From contig NZ_JACCFJ010000001.1 in assembly GCF_013410345.1 (NCBI RefSeq), forward strand, positions 4,253,001-4,317,000: a stretch of 64,000 nucleotides of DNA, given 5' to 3'. The notes under the pieces are model-generated. The model saw only the letters and a program-made list of their open reading frames with translations. It ran no database searches and was not told the DNA's origin. This DNA is from Saccharopolyspora hordei (lineage in GTDB: Bacteria; Actinomycetota; Actinomycetes; Mycobacteriales; Pseudonocardiaceae). A program made the translations under genes and the position numbers. Shown here piece by piece: positions 1 to 64,000 of this stretch (within the stretch, counting starts at the first letter, position 1; each line of letters starts with the position of its first letter).

Positions 1-596
1 CGGTGGTGCTGCTCGACGAGGTCGAGAAGGCGCACCCGGACGTGTTCAACACGCTGCTGCAGGTCCTCGACGACGGCCGGCTGACCGACGGCCAGGGTCG
101 CACCGTGGACTTCACCAACACGGTGCTGATCATGACCAGCAACCTGGGGTCGGAGATCGTCTCCAACCCCGGCGGCAAGATCGGCTTCACCGCCGACGAC
201 GCCGACCCGGCGCTGGACGAGCGGATCATGCCGCGGTTGCGGGAGGCCTTCCGGCCGGAGTTCCTCAACCGCATCACCGAGATCGTGGTGTTCAAGCGGC
301 TGGACGGCGAGCAGCTGCACACCGTCACCCGGATGCTGCTGGAGCACACGGTCCGGCGGCTGGGCGAGCTGGGCATCGACGTCGAGTTCGACCAGGCGGC
401 AGTGGCCTGGATCTCCGAGCGGGGCTACCAGCCCGAGTTCGGCGCCCGGCCGCTGCGGCGAGCGATCGAGCGCGAGGTCGAGGACCGGATCAGCGACCTG
501 ATCCTGGACGGCCGGCTCTCCGAGGGCTCGCGGCTGTCGGTGTCCGCCGCCGACGGCGAGCTGACCCTCCGGGTCCGCGAGCCGGTCTCGGCCTGA
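1..596 (+). CDS. clpB: ATP-dependent chaperone ClpB, C-terminal part (5' end outside window)
   Basis: Only the last 197 or so residues are present. They open in the second AAA+ module at Walker B (VVLLDEVEKAHPDV), followed by sensor 1 (IMTSNLGS), the FRPEFLNRI segment and sensor 2 (GARPLRR). This order and the short tail without further domains fit ClpB/Hsp104 disaggregases, which thread aggregated proteins through a hexamer using ATP together with DnaK in the cytoplasm. ClpC is the main alternative because it shares this module; LDGEQLHTVTRMLLEHTVRRL reads more like ClpB. The gene is closed by a strong hairpin eleven bases after the stop. Confidence 0.9.
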   Translation, partial: VVLLDEVEKAHPDVFNTLLQVLDDGRLTDGQGRTVDFTNTVLIMTSNLGSEIVSNPGGKIGFTADDADPALDERIMPRLREAFRPEFLNRITEIVVFKRLDGEQLHTVTRMLLEHTVRRLGELGIDVEFDQAAVAWISERGYQPEFGARPLRRAIEREVEDRISDLILDGRLSEGSRLSVSAADGELTLRVREPVSA

Positions 597-606
597 CCCG
601 AGCAGC

Positions 607-641
607 GAGCGGGGCGGGTGCCGGACGCACCCGCCCCGCTC
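607..641. terminator. Bidirectional terminator hairpin between clpB and the ArsC-like gene
   Basis: A perfect 15-bp inverted repeat (GAGCGGGGCGGGTGC and its complement) encloses the loop CGGAC. It lies between two convergent stop codons, so it can serve both genes. There is no T-tract, as is usual for actinobacterial terminators. Confidence 0.75.
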
Positions 642-648
642 CCGCGCG

Positions 649-1005
649 TCAGGGCAGCACCGACCGCACCGCCTCCGGCGTCCGCGCCACCACCGTCGTC
701 CCGTCGTCGGCGGTGATGATCGGACGCTGGATGAGCGCGGGGTGCTCGACCATCACCGCGATCCACCGGTCCCGGTGCGCCGGGTCCTTCGGCCACGAGC
801 CGATCCCGAGCTCCGCGGCCACCGGCTCCCCGGTGCGCGCGACGTCCCACGGCTCCAGCCCCAGCCGGTCGAGCACCTCGCCCAGCTCCGCGGCCGTCGG
901 CGGGTCGTCCAGGTAGCGGCGGACGGTGTACTCCACCCCCGCCTCGTCCAACGTCGACAGCGCCGACCGGCACTTCGAACACGCCGGGTTGACCCAGATC
1001 TCCAT
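649..1005 (-). CDS. ArsC/Spx-family thioredoxin-fold reductase
   Basis: 118 residues, the usual length for the ArsC family. The N-terminus MEIWVNPACSKCRSALSTL carries the redox motif C-S-K-C on the first beta strand, and the family block HPALIQRPII appears near residue 90. Members reduce arsenate or related oxyanions with thiols, or act as uncharacterised thiol-disulfide proteins (YffB/Spx-like). The ATG at 1005 begins directly on the conserved strand; a long upstream reading-frame extension lacks any family similarity. There is no arsenic operon around it (no arsR or arsB), so arsenate as substrate is only a family-based guess. Confidence 0.85.
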   Translation of the reverse strand: MEIWVNPACSKCRSALSTLDEAGVEYTVRRYLDDPPTAAELGEVLDRLGLEPWDVARTGEPVAAELGIGSWPKDPAHRDRWIAVMVEHPALIQRPIITADDGTTVVARTPEAVRSVLP

Positions 1006-1147
1006 CCTCGCTCCCCACGCGCGGCGAACCGACGCACCGATCTTGCCAGCGCCGCTCTCCGGGCCGATGGACCCTTCCGCCTGCCCTTCACAGCCGCCAC
1101 GATCGTTGCAATACTTGTTCAAGGAGGCTTCTTCCGTGGAGGTGGCC

Positions 1148-1414
1148 ATGCTTCCCAGGGACGAACGTCGCCGCCTGAAGGAGATCGAGAACCAGCTCAT
1201 CGGCGACGACCCCAAGCTGGCCCGCCGACTGACCGAGACCAGCGCGCTGCGTCGGTTGTGGCTCCAGCTCTCGCCGCGGATGCTGCTGGTCCTGGTGGCG
1301 TCCGTCCTGGCCGTGATGTGCCTGTTCCTCGGCGAGGGCAGCGCCATGTTCTTCTCGGCGGCCGTGGCCATCATCGCGTTCACCTCGCAGAAGTGGCGGA
1401 TCCGCTTGGAATGA
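1148..1414 (+). CDS. DUF3040 small membrane protein
   Basis: About 88 residues. The opening LPRDERRRLKEIENQL matches the typical DUF3040 start (an acidic/basic helix before the membrane part), followed by two hydrophobic segments at about residues 35-55 and 60-75 and a short basic tail. The function of the family is unknown; it is a common actinobacterial membrane protein. Two starts are possible: ATG 1148 with GGAGG five bases upstream, or GTG 1136 with AAGGAGG at 1121-1127 eight bases upstream. I chose 1148 because family members begin right at this helix. It appears monocistronic, with a hairpin after the stop. Confidence 0.7.
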   Translation: MLPRDERRRLKEIENQLIGDDPKLARRLTETSALRRLWLQLSPRMLLVLVASVLAVMCLFLGEGSAMFFSAAVAIIAFTSQKWRIRLE

Positions 1415-1759
1415 GGCCGTCGCACCCCCGGCCGCCGACGCGAGATCGGCGGCCGCTTCCCGATCTCTGGGAGGATCGGCCGCACCGTTGACGCTGGCGC
1501 GCGCGGACTGCGAGCATCTGCGGCGTGACCGGACGCTTCGCGTTGACCTGGCGCTTGCACGTCGATCTGCGACGGCAGGCCAGCTCCGCATGTCGTCGCC
1601 GGTGACGTCTTCTCGGACCCACCGCCGGTGATCCCTGCGCGCTGATCATCGGCGCCTTCTCTTCGAACCGCCTCGCGGCACCCCTGCCTGCGGGCGTGGT
1701 CCTCGTTCGCTTCCCGCGATCTCCCCTGCCCGCTTCTCGTGAATCGGAGCGTGTCGACC
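1415..1759. other. Intergenic stretch with a terminator-like hairpin, no gene
   Basis: About 345 bases between the DUF3040 gene and the sulfonate genes. A 9-bp perfect inverted repeat (GGCCGCCGA, loop 1439-1445) at 1430-1454 probably ends the DUF3040 transcript. The rest has no reading frame with credible codon use. It must contain the promoter of the sulfonate genes, but I recognise no clear -35/-10 pair or riboswitch. Confidence 0.55.
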
Positions 1760-2764
1760 GTGCGTCGTCGTGATTTCCTGACCGTGCTCGCCGTGTCCTC
1801 GACCGGGTTACTCGCCGCCTGCAGCGGTGGCCGTGCCGATCCCGAGCAGGCACCCGTCCCGCCACCGGTCCCGCCGGAGCAGCTCTCCTCGGTGACGCTG
1901 CGCGTCGGTGACCAGAAGGGCAACTCCCGGTCGTTGCTGCACTCGGCGGGTCTGGACGACTTCCCCTACACCGTCCAGTGGGCCACCTTCCCGTCCGGGC
2001 CACCGCTGCTGGAGGCGGTGTCGGCGGAGGCGGTGGACATCGGCGGCGTCGGCAACACTCCCCCGCTGTTCGCCGCGGCGGCCGGGGCCGGGATCCGCGT
2101 GGTCGCCGCCTCGAAGGGCAACGTCGCCAGCGACGTCCTGCTGGTGCGCGGGAACTCCCCGCTGCAGCGGGTCGACGAGCTGCGCGGCCGCGCGATCGCG
2201 GTGGCCAAGGGAAGTTCCGCCCACGGGCAGGTCCTGCTGACGCTGCGCGGGGCCGGCCTCACCCTGGACGACGTCGAACTGGTGTTCCTGCAGCCGTCCG
2301 ACGCCCTGGGCGCGTTCCAGCAGGGCGCGGTGGACGCGTGGGCCATCTGGGACCCCTACTTCTCCCAGGTGCAGCTCGAGGCCGACGTGCGCGTGCTGGC
2401 CGACGGGACCGGCACGGCCAACGGGTACAGCTTCCAGGTCGCCAGCCCCGCCGCGCTGGCCGACGCGGGCCGCAACTCCGCCATCGCCGACTACCTGGTG
2501 CGGCTGGCCCGGGCGCTGCGGTTCGCCCACGACAACCCCGAGGCACGCGCCCAGGCCTGGGCCGAGGACACCGGGCTCTCCGTCGAGGTGACCCGGCGCG
2601 CCACCGCGCTCGGGCCGGACCTGCCCGTGCCGCTCGACGCCGAGGTGATCCGCTCCGAGCAGGAGCTCGCCGACGCGTTCGTGGCCGCCGAGGAGATCCC
2701 CCGCCGGTTCAAGTTCGCCGAGTTCGTCGACACCCGCTTCGCCGAGCAGCTCGCCGCCGCCTGA
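1760..2764 (+). CDS. ssuA: SsuA-type aliphatic sulfonate ABC substrate-binding lipoprotein
   Basis: 334 residues from GTG 1760. The start MRRRDFLTVLAVSS with LLAAC is a twin-arginine-like signal peptide ending in a lipobox (Cys21 in this numbering), so the protein should be a membrane-anchored extracellular binding protein. The mature part has the NMT1/SsuA-type fold: VDIGGVGNTPPLFAAAAG, then GRAIAVAKGSSAH and WAIWDPYFSQ. It would capture alkanesulfonates for uptake as a sulfur source. GGAG at 1746-1749 favours GTG 1760; GTG 1739 and GTG 1751 are also in frame. The SsuD-type monooxygenase follows after 17 bases, but no ssuB or ssuC lies in the window. Confidence 0.88.
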   Translation: MRRRDFLTVLAVSSTGLLAACSGGRADPEQAPVPPPVPPEQLSSVTLRVGDQKGNSRSLLHSAGLDDFPYTVQWATFPSGPPLLEAVSAEAVDIGGVGNTPPLFAAAAGAGIRVVAASKGNVASDVLLVRGNSPLQRVDELRGRAIAVAKGSSAHGQVLLTLRGAGLTLDDVELVFLQPSDALGAFQQGAVDAWAIWDPYFSQVQLEADVRVLADGTGTANGYSFQVASPAALADAGRNSAIADYLVRLARALRFAHDNPEARAQAWAEDTGLSVEVTRRATALGPDLPVPLDAEVIRSEQELADAFVAAEEIPRRFKFAEFVDTRFAEQLAAA

Positions 2765-2781
2765 GCAGACTGGAGCAGATC

Positions 2782-3879
2782 ATGGCCGTGACCACCCACT
2801 GGTTCCTGCCCACCCACGGGGACGGTCGGTCCATCGTGGACCGTCCACACGTGACACCGCAGGGCGCGAACACGCCGCGCCGACCGGACATCGACTACCT
2901 GGCGCAGGTCGCGCAAGCCGCCGAGCACCTCGGGTTCACCGGGATGCTCACCCCCACCGGCAGCTGGTGCCAGGACGCGTGGATCACCACCGCCGCGCTG
3001 CTGGCCCGCACCCAGCGGATCAAGTTCCTGGTCGCGTTCCGGCCCGGTTCGCTGACCCCCACGCTGGCCGCCCAGCTCGCCGCCACCTACCAGCGGGTGT
3101 CCGGTGGGCGGCTGCTGCTCAACATCGTCACCGGCGGTGAGTCCACCGAGCAGCGGCGCTACGGCGACTGGCTGGACCACGACCAGCGCTACGAGCGCAC
3201 CGACGAGTTCCTCGCCGTGCTGCGCGGGATCTTCGAGGGTGAGCCGTTCGACTTCGACGGCACGCACTACCAGGTCCGCGGCGCGACCGCGTTCGAGGCA
3301 CCGGACCCGGCACCGCCGCTGTACTTCGGCGGCTCCTCGGAGGCCGCGCTGCCGGTGGCCGCACGGCGCGCCGACGTGCACCTCACCTGGGGCGAACCGC
3401 CGGACGCGGTGGCGCGCAAGGTCAAGGTGCTGCGCGAGCTGGCCGCCGAGGAGGGGCGCACCCTGCGGTTCGGCCTCCGCGCGCACGTCATCACCCGCGA
3501 CACCAGCGAGGACGCCTGGGCCACCGCGCAGCGGTTCGTCGAGCAGATGGACCCCGCCGACGTCGCCGCCTCGCAGGCCAAGCTCGCGAGGTCCGAGGCG
3601 ACCGGGCAGCAGAACATGGTCGCCCTGCACGGCGGGGTGCTGCCCACCGACGCCCGGCAGCTCGAGGTGCACCCCGGCCTGTGGGCCGGGGTGGGGCTGC
3701 TGCGCGGCGGGGCCGGCACCGCGTTCGTCGGCAGCCACCGCGAGGTCGCCGACCTGATCGAGGAGTACCACTCGGTCGGCATCGAGGAGTTCGTGCTCTC
3801 CGGGTACCCGCACCTGGAGGAGGCGTACTGGTTCGGCGAAGGGGTGCACCCCGAGCTCGCCCGCCGCGGCCTCCGCTGA
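2782..3879 (+). CDS. ssuD: FMNH2-dependent alkanesulfonate monooxygenase, SsuD type
   Basis: 365 residues, close to the usual 360-380 of SsuD. It is a luciferase-like flavin monooxygenase: LVAFRPGSLTPTLAAQLAATY, GGRLLLNIVTGGE and RYERTDEFLAVLRGIF are family blocks, and PPLYFGGSSEAALPVAA is the strand near the active site. The enzyme uses reduced FMN and oxygen to cleave the C-S bond of alkanesulfonates, giving an aldehyde and sulfite. It needs a separate flavin reductase, which is not seen nearby. CTGGAG upstream acts as ribosome site. It is co-transcribed with the binding protein and closed by a strong terminator. Confidence 0.9.
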   Translation: MAVTTHWFLPTHGDGRSIVDRPHVTPQGANTPRRPDIDYLAQVAQAAEHLGFTGMLTPTGSWCQDAWITTAALLARTQRIKFLVAFRPGSLTPTLAAQLAATYQRVSGGRLLLNIVTGGESTEQRRYGDWLDHDQRYERTDEFLAVLRGIFEGEPFDFDGTHYQVRGATAFEAPDPAPPLYFGGSSEAALPVAARRADVHLTWGEPPDAVARKVKVLRELAAEEGRTLRFGLRAHVITRDTSEDAWATAQRFVEQMDPADVAASQAKLARSEATGQQNMVALHGGVLPTDARQLEVHPGLWAGVGLLRGGAGTAFVGSHREVADLIEEYHSVGIEEFVLSGYPHLEEAYWFGEGVHPELARRGLR

Positions 3880-3887
3880 CCCCACGA

Positions 3888-3933
3888 CGCCGCGTGCCGC
3901 CACCGCACCCCCGGCCGGTGGCGGCACGCGGCG
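3888..3933. terminator. Strong hairpin terminator after ssuD
   Basis: A perfect 18-bp inverted repeat (CGCCGCGTGCCGCCACCG and its complement) has a 10-base loop at 3906-3915 and begins nine bases after the ssuD stop. The next gene is convergent, so the hairpin may serve both sides. Confidence 0.8.
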
Positions 3934-3990
3934 AGCCAGTTCCACGGAGGACCGGACGGACCGTCCACTCAGGACGCGTCGGCCCGGGGA

Positions 3991-4851
3991 TCACACCCCG
4001 GCCGCGTCGAGCAGACGCGCCACCTGCTCCGGTCGGTTCGCGCCGCCGTGCGCCAGCACCGCACCGGAGCCGTCGGTGACCACCACGTAGGGCGGCCCCG
4101 GGACGCCGTTGGCGTCGAACACGTCCGGTCCGGTCACCACCGGCAGGTCGACGCCGTGCTCGGCGAGGTGCTCCCGCACCGCGACCTGGTCCGCGGAGCT
4201 CACCAGCACCACCGGCACCCGGTCGGCGGTCGCCCGGAACTCCGGCAGCATCGCCCGGCAGGCCCCGCACAGCGGCGAGACGAAGGCGAACAGGACGCGG
4301 TCCCCGCTCCCGGCGAAGGCCGAGACGTCGGTGCCGATCTCGAACCGGCTCCCCAGCACCGGCCCCGACGGCGTCCCGTCCCGGCGGGACACCAGCGCGG
4401 CCACGCCGAAGACCACCACGACCAGCAGCGCGGCCACGAGCAGCTGCCCCGGCTCGAACGGCGTGCCCGCGCCGAACCCCGCGACCACCGCCAGCACCAG
4501 CAGCAGCGCCGTGCGGGTCAGCGAACCCGTGCCGACCTCCTCCTGCGCGCCGAAGCAGCCGCAGGCGACCCGCGTCCCGCGGCGCAGCACGACACCCATG
4601 CCGGTCAGGAACGCGCTGAACAGCACCACCGCGAGCACCGCCCCCCACAGCCGCACCGGAGGCGGCACCAGCAGCACCGCGCTCACCAGCTCGGCGCCCG
4701 CGACGGCACGCGCCGCGGCCGGGACCCACCCGCTCGGCAGGACCTGGTAACCGGCCACCGCCTCGGCGAACCGGTCGAGGTCGCGCAGCTTCCCGAGCGC
4801 GGCGACGGCCAGCACCCCGGCCACCGCCAGAGCCGCGGCGGCGGCCGTCAT
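3991..4851 (-). CDS. MauE-like membrane domain fused to a thioredoxin-like domain
   Basis: 286 residues. The first 150 or so form about four membrane helices in MauE/DoxX style, with a Cys-x-Cys pair in RVACGCFGAQEE. The C-terminal 120 residues are a thioredoxin-like domain (TlpA/MauD style) with SPLCGACRAML, giving a CxxC at Cys195/Cys198. MauE and MauD are separate in methylamine dehydrogenase maturation, where they handle disulfide formation. Here the two are joined and the start overlaps the stop of the exporter gene by four bases (ATGA), so translation is coupled. I infer a redox partner that keeps the cysteine-rich peptide or its exporter in the right thiol state. Confidence 0.8.
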   Translation of the reverse strand: MTAAAAALAVAGVLAVAALGKLRDLDRFAEAVAGYQVLPSGWVPAAARAVAGAELVSAVLLVPPPVRLWGAVLAVVLFSAFLTGMGVVLRRGTRVACGCFGAQEEVGTGSLTRTALLLVLAVVAGFGAGTPFEPGQLLVAALLVVVVFGVAALVSRRDGTPSGPVLGSRFEIGTDVSAFAGSGDRVLFAFVSPLCGACRAMLPEFRATADRVPVVLVSSADQVAVREHLAEHGVDLPVVTGPDVFDANGVPGPPYVVVTDGSGAVLAHGGANRPEQVARLLDAAGV

Positions 4852-6767
4852 GCCGAGCTCGGCTCTCGGTAGGCCGCCGCCTGCAGCTCGTAGAGCTCGG
4901 CGTAGCGACCGCCGGCCAGCTGCAGTTCGGCGTGCGTGCCCTGCTCCACGACGCGACCGCGGTCCAGCACGTAGATCCGGTCCGCGTAGCGGACGCTGGA
5001 GAGCCGGTGCGAGATCAGCACCACGGTCCGGCCCGCGGCGTGCCGGCGGATCCGCTCGAACAACGCGTGCTCGGCACGCGGGTCCAGCGCCGAGGTCGGC
5101 TCGTCGAAGACCATCACGTCCGCGTCCCGGTAGAAGGCGCGGGCGATCGCGATGCGCTGCCACTGCCCGCCGGAGAGGTCGTGCCCACCGCGGAACCGGC
5201 GGTCCAGCAGCGTCTCGTAGCCGTGCTCGAGCCGGGCGAGCACCGCGTCCGCCCCGGACGCGCGCGCGGCCTCGTCCATCCGCTCGTCGTCGCGCGGCCG
5301 CCCCATCGTGATGTTCTGCGCCGCCGTGAGCGGCCACCGGGTGTGGTCCTGGGCGATCACCGAGATGCGTTCGCGCAGCGCGTCACCGGAGACCTCGGCG
5401 AGGTCGACGCCGTTCCAGCGGACCGCGCCGGAGTCCGGCCGGTACAGCCCGGCGAGCAGCTTGGCCAGCGTCGTCTTGCCCGACCCGTTCTCCCCCACCA
5501 GCGCCACGACCTCGCCGCGCTCGACCGCCACGCTCACCCCGTCGAGCGCGGGCGTCTCCGCGCCCGGGTAGGTGAAGCGCACCGAGTCGGCTTCGAGCCG
5601 GTGGAACGGCGCGAGCTCCCCGCTGCGCTCGGGCGGCACGAACCGTTCGGCCAGCGCGCAGAACTCCAGGTAGTCCCCGAAGTACAGCCCGGCCTCGTAG
5701 AGCTTGTTCACCGATTGCATCAGGCTGGTCAGCGAGGACTGGCTGGCCCGGATGGTCAGCACCGCGGTGCCCACCACCGCCAGCGGCACGACCCCGAACG
5801 CCAGCATCAGCCCGAGCGTCGCGTACACGACGGCGAGCGCGACACCGCCGAGCAGGTCGCCGGTCATCCGCGTGGTGGCCCGCTGCCAGGCGACGTCGAG
5901 CTCCACCCGCTGCTCGTGGTCGGCGACGCGGTCGTACTCGTCGAGCAGGAACCGGCGCAGCGTGAAGGCGCGCACCTCCGCGGCCGGCGGTCGCTCGGCC
6001 ATCAGGTCGGACAGCAGGAACTTGCGCCGCCGCGCGGTGGAGACCCGGCGGAAGGCCGCGTAGCGCATCCGCGCCGACCGCAGCGCGGCCCAGCCGTCCG
6101 GCACCGCCGTCACCAGCAGCAGCGGCATCAGCGCGGGGTGCAGCACGCCCAGGGTGATCGCCGCGGAGAGCACGCCGATCACTCCGGTGAGCACGTTGAC
6201 GGTCATCTCCACGACCGTCGCCGAGTCGGGCACGCCGTTGTCGCGCGCCCGCTGCATGGAGTTGTGGAACTCCTCGTCGTCGAACGCGGTCAGCTCGACC
6301 CGCGTGGTCAACCGGAACAGCCGCGTCTCGGCCAACCGCTCGACCTGCGGCTTCAGCCGTTCCTGGGCCCAGGTCGCCACCGCCAGCATCCCGGCGCGCA
6401 GCCCGGCGGCCGCGGCCACCACCAGCAGCGCCGGGATCGCCGCACGCACCCGGTCCGCGGTCGCCCCGGCGGCGAACAGCGACTCCAGCACGTCGTTGGT
6501 GGCGAGCAGCCCGAACGCGGTGAACAGGCCCGCCAGCACGTTGAGCCCCAACGTGGCCGCGGTGTCCGCGCGACTGGCCTGCCACGCGACCCCGACGGCG
6601 TCGCGGGCCAGCGTCGGCAGTCGCCGCGCGATGGCCCCCAGCCCCGCGGAGAGCAGCTCCGCGTCGTGCGCCTGCCAGTACGGCACGACGAGGTCGTCCG
6701 CCTCGACCGCGGTGCGGCGCCGCCACGTCATCCGCGTCGCCTGGTTCCCGGACAGGTTGCCAGGCAA
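4848..6767 (-). CDS. ABC exporter, fused membrane and ATPase domains, probably for the lanthipeptide
   Basis: 639 residues. Residues 60-350 or so form the six-helix exporter membrane domain. The ATPase has Walker A GENGSGKTT (near 425), signature HDLSGGQWQRIAIARAF (near 530), Walker B DVMVFDEPTSALDPRAEHALF (split here by its D-loop) and switch ISH (near 585). No C39 peptidase domain is present, so it would export a peptide whose leader is removed elsewhere. The TTG start at 6767 is chosen because GGGGAGG sits five bases upstream; ATG 6731 is an alternative. It faces the lanthipeptide precursor across a 255-base shared promoter region. Confidence 0.85.
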   Translation of the reverse strand: MPGNLSGNQATRMTWRRRTAVEADDLVVPYWQAHDAELLSAGLGAIARRLPTLARDAVGVAWQASRADTAATLGLNVLAGLFTAFGLLATNDVLESLFAAGATADRVRAAIPALLVVAAAAGLRAGMLAVATWAQERLKPQVERLAETRLFRLTTRVELTAFDDEEFHNSMQRARDNGVPDSATVVEMTVNVLTGVIGVLSAAITLGVLHPALMPLLLVTAVPDGWAALRSARMRYAAFRRVSTARRRKFLLSDLMAERPPAAEVRAFTLRRFLLDEYDRVADHEQRVELDVAWQRATTRMTGDLLGGVALAVVYATLGLMLAFGVVPLAVVGTAVLTIRASQSSLTSLMQSVNKLYEAGLYFGDYLEFCALAERFVPPERSGELAPFHRLEADSVRFTYPGAETPALDGVSVAVERGEVVALVGENGSGKTTLAKLLAGLYRPDSGAVRWNGVDLAEVSGDALRERISVIAQDHTRWPLTAAQNITMGRPRDDERMDEAARASGADAVLARLEHGYETLLDRRFRGGHDLSGGQWQRIAIARAFYRDADVMVFDEPTSALDPRAEHALFERIRRHAAGRTVVLISHRLSSVRYADRIYVLDRGRVVEQGTHAELQLAGGRYAELYELQAAAYREPSSA

Positions 6768-7022
6768 CGGATCCTCCCCATCACGGTCGAGAAGCTAGTC
6801 CACACCGAGCGAATTCCGCAAACACGCGTTGTTGGTCCGTTCGGCCCTAGGTTGTCGATCCCGGGTGTGCTGACAATCCCAGAGGTTGCACTGGGGAGCC
6901 GACCGCGCGGTGGGGGAGCGCGGATCTTCGCGAAAACGTTGGTGTGGCGGCACATCCGCCGCCACCTCCGGCAACCCCCGGAACGTCCCGCCAGACCGGC
7001 GGACGAGAGAGGAGAGACGATC
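6768..7022. promoter_or_regulatory. Divergent promoter region of the exporter and lanthipeptide genes
   Basis: The region carries the starts of two divergent transcripts. An 8-bp inverted repeat (GTGGCGGC, loop ACATCC) at 6944-6965 would fall in the leader of the precursor mRNA. A looser inverted pair GGTTGTC / GACAATCC lies near 6851-6880. GAGAGGAGAG at the right end provides the ribosome site of the precursor. I cannot assign -35/-10 boxes with confidence. Confidence 0.5.
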
Positions 7023-7193
7023 ATGCCCACCCAGCTCCTGGAACCGCGCGACGCGGGAACCGTTGAGATCGAAGACGTTTCGGTCGACTTCGAGGTCGAC
7101 CTCAAGGAGGTCCTGCACGGGCCGCAGGCGTGCGTGAACACCTGCAAGCGGACCGTGTGCAGCAGCTGGCCCTGCTGTCCGTCCATCGTCTGA
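7023..7193 (+). CDS. lanA: Lanthipeptide precursor peptide with five cysteines
   Basis: 56 residues. The first 36 are an acidic leader (VDFEVDLKEVL is the likely recognition helix), ending near GPQA. The C-terminal 20 residues are the core: cysteines at 37, 41, 46, 51 and 52 and Ser/Thr at 40, 44, 47, 48 and 54. Five thiols and five dehydratable residues allow up to five rings, though Cys51-Cys52 may be oxidised instead. The gene lies 76 bases before the synthetase with the same orientation and has a strong AGGAGAG ribosome site. The name is generic: I recognise no known peptide. Confidence 0.85.
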   Translation: MPTQLLEPRDAGTVEIEDVSVDFEVDLKEVLHGPQACVNTCKRTVCSSWPCCPSIV

Positions 7194-7269
7194 CGGGACT
7201 CGCCCACGTCGGTGGGGACGTCCACCGGGCGTCCCCACCGCGTCCCGACGACCCGAACCGGGGGAACGG

Positions 7270-9801
7270 ATGACCAGCACGACGACGGACCTGCAGGACC
7301 GGTTGACCCGCACCGCCACGGCCGCGGGCCGGGAGGTGGCGGTCGACGAGACCTGGGTGAGCGTGCGCTGCCCCGGTGCCGCGGTGCCCGACCAGGGCTG
7401 GAAGCTGCACGTCTCGGCACGCCCGGGCACGCTCGACGAGACCGTCGACACCGTCCTTCCGCTGCTGCTGGCGCACGACTGCGACTTCAAGGTGGCGCGC
7501 TCCCCGGAAGGGCTGCGGGAGCTCAACTCCGGTGACGTCGACCCGGCCACCGTGGGCAAGGCGATGACCGTCTACCCGCCGCAGGACCAGGTGGTGCGGC
7601 TGGGCCACCTGCTGGCCGAGGCGCTGGTCGGCAAGACCGGTCCGCGGATCACCAGCGATCGCCGCGTCCGCCCGGATTCCCCGGTGTACTACCGCTACGC
7701 GCCGTTCCGCCCGCAGTACCGGGTGGACGACAACGGTGACTTCGAACTGGTGGTGCACGGCCCGGACGGCACCGCGCTGCCCGGCGCGGCCGGACTCGAG
7801 TTCAGCTGTCCACCGTGGGCCACCGATCCGTTCCGCCCCTCCTCGGGCGGGGGCGGCACCGCCACCGTGCTCGGCGGTCGCTACCGGTTGACCTCCGGGG
7901 TGGTGCGCGGACCGCGCGGCAACGTGTACCGCGCCATCGACCCCGACGGCCGGCCGGTGGTGGTCAAGGAGGCCCGCGCCCACGTCGGGGAGAACGTCCA
8001 CGGGATCGACCTGCGGATGCAGCTGCGCAACGAGCGGCGCGTGCTGCAGGCGCTGGACGGGGTCGACGGGGTGCCCGGGCTGGTCGACCACTTCCGGCAC
8101 GGCGAGGACGAGTACCTCGTCACCACCGACGTCGGCACCCTCGACCTCAACCGCTACGTCGGCGAACGGACCCGGTTCTTCGACGACGCCGAGGGCCCCG
8201 AGCAGGACCTGGGCGTGCTGGCCAGGCGGCTGGCCGACGTGCTCGCCGCGGTGCACGAGCGCGGCGTGGTGGTGCGCGACCTCTCGCCGAAGAACGTGGT
8301 GCTCGACGACGAGGGCCGCTGCACGCTCATCGACTTCGGCAACAGCTACTTCGACGGGTTCCAGCTGCACGGGTGGACGCGCGGCTACAGCGTCCCCGAC
8401 CAGCACACCGACCGGCAGGCCGAGCCCGCCGACGACTACTTCTCGCTGGGCGCGACGCTGTTCTTCGCCGCCACCGGGATCAACCCGATCGGCGTCGACC
8501 CCGACCCGGTGCGCAACCTGGAGCGCACCCTGCTCTGCCTGGAACTGCTGCACCCGGACCCGACCGGCGTGCGCGCGCTGATCCCCGGGCTGCTCAGCCT
8601 GGACCCGGCCGAGCGCACCGCGGCGTTCGCGGACCTGCGCGCCGGCCGCACCACCCGCCGCGGCCACCGGCCGACGGCGCCGCGGCTCACCCCCGAGCTG
8701 CTCGAGTCGGTGCTGGCGCACACCGTCGAGACCTGCGTGGCCGCAGCGCGCGCGATGGCGGCCGACGAGCAGCGGGGAGCGGAGCCGCCCAAGACCAACG
8801 TCTACAGCGGTTCGGCCGGTCTCGGCCTGGAGCTGCTGCACCACGCCGACGGCGTCGAGGCCGGGATCGAGCTGGCCCGCTGGACGATCGCGGCGATCCC
8901 GCCGGCGCGGCTGCCCGCCGCGCTGCACTTCGGTCGGACCGGCACCGAGGTCTTCCTCGCCGCGGCCCGCCAGCTCGCCGCGGACCTGCCGCGGACCGCG
9001 CCGATCACCCTCGGCGAGGACGAGCGCGCCGACCACATCCACGGCGTGGCCGGCATCGGTGCGGGCCACCTGGTCCTGCACGACCTGGAACCGGACCGCG
9101 GGCACCTCGCGGTGGCCGACGAGTGCGCCCGGCGGCTGCTCACCGGCCAGGTCCGGGAGTCCGAGGACTCGGTGCCCGCGGACCCGCAGACCGGGGTGGC
9201 GCTGGAGGCCGGTTTCGCCCACGGCGAGGCGGGGATCGCGCACTTCCTGCTGTGCTACCACCAGCGCACCGGCGACCCGGCGGCCGAGGAGGCCGCCGCG
9301 AAGCGGTTCGCGGCGCTGGCCGAGCAGGCGACGGAGCTGGTCGGGACCATGCGGCGCCGCCCGGCGCGGGCGATGGCGGCGTCCTGGTGCCAGGGGATGT
9401 CCGGCATCTCCTCGGCGCTGCTCGCGGCCGCCCTGCACTGGGACGACGACCGCTACCTGGCGCTGGCGAAGGACGGCGCACGCGCGTGCCTCGGGCTGGC
9501 CCCGCAGGCGTGGGTGGTCTCGCAGTGCTGCGGCCTGGCCGGGATCGGCGAGGCGCTCGTCGACCTGGCGATCGCCACCGGGGACGAGGAGTTCTGGCGC
9601 GGCGCCGAGGAGATCGCGGTGCACGTGCTCGTGCGCAGCGGCGGCGACCACGCGGCACCGGTGTTCCCGGACAACTCGCTGGAGACCTCCAGCGCCCCGT
9701 GGGCGACCGGGACCTCCGGTGTGCTGTCCTTCCTCCGCCGCCTGCACCGGCGCGAGGGCAGCCGCCTGTGGACTCCCGGCTGGCGCCTGACGACGGCCTA
9801 G
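7270..9801 (+). CDS. lanL: Class IV lanthionine synthetase (LanL) with three-cysteine zinc site
   Basis: 843 residues in three parts: a lyase domain (about 1-205), a Ser/Thr-kinase-like domain (about 210-470) with catalytic-loop VVRDLSPKN (Asp337) and DFG at 355-357, and a LanC-like cyclase (about 480-843). The kinase phosphorylates Ser/Thr of the precursor, the lyase removes phosphate to give dehydro residues, and the cyclase adds cysteine thiols. Zinc ligands are visible: WCQG (Cys707) and QCCGLAG (Cys753, Cys754). Class III enzymes lack these, so this is class IV. The CCG motif puts cysteine where most cyclases have histidine. The stop overlaps the convergent glycosidase gene by four bases. 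Confidence 0.92.
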   Translation: MTSTTTDLQDRLTRTATAAGREVAVDETWVSVRCPGAAVPDQGWKLHVSARPGTLDETVDTVLPLLLAHDCDFKVARSPEGLRELNSGDVDPATVGKAMTVYPPQDQVVRLGHLLAEALVGKTGPRITSDRRVRPDSPVYYRYAPFRPQYRVDDNGDFELVVHGPDGTALPGAAGLEFSCPPWATDPFRPSSGGGGTATVLGGRYRLTSGVVRGPRGNVYRAIDPDGRPVVVKEARAHVGENVHGIDLRMQLRNERRVLQALDGVDGVPGLVDHFRHGEDEYLVTTDVGTLDLNRYVGERTRFFDDAEGPEQDLGVLARRLADVLAAVHERGVVVRDLSPKNVVLDDEGRCTLIDFGNSYFDGFQLHGWTRGYSVPDQHTDRQAEPADDYFSLGATLFFAATGINPIGVDPDPVRNLERTLLCLELLHPDPTGVRALIPGLLSLDPAERTAAFADLRAGRTTRRGHRPTAPRLTPELLESVLAHTVETCVAAARAMAADEQRGAEPPKTNVYSGSAGLGLELLHHADGVEAGIELARWTIAAIPPARLPAALHFGRTGTEVFLAAARQLAADLPRTAPITLGEDERADHIHGVAGIGAGHLVLHDLEPDRGHLAVADECARRLLTGQVRESEDSVPADPQTGVALEAGFAHGEAGIAHFLLCYHQRTGDPAAEEAAAKRFAALAEQATELVGTMRRRPARAMAASWCQGMSGISSALLAAALHWDDDRYLALAKDGARACLGLAPQAWVVSQCCGLAGIGEALVDLAIATGDEEFWRGAEEIAVHVLVRSGGDHAAPVFPDNSLETSSAPWATGTSGVLSFLRRLHRREGSRLWTPGWRLTTA

Positions 9802-11951
9802 ACCTGCAGCTCCGCGGTGAGGCGGATGTCGCGGGAGGACTCACCGACGGCCACCGCCACCGTCCCCGGCGCCACGCGCCAGGAGTGCGTCGTCTCGTCC
9901 CAGTAGGACAGGTCCCGCTCGGTGAGCTCGAAGAGCACCTCCGCCGTCTCCCCCGGCTCCAGGGAGACCTTGCGGAAGCCCCTGAGCTGCTTCGGGGGTT
10001 GGCGGACCTGCGCGCTCGGCGACGGCACACCGAGGTAGAGCTGCGGCACCGCGAAGCCCGGGCGGCTGCCGGTGTTGGTGATCGAGGCGCGCACGGTCCG
10101 GCCGTGCACGCGCAGGTCCCGGTAGGCGAACGTGGTGTAGGACAGGCCGTGCCCGAACGGGAAGGCGGGCTCGATGCCGGCTTCGTCGTAGTGCCGGTAC
10201 CCGACGAACACGCCCTCGGAGTAGTGCACCCGCTCGGCCACACCCGGGTAGCGCTCCGGGTCGCCCGCGGTCGGCAGGTCGTCCTCGCGGGCCGGGAACG
10301 TGACCGGGAGCCGGCCGCCGGGATCGACGTCGCCGAACAGCACGCGCGCCAGCGCGGTGCCCGCGTTCGCGCCCGGGTACCACGCTTCCAGCAGGGCGCG
10401 GACGCGGTCCCGCCACGGGGTGAGCACCGGTCCGCCGGTCTCCAGCACCACGACCGTGTTCGGGTTGGCCGCCACCACCGCCTCGACCACCGCGTCCTGG
10501 TCGACCAGCGGGTTGCCCACGTCCAGCGGCGGGAACGACGCCAGGCCCGCGTCGACGTCCAGGCCGGGCTTGTCCAGGAACTCCGACTGCAGGTCGGCGG
10601 CGAACACGATCGCCACGTCGGCGTCGCGCGCGAACTCCGCCGCCGCACGCGGGTCACCGCCCGGGTGGTGGTCCACCGTGACGTCCGGGCCCACCCGCTG
10701 CTCGATGCCCTGGCGCGGCGTGACGACCTCGAACGGCGTGACCGACGACGAACCACCGCCCTGCACGAACCGGTCCGCCGCGTCCCCGACGACCGCGATC
10801 CGCCCGCCTCGCAGCGCCTCGGCGTCCAGCGGCAGCAGCCCGTCGTTGACCAGCAGCGTCGTCCCGCTCTCGGCCACCCGCGCGGCCAGCGCGAAGTGCG
10901 CGTCCCGGTCGATCAGCGAGTCGTCCGCCGGGAACGGCGGGCGGTCGAACACCCCGTGGGCGAACATGGTCCGCAGGATGCGGTGCGCGTGGTCGTCGAC
11001 GTCGGCCGTGCTGGCCGAACCCGCCGCCAGCGCCGCCGAGATCGCCGCCGGCGAGTACACCAGCGCGGGCCAGGGCTCGAAGTCCAGGCCGTTGGACAGC
11101 GAGGCCCCCGTGCGCCTGGTCGCGCCGTAGTCGGCGATGGTGTAGCCGCGGAAGCCCCACTCCCCCTTGAGCACATCGTTGAGCAGCCACTGGTTCTCGC
11201 ACGCGTGCTGTCCGTTGACCTTGTTGTAGGCACCCATCACCGCGCCGACCCCGGCCTCGCGCACCGCGGCCTCGAACGGCGGCAGGTAGACCTCCCGCAG
11301 GGTCCGCTGGTCGACGACCGCGTCGTAGGTCATCCGCGAACCGGTGACCGCGAGCACGCCTTCCTGGTTGTAGGCGGCGAAGTGCTTGACGCAGACGATG
11401 AGCCCTTCCTCGTGCGCCCCGTGGATCCACGGCACCGACAGCCTGGTCGTCAGGTACGGGTCCTCGCCGAAGCCCTCGAAGGTGCGGCCGGCCAGCGGGA
11501 CCCGGGCGATGTCCACCGTCGGCCCGAAGACCACGTCGTTGCCCTTGCACTTGATCTCGTTGGCGACCGCGGCCCCGTACCGGAACGCCAGCTCCCGGTC
11601 GAACCCGGCGGCCAGCGCGATGGTCGCGGGCATGGCGGTGCCCTCGCCCTGCCGCGCACCGATCGGGCCGTCGCCGTAGTGGACCGGCGGCACACCGAGC
11701 CGCTCGATGCCGTGCCCGGTCCCGGTGTGGCCGTCCGGACCACCGATCGCGCCGAGGAGTTCGTCCCCGCCCAGCAAGGAGACCTTCTCCTGCAGCGTCA
11801 TCTCGCGCAGCAGCAGCGCGGCGCGCTCGTCCGGCGGCAGTCCCGGGTCGCACCAGGGGCGCTCCCCGCAGCGCCCCGGTGCGGCCGCCGCGGGGCGACC
11901 GGCGGCCAGCAGCAGCGCTGACGTGGACAGGAACGTACGACGGCTGAACAC
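9798..11951 (-). CDS. Secreted glycoside hydrolase family 3 beta-glycosidase
   Basis: 717 residues. The start FSRRTFLSTSALLLAAGRPAAAA is split by neither lipobox nor stop, and its SRRTFL is a twin-arginine export signal. Then come the GH3 barrel (YGDGPIGARQGEG, KHFAAYNQEG), the likely nucleophile Asp274 in TIADYGA, the alpha/beta sandwich domain, and a fibronectin-III-like end preceded by FPFGHGLSYTTFAYRDL. It should hydrolyse beta-glucosides or beta-xylosides outside the cell. GTG 11951 is chosen with GGAGGAG nine bases upstream; GTG 11957 is too close to it. No transporter or sugar regulator adjoins it, so the natural substrate is open. Confidence 0.88.
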   Translation of the reverse strand: MFSRRTFLSTSALLLAAGRPAAAAPGRCGERPWCDPGLPPDERAALLLREMTLQEKVSLLGGDELLGAIGGPDGHTGTGHGIERLGVPPVHYGDGPIGARQGEGTAMPATIALAAGFDRELAFRYGAAVANEIKCKGNDVVFGPTVDIARVPLAGRTFEGFGEDPYLTTRLSVPWIHGAHEEGLIVCVKHFAAYNQEGVLAVTGSRMTYDAVVDQRTLREVYLPPFEAAVREAGVGAVMGAYNKVNGQHACENQWLLNDVLKGEWGFRGYTIADYGATRRTGASLSNGLDFEPWPALVYSPAAISAALAAGSASTADVDDHAHRILRTMFAHGVFDRPPFPADDSLIDRDAHFALAARVAESGTTLLVNDGLLPLDAEALRGGRIAVVGDAADRFVQGGGSSSVTPFEVVTPRQGIEQRVGPDVTVDHHPGGDPRAAAEFARDADVAIVFAADLQSEFLDKPGLDVDAGLASFPPLDVGNPLVDQDAVVEAVVAANPNTVVVLETGGPVLTPWRDRVRALLEAWYPGANAGTALARVLFGDVDPGGRLPVTFPAREDDLPTAGDPERYPGVAERVHYSEGVFVGYRHYDEAGIEPAFPFGHGLSYTTFAYRDLRVHGRTVRASITNTGSRPGFAVPQLYLGVPSPSAQVRQPPKQLRGFRKVSLEPGETAEVLFELTERDLSYWDETTHSWRVAPGTVAVAVGESSRDIRLTAELQV

Positions 11952-12055
11952 GACCACGAACTCCTCCCGCAGGTCCGCTCCAGTCTGCGCGAGCGAACAG
12001 CCGTGGTCATCGGCTGGACGGCCGACGGCGCGGTGCTCCGAGCGGGAGGGCGCGG

Positions 12056-13873
12056 TCAGCCGTTCGCCAGGCGCCGCCGTCGGTGGGCGGCCATCCGGAC
12101 CGGCGCGTTGGGCACGCCGTAGCCGGAGTACCCGCCGATGCGCTGGACGAGCTCGAAGAAGATGCGGGACCCGAACACCTCGGTGCACAGGTGCAGGTAC
12201 TCGCCGTGCTCGTCGCGGTCGTAGAGCACCGAGCCGGCGCGCAGCTCCGCCAGGAGCTCCGGGTCGAGGCCCAGCCGCGCGTCGAGGTCGTCGTAGTAGT
12301 TGTCCGGGACGGTCAGCACCGGCGCACCGCGCTCGCGCAGCGCGCGCGCCGCAGCCAGCACGTCCTCGCAGGCGAAGGCGATGTGCTGCGGGTCGCGGAC
12401 CGCGGGCGCCCACTCACCCCGGCGGACCAGGGTGCCGGTCAGCGCCATCCGCACCGTGCCCGACGGGTTGCACACCGCCCGGCTGCGCACCATCCCGAAC
12501 GGCGCCGCGTACTCGGTGACCGGCTCCGGCTCCAGCCCGAGGACCGAGCGGTAGAACAGCGCTGCCTCGTCGAAGTGGTCGAACGGCTGGGTCAGCGCCA
12601 CGTGGTCGATGCCGGTGATGCCGAGCGGGCCCGGCGCGTCCCCCGCGTCCACCGCGTGGAAGTCCGACAGCCAGCTGCCGGCGTCGCAGAAGAACACCTC
12701 CGTGCCGTCCGGTGCCTCCACCGACGCCAGGTCGGCTTCCTCCGGCCCGCGGGTGCGTGGGAGAACCGGGGCGCCCATCGCGTCCGCGCGCCGTGCGGAG
12801 CGGCGCGGTTCCTCGCTCTGCACCGCCAGCGCGCCGATCGCCGCGGAGTCCGGTGTGGACGATGCCGTGTGGAGCAGCACGCGGGTGCCGGCCTGTTCCC
12901 ACAGCTGCACCGGTTTGCTGCGGTGCTCCCCGGTGCGCGCGAAGCCCAGCGCGGTCAGCGCGTCCGCCACCCGCGCGCCGGCGACCTCGTCCACGGTGAG
13001 CTCGGCGAACGCGTGCCCCGCGAGCTGCGGCGCCGGGTCGGCCACCGGGAACCCCAGCTGCTCCTCCAGCAGCCGCAGCGAGCGCATCGCGTCGACCGCG
13101 GCGGGGTGCGGGTCGGCTTGGCGGAAGACGTCGTTGAACACCTCCAGCGACAGCGGACCCGCGTAGCCGGTGGAGAGCACGTTGCCGACGAAGGTGGGCA
13201 GGTCGAACGAGCCCTGCCCGGGGAACAGCCGGTGGTGGCGGCTCCACTGCAGCACGTCCATGTCCAGCTGCGGCGCGTCGGCCAGCTGCAGGAAGAACAG
13301 CTTCTCGCCGGGGATCGTGCGGATCAGGGCCGGGTCGCCGCCCCGCGACAGCACGTGGAAGCTGTCCAGGCACAGGCCCAGCGCCGGGTGGTCCGCGCGG
13401 CGCACGATGCGCCAGGAGTGCTCGTAGGTGTTGACGAACCGACCCCACGCCAGCGCCTCGTAGGCCACCCGCATGCCGCGGGCCGCGGCGCGGTCGGCCA
13501 GCGCGCGCAGCTGGTCGGCGGCGAGCTCGTCGTCGTCGACCGCGTCCGGGGAGACCGTCGAGCACACCAGCACCAGGTCGACGCCCAGCTGCTCCATCAC
13601 GTCGAACTTCCGCTCCGCGCGGCGCAGGTTCGCCCGCAGCACGTCCGGAGGGACCGCCTCGAAGTCGCGGAACGGCTGGTAGAGGTCGATGGTCAGCCCC
13701 AGGTCGGCACACCGCTGCCGGATCTCGGCGGGCGAGGCGGCGGAGGCGATCAGGTCGTTCTCGAACAGCTCAACGCCGTCGAACCCCGCGGCAGCGGCGG
13801 CGGCCAGCTTGTCCTCGAGGGTGCCGGACAGGCACACGGTGGCGATCACCCGGCGAGGCTCAACTGTGGACAT
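12056..13873 (-). CDS. qsuB: 3-dehydroshikimate dehydratase fused to an HPPD-like domain (QsuB type)
   Basis: 605 residues. The N-terminal 280 or so form a xylose-isomerase-like barrel (GFDGVELFENDLI, YEALAWGRFVNTYEH, CLDSFHVLSRGGD), the dehydratase that turns 3-dehydroshikimate into protocatechuate. The C-terminal 300 residues are a VOC/4-hydroxyphenylpyruvate-dioxygenase-like pair with the expected metal triad: DHVA, QHIAF and FFELVQR. This is the arrangement of corynebacterial QsuB. ATG 13873 has GGAGG five bases upstream. It overlaps the shikimate dehydrogenase gene by 14 bases, which supports co-translation in a catabolic module. Confidence 0.88.
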   Translation of the reverse strand: MSTVEPRRVIATVCLSGTLEDKLAAAAAAGFDGVELFENDLIASAASPAEIRQRCADLGLTIDLYQPFRDFEAVPPDVLRANLRRAERKFDVMEQLGVDLVLVCSTVSPDAVDDDELAADQLRALADRAAARGMRVAYEALAWGRFVNTYEHSWRIVRRADHPALGLCLDSFHVLSRGGDPALIRTIPGEKLFFLQLADAPQLDMDVLQWSRHHRLFPGQGSFDLPTFVGNVLSTGYAGPLSLEVFNDVFRQADPHPAAVDAMRSLRLLEEQLGFPVADPAPQLAGHAFAELTVDEVAGARVADALTALGFARTGEHRSKPVQLWEQAGTRVLLHTASSTPDSAAIGALAVQSEEPRRSARRADAMGAPVLPRTRGPEEADLASVEAPDGTEVFFCDAGSWLSDFHAVDAGDAPGPLGITGIDHVALTQPFDHFDEAALFYRSVLGLEPEPVTEYAAPFGMVRSRAVCNPSGTVRMALTGTLVRRGEWAPAVRDPQHIAFACEDVLAAARALRERGAPVLTVPDNYYDDLDARLGLDPELLAELRAGSVLYDRDEHGEYLHLCTEVFGSRIFFELVQRIGGYSGYGVPNAPVRMAAHRRRRLANG

Positions 13874-14741
13874 GCACACCTCCGGCGAGGTCGGCGAAGT
13901 GGCGCAGCATGCGGTCGGCGTCCGGCTCGACGCCGGTGAACAGGCGGAACGAGTCGACGGCCTGGAACACGGCCATCCCGCCGCCGTCGAGCACCCGGCA
14001 GCCGCGGGCGCGGGCGGTGCGGACCAGCTCGGTCTCCAGCGGCCGGTAGACCACGTCGGCCACCCACAGCTCGGGGCGCAGCAGCTCGGCGGGCACCGGC
14101 GTCCCGGGGTGCGCGGCCATCCCGACCGGGGTGGCGTGCACGAACCCGTCCGCCCAGGCCAGCGCGTCGGGCACGGTGTCCAGCGGCGCGGCCTCGACCC
14201 GGTCGGCGCCGAAGCGCTCCCGCAGCGACGCCGCCAACCGCTCCGCGCGCTCCGGCACCGCGTCGAGCACCCGGAGCACGCCGGTGCCCAGGGTCAGCAG
14301 CGCGTGCGCCACGGCCGACCCGGCCCCGCCCGCCCCGAGCAGCACCACGCGGTCCACCGGGGCGTCCGGCAGGCCGCGGCTGAAGCTGCGGGCGAACCCG
14401 GACCAGTCCGTGTTGTGCCCGACCGCGCGGCCCCCGGTGAGCACGACCGTGTTGACCGCGCCGAGCGCGACCGCGTCCGGGGAGAGCTCGTCGAGGTGCT
14501 CGACGACCAGTTGCTTGCACGGGTGCGTGATGTTGAGGCCGTCGTAGCCGGCAGTGCGGGCCGCGGCCAGCAGTTCGCCGATGGCGTCAGCGGGCTTGCC
14601 CAGCACGTCCAGGTCCCACCTGCGGTAGAGGTAGCGCAGGCCGAGCTCGTCGGCCTCCCGCTCGTGCAGGGGCGGGCTCAACGACGGCCCGATGCCCGAT
14701 CCGACGAGCCCGATGAGGTAGCTGTCCTGGGTGTGCACCAT
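13860..14741 (-). CDS. Shikimate/quinate 5-dehydrogenase, AroE family (catabolic)
   Basis: 293 residues. Visible blocks are the substrate-binding SLSPPLHE, NITHPCK with the catalytic lysine, NTDWSGF with the catalytic aspartate, and the nucleotide loop LLGAGGAGSA. It interconverts shikimate (or quinate) and its 3-dehydro form with NAD(P). Because it leads into a dehydroshikimate dehydratase gene and faces a TetR regulator, I infer a catabolic role (QsuD-like) rather than aromatic amino-acid synthesis. The palindrome at 14756-14778 lies just upstream of its ATG. Confidence 0.88.
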   Translation of the reverse strand: MVHTQDSYLIGLVGSGIGPSLSPPLHEREADELGLRYLYRRWDLDVLGKPADAIGELLAAARTAGYDGLNITHPCKQLVVEHLDELSPDAVALGAVNTVVLTGGRAVGHNTDWSGFARSFSRGLPDAPVDRVVLLGAGGAGSAVAHALLTLGTGVLRVLDAVPERAERLAASLRERFGADRVEAAPLDTVPDALAWADGFVHATPVGMAAHPGTPVPAELLRPELWVADVVYRPLETELVRTARARGCRVLDGGGMAVFQAVDSFRLFTGVEPDADRMLRHFADLAGGVHVHS

Positions 14742-14755
14742 CCCGCCTCACGTCA

Positions 14756-14778
14756 ATGAACGAACCAGCTAGTTCATA
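14756..14778. promoter_or_regulatory. Palindromic operator between shikimate dehydrogenase and tetR
   Basis: ATGAAC at 14756-14761 and GTTCAT at 14772-14777 are exact inverted arms, and the inner GAACCAGCTAGTTC is itself nearly symmetric. A related sequence (AACTAGATGGTTCATA) lies before the transporter gene at 15573. This is the likely binding site of the adjacent TetR regulator. Confidence 0.7.
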
Positions 14779-14853
14779 GTAGGGCGGAAGCGGCGATCGC
14801 GGAAGGGCGCTCGACTACAGTGAGCGCAAACGCCGATCCGCACGAGGAGCGCC

Positions 14854-15504
14854 GTGGCAGCACCGACGTCCGACCCCTCCGAGGCCCGGCAGCGCGACGC
14901 CGAGCGCACGCGCGCGGAGATCCTCGAGGTCGCCACCCTGGAGTTCGCCGACAAGGGCTACGCGGGCGCCCGGGTCGACGAGATCGCCGCGCGCACCAGC
15001 ACCACGAAGCGGATGATCTACTACTACTTCGGCGGCAAGGAGCAGCTCTACCTCGCCGCCCTGGAGAACGCCTACTCGGTGATCCGCGACATGGAGCGCG
15101 AGGTCGACGTCGAGGGGCTGGACCCGGTCGAGGCGATCCGCCGGCTGGCCGAGCTGACCTTCGACCACCACGAGTCGCACCCGAACTTCCTGCGCCTGGT
15201 CAGCATCGAGAACATCCACCGCGCCGAGCACCTGGCCAAGTCGGACCTGCTCCCCCGGCTGGCCGACCCGGCGCTGGGCGTGCTGGACCGCATCCTGGAG
15301 CGCGGCCGGGCCGCGGGCCTGTTCCGCGAGGACGTCGACGCGCTGGACGTGCACATGGTGATCAGCTCGTTCTGCGTCTTCCGCACCGCCAACCGCTACA
15401 CGTTCCAGGCGATCTTCCAGCGCGACATGCTCGACCCGGCGCGCCGCGAGCACTACCGCCGGATGCTCGGCGACCTGGTGATCAACTTCCTCACCGCTCG
15501 CTGA
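14854..15504 (+). CDS. TetR-family regulator of the shikimate/quinate module
   Basis: 216 residues. The N-terminal helix-turn-helix is clear: ILEVATLEFADKGYAGARV followed by TSTTKRMIYYYFGGKEQLY. The C-terminal ligand domain is of the longer type seen in regulators of aromatic catabolism. GTG 14854 is preceded by GAGGAG. It is divergent from the dehydrogenase-dehydratase pair and upstream of the transporter, with similar operators at both promoters, so I infer that it represses the whole module and responds to a hydroaromatic acid or intermediate. Confidence 0.85.
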   Translation: MAAPTSDPSEARQRDAERTRAEILEVATLEFADKGYAGARVDEIAARTSTTKRMIYYYFGGKEQLYLAALENAYSVIRDMEREVDVEGLDPVEAIRRLAELTFDHHESHPNFLRLVSIENIHRAEHLAKSDLLPRLADPALGVLDRILERGRAAGLFREDVDALDVHMVISSFCVFRTANRYTFQAIFQRDMLDPARREHYRRMLGDLVINFLTAR

Positions 15505-15572
15505 CCACACGTGGGGATCGGGTCCGCCGCAGGTCTTGACAGGCGCACCGGCACACCGCAGCCTTTGGGACT

Positions 15573-15588
15573 AACTAGATGGTTCATA
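15573..15588. promoter_or_regulatory. Second copy of the TetR operator, before the transporter gene
   Basis: AACTAGATGGTTCATA matches the first site with the shared pattern AACYAGNTRGTTCATA. A TTGACA element at 15536-15541 lies 31 bases upstream, so the site would sit near the transcription start of the transporter gene. Confidence 0.6.
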
Positions 15589-15633
15589 CATCGCCGGTCG
15601 CAGCGGCGGTGCACGGACACTTGGAGCCTCGAC

Positions 15634-16968
15634 GTGAGCCCCCACCCCTCCGCCCAGCGCGGCGCACCACGCAAGGCCGCCCTCGCCGCGTGGATCGGCA
15701 GCGCCCTGGAGTACTACGACTTCTTCATCTACGGCACCGCCGCCGCGCTGGTGTTCAACAAGATCTTCTTCCCCGAGTCCTCCCCCGCCCTCGGCACCCT
15801 GCTCGCGCTGGCCACCTTCGGCGTCGGCTACCTCGCCCGGCCGATCGGCGCGTTCGTGCTGGGCCACATCGGCGACGTCTTCGGCCGCAAGCGCGTCCTG
15901 GTCGCCACGGTGCTGCTGATGGGCGTGGCGACCGTGCTGGTCGGCTGCCTGCCGACCTACCAGCAGATCGGGGTCGCCGCACCGGCGCTGCTGGTCGCGC
16001 TGCGGCTGCTGCAGGGCTTCTCCGCGGCGGGCGAGCAGGCCGGCGCCAACTCGATGTCGCTGGAGCACGCGCCACCGGACCAGCGCGCCTACTACACCAG
16101 CTTCACGCTCAGCGGCACCCAGGCCGGGCAGATCCTGGCGACCGCGGTCTTCCTGCCGGTCGCCGCGCTGCCCGAGGAGCACCTGATGTCCTGGGGCTGG
16201 CGGGTGCCGTTCTGGCTCAGCGCGGTCGTGGTGGTCGTCGGCCTGGTGATCCGCCGCAACCTCGACGAGACCCCGGTGTTCGAGCGGGAGGTCGCCGCGG
16301 GTGGGACCACGCGCGCGAAGACGCCGATCGCGCCGCTGTTCCGCGACCACTGGGCCGACGTGCTGCGCGTCGTCGTGGCCTCGGTGATCGCGGCGGTGAG
16401 CACCATCTTCACCGTCTACGCGCTGAGCTACGCGGTGAACACCGTCGGCCTGGAGCGGACGCCGATCCTGTGGGTCGGGGTGCTGGCCAACCTCGTCGCC
16501 CTGGTCGCGATCCCGCTGTGGGCCCGCCTGGCCGACCGGATCGGCCGCAAGCCGGTGTTCATCGGCGGGTCGCTGGGCTGCGCGGTGCTGACCGCCGCGT
16601 ACCTCTGGTCGCTGTCGATCGGCCACTACCCGCTCATCTTCCTGACCGGGATCCTGGTGTTCGGCGTCGTCTACAGCGCGACGAACGGGATCTGGCCCGC
16701 CTTCTACGGCGAGATGTTCCCGGCCCGCGTCCGGCTGTCCGGCATGGCGATCGGCACCCAGATCGGGTTCGCGATCGCCGGTTTCTCCCCGAGCATCGCC
16801 GAGGCCATCGGTGGCGGCCGGGACGGCTGGGTGAACGTCGCGCTGTTCACCGCGGGCCTGTGCGTGCTCAACGCGCTCGCGGTGGCCACCGGCCGGGAGA
16901 CCTACCGGGTGCCGACCGCGGAACTGGGGCTGAAGCGGCGCGGCGAGCCGGACACCGTGACCGCCTGA
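15634..16968 (+). CDS. MHS-family MFS transporter, probable shikimate/quinate uptake
   Basis: 444 residues with twelve predicted membrane helices. The N-terminal AAWIGSALEYYDFFIYGTAAAL and the loop GHIGDVFGRKRVL are the signature of the metabolite:proton symporter group (ShiA, KgtP, ProP). LLQGFSAAGEQAG is the fifth-helix block. The neighbours make a hydroaromatic acid the likely cargo. GTG 15634 has GGAG seven bases upstream. A shared operator lies in front of the gene and a hairpin follows it. Confidence 0.85.
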   Translation: MSPHPSAQRGAPRKAALAAWIGSALEYYDFFIYGTAAALVFNKIFFPESSPALGTLLALATFGVGYLARPIGAFVLGHIGDVFGRKRVLVATVLLMGVATVLVGCLPTYQQIGVAAPALLVALRLLQGFSAAGEQAGANSMSLEHAPPDQRAYYTSFTLSGTQAGQILATAVFLPVAALPEEHLMSWGWRVPFWLSAVVVVVGLVIRRNLDETPVFEREVAAGGTTRAKTPIAPLFRDHWADVLRVVVASVIAAVSTIFTVYALSYAVNTVGLERTPILWVGVLANLVALVAIPLWARLADRIGRKPVFIGGSLGCAVLTAAYLWSLSIGHYPLIFLTGILVFGVVYSATNGIWPAFYGEMFPARVRLSGMAIGTQIGFAIAGFSPSIAEAIGGGRDGWVNVALFTAGLCVLNALAVATGRETYRVPTAELGLKRRGEPDTVTA

Positions 16969-17031
16969 CCCGGGGTTCTCGTCCACCGTGGACGACTTGT
17001 GTCCCACGTGGACGCTCGCACGGACGAAGTG

Positions 17032-17066
17032 GAGCGGCCCGGCGCAGTGTTCGCGCCGGGCCGCTC
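17032..17066. terminator. Hairpin terminator after the MHS transporter
   Basis: A perfect 14-bp inverted repeat (GAGCGGCCCGGCGC and its complement) has the loop AGTGTTC and begins about 60 bases after the transporter stop. Confidence 0.75.
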
Positions 17067-17075
17067 TCGCGTCGT

Positions 17076-17123
17076 GGTCGTGAGTGCGCGAACCGGCTGG
17101 GGGCGGCTCGCGCACTCACGACC
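17076..17123. repeat. 16-bp hairpin overlapping the end of a small gene
   Basis: GGTCGTGAGTGCGCGA and its exact complement are separated by 16 bases. The right arm contains the stop codon of the 34-residue peptide encoded on the minus strand, so the hairpin could be its terminator. Hairpins with GTCGTGAGTG arms are, from memory, frequent between genes of related actinomycetes. Confidence 0.6.
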
Positions 17124-17220
17124 CGGTGCACCCGCCCCGCCGGCCCCTCCTGATCCAGCCGACTGCGCTCGCCGCCAGCGCCCACGCGATCACGGTCTCC
17201 ACCAGCAGCCACGCCCACAT
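17116..17220 (-). CDS. Tiny single-pass membrane peptide, 34 residues
   Basis: The peptide starts MWAWLLVETVIAWALAASAV and then turns basic (GWIRRGRRGG). It is one hydrophobic helix of about 20 residues with a positive C-terminal tail, which would stay in the cytoplasm. GAGGAGG lies five bases before ATG 17220, one of the best ribosome sites in the window, and this is the main evidence that it is real. I do not recognise a family. Confidence 0.55.
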   Translation of the reverse strand: MWAWLLVETVIAWALAASAVGWIRRGRRGGCTGS

Positions 17221-17431
17221 GACGGCCTCCTCACCACGTCCACCGGGTTCACCAGCCATCGTGCGGGAGTGGCCGGTCACCGACCAGTGGCCTGGAGGAC
17301 AGCATCCGCAAGGATCGGGCCACCGCTCGGGCGAGCCCGCCGCTCGCCCCGCTGCGCCGCGCGCTCGGCCGCTGCGGGCGGGCGACCGCGACGGAGCCCG
17401 GGCGCCGTTGCGCAGGCCCCGCGGTGCGCGT

Positions 17432-17518
17432 TCACTGCGTGGCCACGGCGAGGAGGAGCAGACCGACCGCGATCACGCCGACGACGATGATGAGCACCAG
17501 GTTCGATGTCTTGTTCAT
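17432..17518 (-). CDS. Tiny single-pass membrane peptide, 28 residues
   Basis: The peptide is MNKTSNLVLIIVVGVIAVGL followed by LLLAVATQ: a short polar start and one hydrophobic helix. GGAGAGG lies eight bases before ATG 17518. A longer frame upstream is arginine-rich without similarity, so the internal ATG is preferred. It lies 211 bases after the other tiny gene on the same strand. Function unknown; small helices of this sort often bind a membrane complex. Confidence 0.45.
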   Translation of the reverse strand: MNKTSNLVLIIVVGVIAVGLLLLAVATQ

Positions 17519-17649
17519 GCCCCAAGCCTCTCCACCGCGATCACCGCGCGAGCACCGCGCAGCACACCGCGCAGCCCCCTGACCTGCGAGAACTCCTCGC
17601 CGCGCGGGAGCGCGAGCGGGCCGTTGAGATGTAGCTCGCACAGCTGTCC

Positions 17650-17696
17650 CCCTCAGATGAGGGTGCCGCGGGCCGACGGCTCCGGCCCCGGGCCGG
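17650..17696. terminator. Paired palindromes after the two-component operon
   Basis: CCGGCCCCGGGCCGG at 17682-17696 begins one base after the response regulator stop on the minus strand, and CCCTCAGATGAGGG at 17650-17663 follows. Together they are the likely end of the leftward transcript; the loops are short, so the exact fold is unsure. Confidence 0.45.
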
Positions 17697-17697
17697 C

Positions 17698-18324
17698 TCA
17701 GAGCAGTCCGGACTTGGCGGCCTTGGTGATGAGCTCGATCCTGTTGCGCGCGTTGAGCTTTCGCATCGCGTTGCGGAGGTAGCCGGTGACCGTGTGGCGG
17801 GTCAGGCCGAGCTGCTCGGCGATCTCCGGGTTCGTGCGCCCCGCCGCCGCGTGGCGCACCACGTCGTACTCGCGCTGGGTCAGGCCGGTCTCGTGGAGGC
17901 GGGAGCGCATCCTCGGCGCCGCCCGGTCGTCCACCCGCGGGTCGAAGATCGCGATCCCGTTCGCCGCCTGGCGCACCGCCGAGACCAGGTCCGTGGCACC
18001 CGCGTCCTTGAGGATGCAGCCGTCGACCCCGGCGTCCAGGGTGGCGCGCAGCGCCGCGTGGTCGCGGTAGGCGGTGAAGACCACGATGCGGGCGCCGGGA
18101 GCGGCCCGACGCAGCGGTTCGACCAGTTCGCTGGCCACCGCGTCCGGGAAGCGGAGGTCGAGCAGGACCACCTGCGGACTGGTCCGGGCGACCAGGCGCA
18201 CCGCCGACTCCGCGTCCGTGGCGCCGCCGACCACCCGGATCGCCGGGTCGTCGCGGAGCAGCAGGCGCACGCCGTCGAGGACGACCGGGTGGTCGTCGAC
18301 GACCACGACGCGGATCTCGCTCAC
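17698..18324 (-). CDS. NarL/LuxR-type response regulator
   Basis: 208 residues. The receiver domain has the acidic pair VVDDHP (Asp10, Asp11), phosphoacceptor Asp56 in VVLLDLRFP, Thr84 and Lys106. The C-terminal LuxR helix-turn-helix is TQREYDVVRHAAAGRTNPEI followed by GLTRHTVTGYL. Its GTG start overlaps the kinase stop by four bases (GTGA), so it pairs with that kinase. It would bind DNA as a dimer on phosphorylation. The target is unknown; the ESX-accessory genes upstream on the same strand are candidates. Confidence 0.88.
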   Translation of the reverse strand: MSEIRVVVVDDHPVVLDGVRLLLRDDPAIRVVGGATDAESAVRLVARTSPQVVLLDLRFPDAVASELVEPLRRAAPGARIVVFTAYRDHAALRATLDAGVDGCILKDAGATDLVSAVRQAANGIAIFDPRVDDRAAPRMRSRLHETGLTQREYDVVRHAAAGRTNPEIAEQLGLTRHTVTGYLRNAMRKLNARNRIELITKAAKSGLL

Positions 18325-19538
18325 GGCAGCGGCATCCAGATCCGCACCGTCACGCCACCGTCCTCGTTGGACACCACCGACAGGGTGCCGCCGACCTCGG
18401 CCAGCCGGTCCGCGGTGGTGCGCAGGCCGATGCCCTTGCCCTCCGACTCGGACCAGCCGTGTCCGTCGTCGGCCACCGAGATCGCCACACCACCGTCCAC
18501 GGCGATCGTGCTGACCAGCACCGAGCGCGCGTCGGCGTGCTTCTCCACGTTGAGCAGCGCCTCGCGGACCGCTGCGAGGAGCACTCGCGTCCGGGCAGCG
18601 CCGCAGTCCGGGACCTCCCCGACCTCGACCGCCTGCGCGGAGGTCCCGGTCCGTCGCTCGAACGACGCGCACGCCCGCGACAGGGCCGCGGCCAGGCCGC
18701 CGGACGGCTCGTCGTGGTCGAGGGCGTGCACCGAGTCGCGGAACACCGACGCCGCCTCCGCCAGCTGCTCCTCCAGCGAGGCCAGGCGGTTGAGCAGCTC
18801 GGCGCCCTCGGACCGGCTGTGCGTGCGCAGGTCGCGCAGCTCCGCGCCGATGCGGAACAGGCGCGCACCGACCGAGTCGTGCAGCTCGGCAGCGATCCGG
18901 CGGCGCTCCGCGGCGGCGGCCCGCTCCCGCTGGCGCCGCGCCGCCGACGCGGTCTCCAGCGCCAGACCGCCGCTGTGGGCGAGGTTGACCGCGGCGTCGA
19001 GCTGCCTGCCGCCGAAGTGCGAGACCTCGCGCATCGCCGCGTAGACCACGCCCCGCACCCGGCCGCCGCGGACCATCGGCACCGCGAGCATCGTCTTGAT
19101 CCCGTCCGCTGAGATCGGGACGTCGAAGTCGTGGGTGATCAGCTCCGAGGAGCAGTAGTCGGCCACCCACACCGGCCGGCGCTCGGCGACGGCCAGCCCG
19201 CCCAAGCCCAGCCCCATGGCCACGTGCAGGTCGTGCAGCCCGGTCGCCCAGGTGCCGTCCCACTGGCGCAGCACCAGGACCTCGCCGGGCTCGACCGGAC
19301 CGGCCAGGCCGATGTGCGCACCGGTCTCCTCGCGGATCCGCCGCGCCAGGCCGCGCAGCGCGGCCGTGTCGTCGAGCAGGTGGAGGACCTGGGAGTGCTC
19401 GTCGAGCAGCTGCTCGAACCGCTGCCCGTGCTCGGCCGCGCGTTCCGCACGATGTCGCTGCGCCACCTGGCCCCCCGCCGAACCGTGTTCTTCCAGCGGC
19501 CGGATGGTACCCGGCGCGGCCGGTCCGGCAGGATCCAC
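18321..19538 (-). CDS. Sensor histidine kinase with GAF domain (NarX/DesK type)
   Basis: About 405 residues. After a short N-terminus comes a GAF domain (about 60-210: GAHIGLAGPVEPGEVLVLR to VRGVVYAAMREVSHFG), then a HisKA_3 dimerisation helix with the phosphoacceptor in ERRRIAAELHDSVGARL, and a HATPase with NVEKHADA, VADDGHGW and GIGLRTTADR. There is no membrane segment, so sensing is cytoplasmic. The start is unsettled: GTG 19538 avoids overlap with the upstream gene but lacks a ribosome site, and GTG 19466 behind a G-rich stretch is the alternative. It is coupled to the response regulator. Confidence 0.82.
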   Translation of the reverse strand: MDPAGPAAPGTIRPLEEHGSAGGQVAQRHRAERAAEHGQRFEQLLDEHSQVLHLLDDTAALRGLARRIREETGAHIGLAGPVEPGEVLVLRQWDGTWATGLHDLHVAMGLGLGGLAVAERRPVWVADYCSSELITHDFDVPISADGIKTMLAVPMVRGGRVRGVVYAAMREVSHFGGRQLDAAVNLAHSGGLALETASAARRQRERAAAAERRRIAAELHDSVGARLFRIGAELRDLRTHSRSEGAELLNRLASLEEQLAEAASVFRDSVHALDHDEPSGGLAAALSRACASFERRTGTSAQAVEVGEVPDCGAARTRVLLAAVREALLNVEKHADARSVLVSTIAVDGGVAISVADDGHGWSESEGKGIGLRTTADRLAEVGGTLSVVSNEDGGVTVRIWMPLP

Positions 19539-19590
19539 AGTGCGCTGTGAGCGACCGCACACCCGGCGGAGTGCACCGGTTGCGGGGCTC

Positions 19591-20415
19591 TCAGCCGCCG
19601 CGGACGGAGGCGACCAGCTGGTCGACCTTGGTGGCGATCGCGCGCGCGTCGGCCGGAGCGAGCACGCAGAGCGGCTCGCCGGTCGAGCCCCGTTCGCGGT
19701 GGTCGAGGTACCGGCCGTCGGGCTCGGCGTTGTCGAACCAGCGCACCACCTCGGACCGCCGGACGCGGCCGTGCCGGTCGCGCAGGTTCGCCGCCAGCTG
19801 CCCGCCGCGCACGTGCTCGGCCCGCCCGATCTCCTCGTAGGCCTGCACCAGCCGGTCACCGCTGCTGCCGCGTGACTGCGTGACCTGCTGCATCATGCTG
19901 TCCGGCGGGTCGTCGGCCTGCTCCTGCGTGCGGAAGGAGCTCACCGGCACGCGCACCGCGCCGCGGTTGCCGGGCGGGGCCGGCGGGAACGTCGGCAGCA
20001 GGACCTGGGACAGCGGCACCTGGTCGTGCACCTCGACGGTGAGCGGACCGCCGTACCGCTCGGTCTCGCCCGGGCGCTGCACGCCGAGCACGACGCGCTG
20101 GCCCTCGGTGATCGCGGCGACCGCGCGCCAGGCGTGGTCGCTGCCGAAGTCCGGGAACCACAGCGAATCCACCCACAAGAACGGCTTGGTGAGCACCCGG
20201 AGCGCCTGCACCAGCCCCGGATCCACCTCGTCGTCGACGAGGATGCCCAGCTCCTCCATGGTGGGTGCCTCGCGCTGGGCGACCTCACCGAGCTGCTGGA
20301 GGGTTCGCCCGTAGGCCTGGCCCTCCAGCGGCAGCACCAGGTCGTCGAGGTCGAGGTACCGCCGCACCAGGTACAGGTGCAGCGGGTGCAGCTGCCAGCG
20401 GGCGACGAGGGCCAC
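19591..20415 (-). CDS. EspG-family ESX secretion-associated chaperone
   Basis: 274 residues. The overall pattern fits the EspG fold: VARWQLHPLHLYLVRRYLDL at the start, the WVDSLWFPDFGSDHAWRAVA region, GQRVVLGVQRPGETERYGGP, and a C-terminal helix SEVVRWFDNAEPDGRYL with a final ATKVDQLVASV. EspG proteins bind PE/PPE substrates in the cytoplasm and keep them soluble for a type VII secretion machine. GTG 20415 is chosen because GGGGGAGG lies five bases upstream. It follows the PPE-like gene by about 57 bases, matching the partner relationship. Confidence 0.82.
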   Translation of the reverse strand: MALVARWQLHPLHLYLVRRYLDLDDLVLPLEGQAYGRTLQQLGEVAQREAPTMEELGILVDDEVDPGLVQALRVLTKPFLWVDSLWFPDFGSDHAWRAVAAITEGQRVVLGVQRPGETERYGGPLTVEVHDQVPLSQVLLPTFPPAPPGNRGAVRVPVSSFRTQEQADDPPDSMMQQVTQSRGSSGDRLVQAYEEIGRAEHVRGGQLAANLRDRHGRVRRSEVVRWFDNAEPDGRYLDHRERGSTGEPLCVLAPADARAIATKVDQLVASVRGG

Positions 20416-20472
20416 GAAATCCTCCCCCAGGATGAGACGGGTCAACCGAGGTCCGCCGTCGACGGCGGACCG

Positions 20473-21996
20473 TCACTCGCCGAAGACCGGCGGCGCGGTC
20501 TTGGGCATGTCCTCGAGCCAGACGTCGTCCTGCTCCTCGAGCCAGCTCGGACGGTCGTGCTCCTGGTCCTCGCCGCCGCCCTTCCCGCGCTGCCCCGCAC
20601 CCGCGGCTCCGGCGCCCATGCCACCCCGCGCGGCACCCGCACCGGCCGCCCCGGCCACGCCACCACCGGCCCCGCCGGCCCCGGTCGCGCCACCCGCACC
20701 GAGCCCGCCGGTACCGGGGCGACCACCGGCCCCGAGCGCACCGGCACCACCGCCTGCCCCGAGCCGACCGGCGCCCATGCCGCCGGCACCACCGGCCTTG
20801 CCGAGTCCTCCTGCGCCACCGGCGCCTCCGGCACCGCCCGGCCTGGTGGCGCCCATGCCGGGCCCCGGCACGATCCCGACGCCACCCGGGTCACCGGTCC
20901 CGCCGCGTCCCGGCAGGTTCGGCACGCTCGGCGCGCCCCCGGTCGGGCCGCCGCCCTGGCCGCCCGGTGCCCAAGCGGATCCCGTCTCGGCGGGACTGGT
21001 GGGCCGCGGGCTGGGACCACCACCACCGACCACGCTGCCCTCGGAACCGCCCGGGGACACGCTCGACGGCGAGACGCTGCTCGGCTGCCGCACCTGCGGC
21101 GGCTCGACCGGCGGCGGAGGAGGTGGCGGTGGGGGCGGCGGCGGGGTGACCGGCTTGCCCGCGAGGTCCCGGAACGCCGGGACGGAGCTGTCCACGTTGG
21201 TGTACGTGGGCGTCAGCACCCGTCCCATGGTTTCCTGCGCGGCCCGCTCGGCTTCCTGCCGCTCCCTCATCTGCGCCAGCGCGTCGACGCCGCCGATGGC
21301 GGGGTTGGCGATGCCCAAGGCCACGGTCCGCCCGACGTGGTGTCCCTCGGGCTCCGGCACCATGAGCTTGGCCTGCTCAGCAGCGGCCCCGGCTTCCTCG
21401 ACCTTGTTCCCGGTGGCCTGGAACGCGTCCGCGCTGTCCGCCATCCAGCGCACCAACGGCTCGGCGGTCTTGTTGGCCTCCTCAGCCGCATCACCTTCCC
21501 AGCCGCCCCGGATGGCGGACCCGGCGTCCTGTTCCAGTTCCGGGCCCAACTCGCGCAGTTCTTCGGCGATCTCCTGCCAGGTCCTGGCCGTTTCAACTGC
21601 CTCGCGCTGGCTCAGCGAACGCTGGTTGATGTCGTAGATCTCCTGGTGCCCGTAGGCCTGCCAGTTCTCCCGCTGGGTGATCGAAGGAGGGTCGAAGTCC
21701 ATCCCGGCGATCAGCGCGCGGTTCTCCCGCTCGAGCTCTTCGCGGAGTCGCGCGTTCTCCTCCTGGATCCGCTTCGCCGCCTCCTGGCGGGCGTTCTCCG
21801 CCCGGGAGTCGTAGCCGAACAGGTCCGCACCCAGGTCGTAGGCCTGACCGACGCCCTCGACGACGGTGTTGGTGACGTCCTTGGCGCCTTCCACGACGGT
21901 GTTGGTGACCTTCTTGGCGCCGTCGACAACAGCGTCCGTGGCGCTGCTGACGGTGTTCTTCAGTCCGTTGGCGAAGTCCGAGAACCCGAACCCCAT
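20473..21996 (-). CDS. PPE-like protein with poly-proline and Gly/Ala-rich C-terminus
   Basis: 507 residues. An N-terminal amphipathic repeat (TNTVVEGAKDVTNTVVEG), a charged coil (AAKRIQEENARLREELEREN) and a helical WXG/PPE-like region (to about 240, with AIRGGWEGDAAEEANKTAEP) precede a run of about 12 prolines near residue 285. A roughly 150-residue Gly/Ala-rich low-complexity tract follows, and the end is acidic (WLEEQDDVWLEDM). I infer a type VII secretion substrate that needs the adjacent EspG. The tract is encoded by short GC-rich repeats, so its length is prone to sequencing and replication error. Confidence 0.75.
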   Translation of the reverse strand: MGFGFSDFANGLKNTVSSATDAVVDGAKKVTNTVVEGAKDVTNTVVEGVGQAYDLGADLFGYDSRAENARQEAAKRIQEENARLREELERENRALIAGMDFDPPSITQRENWQAYGHQEIYDINQRSLSQREAVETARTWQEIAEELRELGPELEQDAGSAIRGGWEGDAAEEANKTAEPLVRWMADSADAFQATGNKVEEAGAAAEQAKLMVPEPEGHHVGRTVALGIANPAIGGVDALAQMRERQEAERAAQETMGRVLTPTYTNVDSSVPAFRDLAGKPVTPPPPPPPPPPPPVEPPQVRQPSSVSPSSVSPGGSEGSVVGGGGPSPRPTSPAETGSAWAPGGQGGGPTGGAPSVPNLPGRGGTGDPGGVGIVPGPGMGATRPGGAGGAGGAGGLGKAGGAGGMGAGRLGAGGGAGALGAGGRPGTGGLGAGGATGAGGAGGGVAGAAGAGAARGGMGAGAAGAGQRGKGGGEDQEHDRPSWLEEQDDVWLEDMPKTAPPVFGE

Positions 21997-22007
21997 CGTG
22001 CCCCCAG

Positions 22008-22526
22008 CTATCTCGGCATGCGAGGCGCTATGGCCTCAGCGATCTTCTGAGATTCCGCGCACTCGTCGAGCCCTTGGTCCCGCGATTCGCTGACATCGAC
22101 GATGATCGAACCACCGCCGGCGTTGAACAGGGTCGAGCAGATCCGTGCCTGCGTGGCGCTCTTGTCGATCGCGCTCGCCGCCGCGCGCCCGTCCACCGTG
22201 AGCTCGTCGAACTTGGCCCAGTTGTCCTGCTGCCCGTAGGCCTCGACCGTCTTCTCCTGGTTCTTGTAGACGATGACGGCCGTGCGCTCGCCGTTGTAGT
22301 AGCAACCGGGCTCGGAGGAGATCCCCTTCTCCGGAGACCCCGGGCCCTCCAGCCCGAAGGCACCGAGCTCGTCCTCGGTGAGGATCCCGCACGGGTCGAG
22401 CTGCGCGAGCCCCTGCCCCTTCAGTTCAGGGTCGGGTGTCTGCCCCGCCGAACCGCCGCAACCGGCTGCGGCGAGCAGAGCTCCACCGGCGCACACAGTG
22501 ACAAGAGCTCGAGACAAGGACTTCAC
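22008..22526 (-). CDS. DUF3558 lipoprotein
   Basis: 172 residues. The signal ALVTVCAGGALLAAAGCGGS contains a lipobox, predicting a lipid-anchored outer-face protein. The body has the DUF3558 pattern: LDPCGILTEDELGAFGL, a second cysteine in EPGCYYNGER, and a third and fourth in ARICSTLF and LDECAES, likely two disulfides. DUF3558 proteins recur beside ESX-type genes in Pseudonocardiales, with no assigned function. The GTG start overlaps the stop of the WXG-like gene by four bases. Confidence 0.85.
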   Translation of the reverse strand: MKSLSRALVTVCAGGALLAAAGCGGSAGQTPDPELKGQGLAQLDPCGILTEDELGAFGLEGPGSPEKGISSEPGCYYNGERTAVIVYKNQEKTVEAYGQQDNWAKFDELTVDGRAAASAIDKSATQARICSTLFNAGGGSIIVDVSESRDQGLDECAESQKIAEAIAPRMPR

Positions 22527-22972
22527 GCTTGGCTACCTTTCTGCATGTCTTCGCCGATCTGTTCGTCGGTCGCAACATAGTCCTTCGCTGCTTCGCGGAA
22601 CAGATCTGCTTTTCGCCGCAGTTCGTCGCTCAGCATCTTGAGCAGATCAGCAGCACCGTTGGTCCCGTTGGCCGCCTTCAGGGTGAACTTGCCGGCCAGC
22701 TCCTGCGAAGAGCCGTACTCGCCGAGTCCTTGCACACGCCCCATCCGGCTCGCCCGCAGGCTGAGGCGTTCCACCTGGTCGGCCTTCTTCTCGTAGACCT
22801 GCGCGGCCTTGTTGGCAGCACCAGGGTTCATCCTCAGCTTGCCGGACGAGATCTGCTGCCCGAGCTTGGCGTTGTCCTGCTTGATCTCCTCCAGTGCCGC
22901 TCCGGCTCGGACGAAGCCCATGGCCTCCGCGACACCGTCGAAGATGCTGCCCGACATTCGCGAGTCCGCCAT
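22523..22972 (-). CDS. WXG100-like helical protein of the ESX-accessory operon
   Basis: 149 residues, almost entirely helical with no cysteine and no signal. The regions EEIKQDNAKLGQQISSGKLR and AAQVYEKKADQVERLSLRAS, split by GLGEYGSSQELAGKF, and then ADLLKMLSDELRRKADLFRE suggest a helical hairpin like WXG100 or PE partner proteins, although the W-x-G itself is missing. It is first in a leftward operon with DUF3558, the PPE-like protein and EspG. I infer that it pairs with the PPE-like protein. ATG 22972 or 22957 may be used. Confidence 0.65.
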   Translation of the reverse strand: MADSRMSGSIFDGVAEAMGFVRAGAALEEIKQDNAKLGQQISSGKLRMNPGAANKAAQVYEKKADQVERLSLRASRMGRVQGLGEYGSSQELAGKFTLKAANGTNGAADLLKMLSDELRRKADLFREAAKDYVATDEQIGEDMQKGSQA

Positions 22973-23288
22973 CCCCAGCCCCCAGAGTTCGGTCCTAAGA
23001 ACGCACCGACCGAGGCAAAGTTAGCGACACAGGCGATTCGAATGGGGAAAACCACGGAGATTAATCAATTCAGAGACGATTTAGCACCCGTTCAGGCGGC
23101 ATCGGACCACCATCGGTCCACAGGAAGAAGATCATCTGCGACGAGCGCGCATTCTTCTCCGACGCCGCCCCAAGCCCCGGAGATCCTGTCTCCTCACTTC
23201 GCAGTGGAAAGGTGACGGGCACCTCTCACCGAACCCGGGTTGGCGAGAGGTGCCCTCCACCTCGCGACGCCCCTGGCGGGGAGCGCCG
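22973..23288. other. AT-richer promoter region of the ESX-accessory operon, no gene
   Basis: About 316 bases. From 23000 to 23140 the sequence is much richer in A and T than its surroundings (for example GATTAATCAATTC), which fits a promoter reading leftwards. I cannot fix -35/-10 boxes. The right end holds the hairpin repeat listed next. The flavin dehydrogenase stop lies at 23289. Confidence 0.5.
23211..23261. repeat. GGGCACCT hairpin repeat, copy 1
   Basis: GGGCACCTCTC (23217-23227) pairs with GAGAGGTGCCC (23245-23255), extended by GGTG/CACC outside and CCGAACC / GGTTGG inside. A second copy with the same inner motif is at 48097. It may also terminate the flavin dehydrogenase transcript. 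Confidence 0.65.
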
Positions 23289-24950
23289 CTACAGGTTCCG
23301 GGCGAGGGCTCGGCCGGCTGCGCGGCCGGAGAAGATGCAGCCGCCGAGGAAGGTGCCCTCCAGGGCGTTGTAGCCGTGCACGCCACCGCCACCGAACCCG
23401 GCGACCTCCCCCGCCGCGTACAGGCCGGGCAGCGGGGTCCCGTCCGAGCCGATCACCTGCGAGTCGAGGTTGGTCTGCACCCCACCCAGGGTCTTGCGGG
23501 TCAGCACGTTGAGCCGCACCGCGATGAGCGGCCCGTGCGCCGGGTCGAGGATGCGGTGCGGCTTGGCCACCCGCGACACCTTGTCGGCCAGGTAGCGGCG
23601 CGCGTTGGCCACCGCCATCAGCTGGAAGTCCTTGGTGTGCTTGTGCTCGACCTCGCGGTCCCGCGCCACGATCTGCCGCTCGATCTCGTCGTGGTCGAGC
23701 TTCGGACCGCGGGCGATCTCGTTCATGCCCGCCACGAGCTCGCGGAGGTCGTCCGCGACGACGAAGTCCACCCCCTTGTTCTTGAACGCGTCGACCGGGC
23801 CCGGCGCGTCCTTGCTGAGGCGGGTGGCGAGGGTCTGCTTGAGGTCCTTGGCGGTGATCTCCGGGTTCTGCTCGGAACCGGAGAGGCTGAACTCCTTGGC
23901 CAGGATCGACTGGGTGAGCACCAGCCACGAGTAGTCGTACCCGGTGGACAGGATCTCCTTCATCGTCCGGTTGGTGTCGAAACCGGGGAAGCACGGCGCG
24001 GGCAGCCGCTTGCCGGTGGCGTCGAACCACAGCGAGGACGGGCCCGCCAGGATCCGGATCGCGTGGTCGGGCCAGATCGGGTCCCAGTTGTGGATGCCTT
24101 CGGTGTAGTGCCACATCCGGTCCCGGTTGACGATGCGCCCGCCCGCGGACTCGGTGATGGCGATCATCCGCCCGTCCACGTGCGCGGGCACCCCCGAGAT
24201 CATCGTCTCCGGGCACGGCCCGAGCCGGTCCACCGGCCAGTTCGCCCGGATCAGCTCGTGGTTGTGCCCGATCCCGCCGGACGCGACGACGACGGCCTTG
24301 GCGCGCAGCTCGAACTCGCCCACCGCCTCGCGCGAGGACGCCACGCCGCGGGCGGCGTCGGACGGTTCCAGGACGGTGCCGCGCACTCCCACGACCGCGC
24401 CGTCCTCGACGACGAGCTCGTCGACCTGGTGGCGGAACCGGAACTCGACCAGTCCCCGCTCCTCCGCCGCGAGCACCGGTTCGGCGAAGACCCGGACCAC
24501 CTCGGGCCCGGTGCCCCAGGTGAGGTGGAAGCGCGGCACCGAGTTGCCGTGCCCGCCGGCCACCCCGCCCCCGCGCTCGGCCCAGCCGACCAGCGGGGTG
24601 AGCCGCAGCCCGAGGTCGCGCAGGTACTGGCGCTTCTCGGTGGCGGCGAAGCGCACGTAGGCGCGGGCCCACTGCCGCCCCCAGTGGTCTTCGTCCTCGC
24701 GGTCGAAACCGGCCGACCCCAGCCAGTCCTGCAGCGCCAGCTCGTAGGAGTCGCGCACACCCAACCGCCGCTGCTCCGGGCTGTCGACCAGGAACAACCC
24801 GCCGAGCGACCAGAACGCCTGCCCGCCCAGGTTGGCGCGGTTCTCCTGCTCGACGACGACCACCCGACGCCCGGCCTTGGTCAGCTCGTGGGTCGCGACC
24901 AGGCCCGCCAGGCCGGCGCCGACCACGATGACGTCAGGTTCGGTGTTCAC
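23289..24950 (-). CDS. FAD-binding dehydrogenase of the fumarate reductase/KstD-like family
   Basis: 553 residues. VIVVGAGLAGLVATHELTKA is the FAD-binding Rossmann start. The C-terminal YAAGEVAGFGGGGVHGYNAL and FLGGCIFSGRAAG are the second flavin block. The protein resembles the actinobacterial group simply called FAD-binding dehydrogenase, related to 3-ketosteroid-1-dehydrogenase and flavocytochrome fumarate reductase; the exact substrate is unknown. GTG 24950 overlaps the TetR stop by four bases, so the regulator is translated first in the same transcript. Both are likely repressed by that TetR. Confidence 0.85.
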   Translation of the reverse strand: MNTEPDVIVVGAGLAGLVATHELTKAGRRVVVVEQENRANLGGQAFWSLGGLFLVDSPEQRRLGVRDSYELALQDWLGSAGFDREDEDHWGRQWARAYVRFAATEKRQYLRDLGLRLTPLVGWAERGGGVAGGHGNSVPRFHLTWGTGPEVVRVFAEPVLAAEERGLVEFRFRHQVDELVVEDGAVVGVRGTVLEPSDAARGVASSREAVGEFELRAKAVVVASGGIGHNHELIRANWPVDRLGPCPETMISGVPAHVDGRMIAITESAGGRIVNRDRMWHYTEGIHNWDPIWPDHAIRILAGPSSLWFDATGKRLPAPCFPGFDTNRTMKEILSTGYDYSWLVLTQSILAKEFSLSGSEQNPEITAKDLKQTLATRLSKDAPGPVDAFKNKGVDFVVADDLRELVAGMNEIARGPKLDHDEIERQIVARDREVEHKHTKDFQLMAVANARRYLADKVSRVAKPHRILDPAHGPLIAVRLNVLTRKTLGGVQTNLDSQVIGSDGTPLPGLYAAGEVAGFGGGGVHGYNALEGTFLGGCIFSGRAAGRALARNL

Positions 24951-25576
24951 GGTTGATCCCTGCCTTCCTCGCTGTAGGCCAGCACGACCCGCTCGAACAG
25001 ATCGACCCGGCGCTGCCGGACCACGGGGTCGTCGGGTTCCATCAGGCACTGCACGGCGGTCCCGTCGTGCACTGCGACCAGCGCCTGCCCGAGCGCGACC
25101 GGGTCCGGCACCCGCCGCCCGATCCGGTTGAGCAGGGCCTCGACCCCGGGGACGATCGCCGCCGCGATGGCCTCTTCCCGGGCCACCACGACCCGGCGCA
25201 GCGCGGGGTTGCGCAGCGCGTGCGCGCTGAACTCGGCGGTCACCCGGTACCAGTCGTCGTCCAGCGGTACGGCCTCGAGCAGCCGCTCGACGGCGGTCCG
25301 CACGTCGTCGACACCGGCGGTCCGAGCCGCCTCGAGGGCCGCTTCGACCTGTTCGAGCATCCGCCGCGAGTGCTGTTCCCACATCGCGAGGAACAGCTCC
25401 TCCAGCGACGCGAAGTTGGAGTAGAACGCGCCGCGCGTGTACCCCGCCCGGTCGCAGACCTGCTCGATCGTCGACCGGCCGAAACCCTCGGCGGCGAAGA
25501 CGACCCGCGCGGCGTCGAGCAACCGCTGCCGCGTCTGCCCGCGCCGCTTGGTCACCCGCCGCTGCGCAGCCACCAC
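24947..25576 (-). CDS. TetR-family repressor, autoregulated with the flavin dehydrogenase
   Basis: 209 residues. The helix-turn-helix is LLDAARVVFAAEGFGRSTIE then AGYTRGAFYSNFASLEELFL, typical of TetR/AcrR. GTG 25576 has GGAGG six bases upstream; GTG 25573 follows directly. The gene heads a two-gene leftward operon with the flavin dehydrogenase. Two overlapping GATGC-N6-GYATC sites lie 18-54 bases upstream of the start, an arrangement expected for autorepression. Confidence 0.85.
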   Translation of the reverse strand: MVAAQRRVTKRRGQTRQRLLDAARVVFAAEGFGRSTIEQVCDRAGYTRGAFYSNFASLEELFLAMWEQHSRRMLEQVEAALEAARTAGVDDVRTAVERLLEAVPLDDDWYRVTAEFSAHALRNPALRRVVVAREEAIAAAIVPGVEALLNRIGRRVPDPVALGQALVAVHDGTAVQCLMEPDDPVVRQRRVDLFERVVLAYSEEGRDQP

Positions 25577-25593
25577 TGACGACCTCCGCCTGG

Positions 25594-25630
25594 ATCGGAT
25601 GCACGAGCGTATCGGATGCACCGACGCATC
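25594..25630. promoter_or_regulatory. Tandem TetR operators, 17-bp period
   Basis: GATGC (25598) and GTATC (25609) are separated by six bases, and GATGC (25615) and GCATC (25626) by six bases. The two units are direct copies starting ATCGGATGCAC, 17 bases apart. They lie just before the tetR ribosome site. Confidence 0.65.
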
Positions 25631-25659
25631 GGAAGGGCGCGGACGACGCGCTCGGGCGG

Positions 25660-26013
25660 TCAGGGCAGGTGGGCGAGCACGTTGATCACCGTGCCGGTGG
25701 GGTCTTCGACGAAGAAGCGCCGGACGCCCCAGGGCTCGTCCCGCAGCGGACGGACGACGCGCAGCCCGCGGCGCACGGCCTCGGCGTGTGCCGCGTCCAC
25801 GGCCTCCGGTTCGCCGACGTCGACCCCGAACCGCGGCTCGGGGTCCTCCGAGCCCGGCGGGAGGACGATGATCTGGGCGGAGGGCGAGTCCGGCGCACGC
25901 AGGCAGAGCACGGGGTCTTCCATCGCGACCTCGAACCCGAGCACGTCGACGTAGAAGCTCCGCGCGGCGGACGCGTCGCCGGTGAGGTAGGGGATGATCC
26001 TGCTGACCACCAC
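25660..26013 (-). CDS. VOC-family (glyoxalase-like) protein
   Basis: 117 residues, one vicinal-oxygen-chelate unit: SRIIPYLTGDASAARSFYVD, then VAMEDPVLCLRAP and RRFFVEDPTGTVINVLAHLP. The family includes metal-dependent dioxygenases, isomerases and antibiotic-binding proteins; this one lacks an obvious N-terminal metal histidine (IPYL), so a binding role is possible. GTG 26013 is chosen with GGAGG five bases upstream. It stands alone on the minus strand between the TetR/flavin pair and the P450. Confidence 0.75.
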   Translation of the reverse strand: MVVSRIIPYLTGDASAARSFYVDVLGFEVAMEDPVLCLRAPDSPSAQIIVLPPGSEDPEPRFGVDVGEPEAVDAAHAEAVRRGLRVVRPLRDEPWGVRRFFVEDPTGTVINVLAHLP

Positions 26014-26203
26014 CCCATCCTCCCCGCTGCGCTCCCCTGTCGCCTTGCACGGATGGAAGGCCTGGCGAACGCACCCGACCGACGCCTGCTGCCTCCACGA
26101 CGGAGAGGGCGTCCGCTCTCGACGACCCGCGGTGGCGGCGGGGCCGGCCGCCTCCCGCGCCACGACCGCGGCCCAGCGCTCGAGCAGCACCGAGGTCCGG
26201 CGG

Positions 26204-26237
26204 CGCGGCAGTGCGGGGGTGTCGCCGCACCGCCGCG
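26204..26237. terminator. Hairpin after the P450 gene
   Basis: CGCGGCAGTGCGG and CCGCACCGCCGCG form a 13-position stem with one mismatch around an 8-base loop. It begins about 16 bases beyond the P450 stop on the minus strand. Confidence 0.6.
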
Positions 26238-26252
26238 TCGCTCAGGCACGCG

Positions 26253-27515
26253 TCACTTGACGTAGACGGGCAGAGAGTCCAGGCCGTAGACGATCGACGC
26301 CTTGCGGAACTCCAGTTCCGAGGCGGGCACCGCCAGCCGGATGTCCGGGAACCGGCGCACCAGGGCCGGGTAGGCCGCGCGCAGCTCCATGCGGGCCAGC
26401 TCGGCCCCGATGCAGCGGTGCAGCCCGTGGCCGAAGGCCAAGTGCGAGGTCGGTGCGCGGTCGGGGTCGAAGCGCTCCACGTCCTCCCCGAGCGCGGCGT
26501 CCCGGTCCGCGCCGCTCAGCGAGCACAGCACGACGTCGCCCTCCGCGATCCGGGTGCCGCCGATCTCCACGTCCTCGCGGGCGAAGCGGGGGAACGCCAC
26601 CTGCACGACGGTGAGGTAGCGCAGCAGCTCCTCGACCAGGCCGGGCACCACCTCGTCGTCGTCGCGGACCCGCTCCAGCAGGGGGCGGTCCTGCAGCAGC
26701 ACCAGCGCGCCCAGCGCGAGCATGCTGGCCGTGGTCTCGAAGCCGCCGGTGAGCACCCCGTCGGCGAGCTCGGCCAGCTCCCGGTCGCTGACCTCGTCAC
26801 CGTGGTCGCGGATCAGCGCGCCCAGCAGGCCGTCGCCCGGTTCCTCGCGCTGCTTGCGCACGACACCGTGCAGGTACTCCAGCGACTGCGACATCGCGCC
26901 CAGCGACGACCCCACGCCCTCGAAGACGTCGAACCGCGTCACGCTGAGCTTCTGGAACTCCGCCCGGTCGCCGTAGGGCACACCGAGCAGCTCGCTGATC
27001 ACCAGCGAGGGGATCGGCACCGCGAACTCGGTCACCAGGTCCACCGGCTGGTCGGCGGCGGCCATCGCGTCGAGCTGCTGCTCCACGATCGCCTCGATCT
27101 CCGGGGTCAGCCGGGCCAGCCGCCGCATGGTGAACTCCGGCGTGAGCAGCTTGCGCAACCGGGTGTGCGCCGGGGGATCGGTGAACCCGAGACCGCCGGG
27201 GTTGTCCTCCGCCGTGACGCCCGCCTGGCCGACCAGGTTGGTGAAGTCGTTGCTGAACCTCTTGGCGTCGCCCAGCACCGCCTTCGCCTCGTCGTACCCG
27301 GTGACCAGCCAGACGTTGAGGGACACCGGCAGCGGGAGGCGGGTGACCGGCTCCCGCTCGCGGGTCTCGCCGAGCGCCGGGACCGGGTCGAGCCCGGTCC
27401 GCTGCAACGGCATGAGCGCGGCCGCCGGGAGGACGGAGCTCAGCCCCTTCCGGCGTGCTCGCGCGAGGTACAAGCGAGTCAAGAGCCCGGTGATCCTGGC
27501 CCGAACGCGTCCCAC
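26253..27515 (-). CDS. Cytochrome P450
   Basis: 420 residues, the usual size for soluble bacterial class I P450s. Seen are the I-helix oxygen motif GGFETTAS, the K-helix EELLRY (ExxR), and the haem loop FGHGLHRCIGAELARMEL with Cys368 as the axial ligand. It needs ferredoxin and reductase, neither of which adjoins it. The start GTG 27515 has only a G-rich upstream stretch, and the N-terminus carries a basic helix (RARITGLLTRLYLARARRKG) unusual for soluble P450s that might touch the membrane. A MarR gene lies divergently 284 bases away and may control it. Confidence 0.88.
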   Translation of the reverse strand: MGRVRARITGLLTRLYLARARRKGLSSVLPAAALMPLQRTGLDPVPALGETREREPVTRLPLPVSLNVWLVTGYDEAKAVLGDAKRFSNDFTNLVGQAGVTAEDNPGGLGFTDPPAHTRLRKLLTPEFTMRRLARLTPEIEAIVEQQLDAMAAADQPVDLVTEFAVPIPSLVISELLGVPYGDRAEFQKLSVTRFDVFEGVGSSLGAMSQSLEYLHGVVRKQREEPGDGLLGALIRDHGDEVSDRELAELADGVLTGGFETTASMLALGALVLLQDRPLLERVRDDDEVVPGLVEELLRYLTVVQVAFPRFAREDVEIGGTRIAEGDVVLCSLSGADRDAALGEDVERFDPDRAPTSHLAFGHGLHRCIGAELARMELRAAYPALVRRFPDIRLAVPASELEFRKASIVYGLDSLPVYVK

Positions 27516-27799
27516 TGTCCAAAACCCCCGTCGAGCTTGGCGTTCCGTGTCGACCGCCGCGGGTTCCCGGGCGGAGCGACGGCTCCGTCCCGCATCGTTG
27601 ATCGACGCGGCGGCCCGCAACTCTACCGTGCCCTGAGCAAGTGTTGCCAAGTGCAAGAGTCGGTCCTCGGACCGAGTCCACTTCGCACCACCGGCGCGGA
27701 ACCCCCCGGCACCGGCGCCCGCTGCCACTCGCAGAACCTACACCCGGACGCGTTCGCGGGGTGTCGTTCACGAGGATTTCGATGCGGTAGAACAGGCAC

Positions 27800-28309
27800 A
27801 TGGCCCGAGCGAAGCCCTGCAGCGATCCGGCTCCCGACGACGTGGACGCGGTCACCGACGCCGTGCTGACGGCGTCGCGACTGCTGGTCGCCGTGTCGGC
27901 GCGTTCCCTCGCCGCGGTCGAGAACTCGTTGACGCTGCCGCAGTTCCGGTTGCTGGTGGTGCTGTTCCACGCGGGCCCGCTCAAGCTGGCCGCGCTGGCC
28001 GAGACGCTCGGGGTCAACCCGTCCACCGTGACCCGCATGATCGACCGCCTCGTCGGCACCGAGCTGGTCGACCGGCGGCCGAACCCGGCTTCGCGCCGGG
28101 AGAACGTGGTGGCGCTGACGCAGAACGGCGTCGACGTGGTGGCGGAGGTCACGGCGCGGCGCCGGTCGGAGATCGCGCGGATCGTGAAGCGGATGCCGGC
28201 GGCCGCGCGCCGCGGGCTGGTCGGCGCGCTGGCCGCCTTCGCCGAGGCCGGCGGGGAGCTGCCGGGCGTCGGCCCGGCCTGCCGCACGATCAGCGCGCAG
28301 TGGGTCTAG
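27800..28309 (+). CDS. MarR-family regulator
   Basis: 169 residues with a winged helix: LTLPQFRLLVVLFHAGPLKL, then ETLGVNPSTVTRMIDRLVG and the wing RRPNPASRRENVVALT. MarR proteins bind short palindromes as dimers and release them on binding phenolic or oxidised ligands. It faces the P450 gene across 284 bases, so control of that gene and itself is the simplest model, though I found no convincing palindrome there. The ATG lacks a strong ribosome site. A clear terminator follows. Confidence 0.85.
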   Translation: MARAKPCSDPAPDDVDAVTDAVLTASRLLVAVSARSLAAVENSLTLPQFRLLVVLFHAGPLKLAALAETLGVNPSTVTRMIDRLVGTELVDRRPNPASRRENVVALTQNGVDVVAEVTARRRSEIARIVKRMPAAARRGLVGALAAFAEAGGELPGVGPACRTISAQWV

Positions 28310-28684
28310 GGGCCGGGGAAGTCACCGCCGGTCGAGGTGACCGCGATCACCTCGACCGTTCGGCCGAGCGCACGGCGTCGAAGCCCGTCCGGTCGACCGA
28401 TCCCGGGGAGCCGATGGGTCGTGGTGCGCAGCAGGGCTGCCGCCGCACACTCACTGGCATGGACCACACGACTCCCACCCCGACGCACCGCGTTCCCCGC
28501 GATGCCACGCCACCACCCGCGGCCGGGCCGACCCCGTCCGAAGTGGACGCGACCGCGACCGCTCGGCAGAGGCGGTCGGACGGGCCTCCTCGGTGTCTCC
28601 GCGCGGACGTCCCGGCACGAGGACCGGTTCCCGCTCCGGGACGTGCCGTCACCGGAGCGACCGCGGCCTGGCCGGCGCCACGGT
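28310..28684. other. Intergenic stretch with strong terminator, no gene
   Basis: 375 bases between convergent genes. A perfect 12-bp inverted repeat CGGTCGAGGTGA / TCACCTCGACCG with loop CCGCGA lies at 28329-28358, 20 bases after the MarR stop, and is a terminator. The remaining 320 bases hold open frames on both strands, but codon use is biased to proline and arginine and nothing looks conserved; I see no gene. Confidence 0.6.
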
Positions 28685-29731
28685 TCACCCCGCGCCCAGC
28701 GGGAGATTCGCCTCTCCCAGGCGGGTTCCCGTGCGGGTGATCCAGTAGCGGCGCAGCACGTCCAGGACGACCGACACCTCCACCGACCGGATGCCGGGCA
28801 GGGCCGCCAGGTCGCCGGACAGGAACTCGGCGAGGTGCTCCTCGCCGCGGAACACGCCCTGGTGGATCACGGTCGCGTTGCCGGCGACCATCGAGACGTA
28901 GCGGGCGGACGGGTGCCGCCCGAGCGCGAGCCCGACCGCCTCGGTCGAGCCGGGCTCGGTGGACAGCGACAACGTCACCTCCAGGTGGAAGCCCAGCAGC
29001 GCGGGCTCCACCTCCACCCGCGGGCGGACGACCTGCCGCTCCAGGAGCCCGGTGATCAGCCGGTGCGCGGTGGACTGGCTCACGCCCAGCGCCCGGGACA
29101 GCTCGCTCGACGTCAGCCGCGCATCGGCGTGCAGCAGCCGGGCCGCCTCCCGCTCCTGGCCGGAAAGCGGTTGCGGGGCTTCGGGATCCCGGTGCTCGAT
29201 GCGGTGCGGCGCGAGGAGCGAGCGCTGGGCGTCGTCGAGCCGGTCCAAGCGCCAGGCCTCCGCGCGACCGAAGGGCTTGAGCACCAGGTCGGACTGCGTC
29301 GACACCACCCCCGGCACCGAGGGGATGCGGTGCGTGAGCAGGTCCTTGACCGTGTCGCGCCGCAACGGGCGGACGGTGCAGTACACGTCCGCGCGGCCGG
29401 TGGTCATCGCGACGTACTGGGCCTCGGGGAACTCGGCCAGCCGGCGGGCGACGTCCTGCAACCGCCCGGGCTCGGTGGTGATCCAGACGTGCCGCGGGTG
29501 GTGCTCGGAGATCAGCGCCCAGTCCAGCGCCCCGATCACCCGCAGCAGCCGCTCGGCGTGCAGCCGCTGCAACCGGCGGCCCACCGTGCTGGGCGAGCTG
29601 CCCACCGCCTCGGCGAGCGTGTTGATCGGTGCGCGCGGCGCCTCCTGCAACGCGGACACCAGGTCCAGGTCCAGGTCGTCGAGCTCGTAGTCACCCTCCA
29701 CGGCGAGTGATACTACACCCACGCTGAGCAC
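28685..29731 (-). CDS. Lrp/AsnC-family regulator with two tandem DNA-binding/ligand units
   Basis: 348 residues, about twice an ordinary Lrp. The first unit has the helix-turn-helix LAEAVGSSPSTVGRRLQRLH and a RAM-like domain. A second unit starts near residue 195 with LGVSQSTAHRLITGLLERQV and a second RAM domain ending EVSVVLDVLRRYWITR. Such doubled Lrp proteins act as pseudo-dimers and sense amino acids. GTG 29731 is the longest start; GTG 29722 and 29701 are possible. It is divergent from the AbgT transporter, which I infer it regulates. Confidence 0.82.
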   Translation of the reverse strand: MLSVGVVSLAVEGDYELDDLDLDLVSALQEAPRAPINTLAEAVGSSPSTVGRRLQRLHAERLLRVIGALDWALISEHHPRHVWITTEPGRLQDVARRLAEFPEAQYVAMTTGRADVYCTVRPLRRDTVKDLLTHRIPSVPGVVSTQSDLVLKPFGRAEAWRLDRLDDAQRSLLAPHRIEHRDPEAPQPLSGQEREAARLLHADARLTSSELSRALGVSQSTAHRLITGLLERQVVRPRVEVEPALLGFHLEVTLSLSTEPGSTEAVGLALGRHPSARYVSMVAGNATVIHQGVFRGEEHLAEFLSGDLAALPGIRSVEVSVVLDVLRRYWITRTGTRLGEANLPLGAG

Positions 29732-29755
29732 GGATACCGGGTAGAAACGTCACAG

Positions 29756-29797
29756 CAACGTTCATCGTTGACAAATCATGTCACGGGCGTCTTGAAT
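29756..29797 (+). promoter_or_regulatory. abgT promoter with overlapping CAACG/CGTTG palindrome
   Basis: TTGACA at 29768-29773 and TTGAAT at 29792-29797 are 18 bases apart and form a good -35/-10 pair. CAACG-N5-CGTTG at 29756-29770 overlaps the -35 element, as expected for an operator, probably of the divergent Lrp-type regulator. Confidence 0.6.
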
Positions 29798-29843
29798 GCT
29801 CGCCATCGGTCGAGGCCGGCCGATCTGATCTCGAGGAGCTCGG

Positions 29844-31388
29844 TTGACCAACACGGAGAACGCGCCGCCCACCCGGTCGATGTCGCTGCTGCTGGGCTTC
29901 TTGCGCGGTGTCGAACGCTTCGGCAACAAGCTGCCCCACCCGTTCTGGCTGTTCACGATCATGGCCGTGCTGGTGGTGGCGCTCAGCGCGGTGCTCAGCG
30001 CGCTCGGCGTCTCCGCGGTGTCCCCCGTGGACGGCGAGACGATCCAGGTCACGAGCCTGCTCACCGCCGACGGCGTGGCCACCATCATCGGTGACGCGGT
30101 GGACAACTTCGCGCAGTTCCCGCCGCTGGCGCTGATCATCGTGGTGATGCTGGGCGTCTCGGTGGCCGAGCAGAGCGGCCTGCTCAACGCGATGCTGCGC
30201 GGCAGCGTCACCCGCGTCCCGGCGAAGTACCTGACGTTCGTCGTCGCGTTGACCGGCATCAGCGGCAGCGTCGCCTCCGACGCCGCCTACGTGGTGCTGA
30301 TCCCGCTGGGCGCGCTGGTGTTCAAGGCGGTCGGCCGCAGCCCGATCCTGGGCCTGGTGGTCGCCTTCGGGTCGATCTCGGCCGGCTACAACGCCTCGCT
30401 GCTGCTCACCCCGACCGACGCGATCCTGGCCGGGCTGACCACCTCGGCCGCGCACTTCATCGACCCGGGCTACGTGGTGACGCCGCTGGCCAACTACTTC
30501 TTCTCGATCTGCTCGGCGATCGTCCTGGCGGTGGTGATCACGCTGGTCACCGAGTTCGTGCTCACCAAGCGCACCGAGGGCATGGTCGCCGACGGTGACG
30601 GCCCGGACGAACAGCTCGGCGAGATGGAGCTCAGCCCGGCCGAGCGGCGCGGCCTGCGCAACGCCGGCCTGGCGCTGCTCGTCGTGGTGGCACTGCTGGT
30701 GGTCGCGCTCGCCCCGGCCGGCTCGCCGTTCCGCGGCGAGGACGGCGGCATCCTCAACTCGCCGGTCATCACCGGCATCGCGTACCTGCTCGGCGTGGTG
30801 TTCGCGCTGACCGGCGCGGTGTTCGGTCGCACCACCGGCAGCCTCGCCCGCGCCCGGGAGCTCCCCGCTGCGATGGCCAAGGGCGTCGTCGACCTGGCAC
30901 CGGTGGTGGTGCTGTTCTTCGCCGCCAGCCAGTTCCTGGCCTTCTTCAAGTGGACCCACATCGGGGAGGTCCTGGCCATCCACGGCGCGGCGCTGCTGCA
31001 GTCGGCCGGCGTGCACCCGCTGGTGCTGTTCCTCGGTCTGATCGTCCTGGTCACCTGCATCAACCTGGTGATCACCAGCGGTTCGGCGCAGTGGGCACTG
31101 GTCGGCCCGGTCGTGGTGCCGATGCTGATGCTGCTCGACGTGTCACCCGAGACGACGCAGGCGGTCTACCGGATCGGGGACTCGGCGACCAACCTGATCA
31201 GCCCGATGAGCCCGTACTTCGCGATGGCCCTGGGGATGCTGCAGCGCTACCGCAAGGACGCCGGGATCGGCACCTTGATGTCGATGACGCTGCCGATCTC
31301 CTTCGTGGTGCTGGTCAGCTGGACGCTGCTGTTCATGGCCTGGTGGGGGCTCGGCATCCCGCTCGGCCCGGGCGCTCCGGTGCGCTGA
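29844..31388 (+). CDS. AbgT-family transporter (p-aminobenzoyl-glutamate type)
   Basis: 514 residues with about 11-13 membrane helices. Blocks include LPHPFWLFTIMAVLVVALSA, GISGSVASDAAYVVLIPLGA, AGYNASLLLTPTDAILAGLT and, near the end, SGSAQWALVGPVVVPMLM and NLISPMSPYFAM, all AbgT features. The family moves p-aminobenzoyl-glutamate inward or, in some members, exports sulfonamides. An M20 carboxypeptidase follows after 63 bases, favouring uptake and cleavage here. TTG 29844 has GAGGAG five bases upstream. Confidence 0.88.
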   Translation: MTNTENAPPTRSMSLLLGFLRGVERFGNKLPHPFWLFTIMAVLVVALSAVLSALGVSAVSPVDGETIQVTSLLTADGVATIIGDAVDNFAQFPPLALIIVVMLGVSVAEQSGLLNAMLRGSVTRVPAKYLTFVVALTGISGSVASDAAYVVLIPLGALVFKAVGRSPILGLVVAFGSISAGYNASLLLTPTDAILAGLTTSAAHFIDPGYVVTPLANYFFSICSAIVLAVVITLVTEFVLTKRTEGMVADGDGPDEQLGEMELSPAERRGLRNAGLALLVVVALLVVALAPAGSPFRGEDGGILNSPVITGIAYLLGVVFALTGAVFGRTTGSLARARELPAAMAKGVVDLAPVVVLFFAASQFLAFFKWTHIGEVLAIHGAALLQSAGVHPLVLFLGLIVLVTCINLVITSGSAQWALVGPVVVPMLMLLDVSPETTQAVYRIGDSATNLISPMSPYFAMALGMLQRYRKDAGIGTLMSMTLPISFVVLVSWTLLFMAWWGLGIPLGPGAPVR

Positions 31389-31451
31389 CCGGCACTGCCC
31401 ACAACGCGCCCCGTGCGCGACAACACTGTGTGACGACCTGAGAGGTGACTC

Positions 31452-32597
31452 GTGACGACGAAGCTGGTGGCGCGGGCGGAGCAGGAGCTCCCCGGAGTGC
31501 TCGCGGACCTCCGTCGGTTGGTGGAGCACGAAACGCCCAGCAGCGACAAGCAGGCGCTGGACGCCGGGCTGGACGACATCGAGCGGTGGCTCACCGAACG
31601 CCTCGGCGAGCCGGCTGCCCGGCAGCGCCACGACAACGGCGCGCGCGGCGACGTCCTCGACGTCACCTACCCCGGGACCGCCGAGGGGACGGTCCTGCTG
31701 CTGTGCCACTACGACACGGTGTGGCCGGTGGGCACGCTCGCGGACTGGCCCTTCACCGTCGACGGTGACCGCATCACCGCCCCCGGATGCCTGGACATGA
31801 AGCTCGGCCTCGTGCACGGCGTGTGGGCCTTGCGCCTGCTGCGCGAGCTCGACGTCCCGCACCCGTCGGTGCGGTTCCTGCTCAACGGCGACGAGGAGAT
31901 CGGCAGCCTCGCGTCGCGCCCGTACATCGAGCAGGCGTGCACGGAGGCGACCGCCACGCTCGTGCTGGAACCCAGCCGCGAGGGCAAGGCCAAGGTCCGC
32001 CGCAAGGGCCTGGGCCTGTTCGACCTGACGGTGCACGGCGTCGAGTCGCACGCGGGGCTCGACCCCACGGCGGGCGCCAGCGCCATCCACGCGATCGCCG
32101 AGCTGGTCCCGCGGATCACCGCCCTGGCGGCGCCGGAGCGCGGCACCACGATCAACGTCGGCCGGATCAGCGGCGGCACCGGCCGCAACGTGGTGGCCGG
32201 CCGGGCGACCTGCGAGATCGACATCCGCATCCAGGACCCGGCCGAGATGGACCGCATCGACGCCGGGTTCCGCGCGCTGTCGGTGGCCGACGAGCGCATC
32301 CGGGTGGAGCTCACCGGCAGCTGGAACCGCCCGCCGATGAACCCCAACGCGCTGTCGGAGAAGCTGTTCGAGCACGCCCAGGCGGCCGCGCAGGAGCACG
32401 GCCGGGTCCTGGAGGGCACCTCGGTGGGCGGCGTGAGCGACGCGAACTTCGTGTCCGCGCTCGGCAAGCCGGTCCTCGACGGCCTCGGCGCGGTCGGGGC
32501 CGGCCCGCACTCCCGCGACGAGCACGTGGTCCCGAGCGAGTCCCCCGGCCAGATCGCCACCCTCGCCACCCTGATCAGCAGGCTCCGCGACTTCTGA
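31452..32597 (+). CDS. M20 metallopeptidase, glutamate carboxypeptidase (CPG2) type
   Basis: 381 residues. The di-zinc site is visible: CHYDTVWPVG (His, Asp), CLDMK (bridging Asp), NGDEEIGS (catalytic and metal Glu pair), and the distal GPHSRDEHV histidine. A dimerisation/lid domain lies between, at about 175-285. CPG2-type enzymes remove the C-terminal glutamate from folates and p-aminobenzoyl-glutamate. Placed after AbgT, it should cleave the imported compound to p-aminobenzoate plus glutamate. GAGAGG precedes GTG 31452. A terminator follows. Confidence 0.86.
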   Translation: MTTKLVARAEQELPGVLADLRRLVEHETPSSDKQALDAGLDDIERWLTERLGEPAARQRHDNGARGDVLDVTYPGTAEGTVLLLCHYDTVWPVGTLADWPFTVDGDRITAPGCLDMKLGLVHGVWALRLLRELDVPHPSVRFLLNGDEEIGSLASRPYIEQACTEATATLVLEPSREGKAKVRRKGLGLFDLTVHGVESHAGLDPTAGASAIHAIAELVPRITALAAPERGTTINVGRISGGTGRNVVAGRATCEIDIRIQDPAEMDRIDAGFRALSVADERIRVELTGSWNRPPMNPNALSEKLFEHAQAAAQEHGRVLEGTSVGGVSDANFVSALGKPVLDGLGAVGAGPHSRDEHVVPSESPGQIATLATLISRLRDF

Positions 32598-32616
32598 GCG
32601 CACACCGCAGCAGCGC

Positions 32617-32649
32617 AGCGCCCGTCCGGCACCGATCCGGGCGGGCGCT
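32617..32649. terminator. Hairpin after the M20 peptidase
   Basis: AGCGCCCGTCCGG and CCGGGCGGGCGCT form a 13-bp stem with one G-T pair and a 7-base loop, 20 bases after the stop. Confidence 0.7.
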
Positions 32650-32990
32650 GTCGTGCGGGCGGTCTGCCAGTGCCGGGCAAGGCTGTCGCCCCGACGGGCG
32701 TGGGCGGTCCGCCGCCCGCTGGTGCGCAGCACCACGGAGTCGCAGGCGCTCGTTCCGCTCGGAGCAGCCCCGGACGTCTCGATGTCCACAGTGGACACAC
32801 TACTGCGCGGGTGGTCGACGCGGCACGGCACTCCCGCGGACCGCGCCGCGGGGTGGGCGAACACCGACAGACCGTCCACGACGGACACCAGCACGAGGGC
32901 ACGACCCCCGGGTGCGAGCGGCGTCACAGCCGCGGGGTGTTCCGCACCACCGACCGACCGAGGCCGGCTGTTCGGTTCCTCTCACCAGTA
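32650..32990. other. Intergenic stretch without a gene
   Basis: About 340 bases with no credible reading frame on either strand. TGTCCAC-A-GTGGACA at 32783-32797 is a perfect 7-bp inverted repeat and might be a protein site; similar GTCCAC/GTGGAC pairs occur elsewhere in the window, for example near 16981. I see no terminator or RNA gene beyond the hairpin listed before it. Confidence 0.45.
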
Positions 32991-33019
32991 TTTCACTAGT
33001 GAAACACCCCGACTAGCAT
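32991..33019 (+). promoter_or_regulatory. Promoter of the FUSC gene with a perfect 14-bp palindrome over the -35 box
   Basis: TTTCACTAGTGAAA (32991-33004) is perfectly symmetric. TTTCAC as -35 and TAGCAT (33014-33019) as -10 are 17 bases apart, and the -10 box ends seven bases before GTG 33027. This predicts a leaderless mRNA repressed by whatever binds the palindrome. Confidence 0.6.
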
Positions 33020-33026
33020 CTGCCGA

Positions 33027-34607
33027 GTGCCGCTCTCCGTGCTGACGCGAAACCTCCGGGACACCTTCCGCCTCCGCCTCGGCGGCCCCCTGCTCTGGCC
33101 CGCTGGACGCACCCTGCTGTCCCTGGCCCTCCCGCTGGGGGTGCTGCTGGCCGCGGAGCGGATGGACCTGCTGCCCGGCGCCGTGTTCGGCTCGCTGACC
33201 AGCGTGCACTGCCGCACCGAGCCGCACCCGAAGCAGCCGCGCACGCTGGGCGTGGTGGCGGTCGGGATGGCGGCGTCGGTCACCGTCGGCGTGCTCATCG
33301 CCGCGTTCGCCGGCGGACCGTGGCACGAACCGCTGGCGATGCTGGCCACCGCCCTGGTCGGCGCGATCGGCACGGTCGCCTCCACCGCCGTGAAGACCGG
33401 GCCGCCCGGCGGGCTGATCTTCGCGTTCGCCACCGGCGCCTGCTCGCACCTGCCGCTGCACCCCGCCGACGTCCCGACGCACGTGCTCACCGTCGTGCTG
33501 TCGAGCGCGTTCGCGTGGACGGTGACCGTCACCGGCACCGCCGTGCTGGGACTCCGGCCGCACCGGCGCGTGGTGGCCGCGGCCCTCGACGCCACCGCCG
33601 CCGCGCTCGACGACCGCGCGGACCTCGCGCTGCGGCACCGCGCCGCGGTCGCGGTGGCGAACGCCTGGGACAGCGTCGCCTTCCTCGGCCGCCGCGACTC
33701 CCCGCAGCACCGCGACCTGGTGCACGCCGTCCAGGTCTGCGAGGAGCTGCTGGCTCCCGACGGTCCGCGGGTGGAGCCCGCCGAGGTCCGCTTCGCCGCG
33801 GCGAGGCTCCGCGCCGGGCGCTCCTCCACGGTGCCGCGCGAGGAGGGCGCCGCGGACCCGGTCCCGCCGACCCGGGTGTCGCGCTGGTGGACCATCCGCG
33901 ACCTGATCCGCGCCGCGCTCCGGCCGCACCGGGTGCAGTCCTGGCTGCTGCCGTACGCGGCGCGCGTCGGCCTCGCCGCGCTGCTCGCCGGCGCGGCCGC
34001 GAACCTCCTCGGCATCCCGCAGGCGTACTGGGCGGCGGTGTCGGCGGTGTCGATCCTGCAGGCGACCAGCCTCGCGACCTCGGTGCCCCGGCTGCTGCAA
34101 CGCGTCTCCGGCACCGTCGTCGGCGTGCTCGTCGCGGTGGCCGTGCTGCACGCCGATCCGTCGCTGTGGGTGCTGGTCCTGCTGCTGGCGGCACTGCAGT
34201 GGGGCGCGGAGATGACCGTCACCGTCAACTACGCCTTCGGCCTGGCCTTCGCCACGCCGGTGGCGCTGCTGGTCAGCGCGATCTCCGCGCCCACCGACCC
34301 GGACGTGCTGGGGTGGAACCGGTTCTGGGCGACGTTGCTGGGCGCCGCGATCGCCGTCGCCGTGGCCTGGGCGCTGCCGAACCGGGCGTGGCTGTCCCGC
34401 GTGCACACCGCGCTGGAGCGGGTGCGGGCGTTGAGCGCCGCCCGCCCGGTGCCGCGCGAAGAGCTGCGCTCGGCCCTGGTCGAGCTGCACGAGGCCCACG
34501 ACGTCGCCGCAGGCGAGGTGCCCCCGTCCCGGCTCCCCACCGAGGAGCTGCGGGAGGTGTCCCAGCACGCCTACGCGCTGCTCGACACCGCCCCGCTGCG
34601 CCGCTGA
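33027..34607 (+). CDS. FUSC-family inner-membrane protein (aromatic acid exporter type)
   Basis: 526 residues. Two blocks of membrane helices (about 20-180 and 320-455) flank a soluble helical part, the duplicated layout of FUSC/AaeB proteins. PAGRTLLSLALPLGVLLAAE and YAARVGLAALLAGAAANLLG begin the two halves, and GIPQAYWAAVSAVSILQATS is the typical central block. Relatives export hydroxybenzoates or fusaric acid. No HlyD-like partner is present. There is no ribosome site before GTG 33027, matching a leaderless transcript. It stands alone after the folate-salvage genes; p-aminobenzoate export would be a fitting but unproven job. Confidence 0.78.
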   Translation: MPLSVLTRNLRDTFRLRLGGPLLWPAGRTLLSLALPLGVLLAAERMDLLPGAVFGSLTSVHCRTEPHPKQPRTLGVVAVGMAASVTVGVLIAAFAGGPWHEPLAMLATALVGAIGTVASTAVKTGPPGGLIFAFATGACSHLPLHPADVPTHVLTVVLSSAFAWTVTVTGTAVLGLRPHRRVVAAALDATAAALDDRADLALRHRAAVAVANAWDSVAFLGRRDSPQHRDLVHAVQVCEELLAPDGPRVEPAEVRFAAARLRAGRSSTVPREEGAADPVPPTRVSRWWTIRDLIRAALRPHRVQSWLLPYAARVGLAALLAGAAANLLGIPQAYWAAVSAVSILQATSLATSVPRLLQRVSGTVVGVLVAVAVLHADPSLWVLVLLLAALQWGAEMTVTVNYAFGLAFATPVALLVSAISAPTDPDVLGWNRFWATLLGAAIAVAVAWALPNRAWLSRVHTALERVRALSAARPVPREELRSALVELHEAHDVAAGEVPPSRLPTEELREVSQHAYALLDTAPLRR

Positions 34608-34659
34608 CCCCGTGGCTCCCGCGCCGCGGTGCGCAGCTGACCCCGCGGCACCGGGGTGA

Positions 34660-34748
34660 TTGACAACTCACTCCTCCGGGTGACAACATCCCCGGCAATC
34701 CTGAAATCGTTTCCAGTCTCCGCCCGGCGCGACACTGGAAACGTTTCC
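34660..34748 (+). promoter_or_regulatory. LacI-type operator pair and promoter before the glycoside operon
   Basis: GGAAACGTTTCC at 34737-34748 is a perfect palindrome with the central CG typical of LacI-family sites. TGAAATCGTTTCCA at 34702-34715 is a second, less perfect copy, with centres 34 bases apart. TTGACA at 34660-34665 is a likely -35 box. Confidence 0.78.
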
Positions 34749-34788
34749 GGTCCCGGCCGGCACCCGGCCGCTGAGCACGGAGGAGACG

Positions 34789-35820
34789 ATGACGTCGACA
34801 CGGGCCACGCTGCAACAGGTGGCCGAGCGCGCGGGGGTGTCACTGGCCTCCACCTCCCGCGCCCTCCACGGGAGCGGGGCGAGCAAGGCGATGGTCGAGC
34901 GCGTCCGCGCGGCCGCGGCCGAACTCGGCTACAGCGTGGACGCCATCGGGCGTTCGCTGCGGATGGGCAAGACCTTCCAGATCGCCTTCGCGGTCGCCGA
35001 CATCGGCAACCCGGTCTACGTGGAGATGATGCGCGGCATCCACGAGGTGCTCGCCCCGCACGGCTACCGGGTCGTGGTCATGACGACCGGCGACACCGCG
35101 GCCTCCACGGCCGACCTGGTGCGCAGCCTGAGCGGCGGGTTCGTCGACGGGATGATCCTGATCCCGCTGCGCACGGACGACGAGCTGATCGAGGAGATCC
35201 GGCGGGCCCCGGTGCCGATGGTGGTCATCGGGCGCGCGTTGAGCGAACACGGGATCAGCTCGGTGTCCGTCGACTCCGGGGCGGGCATCGCCGAGGCGGT
35301 CCGGCACGTCCACGCCCTCGGGCGCCGCCGCATCGGCTTCCTCAACGGCCCGCTCGACACGACGCCGGGCGCCTCCCGCCAGCGCGGGTTCGACGCGGTG
35401 GTCGGTGCCGAGGGCTTCTCGGCCGAGCGGGTGCAGGTCGAGATCGCCGACGACTTCACCGTCGCCGCCGGGTTCGAGGCGGGCCGACGGCTGCTCGCCG
35501 GGTCGTCCTCGCCGAGCGACCGCCTCGACGCGGTCGTCGCCGCCAACGACCTGCTGGCCATCGGGGTGCTCCGCGCGGCCCGCGAGCTGGGGCTGGCCAC
35601 CCCGCAGGACCTGGCGGTGACCGGCATGGACGACACCGAGCTGGGCCAGGTGTACCTGCCCCGCCTGACGAGCGTCTCCCTCGGCTCCGCGGAGCGGGGA
35701 CGCACGGCGGCGCGGCTCGTGCTGGAGCTGGCCGACGACCCGGACACACCGGCGCAGCAGGTCGCCTTCGAGCCCGAGCTGATCGTCCGCGAGTCCACCG
35801 TGGATGGCGGTGGACGATGA
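34789..35820 (+). CDS. LacI-family repressor of the glycoside operon
   Basis: 343 residues. The N-terminal helix-turn-helix and hinge are TLQQVAERAGVSLASTSRAL and LGYSVDAIGRSLRMGKT. The rest is a periplasmic-binding-protein-like ligand domain, with GMDDTELGQVYLPRLTSVSL near the end. Two matching operators lie directly upstream, so it should autoregulate and control the downstream ABC genes. Its stop overlaps the permease start (ATGA), so it is the first cistron of the operon rather than a separate unit. Confidence 0.9.
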   Translation: MTSTRATLQQVAERAGVSLASTSRALHGSGASKAMVERVRAAAAELGYSVDAIGRSLRMGKTFQIAFAVADIGNPVYVEMMRGIHEVLAPHGYRVVVMTTGDTAASTADLVRSLSGGFVDGMILIPLRTDDELIEEIRRAPVPMVVIGRALSEHGISSVSVDSGAGIAEAVRHVHALGRRRIGFLNGPLDTTPGASRQRGFDAVVGAEGFSAERVQVEIADDFTVAAGFEAGRRLLAGSSSPSDRLDAVVAANDLLAIGVLRAARELGLATPQDLAVTGMDDTELGQVYLPRLTSVSLGSAERGRTAARLVLELADDPDTPAQQVAFEPELIVRESTVDGGGR

Positions 35821-36761
35821 GCACGGCCACCGCGGGGGTCCGTCCCGCGACCGCTCTCCCACGCACGAAGGGCGCGATGGCCCGGTCCCGGCGCCGCGAG
35901 GCGGTCGCGCTGGTGATGCCCTCGCTCGTCCCGATCCTGGTGCTGTCCGTGGCGCCGCTGGTGATCGGCATCGCGCTCGCCTTCACCGACGCCCGGCTGG
36001 TGCGCAGGCCCGACTACGACTTCGCCGGGCTGGAGAACTTCCTCGACCTGGCCGACAACGCGCTGTTCTGGGACTCGCTGCGGATCGGTCTCACCTGGAC
36101 GGTGAGCGTCACCGTGCTCCAGCTCGCCGCCGCGATGGGCCTGGCGCTGCTGCTCAACTCCGGCATGCGCCTGCAGGGCCTGACCCGCGTGCTGGCCCTG
36201 GTGCCGTGGGCCATGCCGCCGGTGGTCGTGGCGATCATGTGGCAGATGATCTACTCGGCCAACAGCGGCCCGCTCAACGCGCTGCTGGGCAGCCTGGGAC
36301 TGCCCGGTGACACCAACTGGCTCGGCGACTTCTCCACCGCGCTGCCCGCCGTGGTCCTGGTCGGCGTCTGGGTGGGGATGCCGCAGACGACGGTCACCCT
36401 GCTGGCCGGGTTGCAGCAGGTCCCGCCGGAGCTGCACGAGGCCGCGGCCGTGGACGGTGCGCGCGCCTGGCGCCGGTTCACCGCGGTCACCTGGCCGAGC
36501 CTGCGCCCGATCGTCGCCTCGATCACGTCGCTGAACTTCATCTGGAACTTCAACTCGTTCGCCCTGGTCTACGTGCTCACCGAAGGCGGGCCCGGCGGCC
36601 GGACGATGGTGCCGGTGCTGTTCGTCTACCTGGAGGCGTTCAAGAACCGCGAGATCGGCACCGCCGCCGCGATGGGGCTGGTGCTCGTCATCGTCATCGT
36701 CGCCGTGCTCGCCCTGTACCTGCGCTCGCAGTTCCGGCACGACACCGAGAGAGGTCGGTGA
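35817..36761 (+). CDS. ABC sugar transporter permease, MalF type
   Basis: 314 residues with six membrane helices. The first helix is at about 35-55 (LVMPSLVPILVLSVAPLVIG). The EAA loop that contacts the ATPase is HEAAAVDGARAWRRFTAVTW. YVLTEGGPGGRTMVPVLFVY is the usual MalF-type block. It forms the import channel with the next gene product. No ATPase gene lies in the operon; as in other actinomycetes, a shared MsiK-like ATPase is probably used. The ATG overlaps the lacI stop. Confidence 0.88.
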   Translation: MSTATAGVRPATALPRTKGAMARSRRREAVALVMPSLVPILVLSVAPLVIGIALAFTDARLVRRPDYDFAGLENFLDLADNALFWDSLRIGLTWTVSVTVLQLAAAMGLALLLNSGMRLQGLTRVLALVPWAMPPVVVAIMWQMIYSANSGPLNALLGSLGLPGDTNWLGDFSTALPAVVLVGVWVGMPQTTVTLLAGLQQVPPELHEAAAVDGARAWRRFTAVTWPSLRPIVASITSLNFIWNFNSFALVYVLTEGGPGGRTMVPVLFVYLEAFKNREIGTAAAMGLVLVIVIVAVLALYLRSQFRHDTERGR

Positions 36762-36764
36762 GCC

Positions 36765-37592
36765 ATGCGTTCCCTCGTCCGCCCCGCGCAGTACCTGGCG
36801 CTCGCGGTCTACCTGGTGTTCCTCGGCTTCCCGCTGGTGTGGCTCGTCTCCGCCTCGGTGAAGTCCTCCGGCGAGCTCAACTCGCTGTCGGTGAGCCTGC
36901 TGCCGCAGGAGTGGCACTGGGACAACTACGCGCAGGCGCTGGAACGGCAGGGGATCGTCCGGTCCGCGTTCAACAGCCTCGTGGTGGCGCTGCTGTCGAC
37001 GGCGCTGGTGATCGTGATCGCGCTGCCCGCGTCCTACGTGCTCGCCCGCGTCAAGGGCAAGGTCCGGATGGCGGGCGTGGCGTGGATCCTGGTCAGCCAG
37101 GTGTTCCCGGTCGTGCTCATCATCCTGCCGCTGTTCCTGGTCCTGCGCACGCTCCGGCTGACCGACAGCCTCGTCGGGCTGACGCTGGTGCACATGACCT
37201 ACATGCTGCCGTTCGCCCTGTGGATGCTGCAGGGCTACGTGGCGGCGGTGCCGGTCGAGCTGGAGGAGGCCGGGGCGGTGGACGGCGCGGGCCGGCTGAC
37301 CGTGCTGCGGTCGATCGTGTTCCCGCTGCTGACGCCCGGCATCATCGCGACCGCGATGTTCAGCTTCGTGTCGTCCTGGAACGAGTTCTTCTTCGCGCTG
37401 GTCCTGCTGCAGTCGCCGGAGAACTACACGTTGCCGATCACGCTGAAGATGTTCATCGGCGGCGAGGGCAAGGTCGCGCTCGGACCGCTCGCCGCGGGCG
37501 CGGTCCTCGCCGCGATCCCCAGCATCGTCTTCTTCTCCCTCCTGCGGCGCAAGCTCACCAGCGGCCTGATGGCCGGCGCGGTGAAGAGATGA
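36765..37592 (+). CDS. ABC sugar transporter permease, MalG type
   Basis: 275 residues with six membrane helices. The EAA loop is LEEAGAVDGAGRLTVLRSIV, and NYTLPITLKMFIGGEGKV near the C-terminus is a typical MalG-family block. It starts three bases after the first permease stop, with AGAGG as ribosome site. Partner of the preceding permease in the import channel. Confidence 0.88.
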   Translation: MRSLVRPAQYLALAVYLVFLGFPLVWLVSASVKSSGELNSLSVSLLPQEWHWDNYAQALERQGIVRSAFNSLVVALLSTALVIVIALPASYVLARVKGKVRMAGVAWILVSQVFPVVLIILPLFLVLRTLRLTDSLVGLTLVHMTYMLPFALWMLQGYVAAVPVELEEAGAVDGAGRLTVLRSIVFPLLTPGIIATAMFSFVSSWNEFFFALVLLQSPENYTLPITLKMFIGGEGKVALGPLAAGAVLAAIPSIVFFSLLRRKLTSGLMAGAVKR

Positions 37593-37620
37593 GTCCAGCG
37601 CAACGATCGAAAGGGCGACG

Positions 37621-38895
37621 ATGAGGTCACCACGCGCGTGGAAAGGGATCTGCCTGCTGCTCACCGGCGCGCTGCTCGCCGGGTGCGGCGGCAGCGGCGA
37701 CGACGGCTCCGGCCCGGTCACGCTCACCTTCCAGTCCTTGTCCGACCAGCCGGCCGCGATCGCAGCCACCAACGCGATCGTCGACTCCTGGAACGAGACC
37801 CACCCGGACGTCCAGGTCGACGTGGTGCCGGCGGGCTGGGACGGCATCTACGACAAGCTCATCACCCAGTTCAACGCCGGCAGCGCCCCGGACATCGTGC
37901 ACTACGAGGCCGCCGGCATCGCCCAGTTCGCGGCGGACGGCTACCTCGCCGACCTCACGCCCCACATGTCGCCGCAGACGCGCGAGGACATCCCGCCGGG
38001 CGTGCTCGACTCGGTCACGGTCGACGGGAAGGTCGTCGCCTACCCGACCGAGCTGCAGACGTACGTGGTGTTCGCCAACAAGGCCCTGCTGGACCGGGCG
38101 GGCGTGCCCGTCCCGACCGGGCCGACGATGTCGTGGACCCAGCTGCGCGAGATCGCCCGGGCCGCCACGAAGGACGGCGTGCACGGCCTGAGCTGGGGGT
38201 TGTCGAGCCCGACCTCGACGTTCGTGGCGATGGCGCCCGCGTTCGGCGGGCAGTACTTCCGCGGGCGTGGTGAGGACGCCGAGCTGAGCATCGGCCCGGG
38301 CGAGATGGCGCTGCCGGAACTGGTCCGCGCGATGGCCTACGAGGACCGCTCGATCCTCCCGGTGACGCTGACCCAGTCCGGGTCGAAGGCGCTGGCTCCC
38401 TTCTACGCGGGGCAGGTCGCGATGACCGTGCAGGGCTCGTACCAGGCGGCGAACATCGCGAAGGACGCCCCCGAGGGCTTCGAGTGGATCGCGCTGCCGC
38501 CGCTGGCCGGGTCGGTGGGGCCCGCCCAGGCGGCGAACCCGCAGACGCTGTCGGTGAACGCCGACTCCGAGCACGTCGCGGAGGCGGCCGAGTTCCTGGA
38601 GTACTTCACCAGCACGGAGAACCTGGTGAAGCTCAACGCCGCCGACGCGCTCATCCCGGCGACGACGTCGGCGCGGGAGGCGCTGGCGGAGGAGCTCGGC
38701 ACCCAGAACGGCTGGGACGTGATCCTGGCCTCCGGCGAGCACGTGACCTCGGCGCCGTACCTGTTCGTCAGCAAGTACGCGCAGTGGAAGGACACCGTCG
38801 CCACGCCCGCCTACCAACGCTTCCTCGCCGGGGAGATCGACGCCGACGGCCTGGCGCGGGAGCTGCGGGACGGCTGGCAGAGCACCAACGACTAG
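37621..38895 (+). CDS. ABC sugar substrate-binding lipoprotein
   Basis: 424 residues. The signal GICLLLTGALLAGCGGSG ends in the lipobox LLAGC. The mature part is a family 1 extracellular binding protein: VTLTFQSLSDQPAAIAATNA, APDIVHYEAAGIAQFAADGY, then PTELQTYVVFANKALLDRAG and QVAMTVQGSYQAANI. It would deliver the operon's glycoside to the two permeases. GAAAGGG serves as ribosome site. A hairpin at its stop may lower expression of the enzyme genes relative to the binding protein. Confidence 0.9.
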   Translation: MRSPRAWKGICLLLTGALLAGCGGSGDDGSGPVTLTFQSLSDQPAAIAATNAIVDSWNETHPDVQVDVVPAGWDGIYDKLITQFNAGSAPDIVHYEAAGIAQFAADGYLADLTPHMSPQTREDIPPGVLDSVTVDGKVVAYPTELQTYVVFANKALLDRAGVPVPTGPTMSWTQLREIARAATKDGVHGLSWGLSSPTSTFVAMAPAFGGQYFRGRGEDAELSIGPGEMALPELVRAMAYEDRSILPVTLTQSGSKALAPFYAGQVAMTVQGSYQAANIAKDAPEGFEWIALPPLAGSVGPAQAANPQTLSVNADSEHVAEAAEFLEYFTSTENLVKLNAADALIPATTSAREALAEELGTQNGWDVILASGEHVTSAPYLFVSKYAQWKDTVATPAYQRFLAGEIDADGLARELRDGWQSTND

Positions 38896-38912
38896 CGGGC
38901 GGGGCCGCCCGC
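38895..38912 (+). terminator. Intra-operon hairpin between binding protein and enzyme genes
   Basis: GCGGGCGG and CCGCCCGC form an 8-bp arm pair with two bases between, realistically a stem with a four-base loop. It begins at the last base of the TAG stop. Such hairpins often stabilise binding-protein mRNA and attenuate downstream genes. Confidence 0.5.
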
Positions 38913-38986
38913 GCCACGCGTGTCCACAGAGGACTCGGTGTCCGGCGGTCGGACCGCACCGGACGAACAGAAGGGAACGCAGTCCA

Positions 38987-40177
38987 GTGACCTGGATCGA
39001 GGACCGCTCGGTGGCCGTGCTCACCGGTGCGGCGGTGGGGGACGCGCTCGGGGGCGCCACCGAGGGGTGGACGCCCGAGCAGATCGAACAGCGGCACGGC
39101 GGCCGGGTGACCGGGATCGTCGGCCCCTGGTACCCGGACTGGCGGACCGCCCGCCCGATCTCCCCGTACCACAAGGGAGACGGGCACATCACCGACGACA
39201 CGCTCATGACGCGGGCGCTGGTCGAGGTGTACGCGAAGCGCCGCGCGCACCTCGACGCCTACGCCGTGGCCGAGGACCTGGTGCCGCTGATGATCGGGGA
39301 GCCCCGCTGGGTGCCCGAGCTGGAGTCCACCGCGCTGCTGCTGCAGCGGGTCTTCCTCGCGGAGAAGTGGATCGTCACCAGGCTGCACTACGGCCACGTG
39401 GACCCCCGCGAGGCGGGCGTGGGCAACATCGTCAACTGCGGCGCGGCGATGTACATCGCACCGGTCGGGATCGCCAACGCCGGCGACCCGCGCGGCGCGT
39501 ACGCCGAGGCGATCGACATCACCGGCGCGCACCAGTCCAGCTACGGCCGGGAGGCGGCCGGGGTGCTGGCCGCGATGGTCGCGGCCGCGATCGCGCCGGG
39601 AGCGGGGCTCGACGAGGTGGTGCGCGCGGCGCTCGACGTGGCGCACGACGGGACCGCCGCGGCGCTGCGCGCGGTCGTCGACGCGTTCGACGGCTGGGAC
39701 TCCCCGCCCAGCGACGACGAGGAGGAGCGCGCGCTGGCCCGCCGCATCCGGGAGCTCGTGGCGCCGTTCGACTCGGTCGGACCCGAGTACCGGCAGATGT
39801 CGCTCGACGCCCGCCGTCCGTCGCGCACGAAGTCGATCGAGGAGCTGCCCGCCGCGCTCGGGTTCGTGCTGGGCCACCGGGGCGACTACTGCGGTGCGGT
39901 GCTCGCCGCCGTCAACTACGGCCGGGACGCCGACTCGATCGCCGCCATGGCGGGCGCGGTCTGCGCCGGGCTGGGCGGGGCCGACGCGGTGCCGGCGGAG
40001 TGGGTCGACGCGGTGGGCGAGGCCAGCCGCATGGACCTGCGCGAGACCGGCCGCCTGATGGCCGCGGCCGCGACCGACATCCTGCGCGCGGACCGGCAGC
40101 GGGCCCGCGCGCGGCTGGCCGAGCTGGACGCGCTCGAGGTGCCCCGGGACGACGAGACGGTCGAGGGGCGGGCATGA
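38987..40177 (+). CDS. ADP-ribosylglycohydrolase-family enzyme, copy A
   Basis: 396 residues. The di-metal residues of the family are visible: GAAVGDALGGATEG (Asp19), ITDDTLMT (residues 69-72) and YGRDADSIAAMAG (Asp314, Asp316, Ser317). The usual third motif is DTDT, so DADS is a mild variant. Family members (DraG, ARH) hydrolyse the bond between ribose C1 and an amino acid or other group using two magnesium or manganese ions. The gene sits in a sugar ABC operon and precedes a second family member, so I infer a free small-molecule glycoside as substrate rather than a modified protein. GTG 38987 has AAGGGAA upstream. Confidence 0.88.
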   Translation: MTWIEDRSVAVLTGAAVGDALGGATEGWTPEQIEQRHGGRVTGIVGPWYPDWRTARPISPYHKGDGHITDDTLMTRALVEVYAKRRAHLDAYAVAEDLVPLMIGEPRWVPELESTALLLQRVFLAEKWIVTRLHYGHVDPREAGVGNIVNCGAAMYIAPVGIANAGDPRGAYAEAIDITGAHQSSYGREAAGVLAAMVAAAIAPGAGLDEVVRAALDVAHDGTAAALRAVVDAFDGWDSPPSDDEEERALARRIRELVAPFDSVGPEYRQMSLDARRPSRTKSIEELPAALGFVLGHRGDYCGAVLAAVNYGRDADSIAAMAGAVCAGLGGADAVPAEWVDAVGEASRMDLRETGRLMAAAATDILRADRQRARARLAELDALEVPRDDETVEGRA

Positions 40178-41514
40178 GGCTGACCTGGGCGCGTCCCGAG
40201 GACCTGCTCCCGCACGAGCTCGTCCAGTCCACTGTGGAGGGCAAGGACGTCACCGCGGTGCGCCGGCGGTGGGTCGCCGCCGGCGGTGACCCGGAACCCG
40301 CGGTCAGCGGCGCCGGTCCGCACCCGGCACCGCCGGAGCTGCGCGCGCTGGCGCGAACGCTGCTCGACGAGCTCGACGCGCTGCCCGCCGCGCCCGCGCC
40401 GGAGGAGCCGGACGAGTGGGAGGCGATCGTCGCGACGCTCCCACCGGCGCCGGACCTGCCGCGCCGGGACCGGGCCCGCGCGCTCGGGGCGTGGACCGGG
40501 CGCGCGGCCGGGTGCCTGCTCGGCAAACCCGTCGAGAAGGTCCCGCGCGAGGGCATCGAGGAGATCCTGCGCGCCACGGGACGCTGGCCGCTGGACCGGT
40601 ACTTCACCGCGGTCGGCCTGCCCGAGGACGTCGCGGCGCGCTGGCCGTGGAACCGGCGCTCCGCCCCCACCTCGCTGGAGGAGAACATCAGCGGGATGCC
40701 GGAGGACGACGACCTCAACTACCCGATGCTCGCGCTCACGCTGCTGGAACGGCACGGGCGCGGTTTCTCCACCGAGGACGTCGCGCAGCTGTGGCTGGAG
40801 GACCTGCCCGCGGGACGGGTGTTCACCGCCGAGCGCGCCGCCTACCGCAACCTGCTCGACGCCCGGCCCGTGCCCGAGACGGCCACCCACCACAACCCGT
40901 TCCGCGAGTGGATCGGCGCGCTCATCCGCACCGACGTGTTCGGCTGGGTCAGCCCCGGGGACGTGCGCGCCGCCGCGCGGATGGCGTGGACCGACGCCCG
41001 GCTCAGCCACACGCGCAACGGGATCTACGGCGCGATGTGGGCGGCGGCGCTGGCGTCCGCGGCCATGGTGTGCGACAGCGTCGACGAGGTCCTGGACGCG
41101 GCCGACACCGTGGTCCCGCCGCGCAGTCGGCTCGCCCGTGCCGTGCGCGTCGGACGGGACGCGGCCGCCCTCGGCGACGTGCGCAGCGGTCTCGACCGCC
41201 TGCACGCCGAGTACGGCGACCTGCACTGGGTGCACGTGCTCAACAACGCCGCGGTCATCGCGCACGCGCTCGCCAGCGGGGGCGGTGAGTTCGGCCCGAG
41301 CGTGTCGATCGCGGTCACCGCGGGCTGGGACACCGACTCCGCCGCGGCGACCGTCGGCGGTGTCGTCGGGGCCCTGCACGGGGTGGACGGCATCGGCGAG
41401 CGGTGGACCGCGCCGCTGGAGGACCGCATCGCGACCTCGCTGCCCGGCGGGCCGCGGCGCATCTCCGACCTCGCCGCGCGCACCCGGGCCCTCACCGCCG
41501 AGGAGGCCCGGTGA
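40174..41514 (+). CDS. ADP-ribosylglycohydrolase-family enzyme, divergent copy B
   Basis: 446 residues, coupled to copy A by an ATGA overlap. About 100 N-terminal residues come before the hydrolase domain. That domain has GAWTGRAAGCLLGKPVEKVP, where the usual GDALG aspartate is alanine, then EDDDLNYPMLALTLLERHG in place of TDDT, and a full third motif GWDTDSAAATVGGVVG. Two metal ligands are thus conserved and one position altered, a pattern I have seen in a separate sub-branch of the family. It is unlikely to be a duplicate of copy A. The two may act in sequence or on different anomers. Confidence 0.85.
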   Translation: MRLTWARPEDLLPHELVQSTVEGKDVTAVRRRWVAAGGDPEPAVSGAGPHPAPPELRALARTLLDELDALPAAPAPEEPDEWEAIVATLPPAPDLPRRDRARALGAWTGRAAGCLLGKPVEKVPREGIEEILRATGRWPLDRYFTAVGLPEDVAARWPWNRRSAPTSLEENISGMPEDDDLNYPMLALTLLERHGRGFSTEDVAQLWLEDLPAGRVFTAERAAYRNLLDARPVPETATHHNPFREWIGALIRTDVFGWVSPGDVRAAARMAWTDARLSHTRNGIYGAMWAAALASAAMVCDSVDEVLDAADTVVPPRSRLARAVRVGRDAAALGDVRSGLDRLHAEYGDLHWVHVLNNAAVIAHALASGGGEFGPSVSIAVTAGWDTDSAAATVGGVVGALHGVDGIGERWTAPLEDRIATSLPGGPRRISDLAARTRALTAEEAR

Positions 41515-41572
41515 CCGCCCGCGCCGGCGGGGACCGGCCCGCCGCCGACCACGCCCCGACTGGAGAGGCACG

Positions 41573-43540
41573 ATGACCTACGCGTTCGACCCGCTCGTCC
41601 CCCGCCCGATCGACCGCCCCACCGAGGTGCCGCTGGACGGGGACCTCACGCCCGAGCGGTCCCGCGCGCTGGACGAGGCGAAGATCTTCGCGGCCCCGGA
41701 CGACCCGGCGGACCGGCCCGCGTGGCGCCGGCGCCTGCACGCCTGGCGCGAGGACGCCCGGAGGCGCCACGCGTACTCCGGCGCCGTCTACGACCGCCCG
41801 GAGGCGGCCTGGGCGGCGCGCTGCCACACGGTCGCCCAGGTGTGGCTGTGGGACGAGCTGCTGTACTCGTTCGACGAACACCGCTTCACGCCCGACCGCT
41901 TCCTCACCGACGCGCGCGAGCGGTTCGGCGGCCTGGACGCGGTGGTGCTGTGGCACGCCTACCCGGTGATCGGGATCGACGACCGCAACCAGTGGGACTT
42001 CTACCGCGACGTCCCCGGCCTCGCCGACCTGGTCGCGGACCTGCACGAGGCCGGGCTGCGCGTGTTCGTCGACTACAACCCCTGGGACGTGGGCACCCGG
42101 CGGACCGGGGACGACATCGCCGAGCTCGCGGCCCTCGTCGCCGAGCTCGGCGCGGACGGCGTCTTCCTCGACACGCTGAAGAAGGCCGAGCCCGAGCTGG
42201 TCACGCAGCTGGAACGCGCGCGTCCCGGGATCGTGCTGGAGGGCGAGTCCAAGCTGCCGGTCGAGCGCATCGAGGACCACGCGAGCTCGTGGGCGCAGTT
42301 CTTCGCCGACTCGCCGGTGCCGGGCGTGCTGCGGGCGCACTGGTACGAGCGCCGCCACATGCAGCACCACGTGCGCCGCTGGCACCGGGACCACACCGAG
42401 GAGCTGCAGTCGGCGTGGCTCAACGGCGTGGGCGTCATGGTGTGGGAAGTGGTCTTCGGCGTGTGGGTCGGCTGGTCGCGCCGGGACGCCGCGACCGTGC
42501 GCCGCATGGTCACCGTGCAACGCGCGGTGGGCGACCTGCTGCTCGAGGGCACGTGGACCCCGCTGGCCGAGCTGGCACCGGGAGCGGAGGCCGCCGGCGT
42601 CCACGCGTCGCGCTGGAAGCTCGGCGACTGGACACTGTGGACGGTGGTGAACCGCCGCGAGGAGGACTACGCCGGTCCGGTCGTCGACGGACCGGTCATC
42701 GACCTGTTCGGCGACGGCGTGGTGCCCGCTCGCGGCATCGCGGCGCTGCTGCGCGTCGCACCGGGCGCCCCGGAACCCACGTGGCTGCCCGGGCTCCAGG
42801 CGGCCCTGCGGGAGATGCCGCACGACCCGGACCCGCGCTTCCCGCACCGGCTCGCCGTGCGCACGCAGCCACCGGCGACGACCGGTGAGCCCGATCCGGA
42901 CGCCGTCGTCGTCCCGGCCGGGCCGTACGTGCTGACCGTGCGCTACCGCGCCCGCGAGACCGGGATGTACCAGGGCGCGCCGTACGTGGACGAGTGGAAG
43001 CCGCTGCCGCCGCGCCTGCACGACGCGCGGACGCTGCAGCGCGACGGCGAGCTCGCCACCCCCGTCGCCGTCGCCGCCAGCGAGGTCACCAACCGCGAGT
43101 TCGCGGAGTTCCTCGACGCGACCGGGTACCGGCCGGCCGAACCGAACCGCTTCCTCGCCCACTGGTCCGGCGGACGGCCGGTGCCCGGGACCGAGGACCA
43201 CCCGGTGACGTTCGTCGACCTCGACGACGCCCGCGCCTACTGCGCGTGGCGCGGCGGGCGGCTGCCCACGGAGGACGAGTGGCAGCTCGCCGGCGAGACC
43301 GGACGGCTGCGGCGCGGTGAACCAGCGGTGTGGAACTGGACCGAGAGCGAGCACTCCGACGGGCGGACCCGGTTCGTCATGCTCAAGGGCGGCTGCGACC
43401 ACCGGGCCGACGGCGCCGACTGGTACTTCGACGGCGGCCGCCGAGGGCCGGAGCACAGCGCCAAGCTGCTGCTGCCCGGGCTCGGCCTCGCCCGCGGGGC
43501 CACCGTCGGCTTCCGGTGCGCGTGGGACGTGCGGTCCTGA
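41573..43540 (+). CDS. Glycosidase-like TIM barrel fused to an FGE/SUMF1-like domain
   Basis: 655 residues. The N-terminal 420 or so look like a glycosidase barrel: VVLWHAYPVIGIDDRNQWDF, then GLRVFVDYNPWDVGTR, GVFLDTLKKAEPELV with a candidate catalytic Asp, and LEGESKLP. A beta-rich linker follows. Residues 500-655 form a formylglycine-generating-enzyme-like fold (PVAVAASEVTNREFAEFLDA, RLPTEDEWQLAGETG, TVGFRCAWD). The catalytic cysteine pair of true FGE is missing; KGGCDHR has a lone cysteine where GGS is usual. I infer a non-catalytic binding module. GGAGAGG precedes ATG 41573. Last gene of the operon. Confidence 0.72.
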   Translation: MTYAFDPLVPRPIDRPTEVPLDGDLTPERSRALDEAKIFAAPDDPADRPAWRRRLHAWREDARRRHAYSGAVYDRPEAAWAARCHTVAQVWLWDELLYSFDEHRFTPDRFLTDARERFGGLDAVVLWHAYPVIGIDDRNQWDFYRDVPGLADLVADLHEAGLRVFVDYNPWDVGTRRTGDDIAELAALVAELGADGVFLDTLKKAEPELVTQLERARPGIVLEGESKLPVERIEDHASSWAQFFADSPVPGVLRAHWYERRHMQHHVRRWHRDHTEELQSAWLNGVGVMVWEVVFGVWVGWSRRDAATVRRMVTVQRAVGDLLLEGTWTPLAELAPGAEAAGVHASRWKLGDWTLWTVVNRREEDYAGPVVDGPVIDLFGDGVVPARGIAALLRVAPGAPEPTWLPGLQAALREMPHDPDPRFPHRLAVRTQPPATTGEPDPDAVVVPAGPYVLTVRYRARETGMYQGAPYVDEWKPLPPRLHDARTLQRDGELATPVAVAASEVTNREFAEFLDATGYRPAEPNRFLAHWSGGRPVPGTEDHPVTFVDLDDARAYCAWRGGRLPTEDEWQLAGETGRLRRGEPAVWNWTESEHSDGRTRFVMLKGGCDHRADGADWYFDGGRRGPEHSAKLLLPGLGLARGATVGFRCAWDVRS

Positions 43541-43548
43541 CCGGCAGC

Positions 43549-43797
43549 TCAGTCCTCGCCGGTGCTCTCCCAGCGGAACACGTAGGACATCGCGAAGCCG
43601 AGCAGGCCGGTGGCGCCGGCGACGACGGTCATCGCCGTCCCCAGCCCGTCCGCGGCACCGGAGACCAGCGCGGGGTCCGCGGTGAGCACGCCGACGGCCT
43701 GGGCGCCGACGACCGCGACGCCGAGCAGCAGGAAGACGGCCAGGCCGACCTTGAACAGCACCAGCAGGACCCGCCGGAGCGGTGGAGTGCGAGTCAT
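43549..43797 (-). CDS. Small two-helix membrane protein paired with the TRAP permease
   Basis: 82 residues. A basic start (TRTPPLRRVLLVLFK) leads into helix 1 (about 12-35); helix 2 is at about 52-75, before FRWESTGED. AGGAAGGG lies before ATG 43797, and the TRAP permease stop is 14 bases upstream, so the two are co-transcribed. A normal TRAP small subunit (DctQ) has four helices and about 160 residues; this is half that. It may be a reduced partner or an unrelated accessory. No family recognised. Confidence 0.6.
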   Translation of the reverse strand: MTRTPPLRRVLLVLFKVGLAVFLLLGVAVVGAQAVGVLTADPALVSGAADGLGTAMTVVAGATGLLGFAMSYVFRWESTGED

Positions 43798-43811
43798 CGT
43801 CAGATCCCTTC

Positions 43812-45155
43812 CTAGACGGGCAGCGGGAGCACGCCGGTGGCGATGAGCACGCCGATGACCAGCGTCGGCACCACGAACCACGTGAGGAGGCGGAGGAACG
43901 TGCGCGCGGGGTCGACACCGGCGATCCCGCTGGCGATGTAGATGGGCGCCGCGCCGGGCGGTGACGCGCCCTCGGTGGAGGCGAAGACGAGGACCACCGT
44001 CGCCGCCGCGGCCGGGGCGACGCCGGCGCTGGTCAGGGCGCTGAACGCGACCCCGCCGACCGCCGCGATGGTGGCGGTGGCGGTCAGCGGCGCGGCGATG
44101 ACCACGATGAGCACGCCCACCAGCGCGGCCATCACCCAGACCGGGGCGTCGATGCCGGCCGTGATCGCCGTCAGCTGGTCGACCAGGCCGAGCTCGCCGA
44201 GGCTGCCCGCAGCGGCGAAGGCGAACAGCAGGGTCGCGCCGATGACCGCGTACCGCGGCGCCATGTCACCGAGCACGTCGCTCCAGCCGCGCAGCGTGCG
44301 CGGCAGCCGCTTCCACCCGACCAGCACCGTGGCGAGGATGGTCAGCACCGGGATCCACACCACGATGCTGATGTCGTCCGCCGCCTCGCCGAGCCGGGAC
44401 TCCAGGAACCGCGCACCGACGTCGAGCGTCATGACCACCGGGACCGCGATGCCGAGGTACACCAGCAGCGAGCTCGCGCCCTCCCGCAGCGCCACGCGCA
44501 CCGGCGCGATCTCCGACCGGTCCATCGCCTCCACCCGGTACCGGCGCGTCCAGAGGAACACGACCACGAACCGGTGCAGCACCGTCCACAGTCCACCGAC
44601 GAAGGCGGCGACGAACAGCTCGTCGGCGGTGAGCACCGGCGCGACCGCGGCGGAACCGAGCAGCAGGAACATCGAGGAGCTGGGCGGGATCGAGATGCCG
44701 AGCCCGGCGTTGCCGGCCACCAGCGAGGCGGCCACGTCCGGTCGCCAGCGGGACCGGACCATCCACGGGATGGTGACCGAACCGACCGACGCGGCGATGC
44801 CCGAGCCCGACCCGGCGGGACCGCCGAGCAGCGCCGCGGTCGCGGTCGACACGTACGCCGATCCGCCGCGCAACCGGCCGAACACCGAGTTCAGCAGGGC
44901 GACCTGCCGGTCGATGAGCCCGAGCCGCGTCATCAGGTAGCCCATGAGGACGAAGGCCATGGCGGCGAAGACGACTTCCTCGGACAGCGCGTCGCTCAGC
45001 CCGGCCCAGGCCAGGCCCAGCGCGTCGGTGCCGCCGAAGAGGCAGACCACCGCGAACCCGACGAGCATCGCCTCACCGATGCTGCGCTTGAGCACCACGT
45101 TCCAGACGACGATCACAGCGATGTAGCACAGCAGTGCCCAGACGGCCAAGCCCAC
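43812..45155 (-). CDS. TRAP transporter large permease (DctM type)
   Basis: 447 residues with about 12-13 membrane helices. Blocks include EEVVFAAMAFVLMGYLMTRL, GGPAGSGSGIAASVGSVTIP, AGNAGLGISIPPSSSMFLL and a late GASPPGAAPIYIASGIAGVD, all consistent with DctM/IT-superfamily permeases. They import C4-dicarboxylates or similar acids with sodium. No DctP binding protein lies in the window. GTG 45155 has AAGGGAG eight bases upstream. It follows the lyase gene by 67 bases on the same strand, so it probably imports the acid that the CoA transferase and lyase degrade. Confidence 0.78.
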   Translation of the reverse strand: MGLAVWALLCYIAVIVVWNVVLKRSIGEAMLVGFAVVCLFGGTDALGLAWAGLSDALSEEVVFAAMAFVLMGYLMTRLGLIDRQVALLNSVFGRLRGGSAYVSTATAALLGGPAGSGSGIAASVGSVTIPWMVRSRWRPDVAASLVAGNAGLGISIPPSSSMFLLLGSAAVAPVLTADELFVAAFVGGLWTVLHRFVVVFLWTRRYRVEAMDRSEIAPVRVALREGASSLLVYLGIAVPVVMTLDVGARFLESRLGEAADDISIVVWIPVLTILATVLVGWKRLPRTLRGWSDVLGDMAPRYAVIGATLLFAFAAAGSLGELGLVDQLTAITAGIDAPVWVMAALVGVLIVVIAAPLTATATIAAVGGVAFSALTSAGVAPAAAATVVLVFASTEGASPPGAAPIYIASGIAGVDPARTFLRLLTWFVVPTLVIGVLIATGVLPLPV

Positions 45156-45222
45156 GACGAGATCTCCCTTGATCTTCAGGCTCCGGGTTCGGTTGTCGGC
45201 GGTCTGCCGAGGACGCGCTGCC

Positions 45223-46053
45223 TCAGCCGACCTCGTCGGCCAGCGCGAGCACGCGGCGCGCCCTGGCGACGACGGGAGCGTCGACGAAGCGCCCGTCCGG
45301 CAGGACGAGCGCGCCGACACCGTCCACCCCGGCCTGTTCCGCGGCGTCGACCACCGCGCGGGCACGGGTGATCTCGGCCTCGGTGGGCCGGAAAGCACGG
45401 CGGATCACCGGGACCTGCGCCGGGTGGATGGCGGTCCGGCCGAACATGCCGAGGTCGCGACCGCGCCGGCAGGACTCCACCAGCCCCGCCTCGTCGCGCA
45501 CGTCGGGGAACACCGACATGGGGACCGGCCCGATCCCGGCCGCCGCCGCGGCGAGCACGGCCTGCAGCCGCAGGTGGTCCAGGGCCGCCTCGCCGAGGGA
45601 CAGCTCGGCCACGAGGTCCTGCTCCCCCAACGCGATCCCCGCGGTGCGCGGGTGCGCGGCGATGGCGTGCGCGTGGGCGATGCCGCGCGCGGACTCCAGC
45701 AGCGCGAAGGCGGGCACCGGCCGGTCGCCGAAGACCTCGTCGAGCAGGTCCAGGTCGGTCGGTGACTCCACCTTCGGCAGCCGCACCGCGTCCAGGCCCG
45801 GCGCGCCGGCGAGGGCGGCCAGGTCCTCGCGGCCGCGCGCGGTCGCCAGGTCGTTGATCCGCACGTGCCACCGCGGTCCGCCGCGGGGCTGCGCCAGGTG
45901 GGCCACGACGTTCTCCCGCGCCTGGTCCTTGCGGCTGGCGTCGACGGCGTCCTCCAGGTCGACGATCACCACGTCGGCCCCGCTGGCGGCGGCTCTCGCG
46001 AAGCGGTCCGGCCGGTCGCCGGGGACGTAGAGCCAGCTGACCGGGGTGGTCAC
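45223..46053 (-). CDS. HpcH/HpaI-family CitE-like acyl-CoA lyase
   Basis: 276 residues. SWLYVPGDRPDRFARAAASG and VVIVDLEDAVDASRKDQARE start the CitE barrel; the metal-binding Glu and Asp are in FALLESARGI and IALGEQDLV, and GRTAIHPAQVPVI is the conserved end. Relatives cleave citramalyl-CoA, malyl-CoA or citryl-CoA to acetyl-CoA plus an oxo acid. Its GTG overlaps the CoA transferase stop by four bases, so the two form one pathway: activation to the CoA ester, then cleavage. A hydratase between them, expected for itaconate or mesaconate, is not in this window. Confidence 0.85.
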   Translation of the reverse strand: MTTPVSWLYVPGDRPDRFARAAASGADVVIVDLEDAVDASRKDQARENVVAHLAQPRGGPRWHVRINDLATARGREDLAALAGAPGLDAVRLPKVESPTDLDLLDEVFGDRPVPAFALLESARGIAHAHAIAAHPRTAGIALGEQDLVAELSLGEAALDHLRLQAVLAAAAAGIGPVPMSVFPDVRDEAGLVESCRRGRDLGMFGRTAIHPAQVPVIRRAFRPTEAEITRARAVVDAAEQAGVDGVGALVLPDGRFVDAPVVARARRVLALADEVG

Positions 46054-47237
46054 GCGACCACCCCCGCGCGGCGCAGCTCGGCGATCTCCTCGGCGTCGTG
46101 CCCGGCTTCGCGCAGCACCTCGTCGGTGTGCCGCCCCAGCGGCGGGCCGGGCCACCGCACCGCGCCGGGGGTGTCGGAGAGCCGGAACAGCACGTTCTGC
46201 AGGGTCACGGTGCCGAGCTCCTCGTCGGGCAGGTCGACGAAGGTGCCCAGCGCGGCGTACTGCGGGTCCTCCGCGATGTCGGAGACGTCGTAGACCGGCG
46301 CGATCGCGGCCTGCGCTTCGGTGAACGCGGCGATCACCTCCTCGGCGTCGCGCTCGGCGATCCAACTGGCCACCGCCTCGTCGAGCTCGTCGACGTGCGC
46401 CACCCGTCCGGCCCCGGTGGCGAACCACGGTTCGGCGGCCAGGTCGGGCCGCCCGACCAGGGTCATGACGCGTTCCGCGATGGACTGCGCGCTGGTGGAG
46501 ATCGCCAGCCAGCGGCCGTCGCGGGTGCGGTAGGTGTTGCGCGGGGCGTTGCTGTGCGAGCGGTTGCCGGTGCGCTGCGGGACCACGCCGAGTGCCTTGT
46601 AGGCGGTCATCTGCGGGCCGAGCAGGGCCAGGATCGGCTCGATGATCGCCATGTCGATGACCTGGCCGCGCCCGGTGCGCTCACGGGCCTGCACCGCGAC
46701 CATGATCGCGTAGGCCATGGCGAGGCCGGCGATGCCGTCGGCGAGCGCCAGCGGGGGCAGCACTGGCGGCCCGTCGGGCTCGCCGGTGCTGGCGGCGAAC
46801 CCGCTCATCGCCTCGGCGAGGGTGCCGAAGCCAGGGCGCTGGGCCATCGGGCCGAACTGCCCGAACCCGGTCATGCGGGCCACGACGAGCCGCGGGTTGA
46901 TCGCCATCAGGTCCTCGGGCGCGAGGTCCCACCGCTCGAGCGTGCCGGGGCGGAAGTTCTCGACCAGCACGTCGGAGGACTCGACCAGCCGCCGCAGCAC
47001 CGCCTGGCCTTCGGGCCGGGACAGGTCGACGGCAGCGGCGCGCTTGTTCCGCGACAGGGTCTTCCACCAGAGCCCCACCCCGTCCTTCGCGGCACCGTGG
47101 CCGCGGGCGGGGTCCCCGCGCCGCGGGTGCTCGATCTTGATCACGTCGGCGCCGAAGTCCCCCAGCAGCATCGCCGCGGACGGGCCGGCGAACAAGGTGG
47201 CGGCGTCGATCACTCGGAGCCCGCTCAGACTGGTCAT
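46050..47237 (-). CDS. CaiB/BaiF (class III) CoA transferase
   Basis: 395 residues. GLRVIDAATLFAGPSAAMLL, GADVIKIEHPRRGDPARGHG, SDVLVENFRPGTLERW and PGFGTLAEAMSGFAASTGEP are family blocks; the last includes the region of the catalytic aspartate. It moves CoA between carboxylic acids, probably from succinyl-CoA to an imported dicarboxylate. It is the first gene of a leftward operon (CoA transferase, lyase, TRAP permease, small protein). Its ATG lies nine bases from the GntR-type operator. Confidence 0.88.
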   Translation of the reverse strand: MTSLSGLRVIDAATLFAGPSAAMLLGDFGADVIKIEHPRRGDPARGHGAAKDGVGLWWKTLSRNKRAAAVDLSRPEGQAVLRRLVESSDVLVENFRPGTLERWDLAPEDLMAINPRLVVARMTGFGQFGPMAQRPGFGTLAEAMSGFAASTGEPDGPPVLPPLALADGIAGLAMAYAIMVAVQARERTGRGQVIDMAIIEPILALLGPQMTAYKALGVVPQRTGNRSHSNAPRNTYRTRDGRWLAISTSAQSIAERVMTLVGRPDLAAEPWFATGAGRVAHVDELDEAVASWIAERDAEEVIAAFTEAQAAIAPVYDVSDIAEDPQYAALGTFVDLPDEELGTVTLQNVLFRLSDTPGAVRWPGPPLGRHTDEVLREAGHDAEEIAELRRAGVVA

Positions 47238-47245
47238 GGCCGGAT

Positions 47246-47270
47246 AACTTATAAGATGTAAGTTGTAAGT
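47246..47270. promoter_or_regulatory. AT-rich GntR operator in the divergent promoter
   Basis: AACTTA (47246-47251) and TAAGTT (47259-47264) are inverted with seven bases between, and a third half-site GTAAGT follows. The inner CTTATAAG is itself a palindrome. This is one of the few AT-rich patches of the window and sits between the CoA transferase and gntR starts. Confidence 0.7.
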
Positions 47271-47346
47271 CAAGGGTCCGGCGGTTCCTCGGCCACGCGG
47301 GCGGTGCGGGATACTCGTGCGCAGACCGACGAGCCGAAGGACGGGA

Positions 47347-48018
47347 ATGCCAGGACCGAACCGCCCCCCGATGAGCAAGGCGGACTACGTCTACAGCGTT
47401 CTGCTGGAGGAGATCCGCAGCGCCCAGATCCCCGGCGGCACCCAGCTCAAGGCCGCCCCGCTGGCGAAGCGGCTGGGCGTGTCGGTCACACCGGTCCGGG
47501 AAGCCCTGCGGCGCTTGGAGAACGACCGGCTGGTCAGCTACCAGAGCCACCACGGCGCGACCGTGGTCGACCTCGGCGACGACGCGCTGTTCGAGTACTA
47601 CAACGTCCGCGCGGTGGTCGAGGGGCTCGGCGCCCGGCTGGCCGCCGACCGGATCAGCCCGCAGCAGCTGGCCCGGCTGCGCGAGCAGCACGAGGCGATG
47701 GTCCGCGACGCCGCCGCGGGCCACCGCGAGCGGCTCGGCGAGCAGAGCCAGGAGCTGCACCTGGCGATCGCCGACATCGGCGGTCCGGCGTTCCTCGGCC
47801 GGCACGCCCGCGCGGTCCGCAACAGCTACCCGGTGCCCTCCGACGCCTCGCTCTGGCTCGACGCGGAGTACACCCGGCGCCAGCTCGACGCGCACGCGGA
47901 GATCCTCGACGCGCTCGAGGCGGGCGACGGCGCGACCGCGGAGCGGATCATGGTCGACCACGTCCGCGCAGCCGGCGACCACCGCCTCAGCCAGCGGACC
48001 ACCGACCAACCCGCCTGA
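47347..48018 (+). CDS. GntR-family regulator, FadR/FCD type
   Basis: 223 residues. The winged helix is APLAKRLGVSVTPVREALRR after a short DYVYSVLLEEIRSAQIPGG. The C-terminal part is an FCD helical domain with metal-ligand-like residues (NVRAVVEGLGARLAADRI, ELHLAIADIGG, HAEILDALEAGD). It binds an organic acid or CoA ester. ATG 47347 has AAGGACGGGA upstream; ATG-like starts further upstream lack one. Divergent from the CoA transferase operon, it should repress that operon and itself. Confidence 0.86.
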   Translation: MPGPNRPPMSKADYVYSVLLEEIRSAQIPGGTQLKAAPLAKRLGVSVTPVREALRRLENDRLVSYQSHHGATVVDLGDDALFEYYNVRAVVEGLGARLAADRISPQQLARLREQHEAMVRDAAAGHRERLGEQSQELHLAIADIGGPAFLGRHARAVRNSYPVPSDASLWLDAEYTRRQLDAHAEILDALEAGDGATAERIMVDHVRAAGDHRLSQRTTDQPA

Positions 48019-48396
48019 CCCCCACAGCGGCGCGGGGACCACGCAAGGACCGACCGCCCGCCACACTGGACTGCGGCACGGCACTCCGATCGTGTCGGGG
48101 TGAAGGGCACCTCCCGCCAAACCGGTTGGTGGAAGGTGCCCTTCACCCCGTTCCGCCGGGGGCACGCGACCCTCGTCGCGCGGTGCGGGTCCCTCCCCCC
48201 CCCCGCGGCCGCGCGCGGCGCCGGGACTGACGCGACTCCGGTGGGAGTCGGCCGTCTGATCCCCGTTGCAGTTGCGGGACGTGTCAGGCGGAACTGACCA
48301 CTCACCCGCCACCAGCAGCGGCGCCAGTTCCGGGCGGAACCGACGTGCCCTCGGTCGTGGCTCCCGAGGGAGCGAGCTGAGCGGTCCGCGTCGGGC
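48019..48396. other. Intergenic stretch with hairpins, no gene
   Basis: About 378 bases between convergent genes. It contains the large hairpin repeat listed next and a smaller one (CGACTCC-GGTG-GGAGTCG at 48232-48249) near a C9-10 run at 48194. Nothing looks coding on either strand. Confidence 0.55.
48097..48149. repeat. GGGCACCT hairpin repeat, copy 2
   Basis: GGGGTGAAGGGCACCT and AGGTGCCCTTCACCCC are exact 16-bp arms. Inside the loop CCAAACC / GGTTGG pairs again, as in the copy at 23211. It could terminate gntR and the convergent gene. Confidence 0.75.
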
Positions 48397-49362
48397 TCAC
48401 GCCACCCTGATCACGTGCTTGCCCTGGACACCGCCGTGCTCCAGCGCGCGGTGCGCCGCCGCGGCCTCCTCCAGCGGGAAGACCGTGTCCACCGCGGGAG
48501 CCAGGCGGCCCTCGACCACGTGGCGGGCGAGGTCGTCGAGGTCGGCCCGCGTGGGGTTGCCGCTGAAGAAGCGCACCCGGCCGCGCCCGTGGACCGTGCT
48601 GGCCGCGATGGAGGCGAGCGACGAGACGGGCCGCGCCAGGTCGAAGGCGATGGTGGTCATGCGCCCGCCGGGACGCAGCAGGCGCCGGAACGCGAGCAGG
48701 TCGGTCCCCGCGGTGTCCACGACCACGTCGAAGCGGCCCAGGTCCGCCGGCCGCGTGGTCCGGTGGTCGAAGACCTCGTGCGCGCCGAGACCGCGGACGA
48801 AGTCGTGGTTGGCGGCGCGGGCCAGGGCCGTCACCTCGGCGCCGCGGGACCGTCCGAGCTGGACGGCGGCGTTGCCGACGCCGCCCGCCGCGCCCCGGAC
48901 GAGCAACCGCTCCCCCGGGCGCAGCCGGGTCTTGTCCCGCAGGGCGGTGATCGCCGTCGTGGCCACCGGCAGCGCGGCGGCCTCCACCAGGTCGAGGCCG
49001 TCGGGCACCCTGCCGACCCGCTGGGCGGGCACGGCCACGTACTCGGCCGCGCTGCCGAGACCGGAGGAGCGCCCCACGACTCCCCACACGCGCTCGCCGG
49101 CCACCAGGTCCGTGACCCCGGTCCCCAGCGCGGCGACCTCGCCGGTGAAGTCCAAGCCGACGCGCTTGGGGAACCCCCGGCCGCTGAGGAGGCGGAGACG
49201 ACCGGAACGCACCGCCAGTTCACCGCCGTTGACGCTGACCGCGCGCACGCGCACGAGGACCTCGCCGGGGCCCGGCTCGGGTCGTGGCACGCGGCCCACG
49301 TAGAGCACGTCCGGGCCGCCGTAGCGGTCGTAGAGCACTGCCTGCATCGTGCGGTCGTCCAT
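48397..49362 (-). CDS. NADP-dependent quinone oxidoreductase-like MDR protein A
   Basis: 321 residues. It is a zinc-free medium-chain reductase: the GroES-like half (GEVLVRVRAVSVNGGELAVR, GLDFTGEVAALGTG) and the nucleotide fold with LLVRGAAGGVGNAAVQLGRS. Such proteins reduce quinones or enones with NADPH. ATG 49362 is preceded by a purine-rich stretch (GGAGAGGG, rather far). A divergent TetR gene and a palindrome between them suggest it is induced by an electrophile or drug. Confidence 0.83.
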   Translation of the reverse strand: MDDRTMQAVLYDRYGGPDVLYVGRVPRPEPGPGEVLVRVRAVSVNGGELAVRSGRLRLLSGRGFPKRVGLDFTGEVAALGTGVTDLVAGERVWGVVGRSSGLGSAAEYVAVPAQRVGRVPDGLDLVEAAALPVATTAITALRDKTRLRPGERLLVRGAAGGVGNAAVQLGRSRGAEVTALARAANHDFVRGLGAHEVFDHRTTRPADLGRFDVVVDTAGTDLLAFRRLLRPGGRMTTIAFDLARPVSSLASIAASTVHGRGRVRFFSGNPTRADLDDLARHVVEGRLAPAVDTVFPLEEAAAAHRALEHGGVQGKHVIRVA

Positions 49363-49408
49363 CGTCCTGCCCTCTCCGCCGGGGTCGTACCGGGCCGACC
49401 GTAGGCTC

Positions 49409-49434
49409 GGAAACGGACGCGACCGTCCGCTTCC
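49409..49434. promoter_or_regulatory. 26-bp palindromic TetR operator
   Basis: CGGACG-CGAC-CGTCCG at 49414-49429 is extended by GGAA and TTCC at both ends. It lies 46 bases from the start of the reductase and 20 bases from tetR, so one bound dimer could shut both genes. Confidence 0.75.
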
Positions 49435-49454
49435 AGCCGAAGTGAGAGACACCG

Positions 49455-50120
49455 ATGGCCGAACCCTCTCGGATCCCAGCCCGCGACGGGGTGCGGGCGG
49501 ACGCCCGCCGCAACCGGGAACGCATCCTCACCGCCGCCCGCGCGGTGTTCGCGGAACGCGGGATCGACGCCCCGATGGCGACCGTGGCCCGGCGGGCCGG
49601 GGTCGGCGTGGCGACGCTGTACCGGCACTTCCCGACCCGCGACGCCCTGGTGCGGGGCGCGTACGCGCACCAGGTGGAGACGTGCTCGCGGGCGCTCACC
49701 GACGCGCTGGCCGATCCTGACCCGTGGCGGGGCTTCCGGCACCTGGTGGAGACGGTCTGCGCCCTGCACCGGGAGGAACGCGGGTTCCCCGCGGCCTTCC
49801 TCGCCGCCTTCCCGGAGAGCACGTCGGAGCACGGGCACCGAGCCGAGCAGGACCTCAAGGCGTTGGTGCGCAGGGCCCAGGCGGCGGGCGCGCTGCGGCC
49901 CGACTTCCACCCGTCCGACATCGCCGTGGTCCTGCTGGCGCACTGCGGTCTGGTGGCGGCCCTGCCGGACGACGCGGCCGCGTCCCGGCGCCTGGTGGCC
50001 TACCTGCTCCAGTCGTTCCGCGCCGACGCCGCCACCGCACCGCTGCCGCTGCCGAGCGGGCTGACGCTGCCCGGTCTCCTGACCGCGGTCGGCGATCCCG
50101 GGCGCCGGCCCCCGGCCTGA
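49455..50120 (+). CDS. TetR-family regulator of the reductase genes
   Basis: 221 residues. Helix-turn-helix: ILTAARAVFAERGIDAPMAT then RAGVGVATLYRHFPTRDALV. The C-terminal domain is of the group with CGLVAALPDDAAASRRLVAY near the end. GTGAGAG precedes ATG 49455. The large palindrome directly upstream is the likely operator. The gene separates two similar MDR reductases, both read leftwards; only the first shares the intergenic operator. Confidence 0.86.
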   Translation: MAEPSRIPARDGVRADARRNRERILTAARAVFAERGIDAPMATVARRAGVGVATLYRHFPTRDALVRGAYAHQVETCSRALTDALADPDPWRGFRHLVETVCALHREERGFPAAFLAAFPESTSEHGHRAEQDLKALVRRAQAAGALRPDFHPSDIAVVLLAHCGLVAALPDDAAASRRLVAYLLQSFRADAATAPLPLPSGLTLPGLLTAVGDPGRRPPA

Positions 50121-50126
50121 CGCGCG

Positions 50127-51104
50127 TCAGGGCAGGACGACGATCCGCCCACCGGTCCGGCCGGCCTCCTGCCTGCGGTGGGCCTCGGCGGCCTCCGCCA
50201 GGGGCAGCCGCGCCCCGACGCGGGGCCGCAGCGTGCCGTCGGCCAACCGCGCGTTGATGGTCCTCGCCGCCTCCGCGAGCTCGCTGACCGTGGCCCTGCT
50301 GATCACGAAGCCGTGGACGCTGATGTCGTGGGTGTAGAAGTGCCGGGCGGGCAGGTCGACGGTCGGGCGGGCGGTGGCGGTGAGCACGACCCGAGCCCCG
50401 GGGGCGAGCAGCGGCGCGATCGCGGCGAGGTCGTGGTGGCCGGAGGTGTCCCAGTAGACGTCCGCGCCGTGCGGCACGGCGTCGCGGAGCCGGTCGACGT
50501 GGTCGGGGGCGTGGTGGTCGACCACGGCGCGGGCCCCGCTGGACCGGCACCACGCGGCGTCCCGCTCGGACGCGGTGGCGACGACGTGCGCACCGGCCGC
50601 GGCGGCGAGCTGGACCACCGCGCTGCCGACACCGCCCGCGCCGCCGGCGACGACGACCGTGTCCGCGGGACCGAGGCGCGCCTCGCGGAACAGCCCCAGG
50701 CAGGCCGTGCCCGCGGGGTGCAGCACCGCGACCGCCTCGGTGGCGTCCACGCCGTCCGGCAGGTGGTACAGCCGGCCGGCGGCCACCACGACGTCCTGGG
50801 CGAAGGAGCCCTGCCGCCCGTCGTGCCCGAGGCTGTTGCACCACACGCGGTCCCCGGGGCGGAACCCGGCGGCGCCGGGGCCCGCGGCGGTGACGGTGCC
50901 CACCAGGTCCCGGCCGATGATGAACGGGAACGGCGTCGGGGTCGGGTACCAGCCGGAGCGCACGAGCGTGTCGACCCGGTTCACCGCCAACGCCTCCGTG
51001 CGCACCAGCACGTCGGTGGGCCCGAGGTCCGGCACCGGCAGCGGCCCGACCTCGATGCGCTCCGGCGGCCCCAGCTCGGTGACGTAGGCGGCCAGCGTCT
51101 CCAC
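50127..51104 (-). CDS. NADPH:quinone reductase-like MDR protein B
   Basis: 325 residues. GPTDVLVRTEALAVNRVDTL, FIIGRDLVGTVTAAGPGA and VVVAGGAGGVGSAVVQLAAA show the same MDR fold as protein A, and LPLAEAAEAHRRQEAGRTGG is the typical end. GGAGGAGGGG lies five bases before GTG 51104. Its stop is convergent with tetR by six bases. Likely another quinone or enone reductase; sequence blocks differ enough from protein A to rule out a recent duplication. Confidence 0.83.
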   Translation of the reverse strand: METLAAYVTELGPPERIEVGPLPVPDLGPTDVLVRTEALAVNRVDTLVRSGWYPTPTPFPFIIGRDLVGTVTAAGPGAAGFRPGDRVWCNSLGHDGRQGSFAQDVVVAAGRLYHLPDGVDATEAVAVLHPAGTACLGLFREARLGPADTVVVAGGAGGVGSAVVQLAAAAGAHVVATASERDAAWCRSSGARAVVDHHAPDHVDRLRDAVPHGADVYWDTSGHHDLAAIAPLLAPGARVVLTATARPTVDLPARHFYTHDISVHGFVISRATVSELAEAARTINARLADGTLRPRVGARLPLAEAAEAHRRQEAGRTGGRIVVLP

Positions 51105-51394
51105 GGCGTCCCCTCCTCCGCTCCCCGGTCCCGCCTGGCACCGACACCCTCCACCACCGCGACCTCGACCGCCAGGTGCCGTGGTGTCCACCGTCCGTGG
51201 CTGTCCCGCGCTCGCTGCGGTGCGGGCCTCGGCGGGCTGGCTTAGGGTTCGGGCGAGACGCGCTCGGCAGGGGGGAAGGGGATGCGGGCGGTGGAGGATC
51301 CTGCGGACAGAGCCCCCACGACGGGAGCCGGACCGGCTCGCGAGACCGTTCCCCCACGAGCGTCCGGTCCCCTCGACGTACCGGCAGCGGTGCG
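51105..51394. other. Promoter region of the carotenoid operon, no gene
   Basis: 290 bases between divergent starts. It must hold promoters for reductase B and for the carotenoid operon. TTAGGGT at about 51242 could be a -10 element, but I find no matching -35. GTGGTGTCCACC near 51180 is a small palindrome. No reading frame is convincing. Confidence 0.4.
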
Positions 51395-52360
51395 ATGAGC
51401 AGCGCCCTGGACGCCGCCGGGATCACCGACCCGCGCCTGCGGGCGGCGTACCTGCTCTGCCGCCGGATCAACGCCCGGCACGGCAAGACCTACTACCTCG
51501 CGACCCGGTTGCTCGCGCCCTGCCAGCGCCCGGCGGTGCACGCGCTCTACGGCTTCGCCCGCTGGGCCGACGACGTCGTCGACCACGCCGGCGGGCACCC
51601 CGACGAGCGGGCGGCGCGGCTGGACGCCGTGTCCCGGGAGCTGTTCGCCGGCCTGGACCGCGGCCACAGCGACCACCCGGTCATCGCCGCCGTCCTCGAC
51701 ACCGCGCGGCGCTACGGCATCCGCCGGTCCCTGTTCGAGGACTTCCTGCGGTCCATGCGCATGGACCTCACGGTGACCGAGTACCCCGACCGGCGGGCGC
51801 TCGACGTCTACGTCCGCGGCTCGGCGGAGGCGATCGGCCTGGAGATGCTGCCGGTGCTGGGCACCGTGTGCGACGAGGAGGACGCCGCGCCCCACGCGGC
51901 CGCGCTGGGCAAGGCCTTCCAGCTCACCAACTTCCTGCGCGACGTCGCCGAGGACCTCGACCTCGGTCGCGTCTACCTGCCCGCCGACGAGCTCGCCGCG
52001 TTCGGCGTGGACCGCGACCTGCTGCTCTGGTGCCGGCAGCACGGGCGCACCGATCCCCGGGTCCGAGCCGCCCTGGCGGACCAGCACGCGACCACCCGGG
52101 CGATCTACCGCTTCGCCCGCGACGGCATCCCGCTGCTGCACCCGCTGTCGCGGCCCTGCATCGGCACCGCACTGGTGCTGTACTCGGAGATCCTGGACCA
52201 GATCGAAGCATCCGACTTCGCGGTGTTCGCGCACCGGGCCAGGGTCGGCCACCTCCGCCGCGCGCGGGTCGCCACGGCCGGCCTGGTGCAGGTGCTGCGG
52301 CTGCGCAGCAGGGCGCGGGGTGCGCGGCACCTCCCCGCTGCGACTCGGAGGTGGGCGTGA
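51395..52360 (+). CDS. crtB: Phytoene synthase
   Basis: 321 residues. The two aspartate-rich motifs of trans-isoprenyl squalene/phytoene synthases are present: FARWADDVVDHAGG and NFLRDVAEDLDLGRVYLP. They bind magnesium and the two geranylgeranyl diphosphates condensed to phytoene. The enzyme is membrane-associated. The ATG at 51395 has no strong ribosome site; upstream in-frame sequence is arginine-rich and lacks similarity. It starts a six-gene operon with overlapping cistrons. crtE and crtI are not in the window. Confidence 0.9.
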   Translation: MSSALDAAGITDPRLRAAYLLCRRINARHGKTYYLATRLLAPCQRPAVHALYGFARWADDVVDHAGGHPDERAARLDAVSRELFAGLDRGHSDHPVIAAVLDTARRYGIRRSLFEDFLRSMRMDLTVTEYPDRRALDVYVRGSAEAIGLEMLPVLGTVCDEEDAAPHAAALGKAFQLTNFLRDVAEDLDLGRVYLPADELAAFGVDRDLLLWCRQHGRTDPRVRAALADQHATTRAIYRFARDGIPLLHPLSRPCIGTALVLYSEILDQIEASDFAVFAHRARVGHLRRARVATAGLVQVLRLRSRARGARHLPAATRRWA

Positions 52361-52695
52361 TGGAGCGGTTCGAGTACCTGCTCGTGCTCGCCGGGTGCCT
52401 GGCGATCACCGCCCCGCTGGAGTTCCTCGGCGCGCGGGTCTACCGGCGGCCCGCCCGGCTGGCGCGTGCGGTGCTGCCGGTGGCCCTGGTGTTCGTCGTC
52501 TGGGACGTGCTCGCCATCGCGGCGCAGGTGTGGAGCTACGACCCGCAGTACCTCACGGGTGTCCGGTTGCCGTTCGCGCTGCCGTTGGAGGAGCTGCTGT
52601 TCTTCCTGGTGGTGCCGGTGTGCGGGCTGCTGACCTACTGCTGCGTGCAGGCGATGCTGGCGCGCCGGCGTCCGCGGAAGGAGGCCGGGCGGTGA
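52360..52695 (+). CDS. crtYc: Lycopene cyclase subunit, CrtYc type
   Basis: 111 residues with three membrane helices. LVLAGCLAITAPLEFLGARV, VVWDVLAIAAQVW and LPFALPLEELLFFLVVPVCG are the lycopene cyclase domain, with the paired glutamates of LPLEELLFF. In actinobacteria two such half-proteins together close the ends of lycopene. The ATG overlaps the crtB stop (TGATG), and GGAG lies upstream. Confidence 0.9.
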   Translation: MERFEYLLVLAGCLAITAPLEFLGARVYRRPARLARAVLPVALVFVVWDVLAIAAQVWSYDPQYLTGVRLPFALPLEELLFFLVVPVCGLLTYCCVQAMLARRRPRKEAGR

Positions 52696-53003
52696 CCGGC
52701 CTCGGCTACACGGTCCCGGCCGTCCTCGCGGTCGTCGCGGTGTGCTGGTGGGAGCTGAAGGTGCTGCGCACCGGCTTGTTCGACAAGCCCGCGTACTGGG
52801 TCTCGATGGTGATCGTGCTGGCCTTCCAGGTCCCCGTGGACGGCTGGCTGACCAAGCTCACCGCGCCCATCGTGCGGTACGCGCCGGAACACATCAGCGG
52901 GCTCCGGTTCCCGTGGGACATCCCGGTGGAGGACTTCCTGTTCGGGTTCGCGCTCGTCACCGCCGTCCTGCTGCTGTGGGAACGCCGGGAGGGGTCGGCA
53001 TGA
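52692..53003 (+). CDS. crtYd: Lycopene cyclase subunit, CrtYd type
   Basis: 103 residues with three membrane helices. AVVAVCWWELKVLRTGLFDK and FPWDIPVEDFLFGFALVTAV are the second lycopene cyclase half, with VEDFLF the counterpart of EELLFF. The GTG overlaps the crtYc stop by four bases (GTGA), ensuring equal production of the two subunits. Confidence 0.9.
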   Translation: MTGLGYTVPAVLAVVAVCWWELKVLRTGLFDKPAYWVSMVIVLAFQVPVDGWLTKLTAPIVRYAPEHISGLRFPWDIPVEDFLFGFALVTAVLLLWERREGSA

Positions 53004-53731
53004 GGATCGGGCGGGACGGACTGGCGCGCGAGGCGGTGCCGGACGCGTTCGACACGGGCGCGGCCGCCTACGACCGGCTCGTCGGCGCCAACCCCGGCTA
53101 CCACGCCCACCTGCGGCTGTCGGCCCACCGGATGCGCCTGCCGGACGGCGGTCGGGGCCTGCGGCTGCTGGACGTCGGCTGCGGCACCGGCGCCTCCACC
53201 GCGGCACTGCTGGACGTCGCGCCGCACGCGGAGATCATCGGGGTCGACCCGTCACCGGAGATGCTGGCGCAGGCCCGGGCGAAGCCCTGGCCCGCGTCGG
53301 TGGAGTTCGTCCACGCCCGCATCGAGGACGCGCCCGCCGCGGGGGTGTCCGGGCCGTTCGACGGGATCTTCGCCGCCTACGCGATCCGCAACCTCGCCGA
53401 CCCGGACCGGGGACTGCGGCTGCTGCGGAGCCTGCTGCGCCCCGGTGCGCCGTTCGCCGCGCACGAGTACTCGGTCCGCGACTCGGTGGTGGCCACGGCC
53501 GTCTGGCACGCGGTGTGCTGGTCGATCATCATCCCGGCCGGGACGGTGCTGACCGGCAGCAGCGCGCTCTACCGCCACCTGTGGCGCAGCGTCACCAGCT
53601 TCGACGGTGCGGCGAGGTTCCGGCAGCGGCTGGTGGACGCCGGGTTCACCGACGTGCGCAGCGCGACGATGACCGGGTGGCAGCGCGGGGTGGTGCACAC
53701 CTTCGTGGCGACGACCCGGGGGGACGGGTGA
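53000..53731 (+). CDS. Class I SAM-dependent methyltransferase of the carotenoid operon
   Basis: 243 residues. LRLLDVGCGTGASTAALLDV is the SAM-binding motif I, and IIGVDPSPEMLAQAR motif post-I. DGIFAAYAIRNLADPDRGL resembles the UbiE/MenG group. In the operon it could methylate a carotenoid or a quinone-like ring; homologues occur in carotenoid clusters of related bacteria, with unclear roles. Its ATG overlaps the crtYd stop (ATGA), and its stop overlaps the next start (GTGA). Confidence 0.82.
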   Translation: MRIGRDGLAREAVPDAFDTGAAAYDRLVGANPGYHAHLRLSAHRMRLPDGGRGLRLLDVGCGTGASTAALLDVAPHAEIIGVDPSPEMLAQARAKPWPASVEFVHARIEDAPAAGVSGPFDGIFAAYAIRNLADPDRGLRLLRSLLRPGAPFAAHEYSVRDSVVATAVWHAVCWSIIIPAGTVLTGSSALYRHLWRSVTSFDGAARFRQRLVDAGFTDVRSATMTGWQRGVVHTFVATTRGDG

Positions 53732-55287
53732 ACGCCACCGGCCCCCGTGACCCGCGCGCGGTCCGGCACCTCGCGCCGCGGGGCGCCGCGCACGCCGACC
53801 TGCTCCAGCGGCGTCCCCGCGCCGTCGTGGCGGGCGCGGGGATCGCGGGCCTGACCGCGGCGACCGGACTCGCCGAACGCGGGGTCGAGGTCACCGTCGT
53901 CGAACGCGAGGAGCACCTCGGCGGCCGGGTGGGCGCGTGGACCGAACGCGCGGTGGACGGCACCGCGCTGTCGATGAGCCGCGGCTTCCACGCCTTCTTC
54001 CGGCAGTACTACAACCTCCGCGCGCTGCTGCGCCGCGCCGATCCCGCGCTGGCCCGGCTGCGCCCGGTGGAGGACTACCCGCTGCTGGACGCCCACGGCC
54101 GCCGCGACACCTTCCGCGGGCTGCCGCGCACGCCACCGTGGAACGCGCTGTTCTTCGCCTTGCGCAGCCCCACCTTCCGGTTGCCGGACCTGCTGCGGCT
54201 CGACCCGCGCGCGGCCGCTCCCCTCGGCTCGGTGTCCGTGCCGGAGGTCTACGAGGAGCTCGACCACGTCGACGCCGAGACGCTGGTGCGGCGCATCGGC
54301 TTCCCGCCGTCGGCGCGGCACCTGGCGTTCGAGGTGTTCTCCCGCAGCTTCTTCGCCCCACCGCGCGAGATGTCCGCCGCCGAGCTCGCCACGATGTTCC
54401 ACCTCTACTTCCTGGGGTCGACCGAGGGCCTGGTGTTCGACGTCCCGGACGCGGCGTTCGACACCGCGCTGTGGGAGCCGCTGCGGGCGCACCTCGAGCA
54501 GCGGGGCGTGCGGTTCCGCACCGGCGTCGAGGTCACCGGCGTCGACCGCGCGGACGGCGGGTTCCGCGTGCGCACCGGGGACGGCGAGGCACTGCCCGCC
54601 GACGGCGTGGTGCTGGCCCTGGACGTGGCGGGCCTGCGCTCGGTCGTCACCGCGTCCCCCGAGCTGCACGACCGGGAGTGGCGCGAGCGGGTGCTGGGGC
54701 TGCGCACCGCACCGCCGTTCCTGGTGCACCGCCTGTGGCTGGACCGTCCCGTCGCACCGGACCGGCCCCCGTTCCTCGCGACCAGCGGTCGTCCACCGCT
54801 GGACAACATCAGCGTGCTCAACCGCTACGAGCGCGAGGCCCGCGCGTGGGCCGCCCGCCACCGGGGCGCCGTCGTGGAACTGCACGCCTACGCCGCGGGG
54901 TCCGGCGACGACGGGGCGGACCGGGTCCGGGAGCTGCGCAGCCGTCTCCTCGCCCGGATGCACGAGGTCTACCCGGAGACCGCCCGCGCGCGGACCGTCG
55001 CGGAGTCCTCGCAGTGGCGGCAGGACTGCCCCCTGCCCGGGCTCGGCGACTTCTCCCGGCGTCCCCGGGTGCGCACCCCGTTCGACGGGCTGGTCCTGTG
55101 CGGCGACGCGATCCGCATCGACCTGCCGGTCGCCCTGATGGAACGAGCTGCGGCCACCGGCTGGCACGCCGCCAACCGGCTGCTCGCCCGGTGGGGCCTC
55201 GCCGGTCACGAGCTCACGACCGTGCCCACGCGCGGCCGGCACGCGCTGCTGCGCGCCTGGGCCGCATCGAGGAAGGTGATGAGGTGA
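53728..55287 (+). CDS. crtU: FAD-dependent carotenoid desaturase, CrtU-like
   Basis: 519 residues. The FAD-binding start AVVAGAGIAGLTAATGLAER is followed by EREEHLGGRVGAW; RGFHAFFRQYYNLRALLRRA and the final LVLCGDAIRIDLPVALMERA are typical of the amine-oxidase-like carotenoid group. CrtU converts beta rings into aromatic rings by desaturation and methyl migration (beta-carotene to isorenieratene). With phytoene synthase and a split cyclase in the same operon this is the most fitting role; a different ring desaturation remains possible. Confidence 0.83.
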   Translation: MNATGPRDPRAVRHLAPRGAAHADLLQRRPRAVVAGAGIAGLTAATGLAERGVEVTVVEREEHLGGRVGAWTERAVDGTALSMSRGFHAFFRQYYNLRALLRRADPALARLRPVEDYPLLDAHGRRDTFRGLPRTPPWNALFFALRSPTFRLPDLLRLDPRAAAPLGSVSVPEVYEELDHVDAETLVRRIGFPPSARHLAFEVFSRSFFAPPREMSAAELATMFHLYFLGSTEGLVFDVPDAAFDTALWEPLRAHLEQRGVRFRTGVEVTGVDRADGGFRVRTGDGEALPADGVVLALDVAGLRSVVTASPELHDREWRERVLGLRTAPPFLVHRLWLDRPVAPDRPPFLATSGRPPLDNISVLNRYEREARAWAARHRGAVVELHAYAAGSGDDGADRVRELRSRLLARMHEVYPETARARTVAESSQWRQDCPLPGLGDFSRRPRVRTPFDGLVLCGDAIRIDLPVALMERAAATGWHAANRLLARWGLAGHELTTVPTRGRHALLRAWAASRKVMR

Positions 55288-56306
55288 TGACCGAGAGCTG
55301 GCTGCGCCGGTACTGGCCGCGCACCTGGCCGCTGCAACCGATCCCCCGCACGCCGTGGGCGCGGCAGGAGCCGACGTACCGCGACGCCCGCCCGGACCTG
55401 ATCCACTCCGCTCTCAAGCGCGCGCAGGCCCGGCCCTCCGGGAACTGGTACGCCTTCGCCGCCAGCCGGGACGTCCGCTCCGACCGGCCGCACGGGTGCA
55501 CCGTGGCCGGGACCGAGCTGGTGGCCTGGCGCGACGAAGGGGGCAAGCTCCTCGTCGGTCCTGGCGCCTGTCCGCACCTGGGCGCCCCGCTGGCGCAGGG
55601 GCGGGTGTCCGACGGCGCCCTGCTCTGCCGCTGGCACGGTCTGCGCCTGTCCGAGACCAGCGACTGCGGCTGGCGGGTCCTGCCCAGCCACGACGACGGC
55701 GTCCTGGCGTGGGTGCGGCTGGACCGGGCGGGTGGCGAGACGCCCACCGCTCTCCCCCACCTGCCGGAACGTCCCGAGCTGGACACGAGCGTCCACTCGG
55801 TCGCCACCCTCGTCGGGACCTGCGAACCCCGGGACGTCATCGCGAACCGGCTCGACCCCTGGCACGGCGCCTGGTTCCACCCGTACTCGTTCACCCGGCT
55901 GCGGGTGCTGCAGACCCCGCGGGAGGACGACGACCGGTTCGTCGTGGCGGTGACCTTCGTCGTCGCGCCGGGGATCGGCGTCCCCGTGCACGCGGAGTTC
56001 ACCTGCCCCGAGCCGCGCACGATCGTCATGCGGATCATCGACGGCGAAGGCGTGGGCAGCGTCGTGGAAACGCACGCCACCCCGCTCGGTACCGGCGACG
56101 ACGGCAAGCCGCGGACGGCGGTCGTGGAAGCCGTCATCGCGCGGTCGGAGCGCCCGGGCTTCGCCGTGGCCAGGGCGGCCGCGCCGCTCCTCCGGCCGAC
56201 CATGCGCCGGGCAGCCGCCCGGCTGTGGCGGGACGACCTGGCCTACGCGGAACGCCGTTACCGGTTGCGCGCGCGGCGCGAGGCCCGGGCGCACCTGCGC
56301 CACTAG
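55287..56306 (+). CDS. Rieske [2Fe-2S] protein (DUF5914) of the carotenoid operon
   Basis: 339 residues. The Rieske motif is CPHLGAPL and CRWHG (C-x-H ... C-x-x-H) at about residues 95-117. After it comes a domain with DPWHGAWFHPYSFTRLRVLQ, like the DUF5914 proteins I recall from actinobacterial carotenoid clusters. It may hydroxylate or ketolate a carotenoid ring, or feed electrons to CrtU. The ATG overlaps the crtU stop (TGATG). It is the last gene of the operon and ends head-on with DUF2231. Confidence 0.8.
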   Translation: MTESWLRRYWPRTWPLQPIPRTPWARQEPTYRDARPDLIHSALKRAQARPSGNWYAFAASRDVRSDRPHGCTVAGTELVAWRDEGGKLLVGPGACPHLGAPLAQGRVSDGALLCRWHGLRLSETSDCGWRVLPSHDDGVLAWVRLDRAGGETPTALPHLPERPELDTSVHSVATLVGTCEPRDVIANRLDPWHGAWFHPYSFTRLRVLQTPREDDDRFVVAVTFVVAPGIGVPVHAEFTCPEPRTIVMRIIDGEGVGSVVETHATPLGTGDDGKPRTAVVEAVIARSERPGFAVARAAAPLLRPTMRRAAARLWRDDLAYAERRYRLRARREARAHLRH

Positions 56307-56842
56307 GTCCAGTCGTCGCGCTCCTCGGGGCGCTGCCACCGGTAGACGCCCGCGCCCTGCGCGTAGGAGAGGTGGCCGCCGAGCGCGCCGCCGACGGCGA
56401 TGGTGAGCGTGCCCAGCGCCGAGCAGACCAGCGTGGCGCGGGCGCCGGGCGGGTAGCGCAGCGAGGCGGCGAAGAAGGCGGCCGAGAGCACGTTGGCCGC
56501 GGCGTGCAGCGCACCCACCCGCCGCTGCACGTCGTCGAGGTGGGCGAAGTCGGCCAGGCCCGCGGCGACCGCCGGCGGCACGGCCAGCAGGCCGATCGTG
56601 GTCAAGCACCGCGCGGCGCGGGGCTGGCCGACGCCCAGCTCCAGCACGGGCGCGCAGACCAGCGCTCCGATGGGCACGGTGACGAGCAGCGGGTGCGTCG
56701 GGTGCCCGAGCCACGAGCCGCCGAGCACCCGGTCCAGGCGCGTACCGCTGATCCTGCGCCGGATGGCGCGCGCCACGGCGTTGGCCGGTCGCTCCACCCA
56801 CCGGACGGACTCTGCTGCGTGCAACAGCGCGCTCGGTGTCAT
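56303..56842 (-). CDS. DUF2231 four-helix membrane protein
   Basis: 179 residues with about four membrane helices. LGHPTHPLLVTVPIGALVCA is the DUF2231 signature with two histidines, and ALHAAANVLSAAFFAASLRY and GGALGGHLSYAQGAGVYRW carry further histidines that could bind haem. The family occurs near Rieske proteins and may carry electrons, which fits its place next to the Rieske gene. The stops overlap by four bases head-on, so it is not in the same operon. Confidence 0.83.
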   Translation of the reverse strand: MTPSALLHAAESVRWVERPANAVARAIRRRISGTRLDRVLGGSWLGHPTHPLLVTVPIGALVCAPVLELGVGQPRAARCLTTIGLLAVPPAVAAGLADFAHLDDVQRRVGALHAAANVLSAAFFAASLRYPPGARATLVCSALGTLTIAVGGALGGHLSYAQGAGVYRWQRPEERDDWT

Positions 56843-56891
56843 GGCACTCCACGTACCCGGGTGATCTCGCCGCCATGCCTGGGCGAGTCGC

Positions 56892-56932
56892 CGTTGTGGA
56901 TGTGCACACCGGTGGTGGTGGCAAGTCTGTGC
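56892..56932. promoter_or_regulatory. Putative PucR-regulon element before the deacylase gene
   Basis: CGTTGTG at 56892-56898, TGTGCACA at 56901-56908 and GGCAAGTCTGTGC at 56920-56932 recur, inverted, before the MHS transporter (62406-62445). The 13-base piece is an exact match. Confidence 0.6.
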
Positions 56933-57010
56933 GGTGCTCTCTTGTCCCGCCCCCGTCGTGGCGCGACTGTGGTCCCCGGTTCACCCGCGACGAGACGGAG
57001 GACGGCCCGC

Positions 57011-58297
57011 ATGCTCGATCCCGAGATCGCCCAGCGCATCACCAAGGCGGTGGACGAGCAGTTCGACGACCAGCTCGCGTGGACCGCCGAGCTGGTCCGC
57101 CGCCCGAGCCTGCGCACCGGCGAGGCCGACGCGCAGGACCTCGTCCAGGCCACGCTGTCCGAGATGGGCCTGGAGATCGACCGCTGGGTCATCGACTCGC
57201 CGGAACTGCGGGCGCACGAGGGCTACGGCCCGACGACGGTGGACCCGTCGACCCTGGAGAACGTCGTCGGCACGTGGCACCCGCCGGTGGAACGGGGGCG
57301 GTCGCTCATCCTCAACGGGCACGTCGACGTCGTCCCGACCGGCCCGGAGGAGTACTGGAGCCGCTCGCCGTGGGACGCCCGGATCGTCGACGGCTGGATG
57401 TACGGCCGGGGCAGCGGCGACATGAAGGCCGGCATCGGCGCCAACGTGTTCGCGCTCCGCGCGCTCACCGCCGCGGGCCTGCGGCCGACCGGGCGGATCC
57501 ACGTGGAGTCGGTCGTCGAGGAGGAGTGCACCGGCAACGGTTCGCTCGCCGCGCTGCTGCGCGGCTACACGGCCGACGCCTGTGTGATCCCGGAGCCGGA
57601 GGACGACAAGCTCGTCCGGGCCAACGTCGGCGTGCTGTGGTTCGACGTGACCGTCCGCGGCGTCCCCACCCACCTGCGGGTGATGAGCAGCGGGCAGAAC
57701 GCCATCGACGCGGCCTACCAGGTGATGGGCGACCTGCGCCGCCTCGAGGCGGAGTGGAACCGGCGCAAGGACGAGCACCGGTACTTCGCCGACACCGAGC
57801 ACCCGATCAACTTCGGCTTCGGGGTGATCCAGGGCGGCGAGTGGCCCTCCAGCGTGCCGGCGCGGTGCACGTTCACGGTCCGCGCGGCGCTGTACCCGGG
57901 GACGTCGGCGGCGGAGGCGTGGGCGGAGATCCAGCGGACCCTGGAGGAGTCGGCTGCGTCGCTCGGCCTGCCGGACGCCGTGGTGGCCACCCCGTCCGGC
58001 TTCTTCGCCGAGGGCTACGTGCTGGAGGAGGGTTCCGACGCCGAGGCGGTGCTCGCCCGCTCGCACGAGCGGGTGTTCGGCAGCGAGCTGGAGTCGTTCA
58101 CCACGCCCGGCTACCTCGACGGTCGCGTGTTCACCCTCTACGGCGGCATGCCCTGCCTGGTGTACGGCCCGGTGTCGGAGGCGATCCACGGCATCGACGA
58201 GCGCGTGGACGTCGAGTCCGTCCGGCGGATCACGACGTCCATCGCGCTGTTCGTCGCCGAGTGGTGCGGGGTGGAACCCGTCGAGGACGCGTGGTGA
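57011..58297 (+). CDS. ArgE/DapE-family M20 deacylase
   Basis: 428 residues. Zinc ligands: LNGHVDVVPTG (His, Asp), GRGSGDMKAG (bridging Asp), VVEEECTGNG (Glu pair), PEPEDDKL and a C-terminal SEAIHGIDERV histidine. The protein is of the longer ArgE/DapE group, which removes acyl groups from amino acids or cleaves small amides. It is the first gene of the right-hand cluster. The substrate is unknown; GGAGG lies upstream of ATG 57011 at a longish distance. Confidence 0.83.
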   Translation: MLDPEIAQRITKAVDEQFDDQLAWTAELVRRPSLRTGEADAQDLVQATLSEMGLEIDRWVIDSPELRAHEGYGPTTVDPSTLENVVGTWHPPVERGRSLILNGHVDVVPTGPEEYWSRSPWDARIVDGWMYGRGSGDMKAGIGANVFALRALTAAGLRPTGRIHVESVVEEECTGNGSLAALLRGYTADACVIPEPEDDKLVRANVGVLWFDVTVRGVPTHLRVMSSGQNAIDAAYQVMGDLRRLEAEWNRRKDEHRYFADTEHPINFGFGVIQGGEWPSSVPARCTFTVRAALYPGTSAAEAWAEIQRTLEESAASLGLPDAVVATPSGFFAEGYVLEEGSDAEAVLARSHERVFGSELESFTTPGYLDGRVFTLYGGMPCLVYGPVSEAIHGIDERVDVESVRRITTSIALFVAEWCGVEPVEDAW

Positions 58298-58300
58298 GCG

Positions 58301-58684
58301 TCAGACCTCGATCCCCGTCGTCGAGGTGATGTGGTCAGGGACCTCTCCGGCGTAGTCGCCGGTGCTGAGGGTCCCGGCCGACTCGATCAGCAGCACGCTC
58401 GCGCCCCCAGGCGACTCCGGGCAGTGCTCGACCCCGCGGGGGACGACGAAGACGTCGTGGCGCTCCAGGTGCACCGTGGTCTCGGTCCCGCGCTCCCGCA
58501 GGTGGATGTCGAGGCTGCCGTCGAGGACGAGGAACAGCTCGTCAGTGTCCGGGTGGGCGTGCCAGACGAAGCTGCCCTCGACCTTGGCCAGCCGGACGTC
58601 GTGGTCGTTGACCCGGGCGAGGACCCGCGGGCTCCAGCGCTCCTGGAAGGACGCCAGGACGGTGTCGATGTTCGTGGTCGTCAC
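58301..58684 (-). CDS. Small cupin protein
   Basis: 127 residues with one double-stranded beta-helix: GSFVWHAHPDTDELFLVLDG and HDVFVVPRGVEHCPESPG hold the metal histidines and glutamate of the cupin family. It may be an isomerase, a dioxygenase or a sensor-like binder. The GTG at 58684 has only a weak ribosome site. Its stop lies three bases after the deacylase stop, head-on; its start is divergent from the GlxA-type regulator. Confidence 0.78.
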   Translation of the reverse strand: MTTTNIDTVLASFQERWSPRVLARVNDHDVRLAKVEGSFVWHAHPDTDELFLVLDGSLDIHLRERGTETTVHLERHDVFVVPRGVEHCPESPGGASVLLIESAGTLSTGDYAGEVPDHITSTTGIEV

Positions 58685-58736
58685 GCTGTCGATCGTGGGG
58701 CTTGCGCCTCGCCTCGAACAGTGCGAGGAATGGCAC

Positions 58737-59702
58737 GTGCCGCAACTTTCCTCGCACCTGCACTCCGTCGTCGCGCTGGTCGACGACGGGTCGAACCCGT
58801 TCGAGCTGGCGTGCCTGACCGAAGTCCTCGGCATCGACCGGCCCGAGGTCGGTGGGCTGCTCTACGACTTCCGGATGTGCGCCCGGGAGGCGGAGGTGCC
58901 GATGCGGCAGGAGTTCTTCGCGATGACCGGGATCGCCGGCCTGTCCGCCCTCGACCACGCGGACACGGTGATCGTGCCCAACCGCCCCGACACGGTCACG
59001 CCACACCACCCCGACGTGCTCGACGCGATCGCGCGGGCCCACCAGCGCGGAGCGCGGTTGATCGGGATGTGCAGCGGGGCCTTCACCCTCGCCGAAGCGG
59101 GCGTGCTGGACGGACGCCGCGCCACCGTGCACTGGCAGTGGGCCGAGGAGTTCCGGGCCCGGTACCCGCGCGTGCACGTCGACGACGGCGTCCTCTTCGT
59201 CGACGACGGCGACATCCTCACCTCGGCAGGCAGCGCCGCGGCCCTCGACCTCGCGCTCCACGTGGTGCGCCGGGACCACGGCGCCGAGATCGGGGCGGCC
59301 GTCGCGCGCCGGCTCGTGTTCCCCGGCCACCGACCCGGTGGACAGCGGCAGTTCATCGAACGTCCTCTCCCCGCGGAGGCGGAGAGCCCGTTCGCGGCGG
59401 CGCTGTGCTGGGCCGAGCAGCACGCGACCGAGCCCATCACGGTCGCCGACATCGCCGCCCGGGCCGCGATGAGTCCCGCGACGCTGCACCGGCGCTTCCG
59501 CAGCGAGCTGGGGTGCACCCCGAACCAGTGGCTCACCGCGGTCCGCGTCGAGCACGCGCGCCGGCTCCTCGAACAGACCGACCTCGCCGTCGACCAGGTC
59601 GCGCACCGCAGCGGCCTCGGGACGGCCGCCAACCTCCGCGCCCGCCTCGCCCGGCACACGGGCCTGACGCCGACCGCCTACCGCCGCGCCTTCCGGGCGT
59701 AG
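58737..59702 (+). CDS. GlxA-family regulator: DJ-1-like domain plus AraC helix-turn-helix
   Basis: 321 residues. The first 190 or so are a DJ-1/PfpI-like domain with a cysteine in the nucleophile-elbow position (GMCSGAFTLAEAG). The last 100 residues are the AraC double helix-turn-helix (ADIAARAAMSPATLHRRFRS, then VAHRSGLGTAANLRARLARH). Such proteins respond to amino-acid-derived or quaternary-amine compounds in other bacteria. GAGGAA lies before GTG 58737. It is divergent from the cupin gene with only 52 bases between, so it probably regulates it. Confidence 0.85.
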   Translation: MPQLSSHLHSVVALVDDGSNPFELACLTEVLGIDRPEVGGLLYDFRMCAREAEVPMRQEFFAMTGIAGLSALDHADTVIVPNRPDTVTPHHPDVLDAIARAHQRGARLIGMCSGAFTLAEAGVLDGRRATVHWQWAEEFRARYPRVHVDDGVLFVDDGDILTSAGSAAALDLALHVVRRDHGAEIGAAVARRLVFPGHRPGGQRQFIERPLPAEAESPFAAALCWAEQHATEPITVADIAARAAMSPATLHRRFRSELGCTPNQWLTAVRVEHARRLLEQTDLAVDQVAHRSGLGTAANLRARLARHTGLTPTAYRRAFRA

Positions 59703-59741
59703 CACGCTGTTTCCCCGCCGCGGTTCCCGCGGACCGTAGGA

Positions 59742-59755
59742 TGTGCACATGCACA
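59742..59755. promoter_or_regulatory. TGTGCA-CA-TGCACA palindrome over the pucR start
   Basis: TGTGCACATGCACA is a 6-bp inverted repeat with two bases between, and it spans the ATG at 59749. It shares GGATGTGCACA (with the two bases before it) with the deacylase upstream region. Likely an autorepression site. Confidence 0.6.
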
Positions 59756-60987
59756 GCAGCGAGGGGCTGGCCGGCGCTGCGCCCGATGCCCGCTGGAACG
59801 CGCTCCTGACCCGCTTGCGCGGCGACTCCGACGCCCTGTTCCAGGCCTTCCTGGAACAGGTCCGGCAGATCCCGCCGTACGCGCGCGGTCTCGTCCCCAC
59901 CGAGCGGATGGAGGAGGACGCGGCCCGCACGTTCGACTACCTGCTGCGCCGGATCGCCGGAGCCCCGGTGCCGAAGCGGCTGTCCGCGGTCGGGACGGAG
60001 ATCGGCCGGGACCGGGCCCACCGCGGCGTCCCGCTCAACGACCTGCTCACCGCGGTGCGGCTGAACTTCCGGATCGTCTGGGACGCGCTGCGCGCGCAGT
60101 CCGACCCGTCCGACGGGCCGCTGCTGGTCGAGCGGGTCGACCGGGTGTGGGCGGCGGTGGAGGAGCACGCGCTGCAGGTCCAGGTCGCCTACCAGGACGA
60201 GGGTGCGCTCATCGCCCGGGAGCGCCAGGGCGAGCGGTCGATGCTGGTCGCGGCGTTGCTCGGGCAGCTCGACGGCCCGGACGAGCCGCCGGGTGAGCCG
60301 GACCCGGACGCCGTCGCCCGGGTGGCCCGGGCGCTCGCCGTCGACGTCGACGACGACCTGCTGGTGGTGGTCGCCCCGGCCGCCGCCGGTTCCCAGCTGC
60401 GGCGGGCCGCGGACGCGCTCGCCGCGCAGGGCCGGCCGGTCCACGTCCAGGCGCTGGCCCGGCACGCGGTGCTGCTGGCCCGGTGGACGGGAGCACCGGA
60501 GGACGGCCCCGCCGGGATCCGCGCGCTGCGCGCGGGTCTCGGCGGGGTGCTGGACTCGGTGCCGTGCGTGCTCGGGCCGCTCGCGCACGGCGTGGCGAAG
60601 GTCCCGGCGAGCGCGCGGACCGCGCTGCGGGTCGTCGACGCCCTCCCGGACCTGGCGGGCCCCGTCGACCCCTACGGCGCGTGGCTGCCGGTGGTCGCGG
60701 CCGAGCTCTCCCGGACGGGGATCGGGCGGGAGCTGGTGACGTCGGTGCTCGGCGAGCTGGTCACGCTGCACCCCGTCGAGCGGGACCGCCTGCTGGAGAC
60801 CCTCCGGGCGTGGGCGCGCACCGGCTCGGTCACCGAAGTCGCGCGGCCGCTCTGCTGCCACCGCAACACGGTGCTCAACCGGCTGCGCCGCGTCAGCGAG
60901 CTGACCGGACGGGACGTGACCGTGCCGGACCAGGCGACGGTGGTGCTGCTCGCCCTGGCGTGCTGGGAGGCCCTGGAGCGCCCGTGA
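59749..60987 (+). CDS. PucR-family transcriptional regulator
   Basis: 412 residues. The N-terminal 170 are helical (RsbRD/RdaR-like), the middle is a GGDEF-like fold without active-site residues, and the C-terminal 60 form the PucR helix-turn-helix: LRAWARTGSVTEVARPLCCH then RNTVLNRLRRVSELTG. PucR-type proteins control catabolism of purine, amino-acid or aromatic compounds. ATG 59749 with AGGA upstream is preferred over GTG 59743. It ends head-on with the MHS transporter, four bases apart. Motifs shared with two nearby promoters suggest a local regulon. Confidence 0.86.
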   Translation: MHSSEGLAGAAPDARWNALLTRLRGDSDALFQAFLEQVRQIPPYARGLVPTERMEEDAARTFDYLLRRIAGAPVPKRLSAVGTEIGRDRAHRGVPLNDLLTAVRLNFRIVWDALRAQSDPSDGPLLVERVDRVWAAVEEHALQVQVAYQDEGALIARERQGERSMLVAALLGQLDGPDEPPGEPDPDAVARVARALAVDVDDDLLVVVAPAAAGSQLRRAADALAAQGRPVHVQALARHAVLLARWTGAPEDGPAGIRALRAGLGGVLDSVPCVLGPLAHGVAKVPASARTALRVVDALPDLAGPVDPYGAWLPVVAAELSRTGIGRELVTSVLGELVTLHPVERDRLLETLRAWARTGSVTEVARPLCCHRNTVLNRLRRVSELTGRDVTVPDQATVVLLALACWEALERP

Positions 60988-60991
60988 CCCG

Positions 60992-62329
60992 TCAGTCGGC
61001 CGGCGCCCGGACCTCCGCGGTGGTCACCGCGTCCCGGCCCGCGGACAGCCGCGGCGCGAGGAACCCGCACCCGGCGGTGACCAGGGAGATCCCGACCAGC
61101 AGCAGGGTCGGCAGCACCGAGCTGCCGCCGCCGAGCGCGAGCAGCGCGGTCGCCGCCAGCGGCACGAACCCGCTGACCACACCGGCGATGTTCGCGGAGA
61201 GGGCGACGCCGCTGTAGCGCAGGTGCGGCGGGAACAGCTCGGTCAGCAGCGCCCCGGAGACGGCGTAGGGGACCGACAGCAGGGCGGTCGCCAGGGTCAC
61301 GCCGACGACGACCGCGACCACCGCGGTGGTGTCGATCAGCCAGAACGCGGGGAACGCCACCAGCGCCGCGCCGAGCGCCCCGCCGACGGTGACCCGGGCG
61401 GCACCGTGGCGCTCGGCCAGCCGACCGCCCAGGACCAGCACGACGATCTCCACCGCGGCGGCGACCAGCGTCGCGGCGAGCAGCACCGAGCGCGGCATGC
61501 CGAGCGTGGTGGTGCCGTAGCTGATCACGAACGTGGTGATGAGGTAGAAGCCGCCGACCCCGAGGAACGCGGTGCCGGCGCCGACGAGCAGCTGCGGCCA
61601 CGCGGTGGCGAAGACCTGCAGGACCGGGGACGAAGCGCGTTCGTCTTCCTCGAGAAGCTTCTCGAACAGCGGGGACTCCTCGACGCGGCGGCGCAGCCAC
61701 AGCGCGATGGCCAGCAGCGGGAACGCCGCGAGGAACGGAACCCGCCAGCCCCACGAGTCGAACGACTCCGGCGGCAGGGCCGACACCGCCAGGAACGCCC
61801 CGGACGACAGCAAGGTGCCGACCGGAGAGCCGATCTGCGGCATCGCGGCGTAGCGGCCGCGCCGCTCCGGCGGGGCGTGCTCCACGGCGAGGGTGACCGC
61901 ACCGCCCCACTCCCCACCGACGGCGACGCCCTGCAGCAGCCGGAACAGCGTGAGCAGGACCGGCGCGGCGACGCCGATCGTGGCGTAGCCCGGCAGCAGG
62001 CCGATGAGCGCGGTGACCAGCCCGATCATGGTCACCGTGACGATGAGGCAGCGCTTGCGGCCGATCCGGTCCCCGAGGTGGCCGAAGATGACCGCACCGA
62101 GCGGACGCGCGGCGAACCCCACGGCGAACGAGGCGAACGCCGCCAGCGTGGCCACCAGCGCGTCGTCGGTGGCGAAGTAGAGCCGGTTGAACACCAGCGA
62201 CGCGGCGGTGCCGTACAGGAAGAAGTCGTACCACTCCAGCGCGGTGCCCACGAACGCCCCGAACGCCACCTTCCTGGCTTCGGCGTCGGTCACCGCCGCG
62301 GCCCCGGCGGGGCCGGACCTCTCGCTCAT
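60992..62329 (-). CDS. MHS-family MFS transporter of the PucR region
   Basis: 445 residues with twelve predicted membrane helices. VGTALEWYDFFLYGTAASLV, GHLGDRIGRKRCLIVTVTMI and LLQGVAVGGEWGGAVTLAVE are MHS symporter signatures. It should import an organic acid or betaine with protons. GAGGAG precedes ATG 62329. It is divergent from the thiamine-diphosphate enzyme gene, and the shared promoter region contains several TGCACA motifs. Confidence 0.86.
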   Translation of the reverse strand: MSERSGPAGAAAVTDAEARKVAFGAFVGTALEWYDFFLYGTAASLVFNRLYFATDDALVATLAAFASFAVGFAARPLGAVIFGHLGDRIGRKRCLIVTVTMIGLVTALIGLLPGYATIGVAAPVLLTLFRLLQGVAVGGEWGGAVTLAVEHAPPERRGRYAAMPQIGSPVGTLLSSGAFLAVSALPPESFDSWGWRVPFLAAFPLLAIALWLRRRVEESPLFEKLLEEDERASSPVLQVFATAWPQLLVGAGTAFLGVGGFYLITTFVISYGTTTLGMPRSVLLAATLVAAAVEIVVLVLGGRLAERHGAARVTVGGALGAALVAFPAFWLIDTTAVVAVVVGVTLATALLSVPYAVSGALLTELFPPHLRYSGVALSANIAGVVSGFVPLAATALLALGGGSSVLPTLLLVGISLVTAGCGFLAPRLSAGRDAVTTAEVRAPAD

Positions 62330-62397
62330 CGCTTCTCCTCGGTCCGGATGTGTGGTGCAGTGCGGACAGCATTCAGACGAGACCGGTCTCGCGTAAC

Positions 62398-62474
62398 TGC
62401 ACGGTGCACAGACTTGCCCTGATTTCGGTGGGCATCTGCACAACGCCGGTGGCTCGTTGGGGATCTGCACAACG
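62398..62474. promoter_or_regulatory. Cluster of TGCACA motifs between MHS transporter and ThDP enzyme
   Basis: TGCACGGTGCACA at 62398-62410 overlaps GCACAGACTTGCC at 62406-62418. ATCTGCACAACG occurs twice, at 62434-62445 and 62463-62474, 29 bases apart. These elements match the deacylase upstream region and the pucR site. Confidence 0.6.
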
Positions 62475-62563
62475 ACCGCGCCGGTTCTCGTGGCGAGCGC
62501 TGCTTCTCCACCGGCCCGGCGACTGCTGGGATGGGGCCCGCCACGTCCAGAGGGAGGGATGTC

Positions 62564-64000
62564 GTGCCGAACGCGAGCCCGTGCAGCGCCGGTCACCTGG
62601 TCGTCCGCCAACTCGAGCGTTCCGGGGTCGAGCGCGTCTACTGCGTGCCCGGGGAGAGCTACCTCGACGTCCTCGACGGCCTGCACGACTCGACCATCGA
62701 CACGGTGGTGTGCCGGCACGAGGGCGGCGCGGGCTTCATGGCCGTGGCCGAGGGCCGGCTCACCGGCCGCCCCGGCGTGGTGATGGTGACCCGCGGCCCG
62801 GGCGCGGCGAACGCCGCGATCGCGGTGCACACCGCCTGGCAGGACGCGACACCGCTGGTGCTGTTCGTGGGGCTGGTCCCCGCCGAGCAGCGCTACCGCG
62901 AGGCGTTCCAGGAGTTCGACCCGAACGCCTGGTTCGGCAGCACCGCCAAGCGCGTGCTGGTGCTCGACGACCCCGCTTCGGCTGCGGGTGTCGTCGCGGA
63001 GGCCGTGCACGTGGCGGCGTCCGGCAGGCCGGGACCGGTCGTCGTCGGGCTGCCGGAGACGACGCTGACTGAACCGACCGACGGGGTCACCCTGCCGCCG
63101 CGGGCACCGGCCCGACCGGCCCCGTCACCCGCCGACCTCGACGCGGTCGCCGCGTTGCTGCGCGACGCGCAGGCCCCGGTCGTGATCGCGGGCGGCGAGG
63201 GCTGGACCGAGCAGGCCGCCCGCGACCTCGCCGCGTGGGCCGAGGCCGCCGCGCTGCCCGTGCTCACCGACTTCCGCGCCCACGACGCGATCGACCACCG
63301 CAGCCCCTGCTACGCCGGCTCGCTCGGGTACGGCCGTTCCCCGTCCGCGGCCGCGGTGCTGCGCGACAGCGACCTGCAGGTCTGGATCGGCTGCCCGCGC
63401 GGCGACGTCGCCACCGACTCCTACACGCTCGGCGCGGAGGTCGCGTCGGTGTACGTGGGCCCGGACCCGAACGCCCACGGCCACCACGGCCGACTGGACG
63501 CGACCGTGCTCGCGACCCCGGAGAACTTCGTGGCCGCCGCCCGGCACGCGCTGCTGCGCCCGCACGCCGACCCGGCCCCGATGCGCGCGGCCCACGAGGC
63601 GCACCGCACCTGGGCGCAGCCCAGAGCGGACGGCGGCCGCGGTGTCGACCTGGGCATCGCGTTCGAGGTGCTGCGCCGCACGCTGGAGGACGACCCGGTC
63701 GTCACCTTCGGCGCGGGCAACCACGCGATCTGGGCGCAGCGCTACCTGCCCGCGCACCGCCCCGGCTCGCTGCTCGCACCGCGCAACGGCGCGATGGGCT
63801 TCGGCGTCCCCGCCGCCGTGGCCGCCGCCCTGGTGCGACCCGGACGACGGGTCCTGTCGATCGCCGGCGACGGCTGCTTCCTCATGAACGGCCAGGAACT
63901 CGCCACCGCGGTCGACCGGCAGCTGCCCGTGCTGGTGCTCATCGTCGACAACGGCTGCTACGGCACCATCCGCGGCCACCAGGAGGCCCGCTACCCGGGC
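62564..64000 (+). CDS. Thiamine-diphosphate enzyme, acetolactate-synthase-like (3' end outside window)
   Basis: 479 residues are present. The N-terminal Pyr domain has GVERVYCVPGESYLDVLDGL and the activating glutamate in CRHEGGAGFMA; MVTRGPGAANAAIAVHTAWQ follows. After the middle domain, the PP domain has PRNGAMGFGVPAAVAAALV and the GDG-x-N motif in IAGDGCFLMNGQELATA and LIVDNGCYGT. Missing are roughly the last 60-80 residues. It could be an acetolactate-synthase-like or a decarboxylase/lyase type; no regulatory subunit gene is visible. GTG 62564 has AGGGAGGG five bases upstream. Divergent from the transporter, probably co-regulated. Confidence 0.85.
   Translation, partial: MPNASPCSAGHLVVRQLERSGVERVYCVPGESYLDVLDGLHDSTIDTVVCRHEGGAGFMAVAEGRLTGRPGVVMVTRGPGAANAAIAVHTAWQDATPLVLFVGLVPAEQRYREAFQEFDPNAWFGSTAKRVLVLDDPASAAGVVAEAVHVAASGRPGPVVVGLPETTLTEPTDGVTLPPRAPARPAPSPADLDAVAALLRDAQAPVVIAGGEGWTEQAARDLAAWAEAAALPVLTDFRAHDAIDHRSPCYAGSLGYGRSPSAAAVLRDSDLQVWIGCPRGDVATDSYTLGAEVASVYVGPDPNAHGHHGRLDATVLATPENFVAAARHALLRPHADPAPMRAAHEAHRTWAQPRADGGRGVDLGIAFEVLRRTLEDDPVVTFGAGNHAIWAQRYLPAHRPGSLLAPRNGAMGFGVPAAVAAALVRPGRRVLSIAGDGCFLMNGQELATAVDRQLPVLVLIVDNGCYGTIRGHQEARYPG

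What the first reader, a model, noticed from the sequence alone, without database searches (positions are those of the whole stretch)
34660..43540. LacI-controlled ABC importer joined to two unlike ADP-ribosylglycohydrolases and a barrel-FGE fusion
Seen: lacI, two permeases, a lipoprotein binding protein, two ADP-ribosylglycohydrolase-family genes with different metal motifs (TDDT/DADS and DDDL/DTDS) and a 655-residue fusion, all in one direction with ATGA overlaps. Known: the family cleaves ribose C1 bonds, mostly studied on modified proteins. Inferred: here it serves nutrition or salvage of an imported glycoside, perhaps a ribosylated compound, with the fusion protein as a further hydrolase. 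I know of no described pathway with this gene set.
Basis: partly seen in the sequence, partly recalled or inferred. Interest (0 to 1): 0.85.

Follow-up and report, generated by a model that had tools for sequence, protein, structure and literature searches.

The report
Sugar-eating operon built on ADP-ribosylglycohydrolases
Many soil and plant-associated bacteria share an undescribed set of genes that seems to import an unknown sugar compound and take it apart with enzymes of a family otherwise known for removing ADP-ribose from proteins.

Summary
Seven co-directional genes (lacI, two permeases, lipoprotein, two ADP-ribosylglycohydrolase-family (ADPRG) genes, fusion) lie at 34789-43540, though only two of six junctions are ATGA overlaps. 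The set is widespread. The fusion's N-terminal part occurs in 29 of 298 genomes of the order; the 28 besides the window's carry the importer and both ADPRGs beside it. Of 80 named loci, 71 hold both ADPRGs, the fusion, a class III CoA-transferase and a CitE-type lyase, co-directional and in conserved order. Hyphomicrobiales plasmids and Nonomuraea keep the importer and ADPRGs without the fusion. Metal-site residues are near-invariant. Best reading: a LacI-controlled catabolic operon in which ADPRG-fold enzymes hydrolyse an imported furanoside, probably a riboside, with a separate hydroxyacid arm. Substrate and activities are inferred. The papers searched showed no description of it. New variant of a known kind.

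The parts
34735..34750 (.). LacI-type operator CTGGAAACGTTTCCGG; its core GGAAACGTTTCC occurs once, exactly, in the 5.78 Mb genome
   Evidence: the exact core stands before lacI in 17 relatives. A second, degenerate copy (TGAAATCGTTTCCAGT, about 34702-34717) was seen by eye only.
34789..35820 (+). LacI-family repressor, probably self-regulating
   Evidence: PF00356, PF13377
35817..36761 (+). ABC permease 1 (ATGA overlap with lacI)
   Evidence: PF00528, 82 bits
36765..37592 (+). ABC permease 2
   Evidence: PF00528, 59.5 bits
37621..38895 (+). Solute-binding lipoprotein, carbohydrate type
   Evidence: PF01547, 132 bits; the PDB matches listed are largely sugar- or maltose-binding proteins
38987..40177 (+). 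ADPRG1, proposed intracellular glycosidase
   Evidence: PF03747, 166 bits; TDDT/DxDS kept in 72 of 72
40174..41514 (+). ADPRG2, proposed second glycosidase (ATGA overlap)
   Evidence: PF03747, 164 bits; DDD in 72 of 73 (one gap), both D of DxDS in 73 of 73, its S in 71
41573..43540 (+). Fusion: uncharacterised N-terminal barrel-like domain (D195, D200, E225, D246 invariant) + FGE-fold C-terminal domain
   Evidence: PF03781, best stretch 489-595; 80 of 80 relatives keep those residues; no Pfam/NCBIfam enzyme family for the N-terminal part
43549..43797 (-). Small membrane protein, last gene of the neighbouring acid block
   Evidence: Gene call; a longer reading of the frame gave no family; 'membrane' judged by eye
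43812..45155 (-). TRAP-type large permease (DctM), possible uptake of the acid
   Evidence: PF06808, 161 bits
45223..46053 (-). CitE/RipC-like CoA-ester C-C lyase
   Evidence: PF03328, 111 bits; best NCBIfam RipC 178 bits, below cut-off 375; R65, E120, D146 kept in 74 of 74 relatives
46050..47237 (-). Class III (CaiB-type) CoA-transferase
   Evidence: PF02515, 420 bits; 58-68% identical to operonic copies in L039-L066
47371..48018 (+). GntR/FCD regulator, divergent from caiB
   Evidence: PF07729, PF00392; start

Best explanation
A LacI-repressed catabolic operon. The lipoprotein and two permeases import a small glycoside (no ATPase gene is in the operon; a shared one is assumed). Inside the cell ADPRG1 and ADPRG2, using the usual two-metal site of the family, hydrolyse glycosidic bonds of a furanose, most likely ribose; the sugar is phosphorylated by a ribokinase (in the operon in most relatives, elsewhere in the genome here). 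In the full version an esterase, probably secreted, first removes an acyl group outside; a class III CoA-transferase activates the released hydroxyacid and a CitE-type lyase splits it, plausibly to acetyl-CoA and an oxo-acid. The fusion is an auxiliary, GH-like enzyme with a non-catalytic FGE-fold domain. Shown: gene content, conservation, order, near-invariant active-site residues, one exact operator core in the genome. Inferred: transport substrate, all enzyme activities, ribose, the acid. In the window the only nearby acid arm is a separate GntR-caiB-citE-dctM block beginning just after the fusion on the other strand; that it serves this operon is a guess.
For: Importer and both ADPRGs stand beside the fusion in 28 of 28 other order genomes with it, with caiB and citE in 28; 71 of 71 complete enzyme sets are co-directional in the same order. 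Ribokinase-like genes: best NCBIfam match is ribokinase for three of three scanned; 24 of 28 and 60 of 80 loci, 58 of those 60 between ADPRG2 and the fusion; deposited name 'ribokinase' in L226 and L240. Core survives without the fusion: L166, Nonomuraea L231 with four ADPRGs and a kinase, 13 of 13 Hyphomicrobiales plasmid loci with lacI, importer and ADPRG1, ADPRG2 in 12. In Sphingopyxis the same partners (ribokinase, fusion, CoA-transferase, CoA ester lyase, carboxylesterase, symporter) stand with a GH127 furanosidase and no ADPRG on that plasmid, as if ADPRG and GH127 fill one role. Metal-site residues near-invariant. ADPRG1 distances track the binding protein most closely (rho 0.87; linkage not controlled).
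Against: The window's operon itself has no kinase, and its CoA-transferase/lyase pair is of another lineage from the operonic ones, like stand-alone GntR-caiB-citE-dctM blocks in two genomes, so their nearness may be chance. Kinases of three relatives score 260-277 bits, below the curated ribokinase cut-off of 299.65. 13 of 71 complete loci have no kinase in the stretch. GH-like character of the N-terminal domain is weak: hhalign 20% (GH36, four sequences) and 13% (GH13, one sequence) with one alignment, 0.7% and 4.1% with a larger one, the 0.7% being within the range of the controls. The 80 loci were picked by similarity to the fusion, and five of the most distant show no operon, three of them near a contig end. 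Fusion and ADPRG1 hits on plasmids fall on different records.
Confidence: 0.6

Rival explanations
1. The sugar is not ribose but another furanose or branched pentose (for example D-apiose or D-arabinose), and the PfkB kinase has drifted from ribose. One concrete plant candidate type is a 3-hydroxy-3-methylglutaryl-esterified apioside: esterase and CoA-transferase/lyase take the acid, ADPRGs take the furanoside.
For: Three kinases scanned are below the ribokinase cut-off. A GH127 furanosidase stands in for ADPRG in Sphingopyxis. CitE-type Rv2498c cleaves (S)-citramalyl-CoA and (R)-HMG-CoA (PMC6689899, abstract, section list and one section seen), and the matching Arg, Glu and Asp are kept here. 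HMG-apiosyl glycosides exist in a legume (PMC11044239, abstract seen). Many carriers are of soil or plant origin by record title or source.
Against: Ribokinase is still the best family for the kinases scanned; I recognised no apiose-pathway gene in the loci, without a dedicated search; the ADPRG two-metal site is, from recalled knowledge, suited to alpha-ribofuranosides.
Confidence: 0.25
2. Salvage of nucleosides, ADP-ribose or another nucleotide-derived riboside.
For: Fold family acts on ADP-ribose linkages (recalled); the LacI's best NCBIfam match is CytR at 170 bits, below cut-off 436.
Against: Importer is of the sugar (SBP_bac_1) type; I recognised no nucleobase gene in the loci, without a dedicated search; an esterase-like gene in 22 of 80 loci and the CoA arm do not fit.
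Confidence: 0.08
3. The ADPRGs remove ADP-ribose from proteins, nucleic acids or drugs, and the sugar importer is a chance neighbour.
For: Their solved relatives by sequence include DraG and ARH3.
Against: DraG and Tri1 models score 51 and 45 bits (ADPRG1), 21 and 22 bits (ADPRG2) against cut-offs 337 and 490; no defence-family hit; the importer neighbourhood recurs across phyla.
Confidence: 0.05

Closest known systems
E. coli yegTUV (ADPRG + putative sugar kinase + transporter, regulator GgaR/YegW; functions unknown in that paper)
   Same: ADPRG-family gene with a sugar kinase and a transporter in one operon (PMC10819704, passages read)
   Different: Nucleoside:H+ symporter-like transporter and GntR-type regulator there; here LacI, ABC importer, two to four ADPRGs, and in relatives CoA-transferase/lyase and fusion
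DraG / ARH ADP-ribosylhydrolases (PF03747)
   Same: Domain and two-metal motif
   Different: Far below DraG and Tri1 curated cut-offs; context is sugar import
Itaconate/citramalate dissimilation (pathway gene names recalled; RipC, Rv2498c)
   Same: Class III CoA-transferase next to a CitE-type lyase with kept Arg, Glu, Asp
   Different: I recognised no hydratase gene in the set; below RipC and transferase cut-offs; linked to a sugar importer
FGE/EgtB-type SUMF proteins
   Same: C-terminal PF03781 match
   Different: Joined to an undescribed N-terminal domain; no Cys pair is conserved: Cys in more than half of 81 sequences only at residue 84 (N-terminal part) and 649 (GFRC)

Membership tests
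ADP_ribosyl_GH (PF03747) | Score over curated cut-off | tested here: met
   166.3 and 164.2 bits against 26.2
ADP_ribosyl_GH (PF03747) | Acidic two-metal site | tested here: met
   TDDT and DxDS 72 of 72 (ADPRG1); DDD 72 of 73, both D of DxDS 73 of 73 (ADPRG2); that these bind the metals is recalled
DraG (TIGR02662) | Curated cut-off 337 | tested here: not met
   51.4 and 21.3 bits
Tri1 ADP-ribosylarginine hydrolase (NF041672) | Curated cut-off 490 | tested here: not met
   45.2 and 21.7 bits
Ribokinase (TIGR02152) | Cut-off 299.65 | tested here: not met
   Operonic kinases of three relatives 276.5, 267.6, 259.6; another gene of the window's genome reaches 301
RipC citramalyl-CoA lyase (NF038242) | Cut-off 375 | tested here: not met
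   177.9 (window), 163.2 (L046)
CitE-like lyase superfamily | Active-site Arg, Glu, Asp (Rv2498c Arg64, Glu112, Asp138) | tested here: met
   Aligned; kept in 74 of 74
Class III CoA-transferase (PF02515) | Family score | tested here: met
   420 bits; D167 in 74 of 74, its catalytic role recalled; best NCBIfam subfamily NF052585 not reached (265 against 750)
Carbohydrate ABC importer | SBP_bac_1 + two BPD_transp_1 | tested here: met
   no ATPase gene among the seven genes
Formylglycine-generating enzyme | Catalytic Cys pair (recalled) | tested here: not met
   No conserved Cys pair in 81 aligned fusions; single Cys columns at 61 and 58 of 81
Known glycoside hydrolase (N-terminal domain) | Pfam/NCBIfam GH match or solved relative | tested here: inconclusive
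   Best Pfam E 0.089 in 14 members, no enzyme family in NCBIfam; PDB best a designed protein at E 0.00065, then an amylase at 0.18; weak hhalign to GH36/GH13
yegTUV-type operon | Nucleoside symporter-like transporter and GntR regulator | tested here: not met
   ABC importer and LacI
Glycosidase activity of ADPRG1/2 | Hydrolysis of a free glycoside | not testable with these tools
   -

The most novel reading that the evidence does not exclude
ADP-ribosylglycohydrolase-fold enzymes, two to four per operon, are true glycoside hydrolases (furanosidases, probably alpha-ribofuranosidases) at the centre of a widespread utilisation locus for an esterified furanoside that also carries a hydroxyacid; the fused barrel would be a further new glycosidase family. 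This would give the fold a role in carbon nutrition.
Probability: 0.4. Interest if true: 0.85.

Novelty: new variant of a known kind. Interest (0 to 1): 0.72.

Why it matters
ADP-ribosylglycohydrolases are, as far as I recall, mostly studied as erasers of ADP-ribosylation. A conserved importer-hydrolase-kinase operon with its own repressor makes another activity directly testable: whatever the lipoprotein binds is the likely substrate. It also points to a sugar compound that many soil, plant-associated and rhizobial bacteria appear equipped to eat and that I could not name.

Tried and rejected
Profile searches of the N-terminal domain gave no family (the best PDB hit, E 0.00065, is a designed protein). 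hhalign against GH36 and GH13, with eight non-GH controls at 0.8% or less, was suggestive with one alignment only; with the larger alignment GH36 fell within the controls (in one search the GH13 query was a wrong reading frame, corrected). Defence and protein de-ADP-ribosylation readings were rejected. A regulatory hairpin between the lipoprotein gene and ADPRG1 was rejected (z 0.05); no promoter- or terminator-like site was found. The first assumption that the window's caiB/citE are the operonic pair displaced was weakened and by stand-alone blocks. Of the 10 loci fetched for their citE, 2 (L197, L198) have GntR-caiB-citE-dctM; 5 (L201, L202, L204, L205, L206) have caiB-citE followed by cyclase-like and MmgE/PrpD-like genes (named by eye); L203 has citE with similar partners but no caiB mapped; L199 and L200 have caiB and citE apart. 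No ADPRG query mapped in these ten. Literature: ten searches; nothing in the listings described this gene set; held no paper. Three papers hold the words ADP-ribosylglycohydrolase, ribokinase and operon (one on Bacteroidetes, two on staphylococcal cassettes) and were not opened. Only open-licence PMC papers were searched. Papers seen: PMC10819704 passages; PMC6689899 abstract, section list and one section; PMC11044239 abstract; all others as listings only.

Selection and dropped rows. Of 21 plasmid records matched by ADPRG1, 14 were opened; H6-H9 and H13-H15 were not. Plasmid loci were read with about 9-10 kb on each side, so 'absent' means absent from that stretch. Alignments A1, A2 and A3 held 17, 13 and 14 sequences, a part of the loci then held. 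The genome-contig scan used only two short peptide patterns, so absence from it proves little.
Full report
What is there. Between 34789 and 43540 the window holds lacI, two ABC permease genes, a solute-binding lipoprotein, two ADP-ribosylglycohydrolase-family (ADPRG) genes and a 655-residue fusion, all on the + strand. Two junctions overlap by ATGA (lacI/permease 1, ADPRG1/ADPRG2); the others are 3, 28, 91 and 58 bp. A palindrome CTGGAAACGTTTCCGG (34735-34750) ends 38 bp before lacI; its core GGAAACGTTTCC occurs once in the 5.78 Mb genome and stands before lacI in 17 relatives; other relatives show different palindromes or none. A 16-mer form was found in two of five family members, one copy (G138) and two copies (G251), each just upstream of the operon, and not in three. 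The repressor therefore probably controls this operon alone in the window's genome.

Conservation. The fusion's N-terminal part was found in 29 of 298 genomes of the order, own genome included. All 28 other genomes carry permease 1, permease 2, binding protein, ADPRG1 and ADPRG2 beside it; lacI is seen in 27 of 28 (in L055 the contig ends inside permease 1), in three of them between ADPRG2 and the fusion; a second, 38%-identical copy in one genome (L067) has no operon. A ribokinase-like gene is present in 24 of 28, and a CaiB-type CoA-transferase with a CitE-type lyase in 28 of 28. A scan of named genomes returned 565 relatives, of which the best 80 were kept: caiB and citE in 74, ADPRG2 73, ADPRG1 72, permeases 69 and 70, binding protein 69, lacI 67, kinase 60, the kinase lying between ADPRG2 and the fusion in 58 of 60. 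All five enzyme types (ADPRG1, ADPRG2, fusion, caiB, citE) are in 71 of 80, and in 71 of 71 they are co-directional in the order ADPRG1, ADPRG2, then fusion/caiB, citE; all nine genes with importer and lacI are in 65 of 80. Carriers are mostly Actinomycetota, with Devosia, Pelagibacterium and Trueperaceae. Five Verrucomicrobiota, Planctomycetota and Chloroflexi loci show the fusion-like gene alone; three of these lie near a contig end.

Variants. An esterase-like gene lies on the same strand in or next to the operon in 22 of 80 loci; three of three scanned match PF00756, and many begin with what looks by eye like an export signal. Four loci of the 80 (L131, L132, L133, L141) have four ADPRG genes; both extra genes of L132 and L133 match PF03747. 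A profile of ADPRG2 hits 40 of 298 genomes: the 29 above and 11 more, all fetched. One of the 11 (L166) has the operon with a fused pair of extra ADPRG domains, kinase and acid arm but no fusion; the other ten are different or partial contexts. On plasmids ADPRG1 matched 21 records and the Devosia fusion 2 others. Of the 21 I opened 14. The 13 Hyphomicrobiales loci all have lacI, both permeases, binding protein and ADPRG1; ADPRG2 is in 12, caiB in 8, citE in 7, a kinase on the same strand downstream in 1 (L226; kinase-like stretches on the other strand in L225 and L238), the fusion in 0. Nonomuraea (L231) has lacI, the importer, four ADPRGs and a kinase, without acid arm or fusion in the stretch read. 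Deposited names for the extra genes are 'ribokinase' (L226), 'CoA transferase' and 'CoA ester lyase' (L229, L239). In Sphingopyxis a TonB receptor, ribokinase, fusion, GH127-type furanosidase and CoA-transferase stand divergent from a CoA ester lyase, a sodium:solute symporter, a LysR-type regulator and a carboxylesterase; that plasmid has no PF03747 match.

The window's own version is reduced. It has no kinase in the operon; a ribokinase over the curated cut-off lies elsewhere (301 bits). Downstream lies a block GntR-caiB-citE-dctM-small protein (43549-48018, all but GntR on the - strand). Its CaiB is 58-68% identical to the operonic ones of L039-L066, while those of four other family members are 84-94% identical to that of L039, so it is a different lineage, like the stand-alone blocks of two other genomes. 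Whether it serves this operon is open.

Active sites. ADPRG1 keeps TDDT and DxDS in 72 of 72; ADPRG2 keeps DDD in 72 of 73 (one gap) and both Asp of DxDS in 73 of 73 (Ser in 71); the lyase keeps the Arg, Glu and Asp of Rv2498c in 74 of 74; the fusion keeps D195, D200, E225 and D246 in 80 of 80; a kinase motif is found in 58 of 60. Neither ADPRG comes near the DraG or Tri1 cut-offs.

How it works. Importer, ADPRGs and kinase form the sugar arm: uptake, hydrolysis, phosphorylation. In 56 loci ADPRG1 and the binding protein diverge in step (rho 0.87; binding protein with permease 2 0.83), ADPRG2 with the fusion (0.80), kinase (0.73) and lyase (0.73), which would fit ADPRG1 acting first; neighbouring genes were not controlled for linkage. 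CoA-transferase and lyase form the acid arm: a hydroxyacid is activated and split. Rv2498c, of the same superfamily, splits (S)-citramalyl-CoA and (R)-HMG-CoA (PMC6689899), so citramalate- or HMG-like acids are candidates. The esterase suggests the acid is ester-linked outside the cell. All of this is inference from gene content; no activity is shown, and the sugar may be another furanose.

Fusion. The C-terminal part matches the FGE fold but shows no conserved Cys pair. The N-terminal part has no Pfam or NCBIfam enzyme match in 14 of 14 diverse members and no convincing PDB relative. Weak hhalign scores to GH36 and GH13 exceed eight non-GH controls with one alignment; with a larger one GH13 does so slightly and GH36 does not. 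It may be a new glycosidase family; it is dispensable in several variants.

Verdict. Observation confirmed; interpretation partly supported and extended. I file it as a carbohydrate-utilisation operon of a new variant, not as a member of the DraG, Tri1 or yegTUV kinds.

Noticed in passing
L223 (window genome 1198000-1217500) and L224 (5091500-5106000): Very long open reading frames with two or three PF03747 domains each (called genes of 1661, 1289, 1598 and 787 aa); 13 of the genome's 16 PF03747 matches lie in these two clusters.
   Followed up: partly
window 43549-48018: GntR-caiB-citE-dctM block, also stand-alone in two genomes of the same family (L197, L198): perhaps a hydroxyacid uptake and breakdown unit.
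   Followed up: partly
L201, L202, L204, L205, L206: caiB-citE pairs with cyclase-like and MmgE/PrpD-like genes, near what looks like a branched-chain-amino-acid-type ABC importer (named by eye): another acid pathway that I could not name.
   Followed up: no
L240/L241 (Sphingopyxis plasmid NZ_AP017899.1): Ribokinase, fusion, GH127-type gene and CoA-transferase divergent from CoA ester lyase, symporter, LysR-type regulator and carboxylesterase: a Gram-negative counterpart without ADPRG on that plasmid.
   Followed up: partly
L173-L176: ADPRG2-like genes (36-39% identical) beside a SIS-like gene and, in part, amidohydrolase- and GH84-like genes, named by eye: another sugar context of the family.
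   Followed up: no
L168: ADPRG1 (61%) and ADPRG2 (46%) near a LacI/ABC set, Gfo/Idh-like genes, a LarA-like gene and an FGE-like gene (mostly named by eye).
   Followed up: no
L143-L147: Fusion-like proteins in Verrucomicrobiota, Planctomycetota and Chloroflexi, some with what looks like an export signal, without the operon in the stretch held; L144 lies next to genes that look like GH51 by eye.
   Followed up: no
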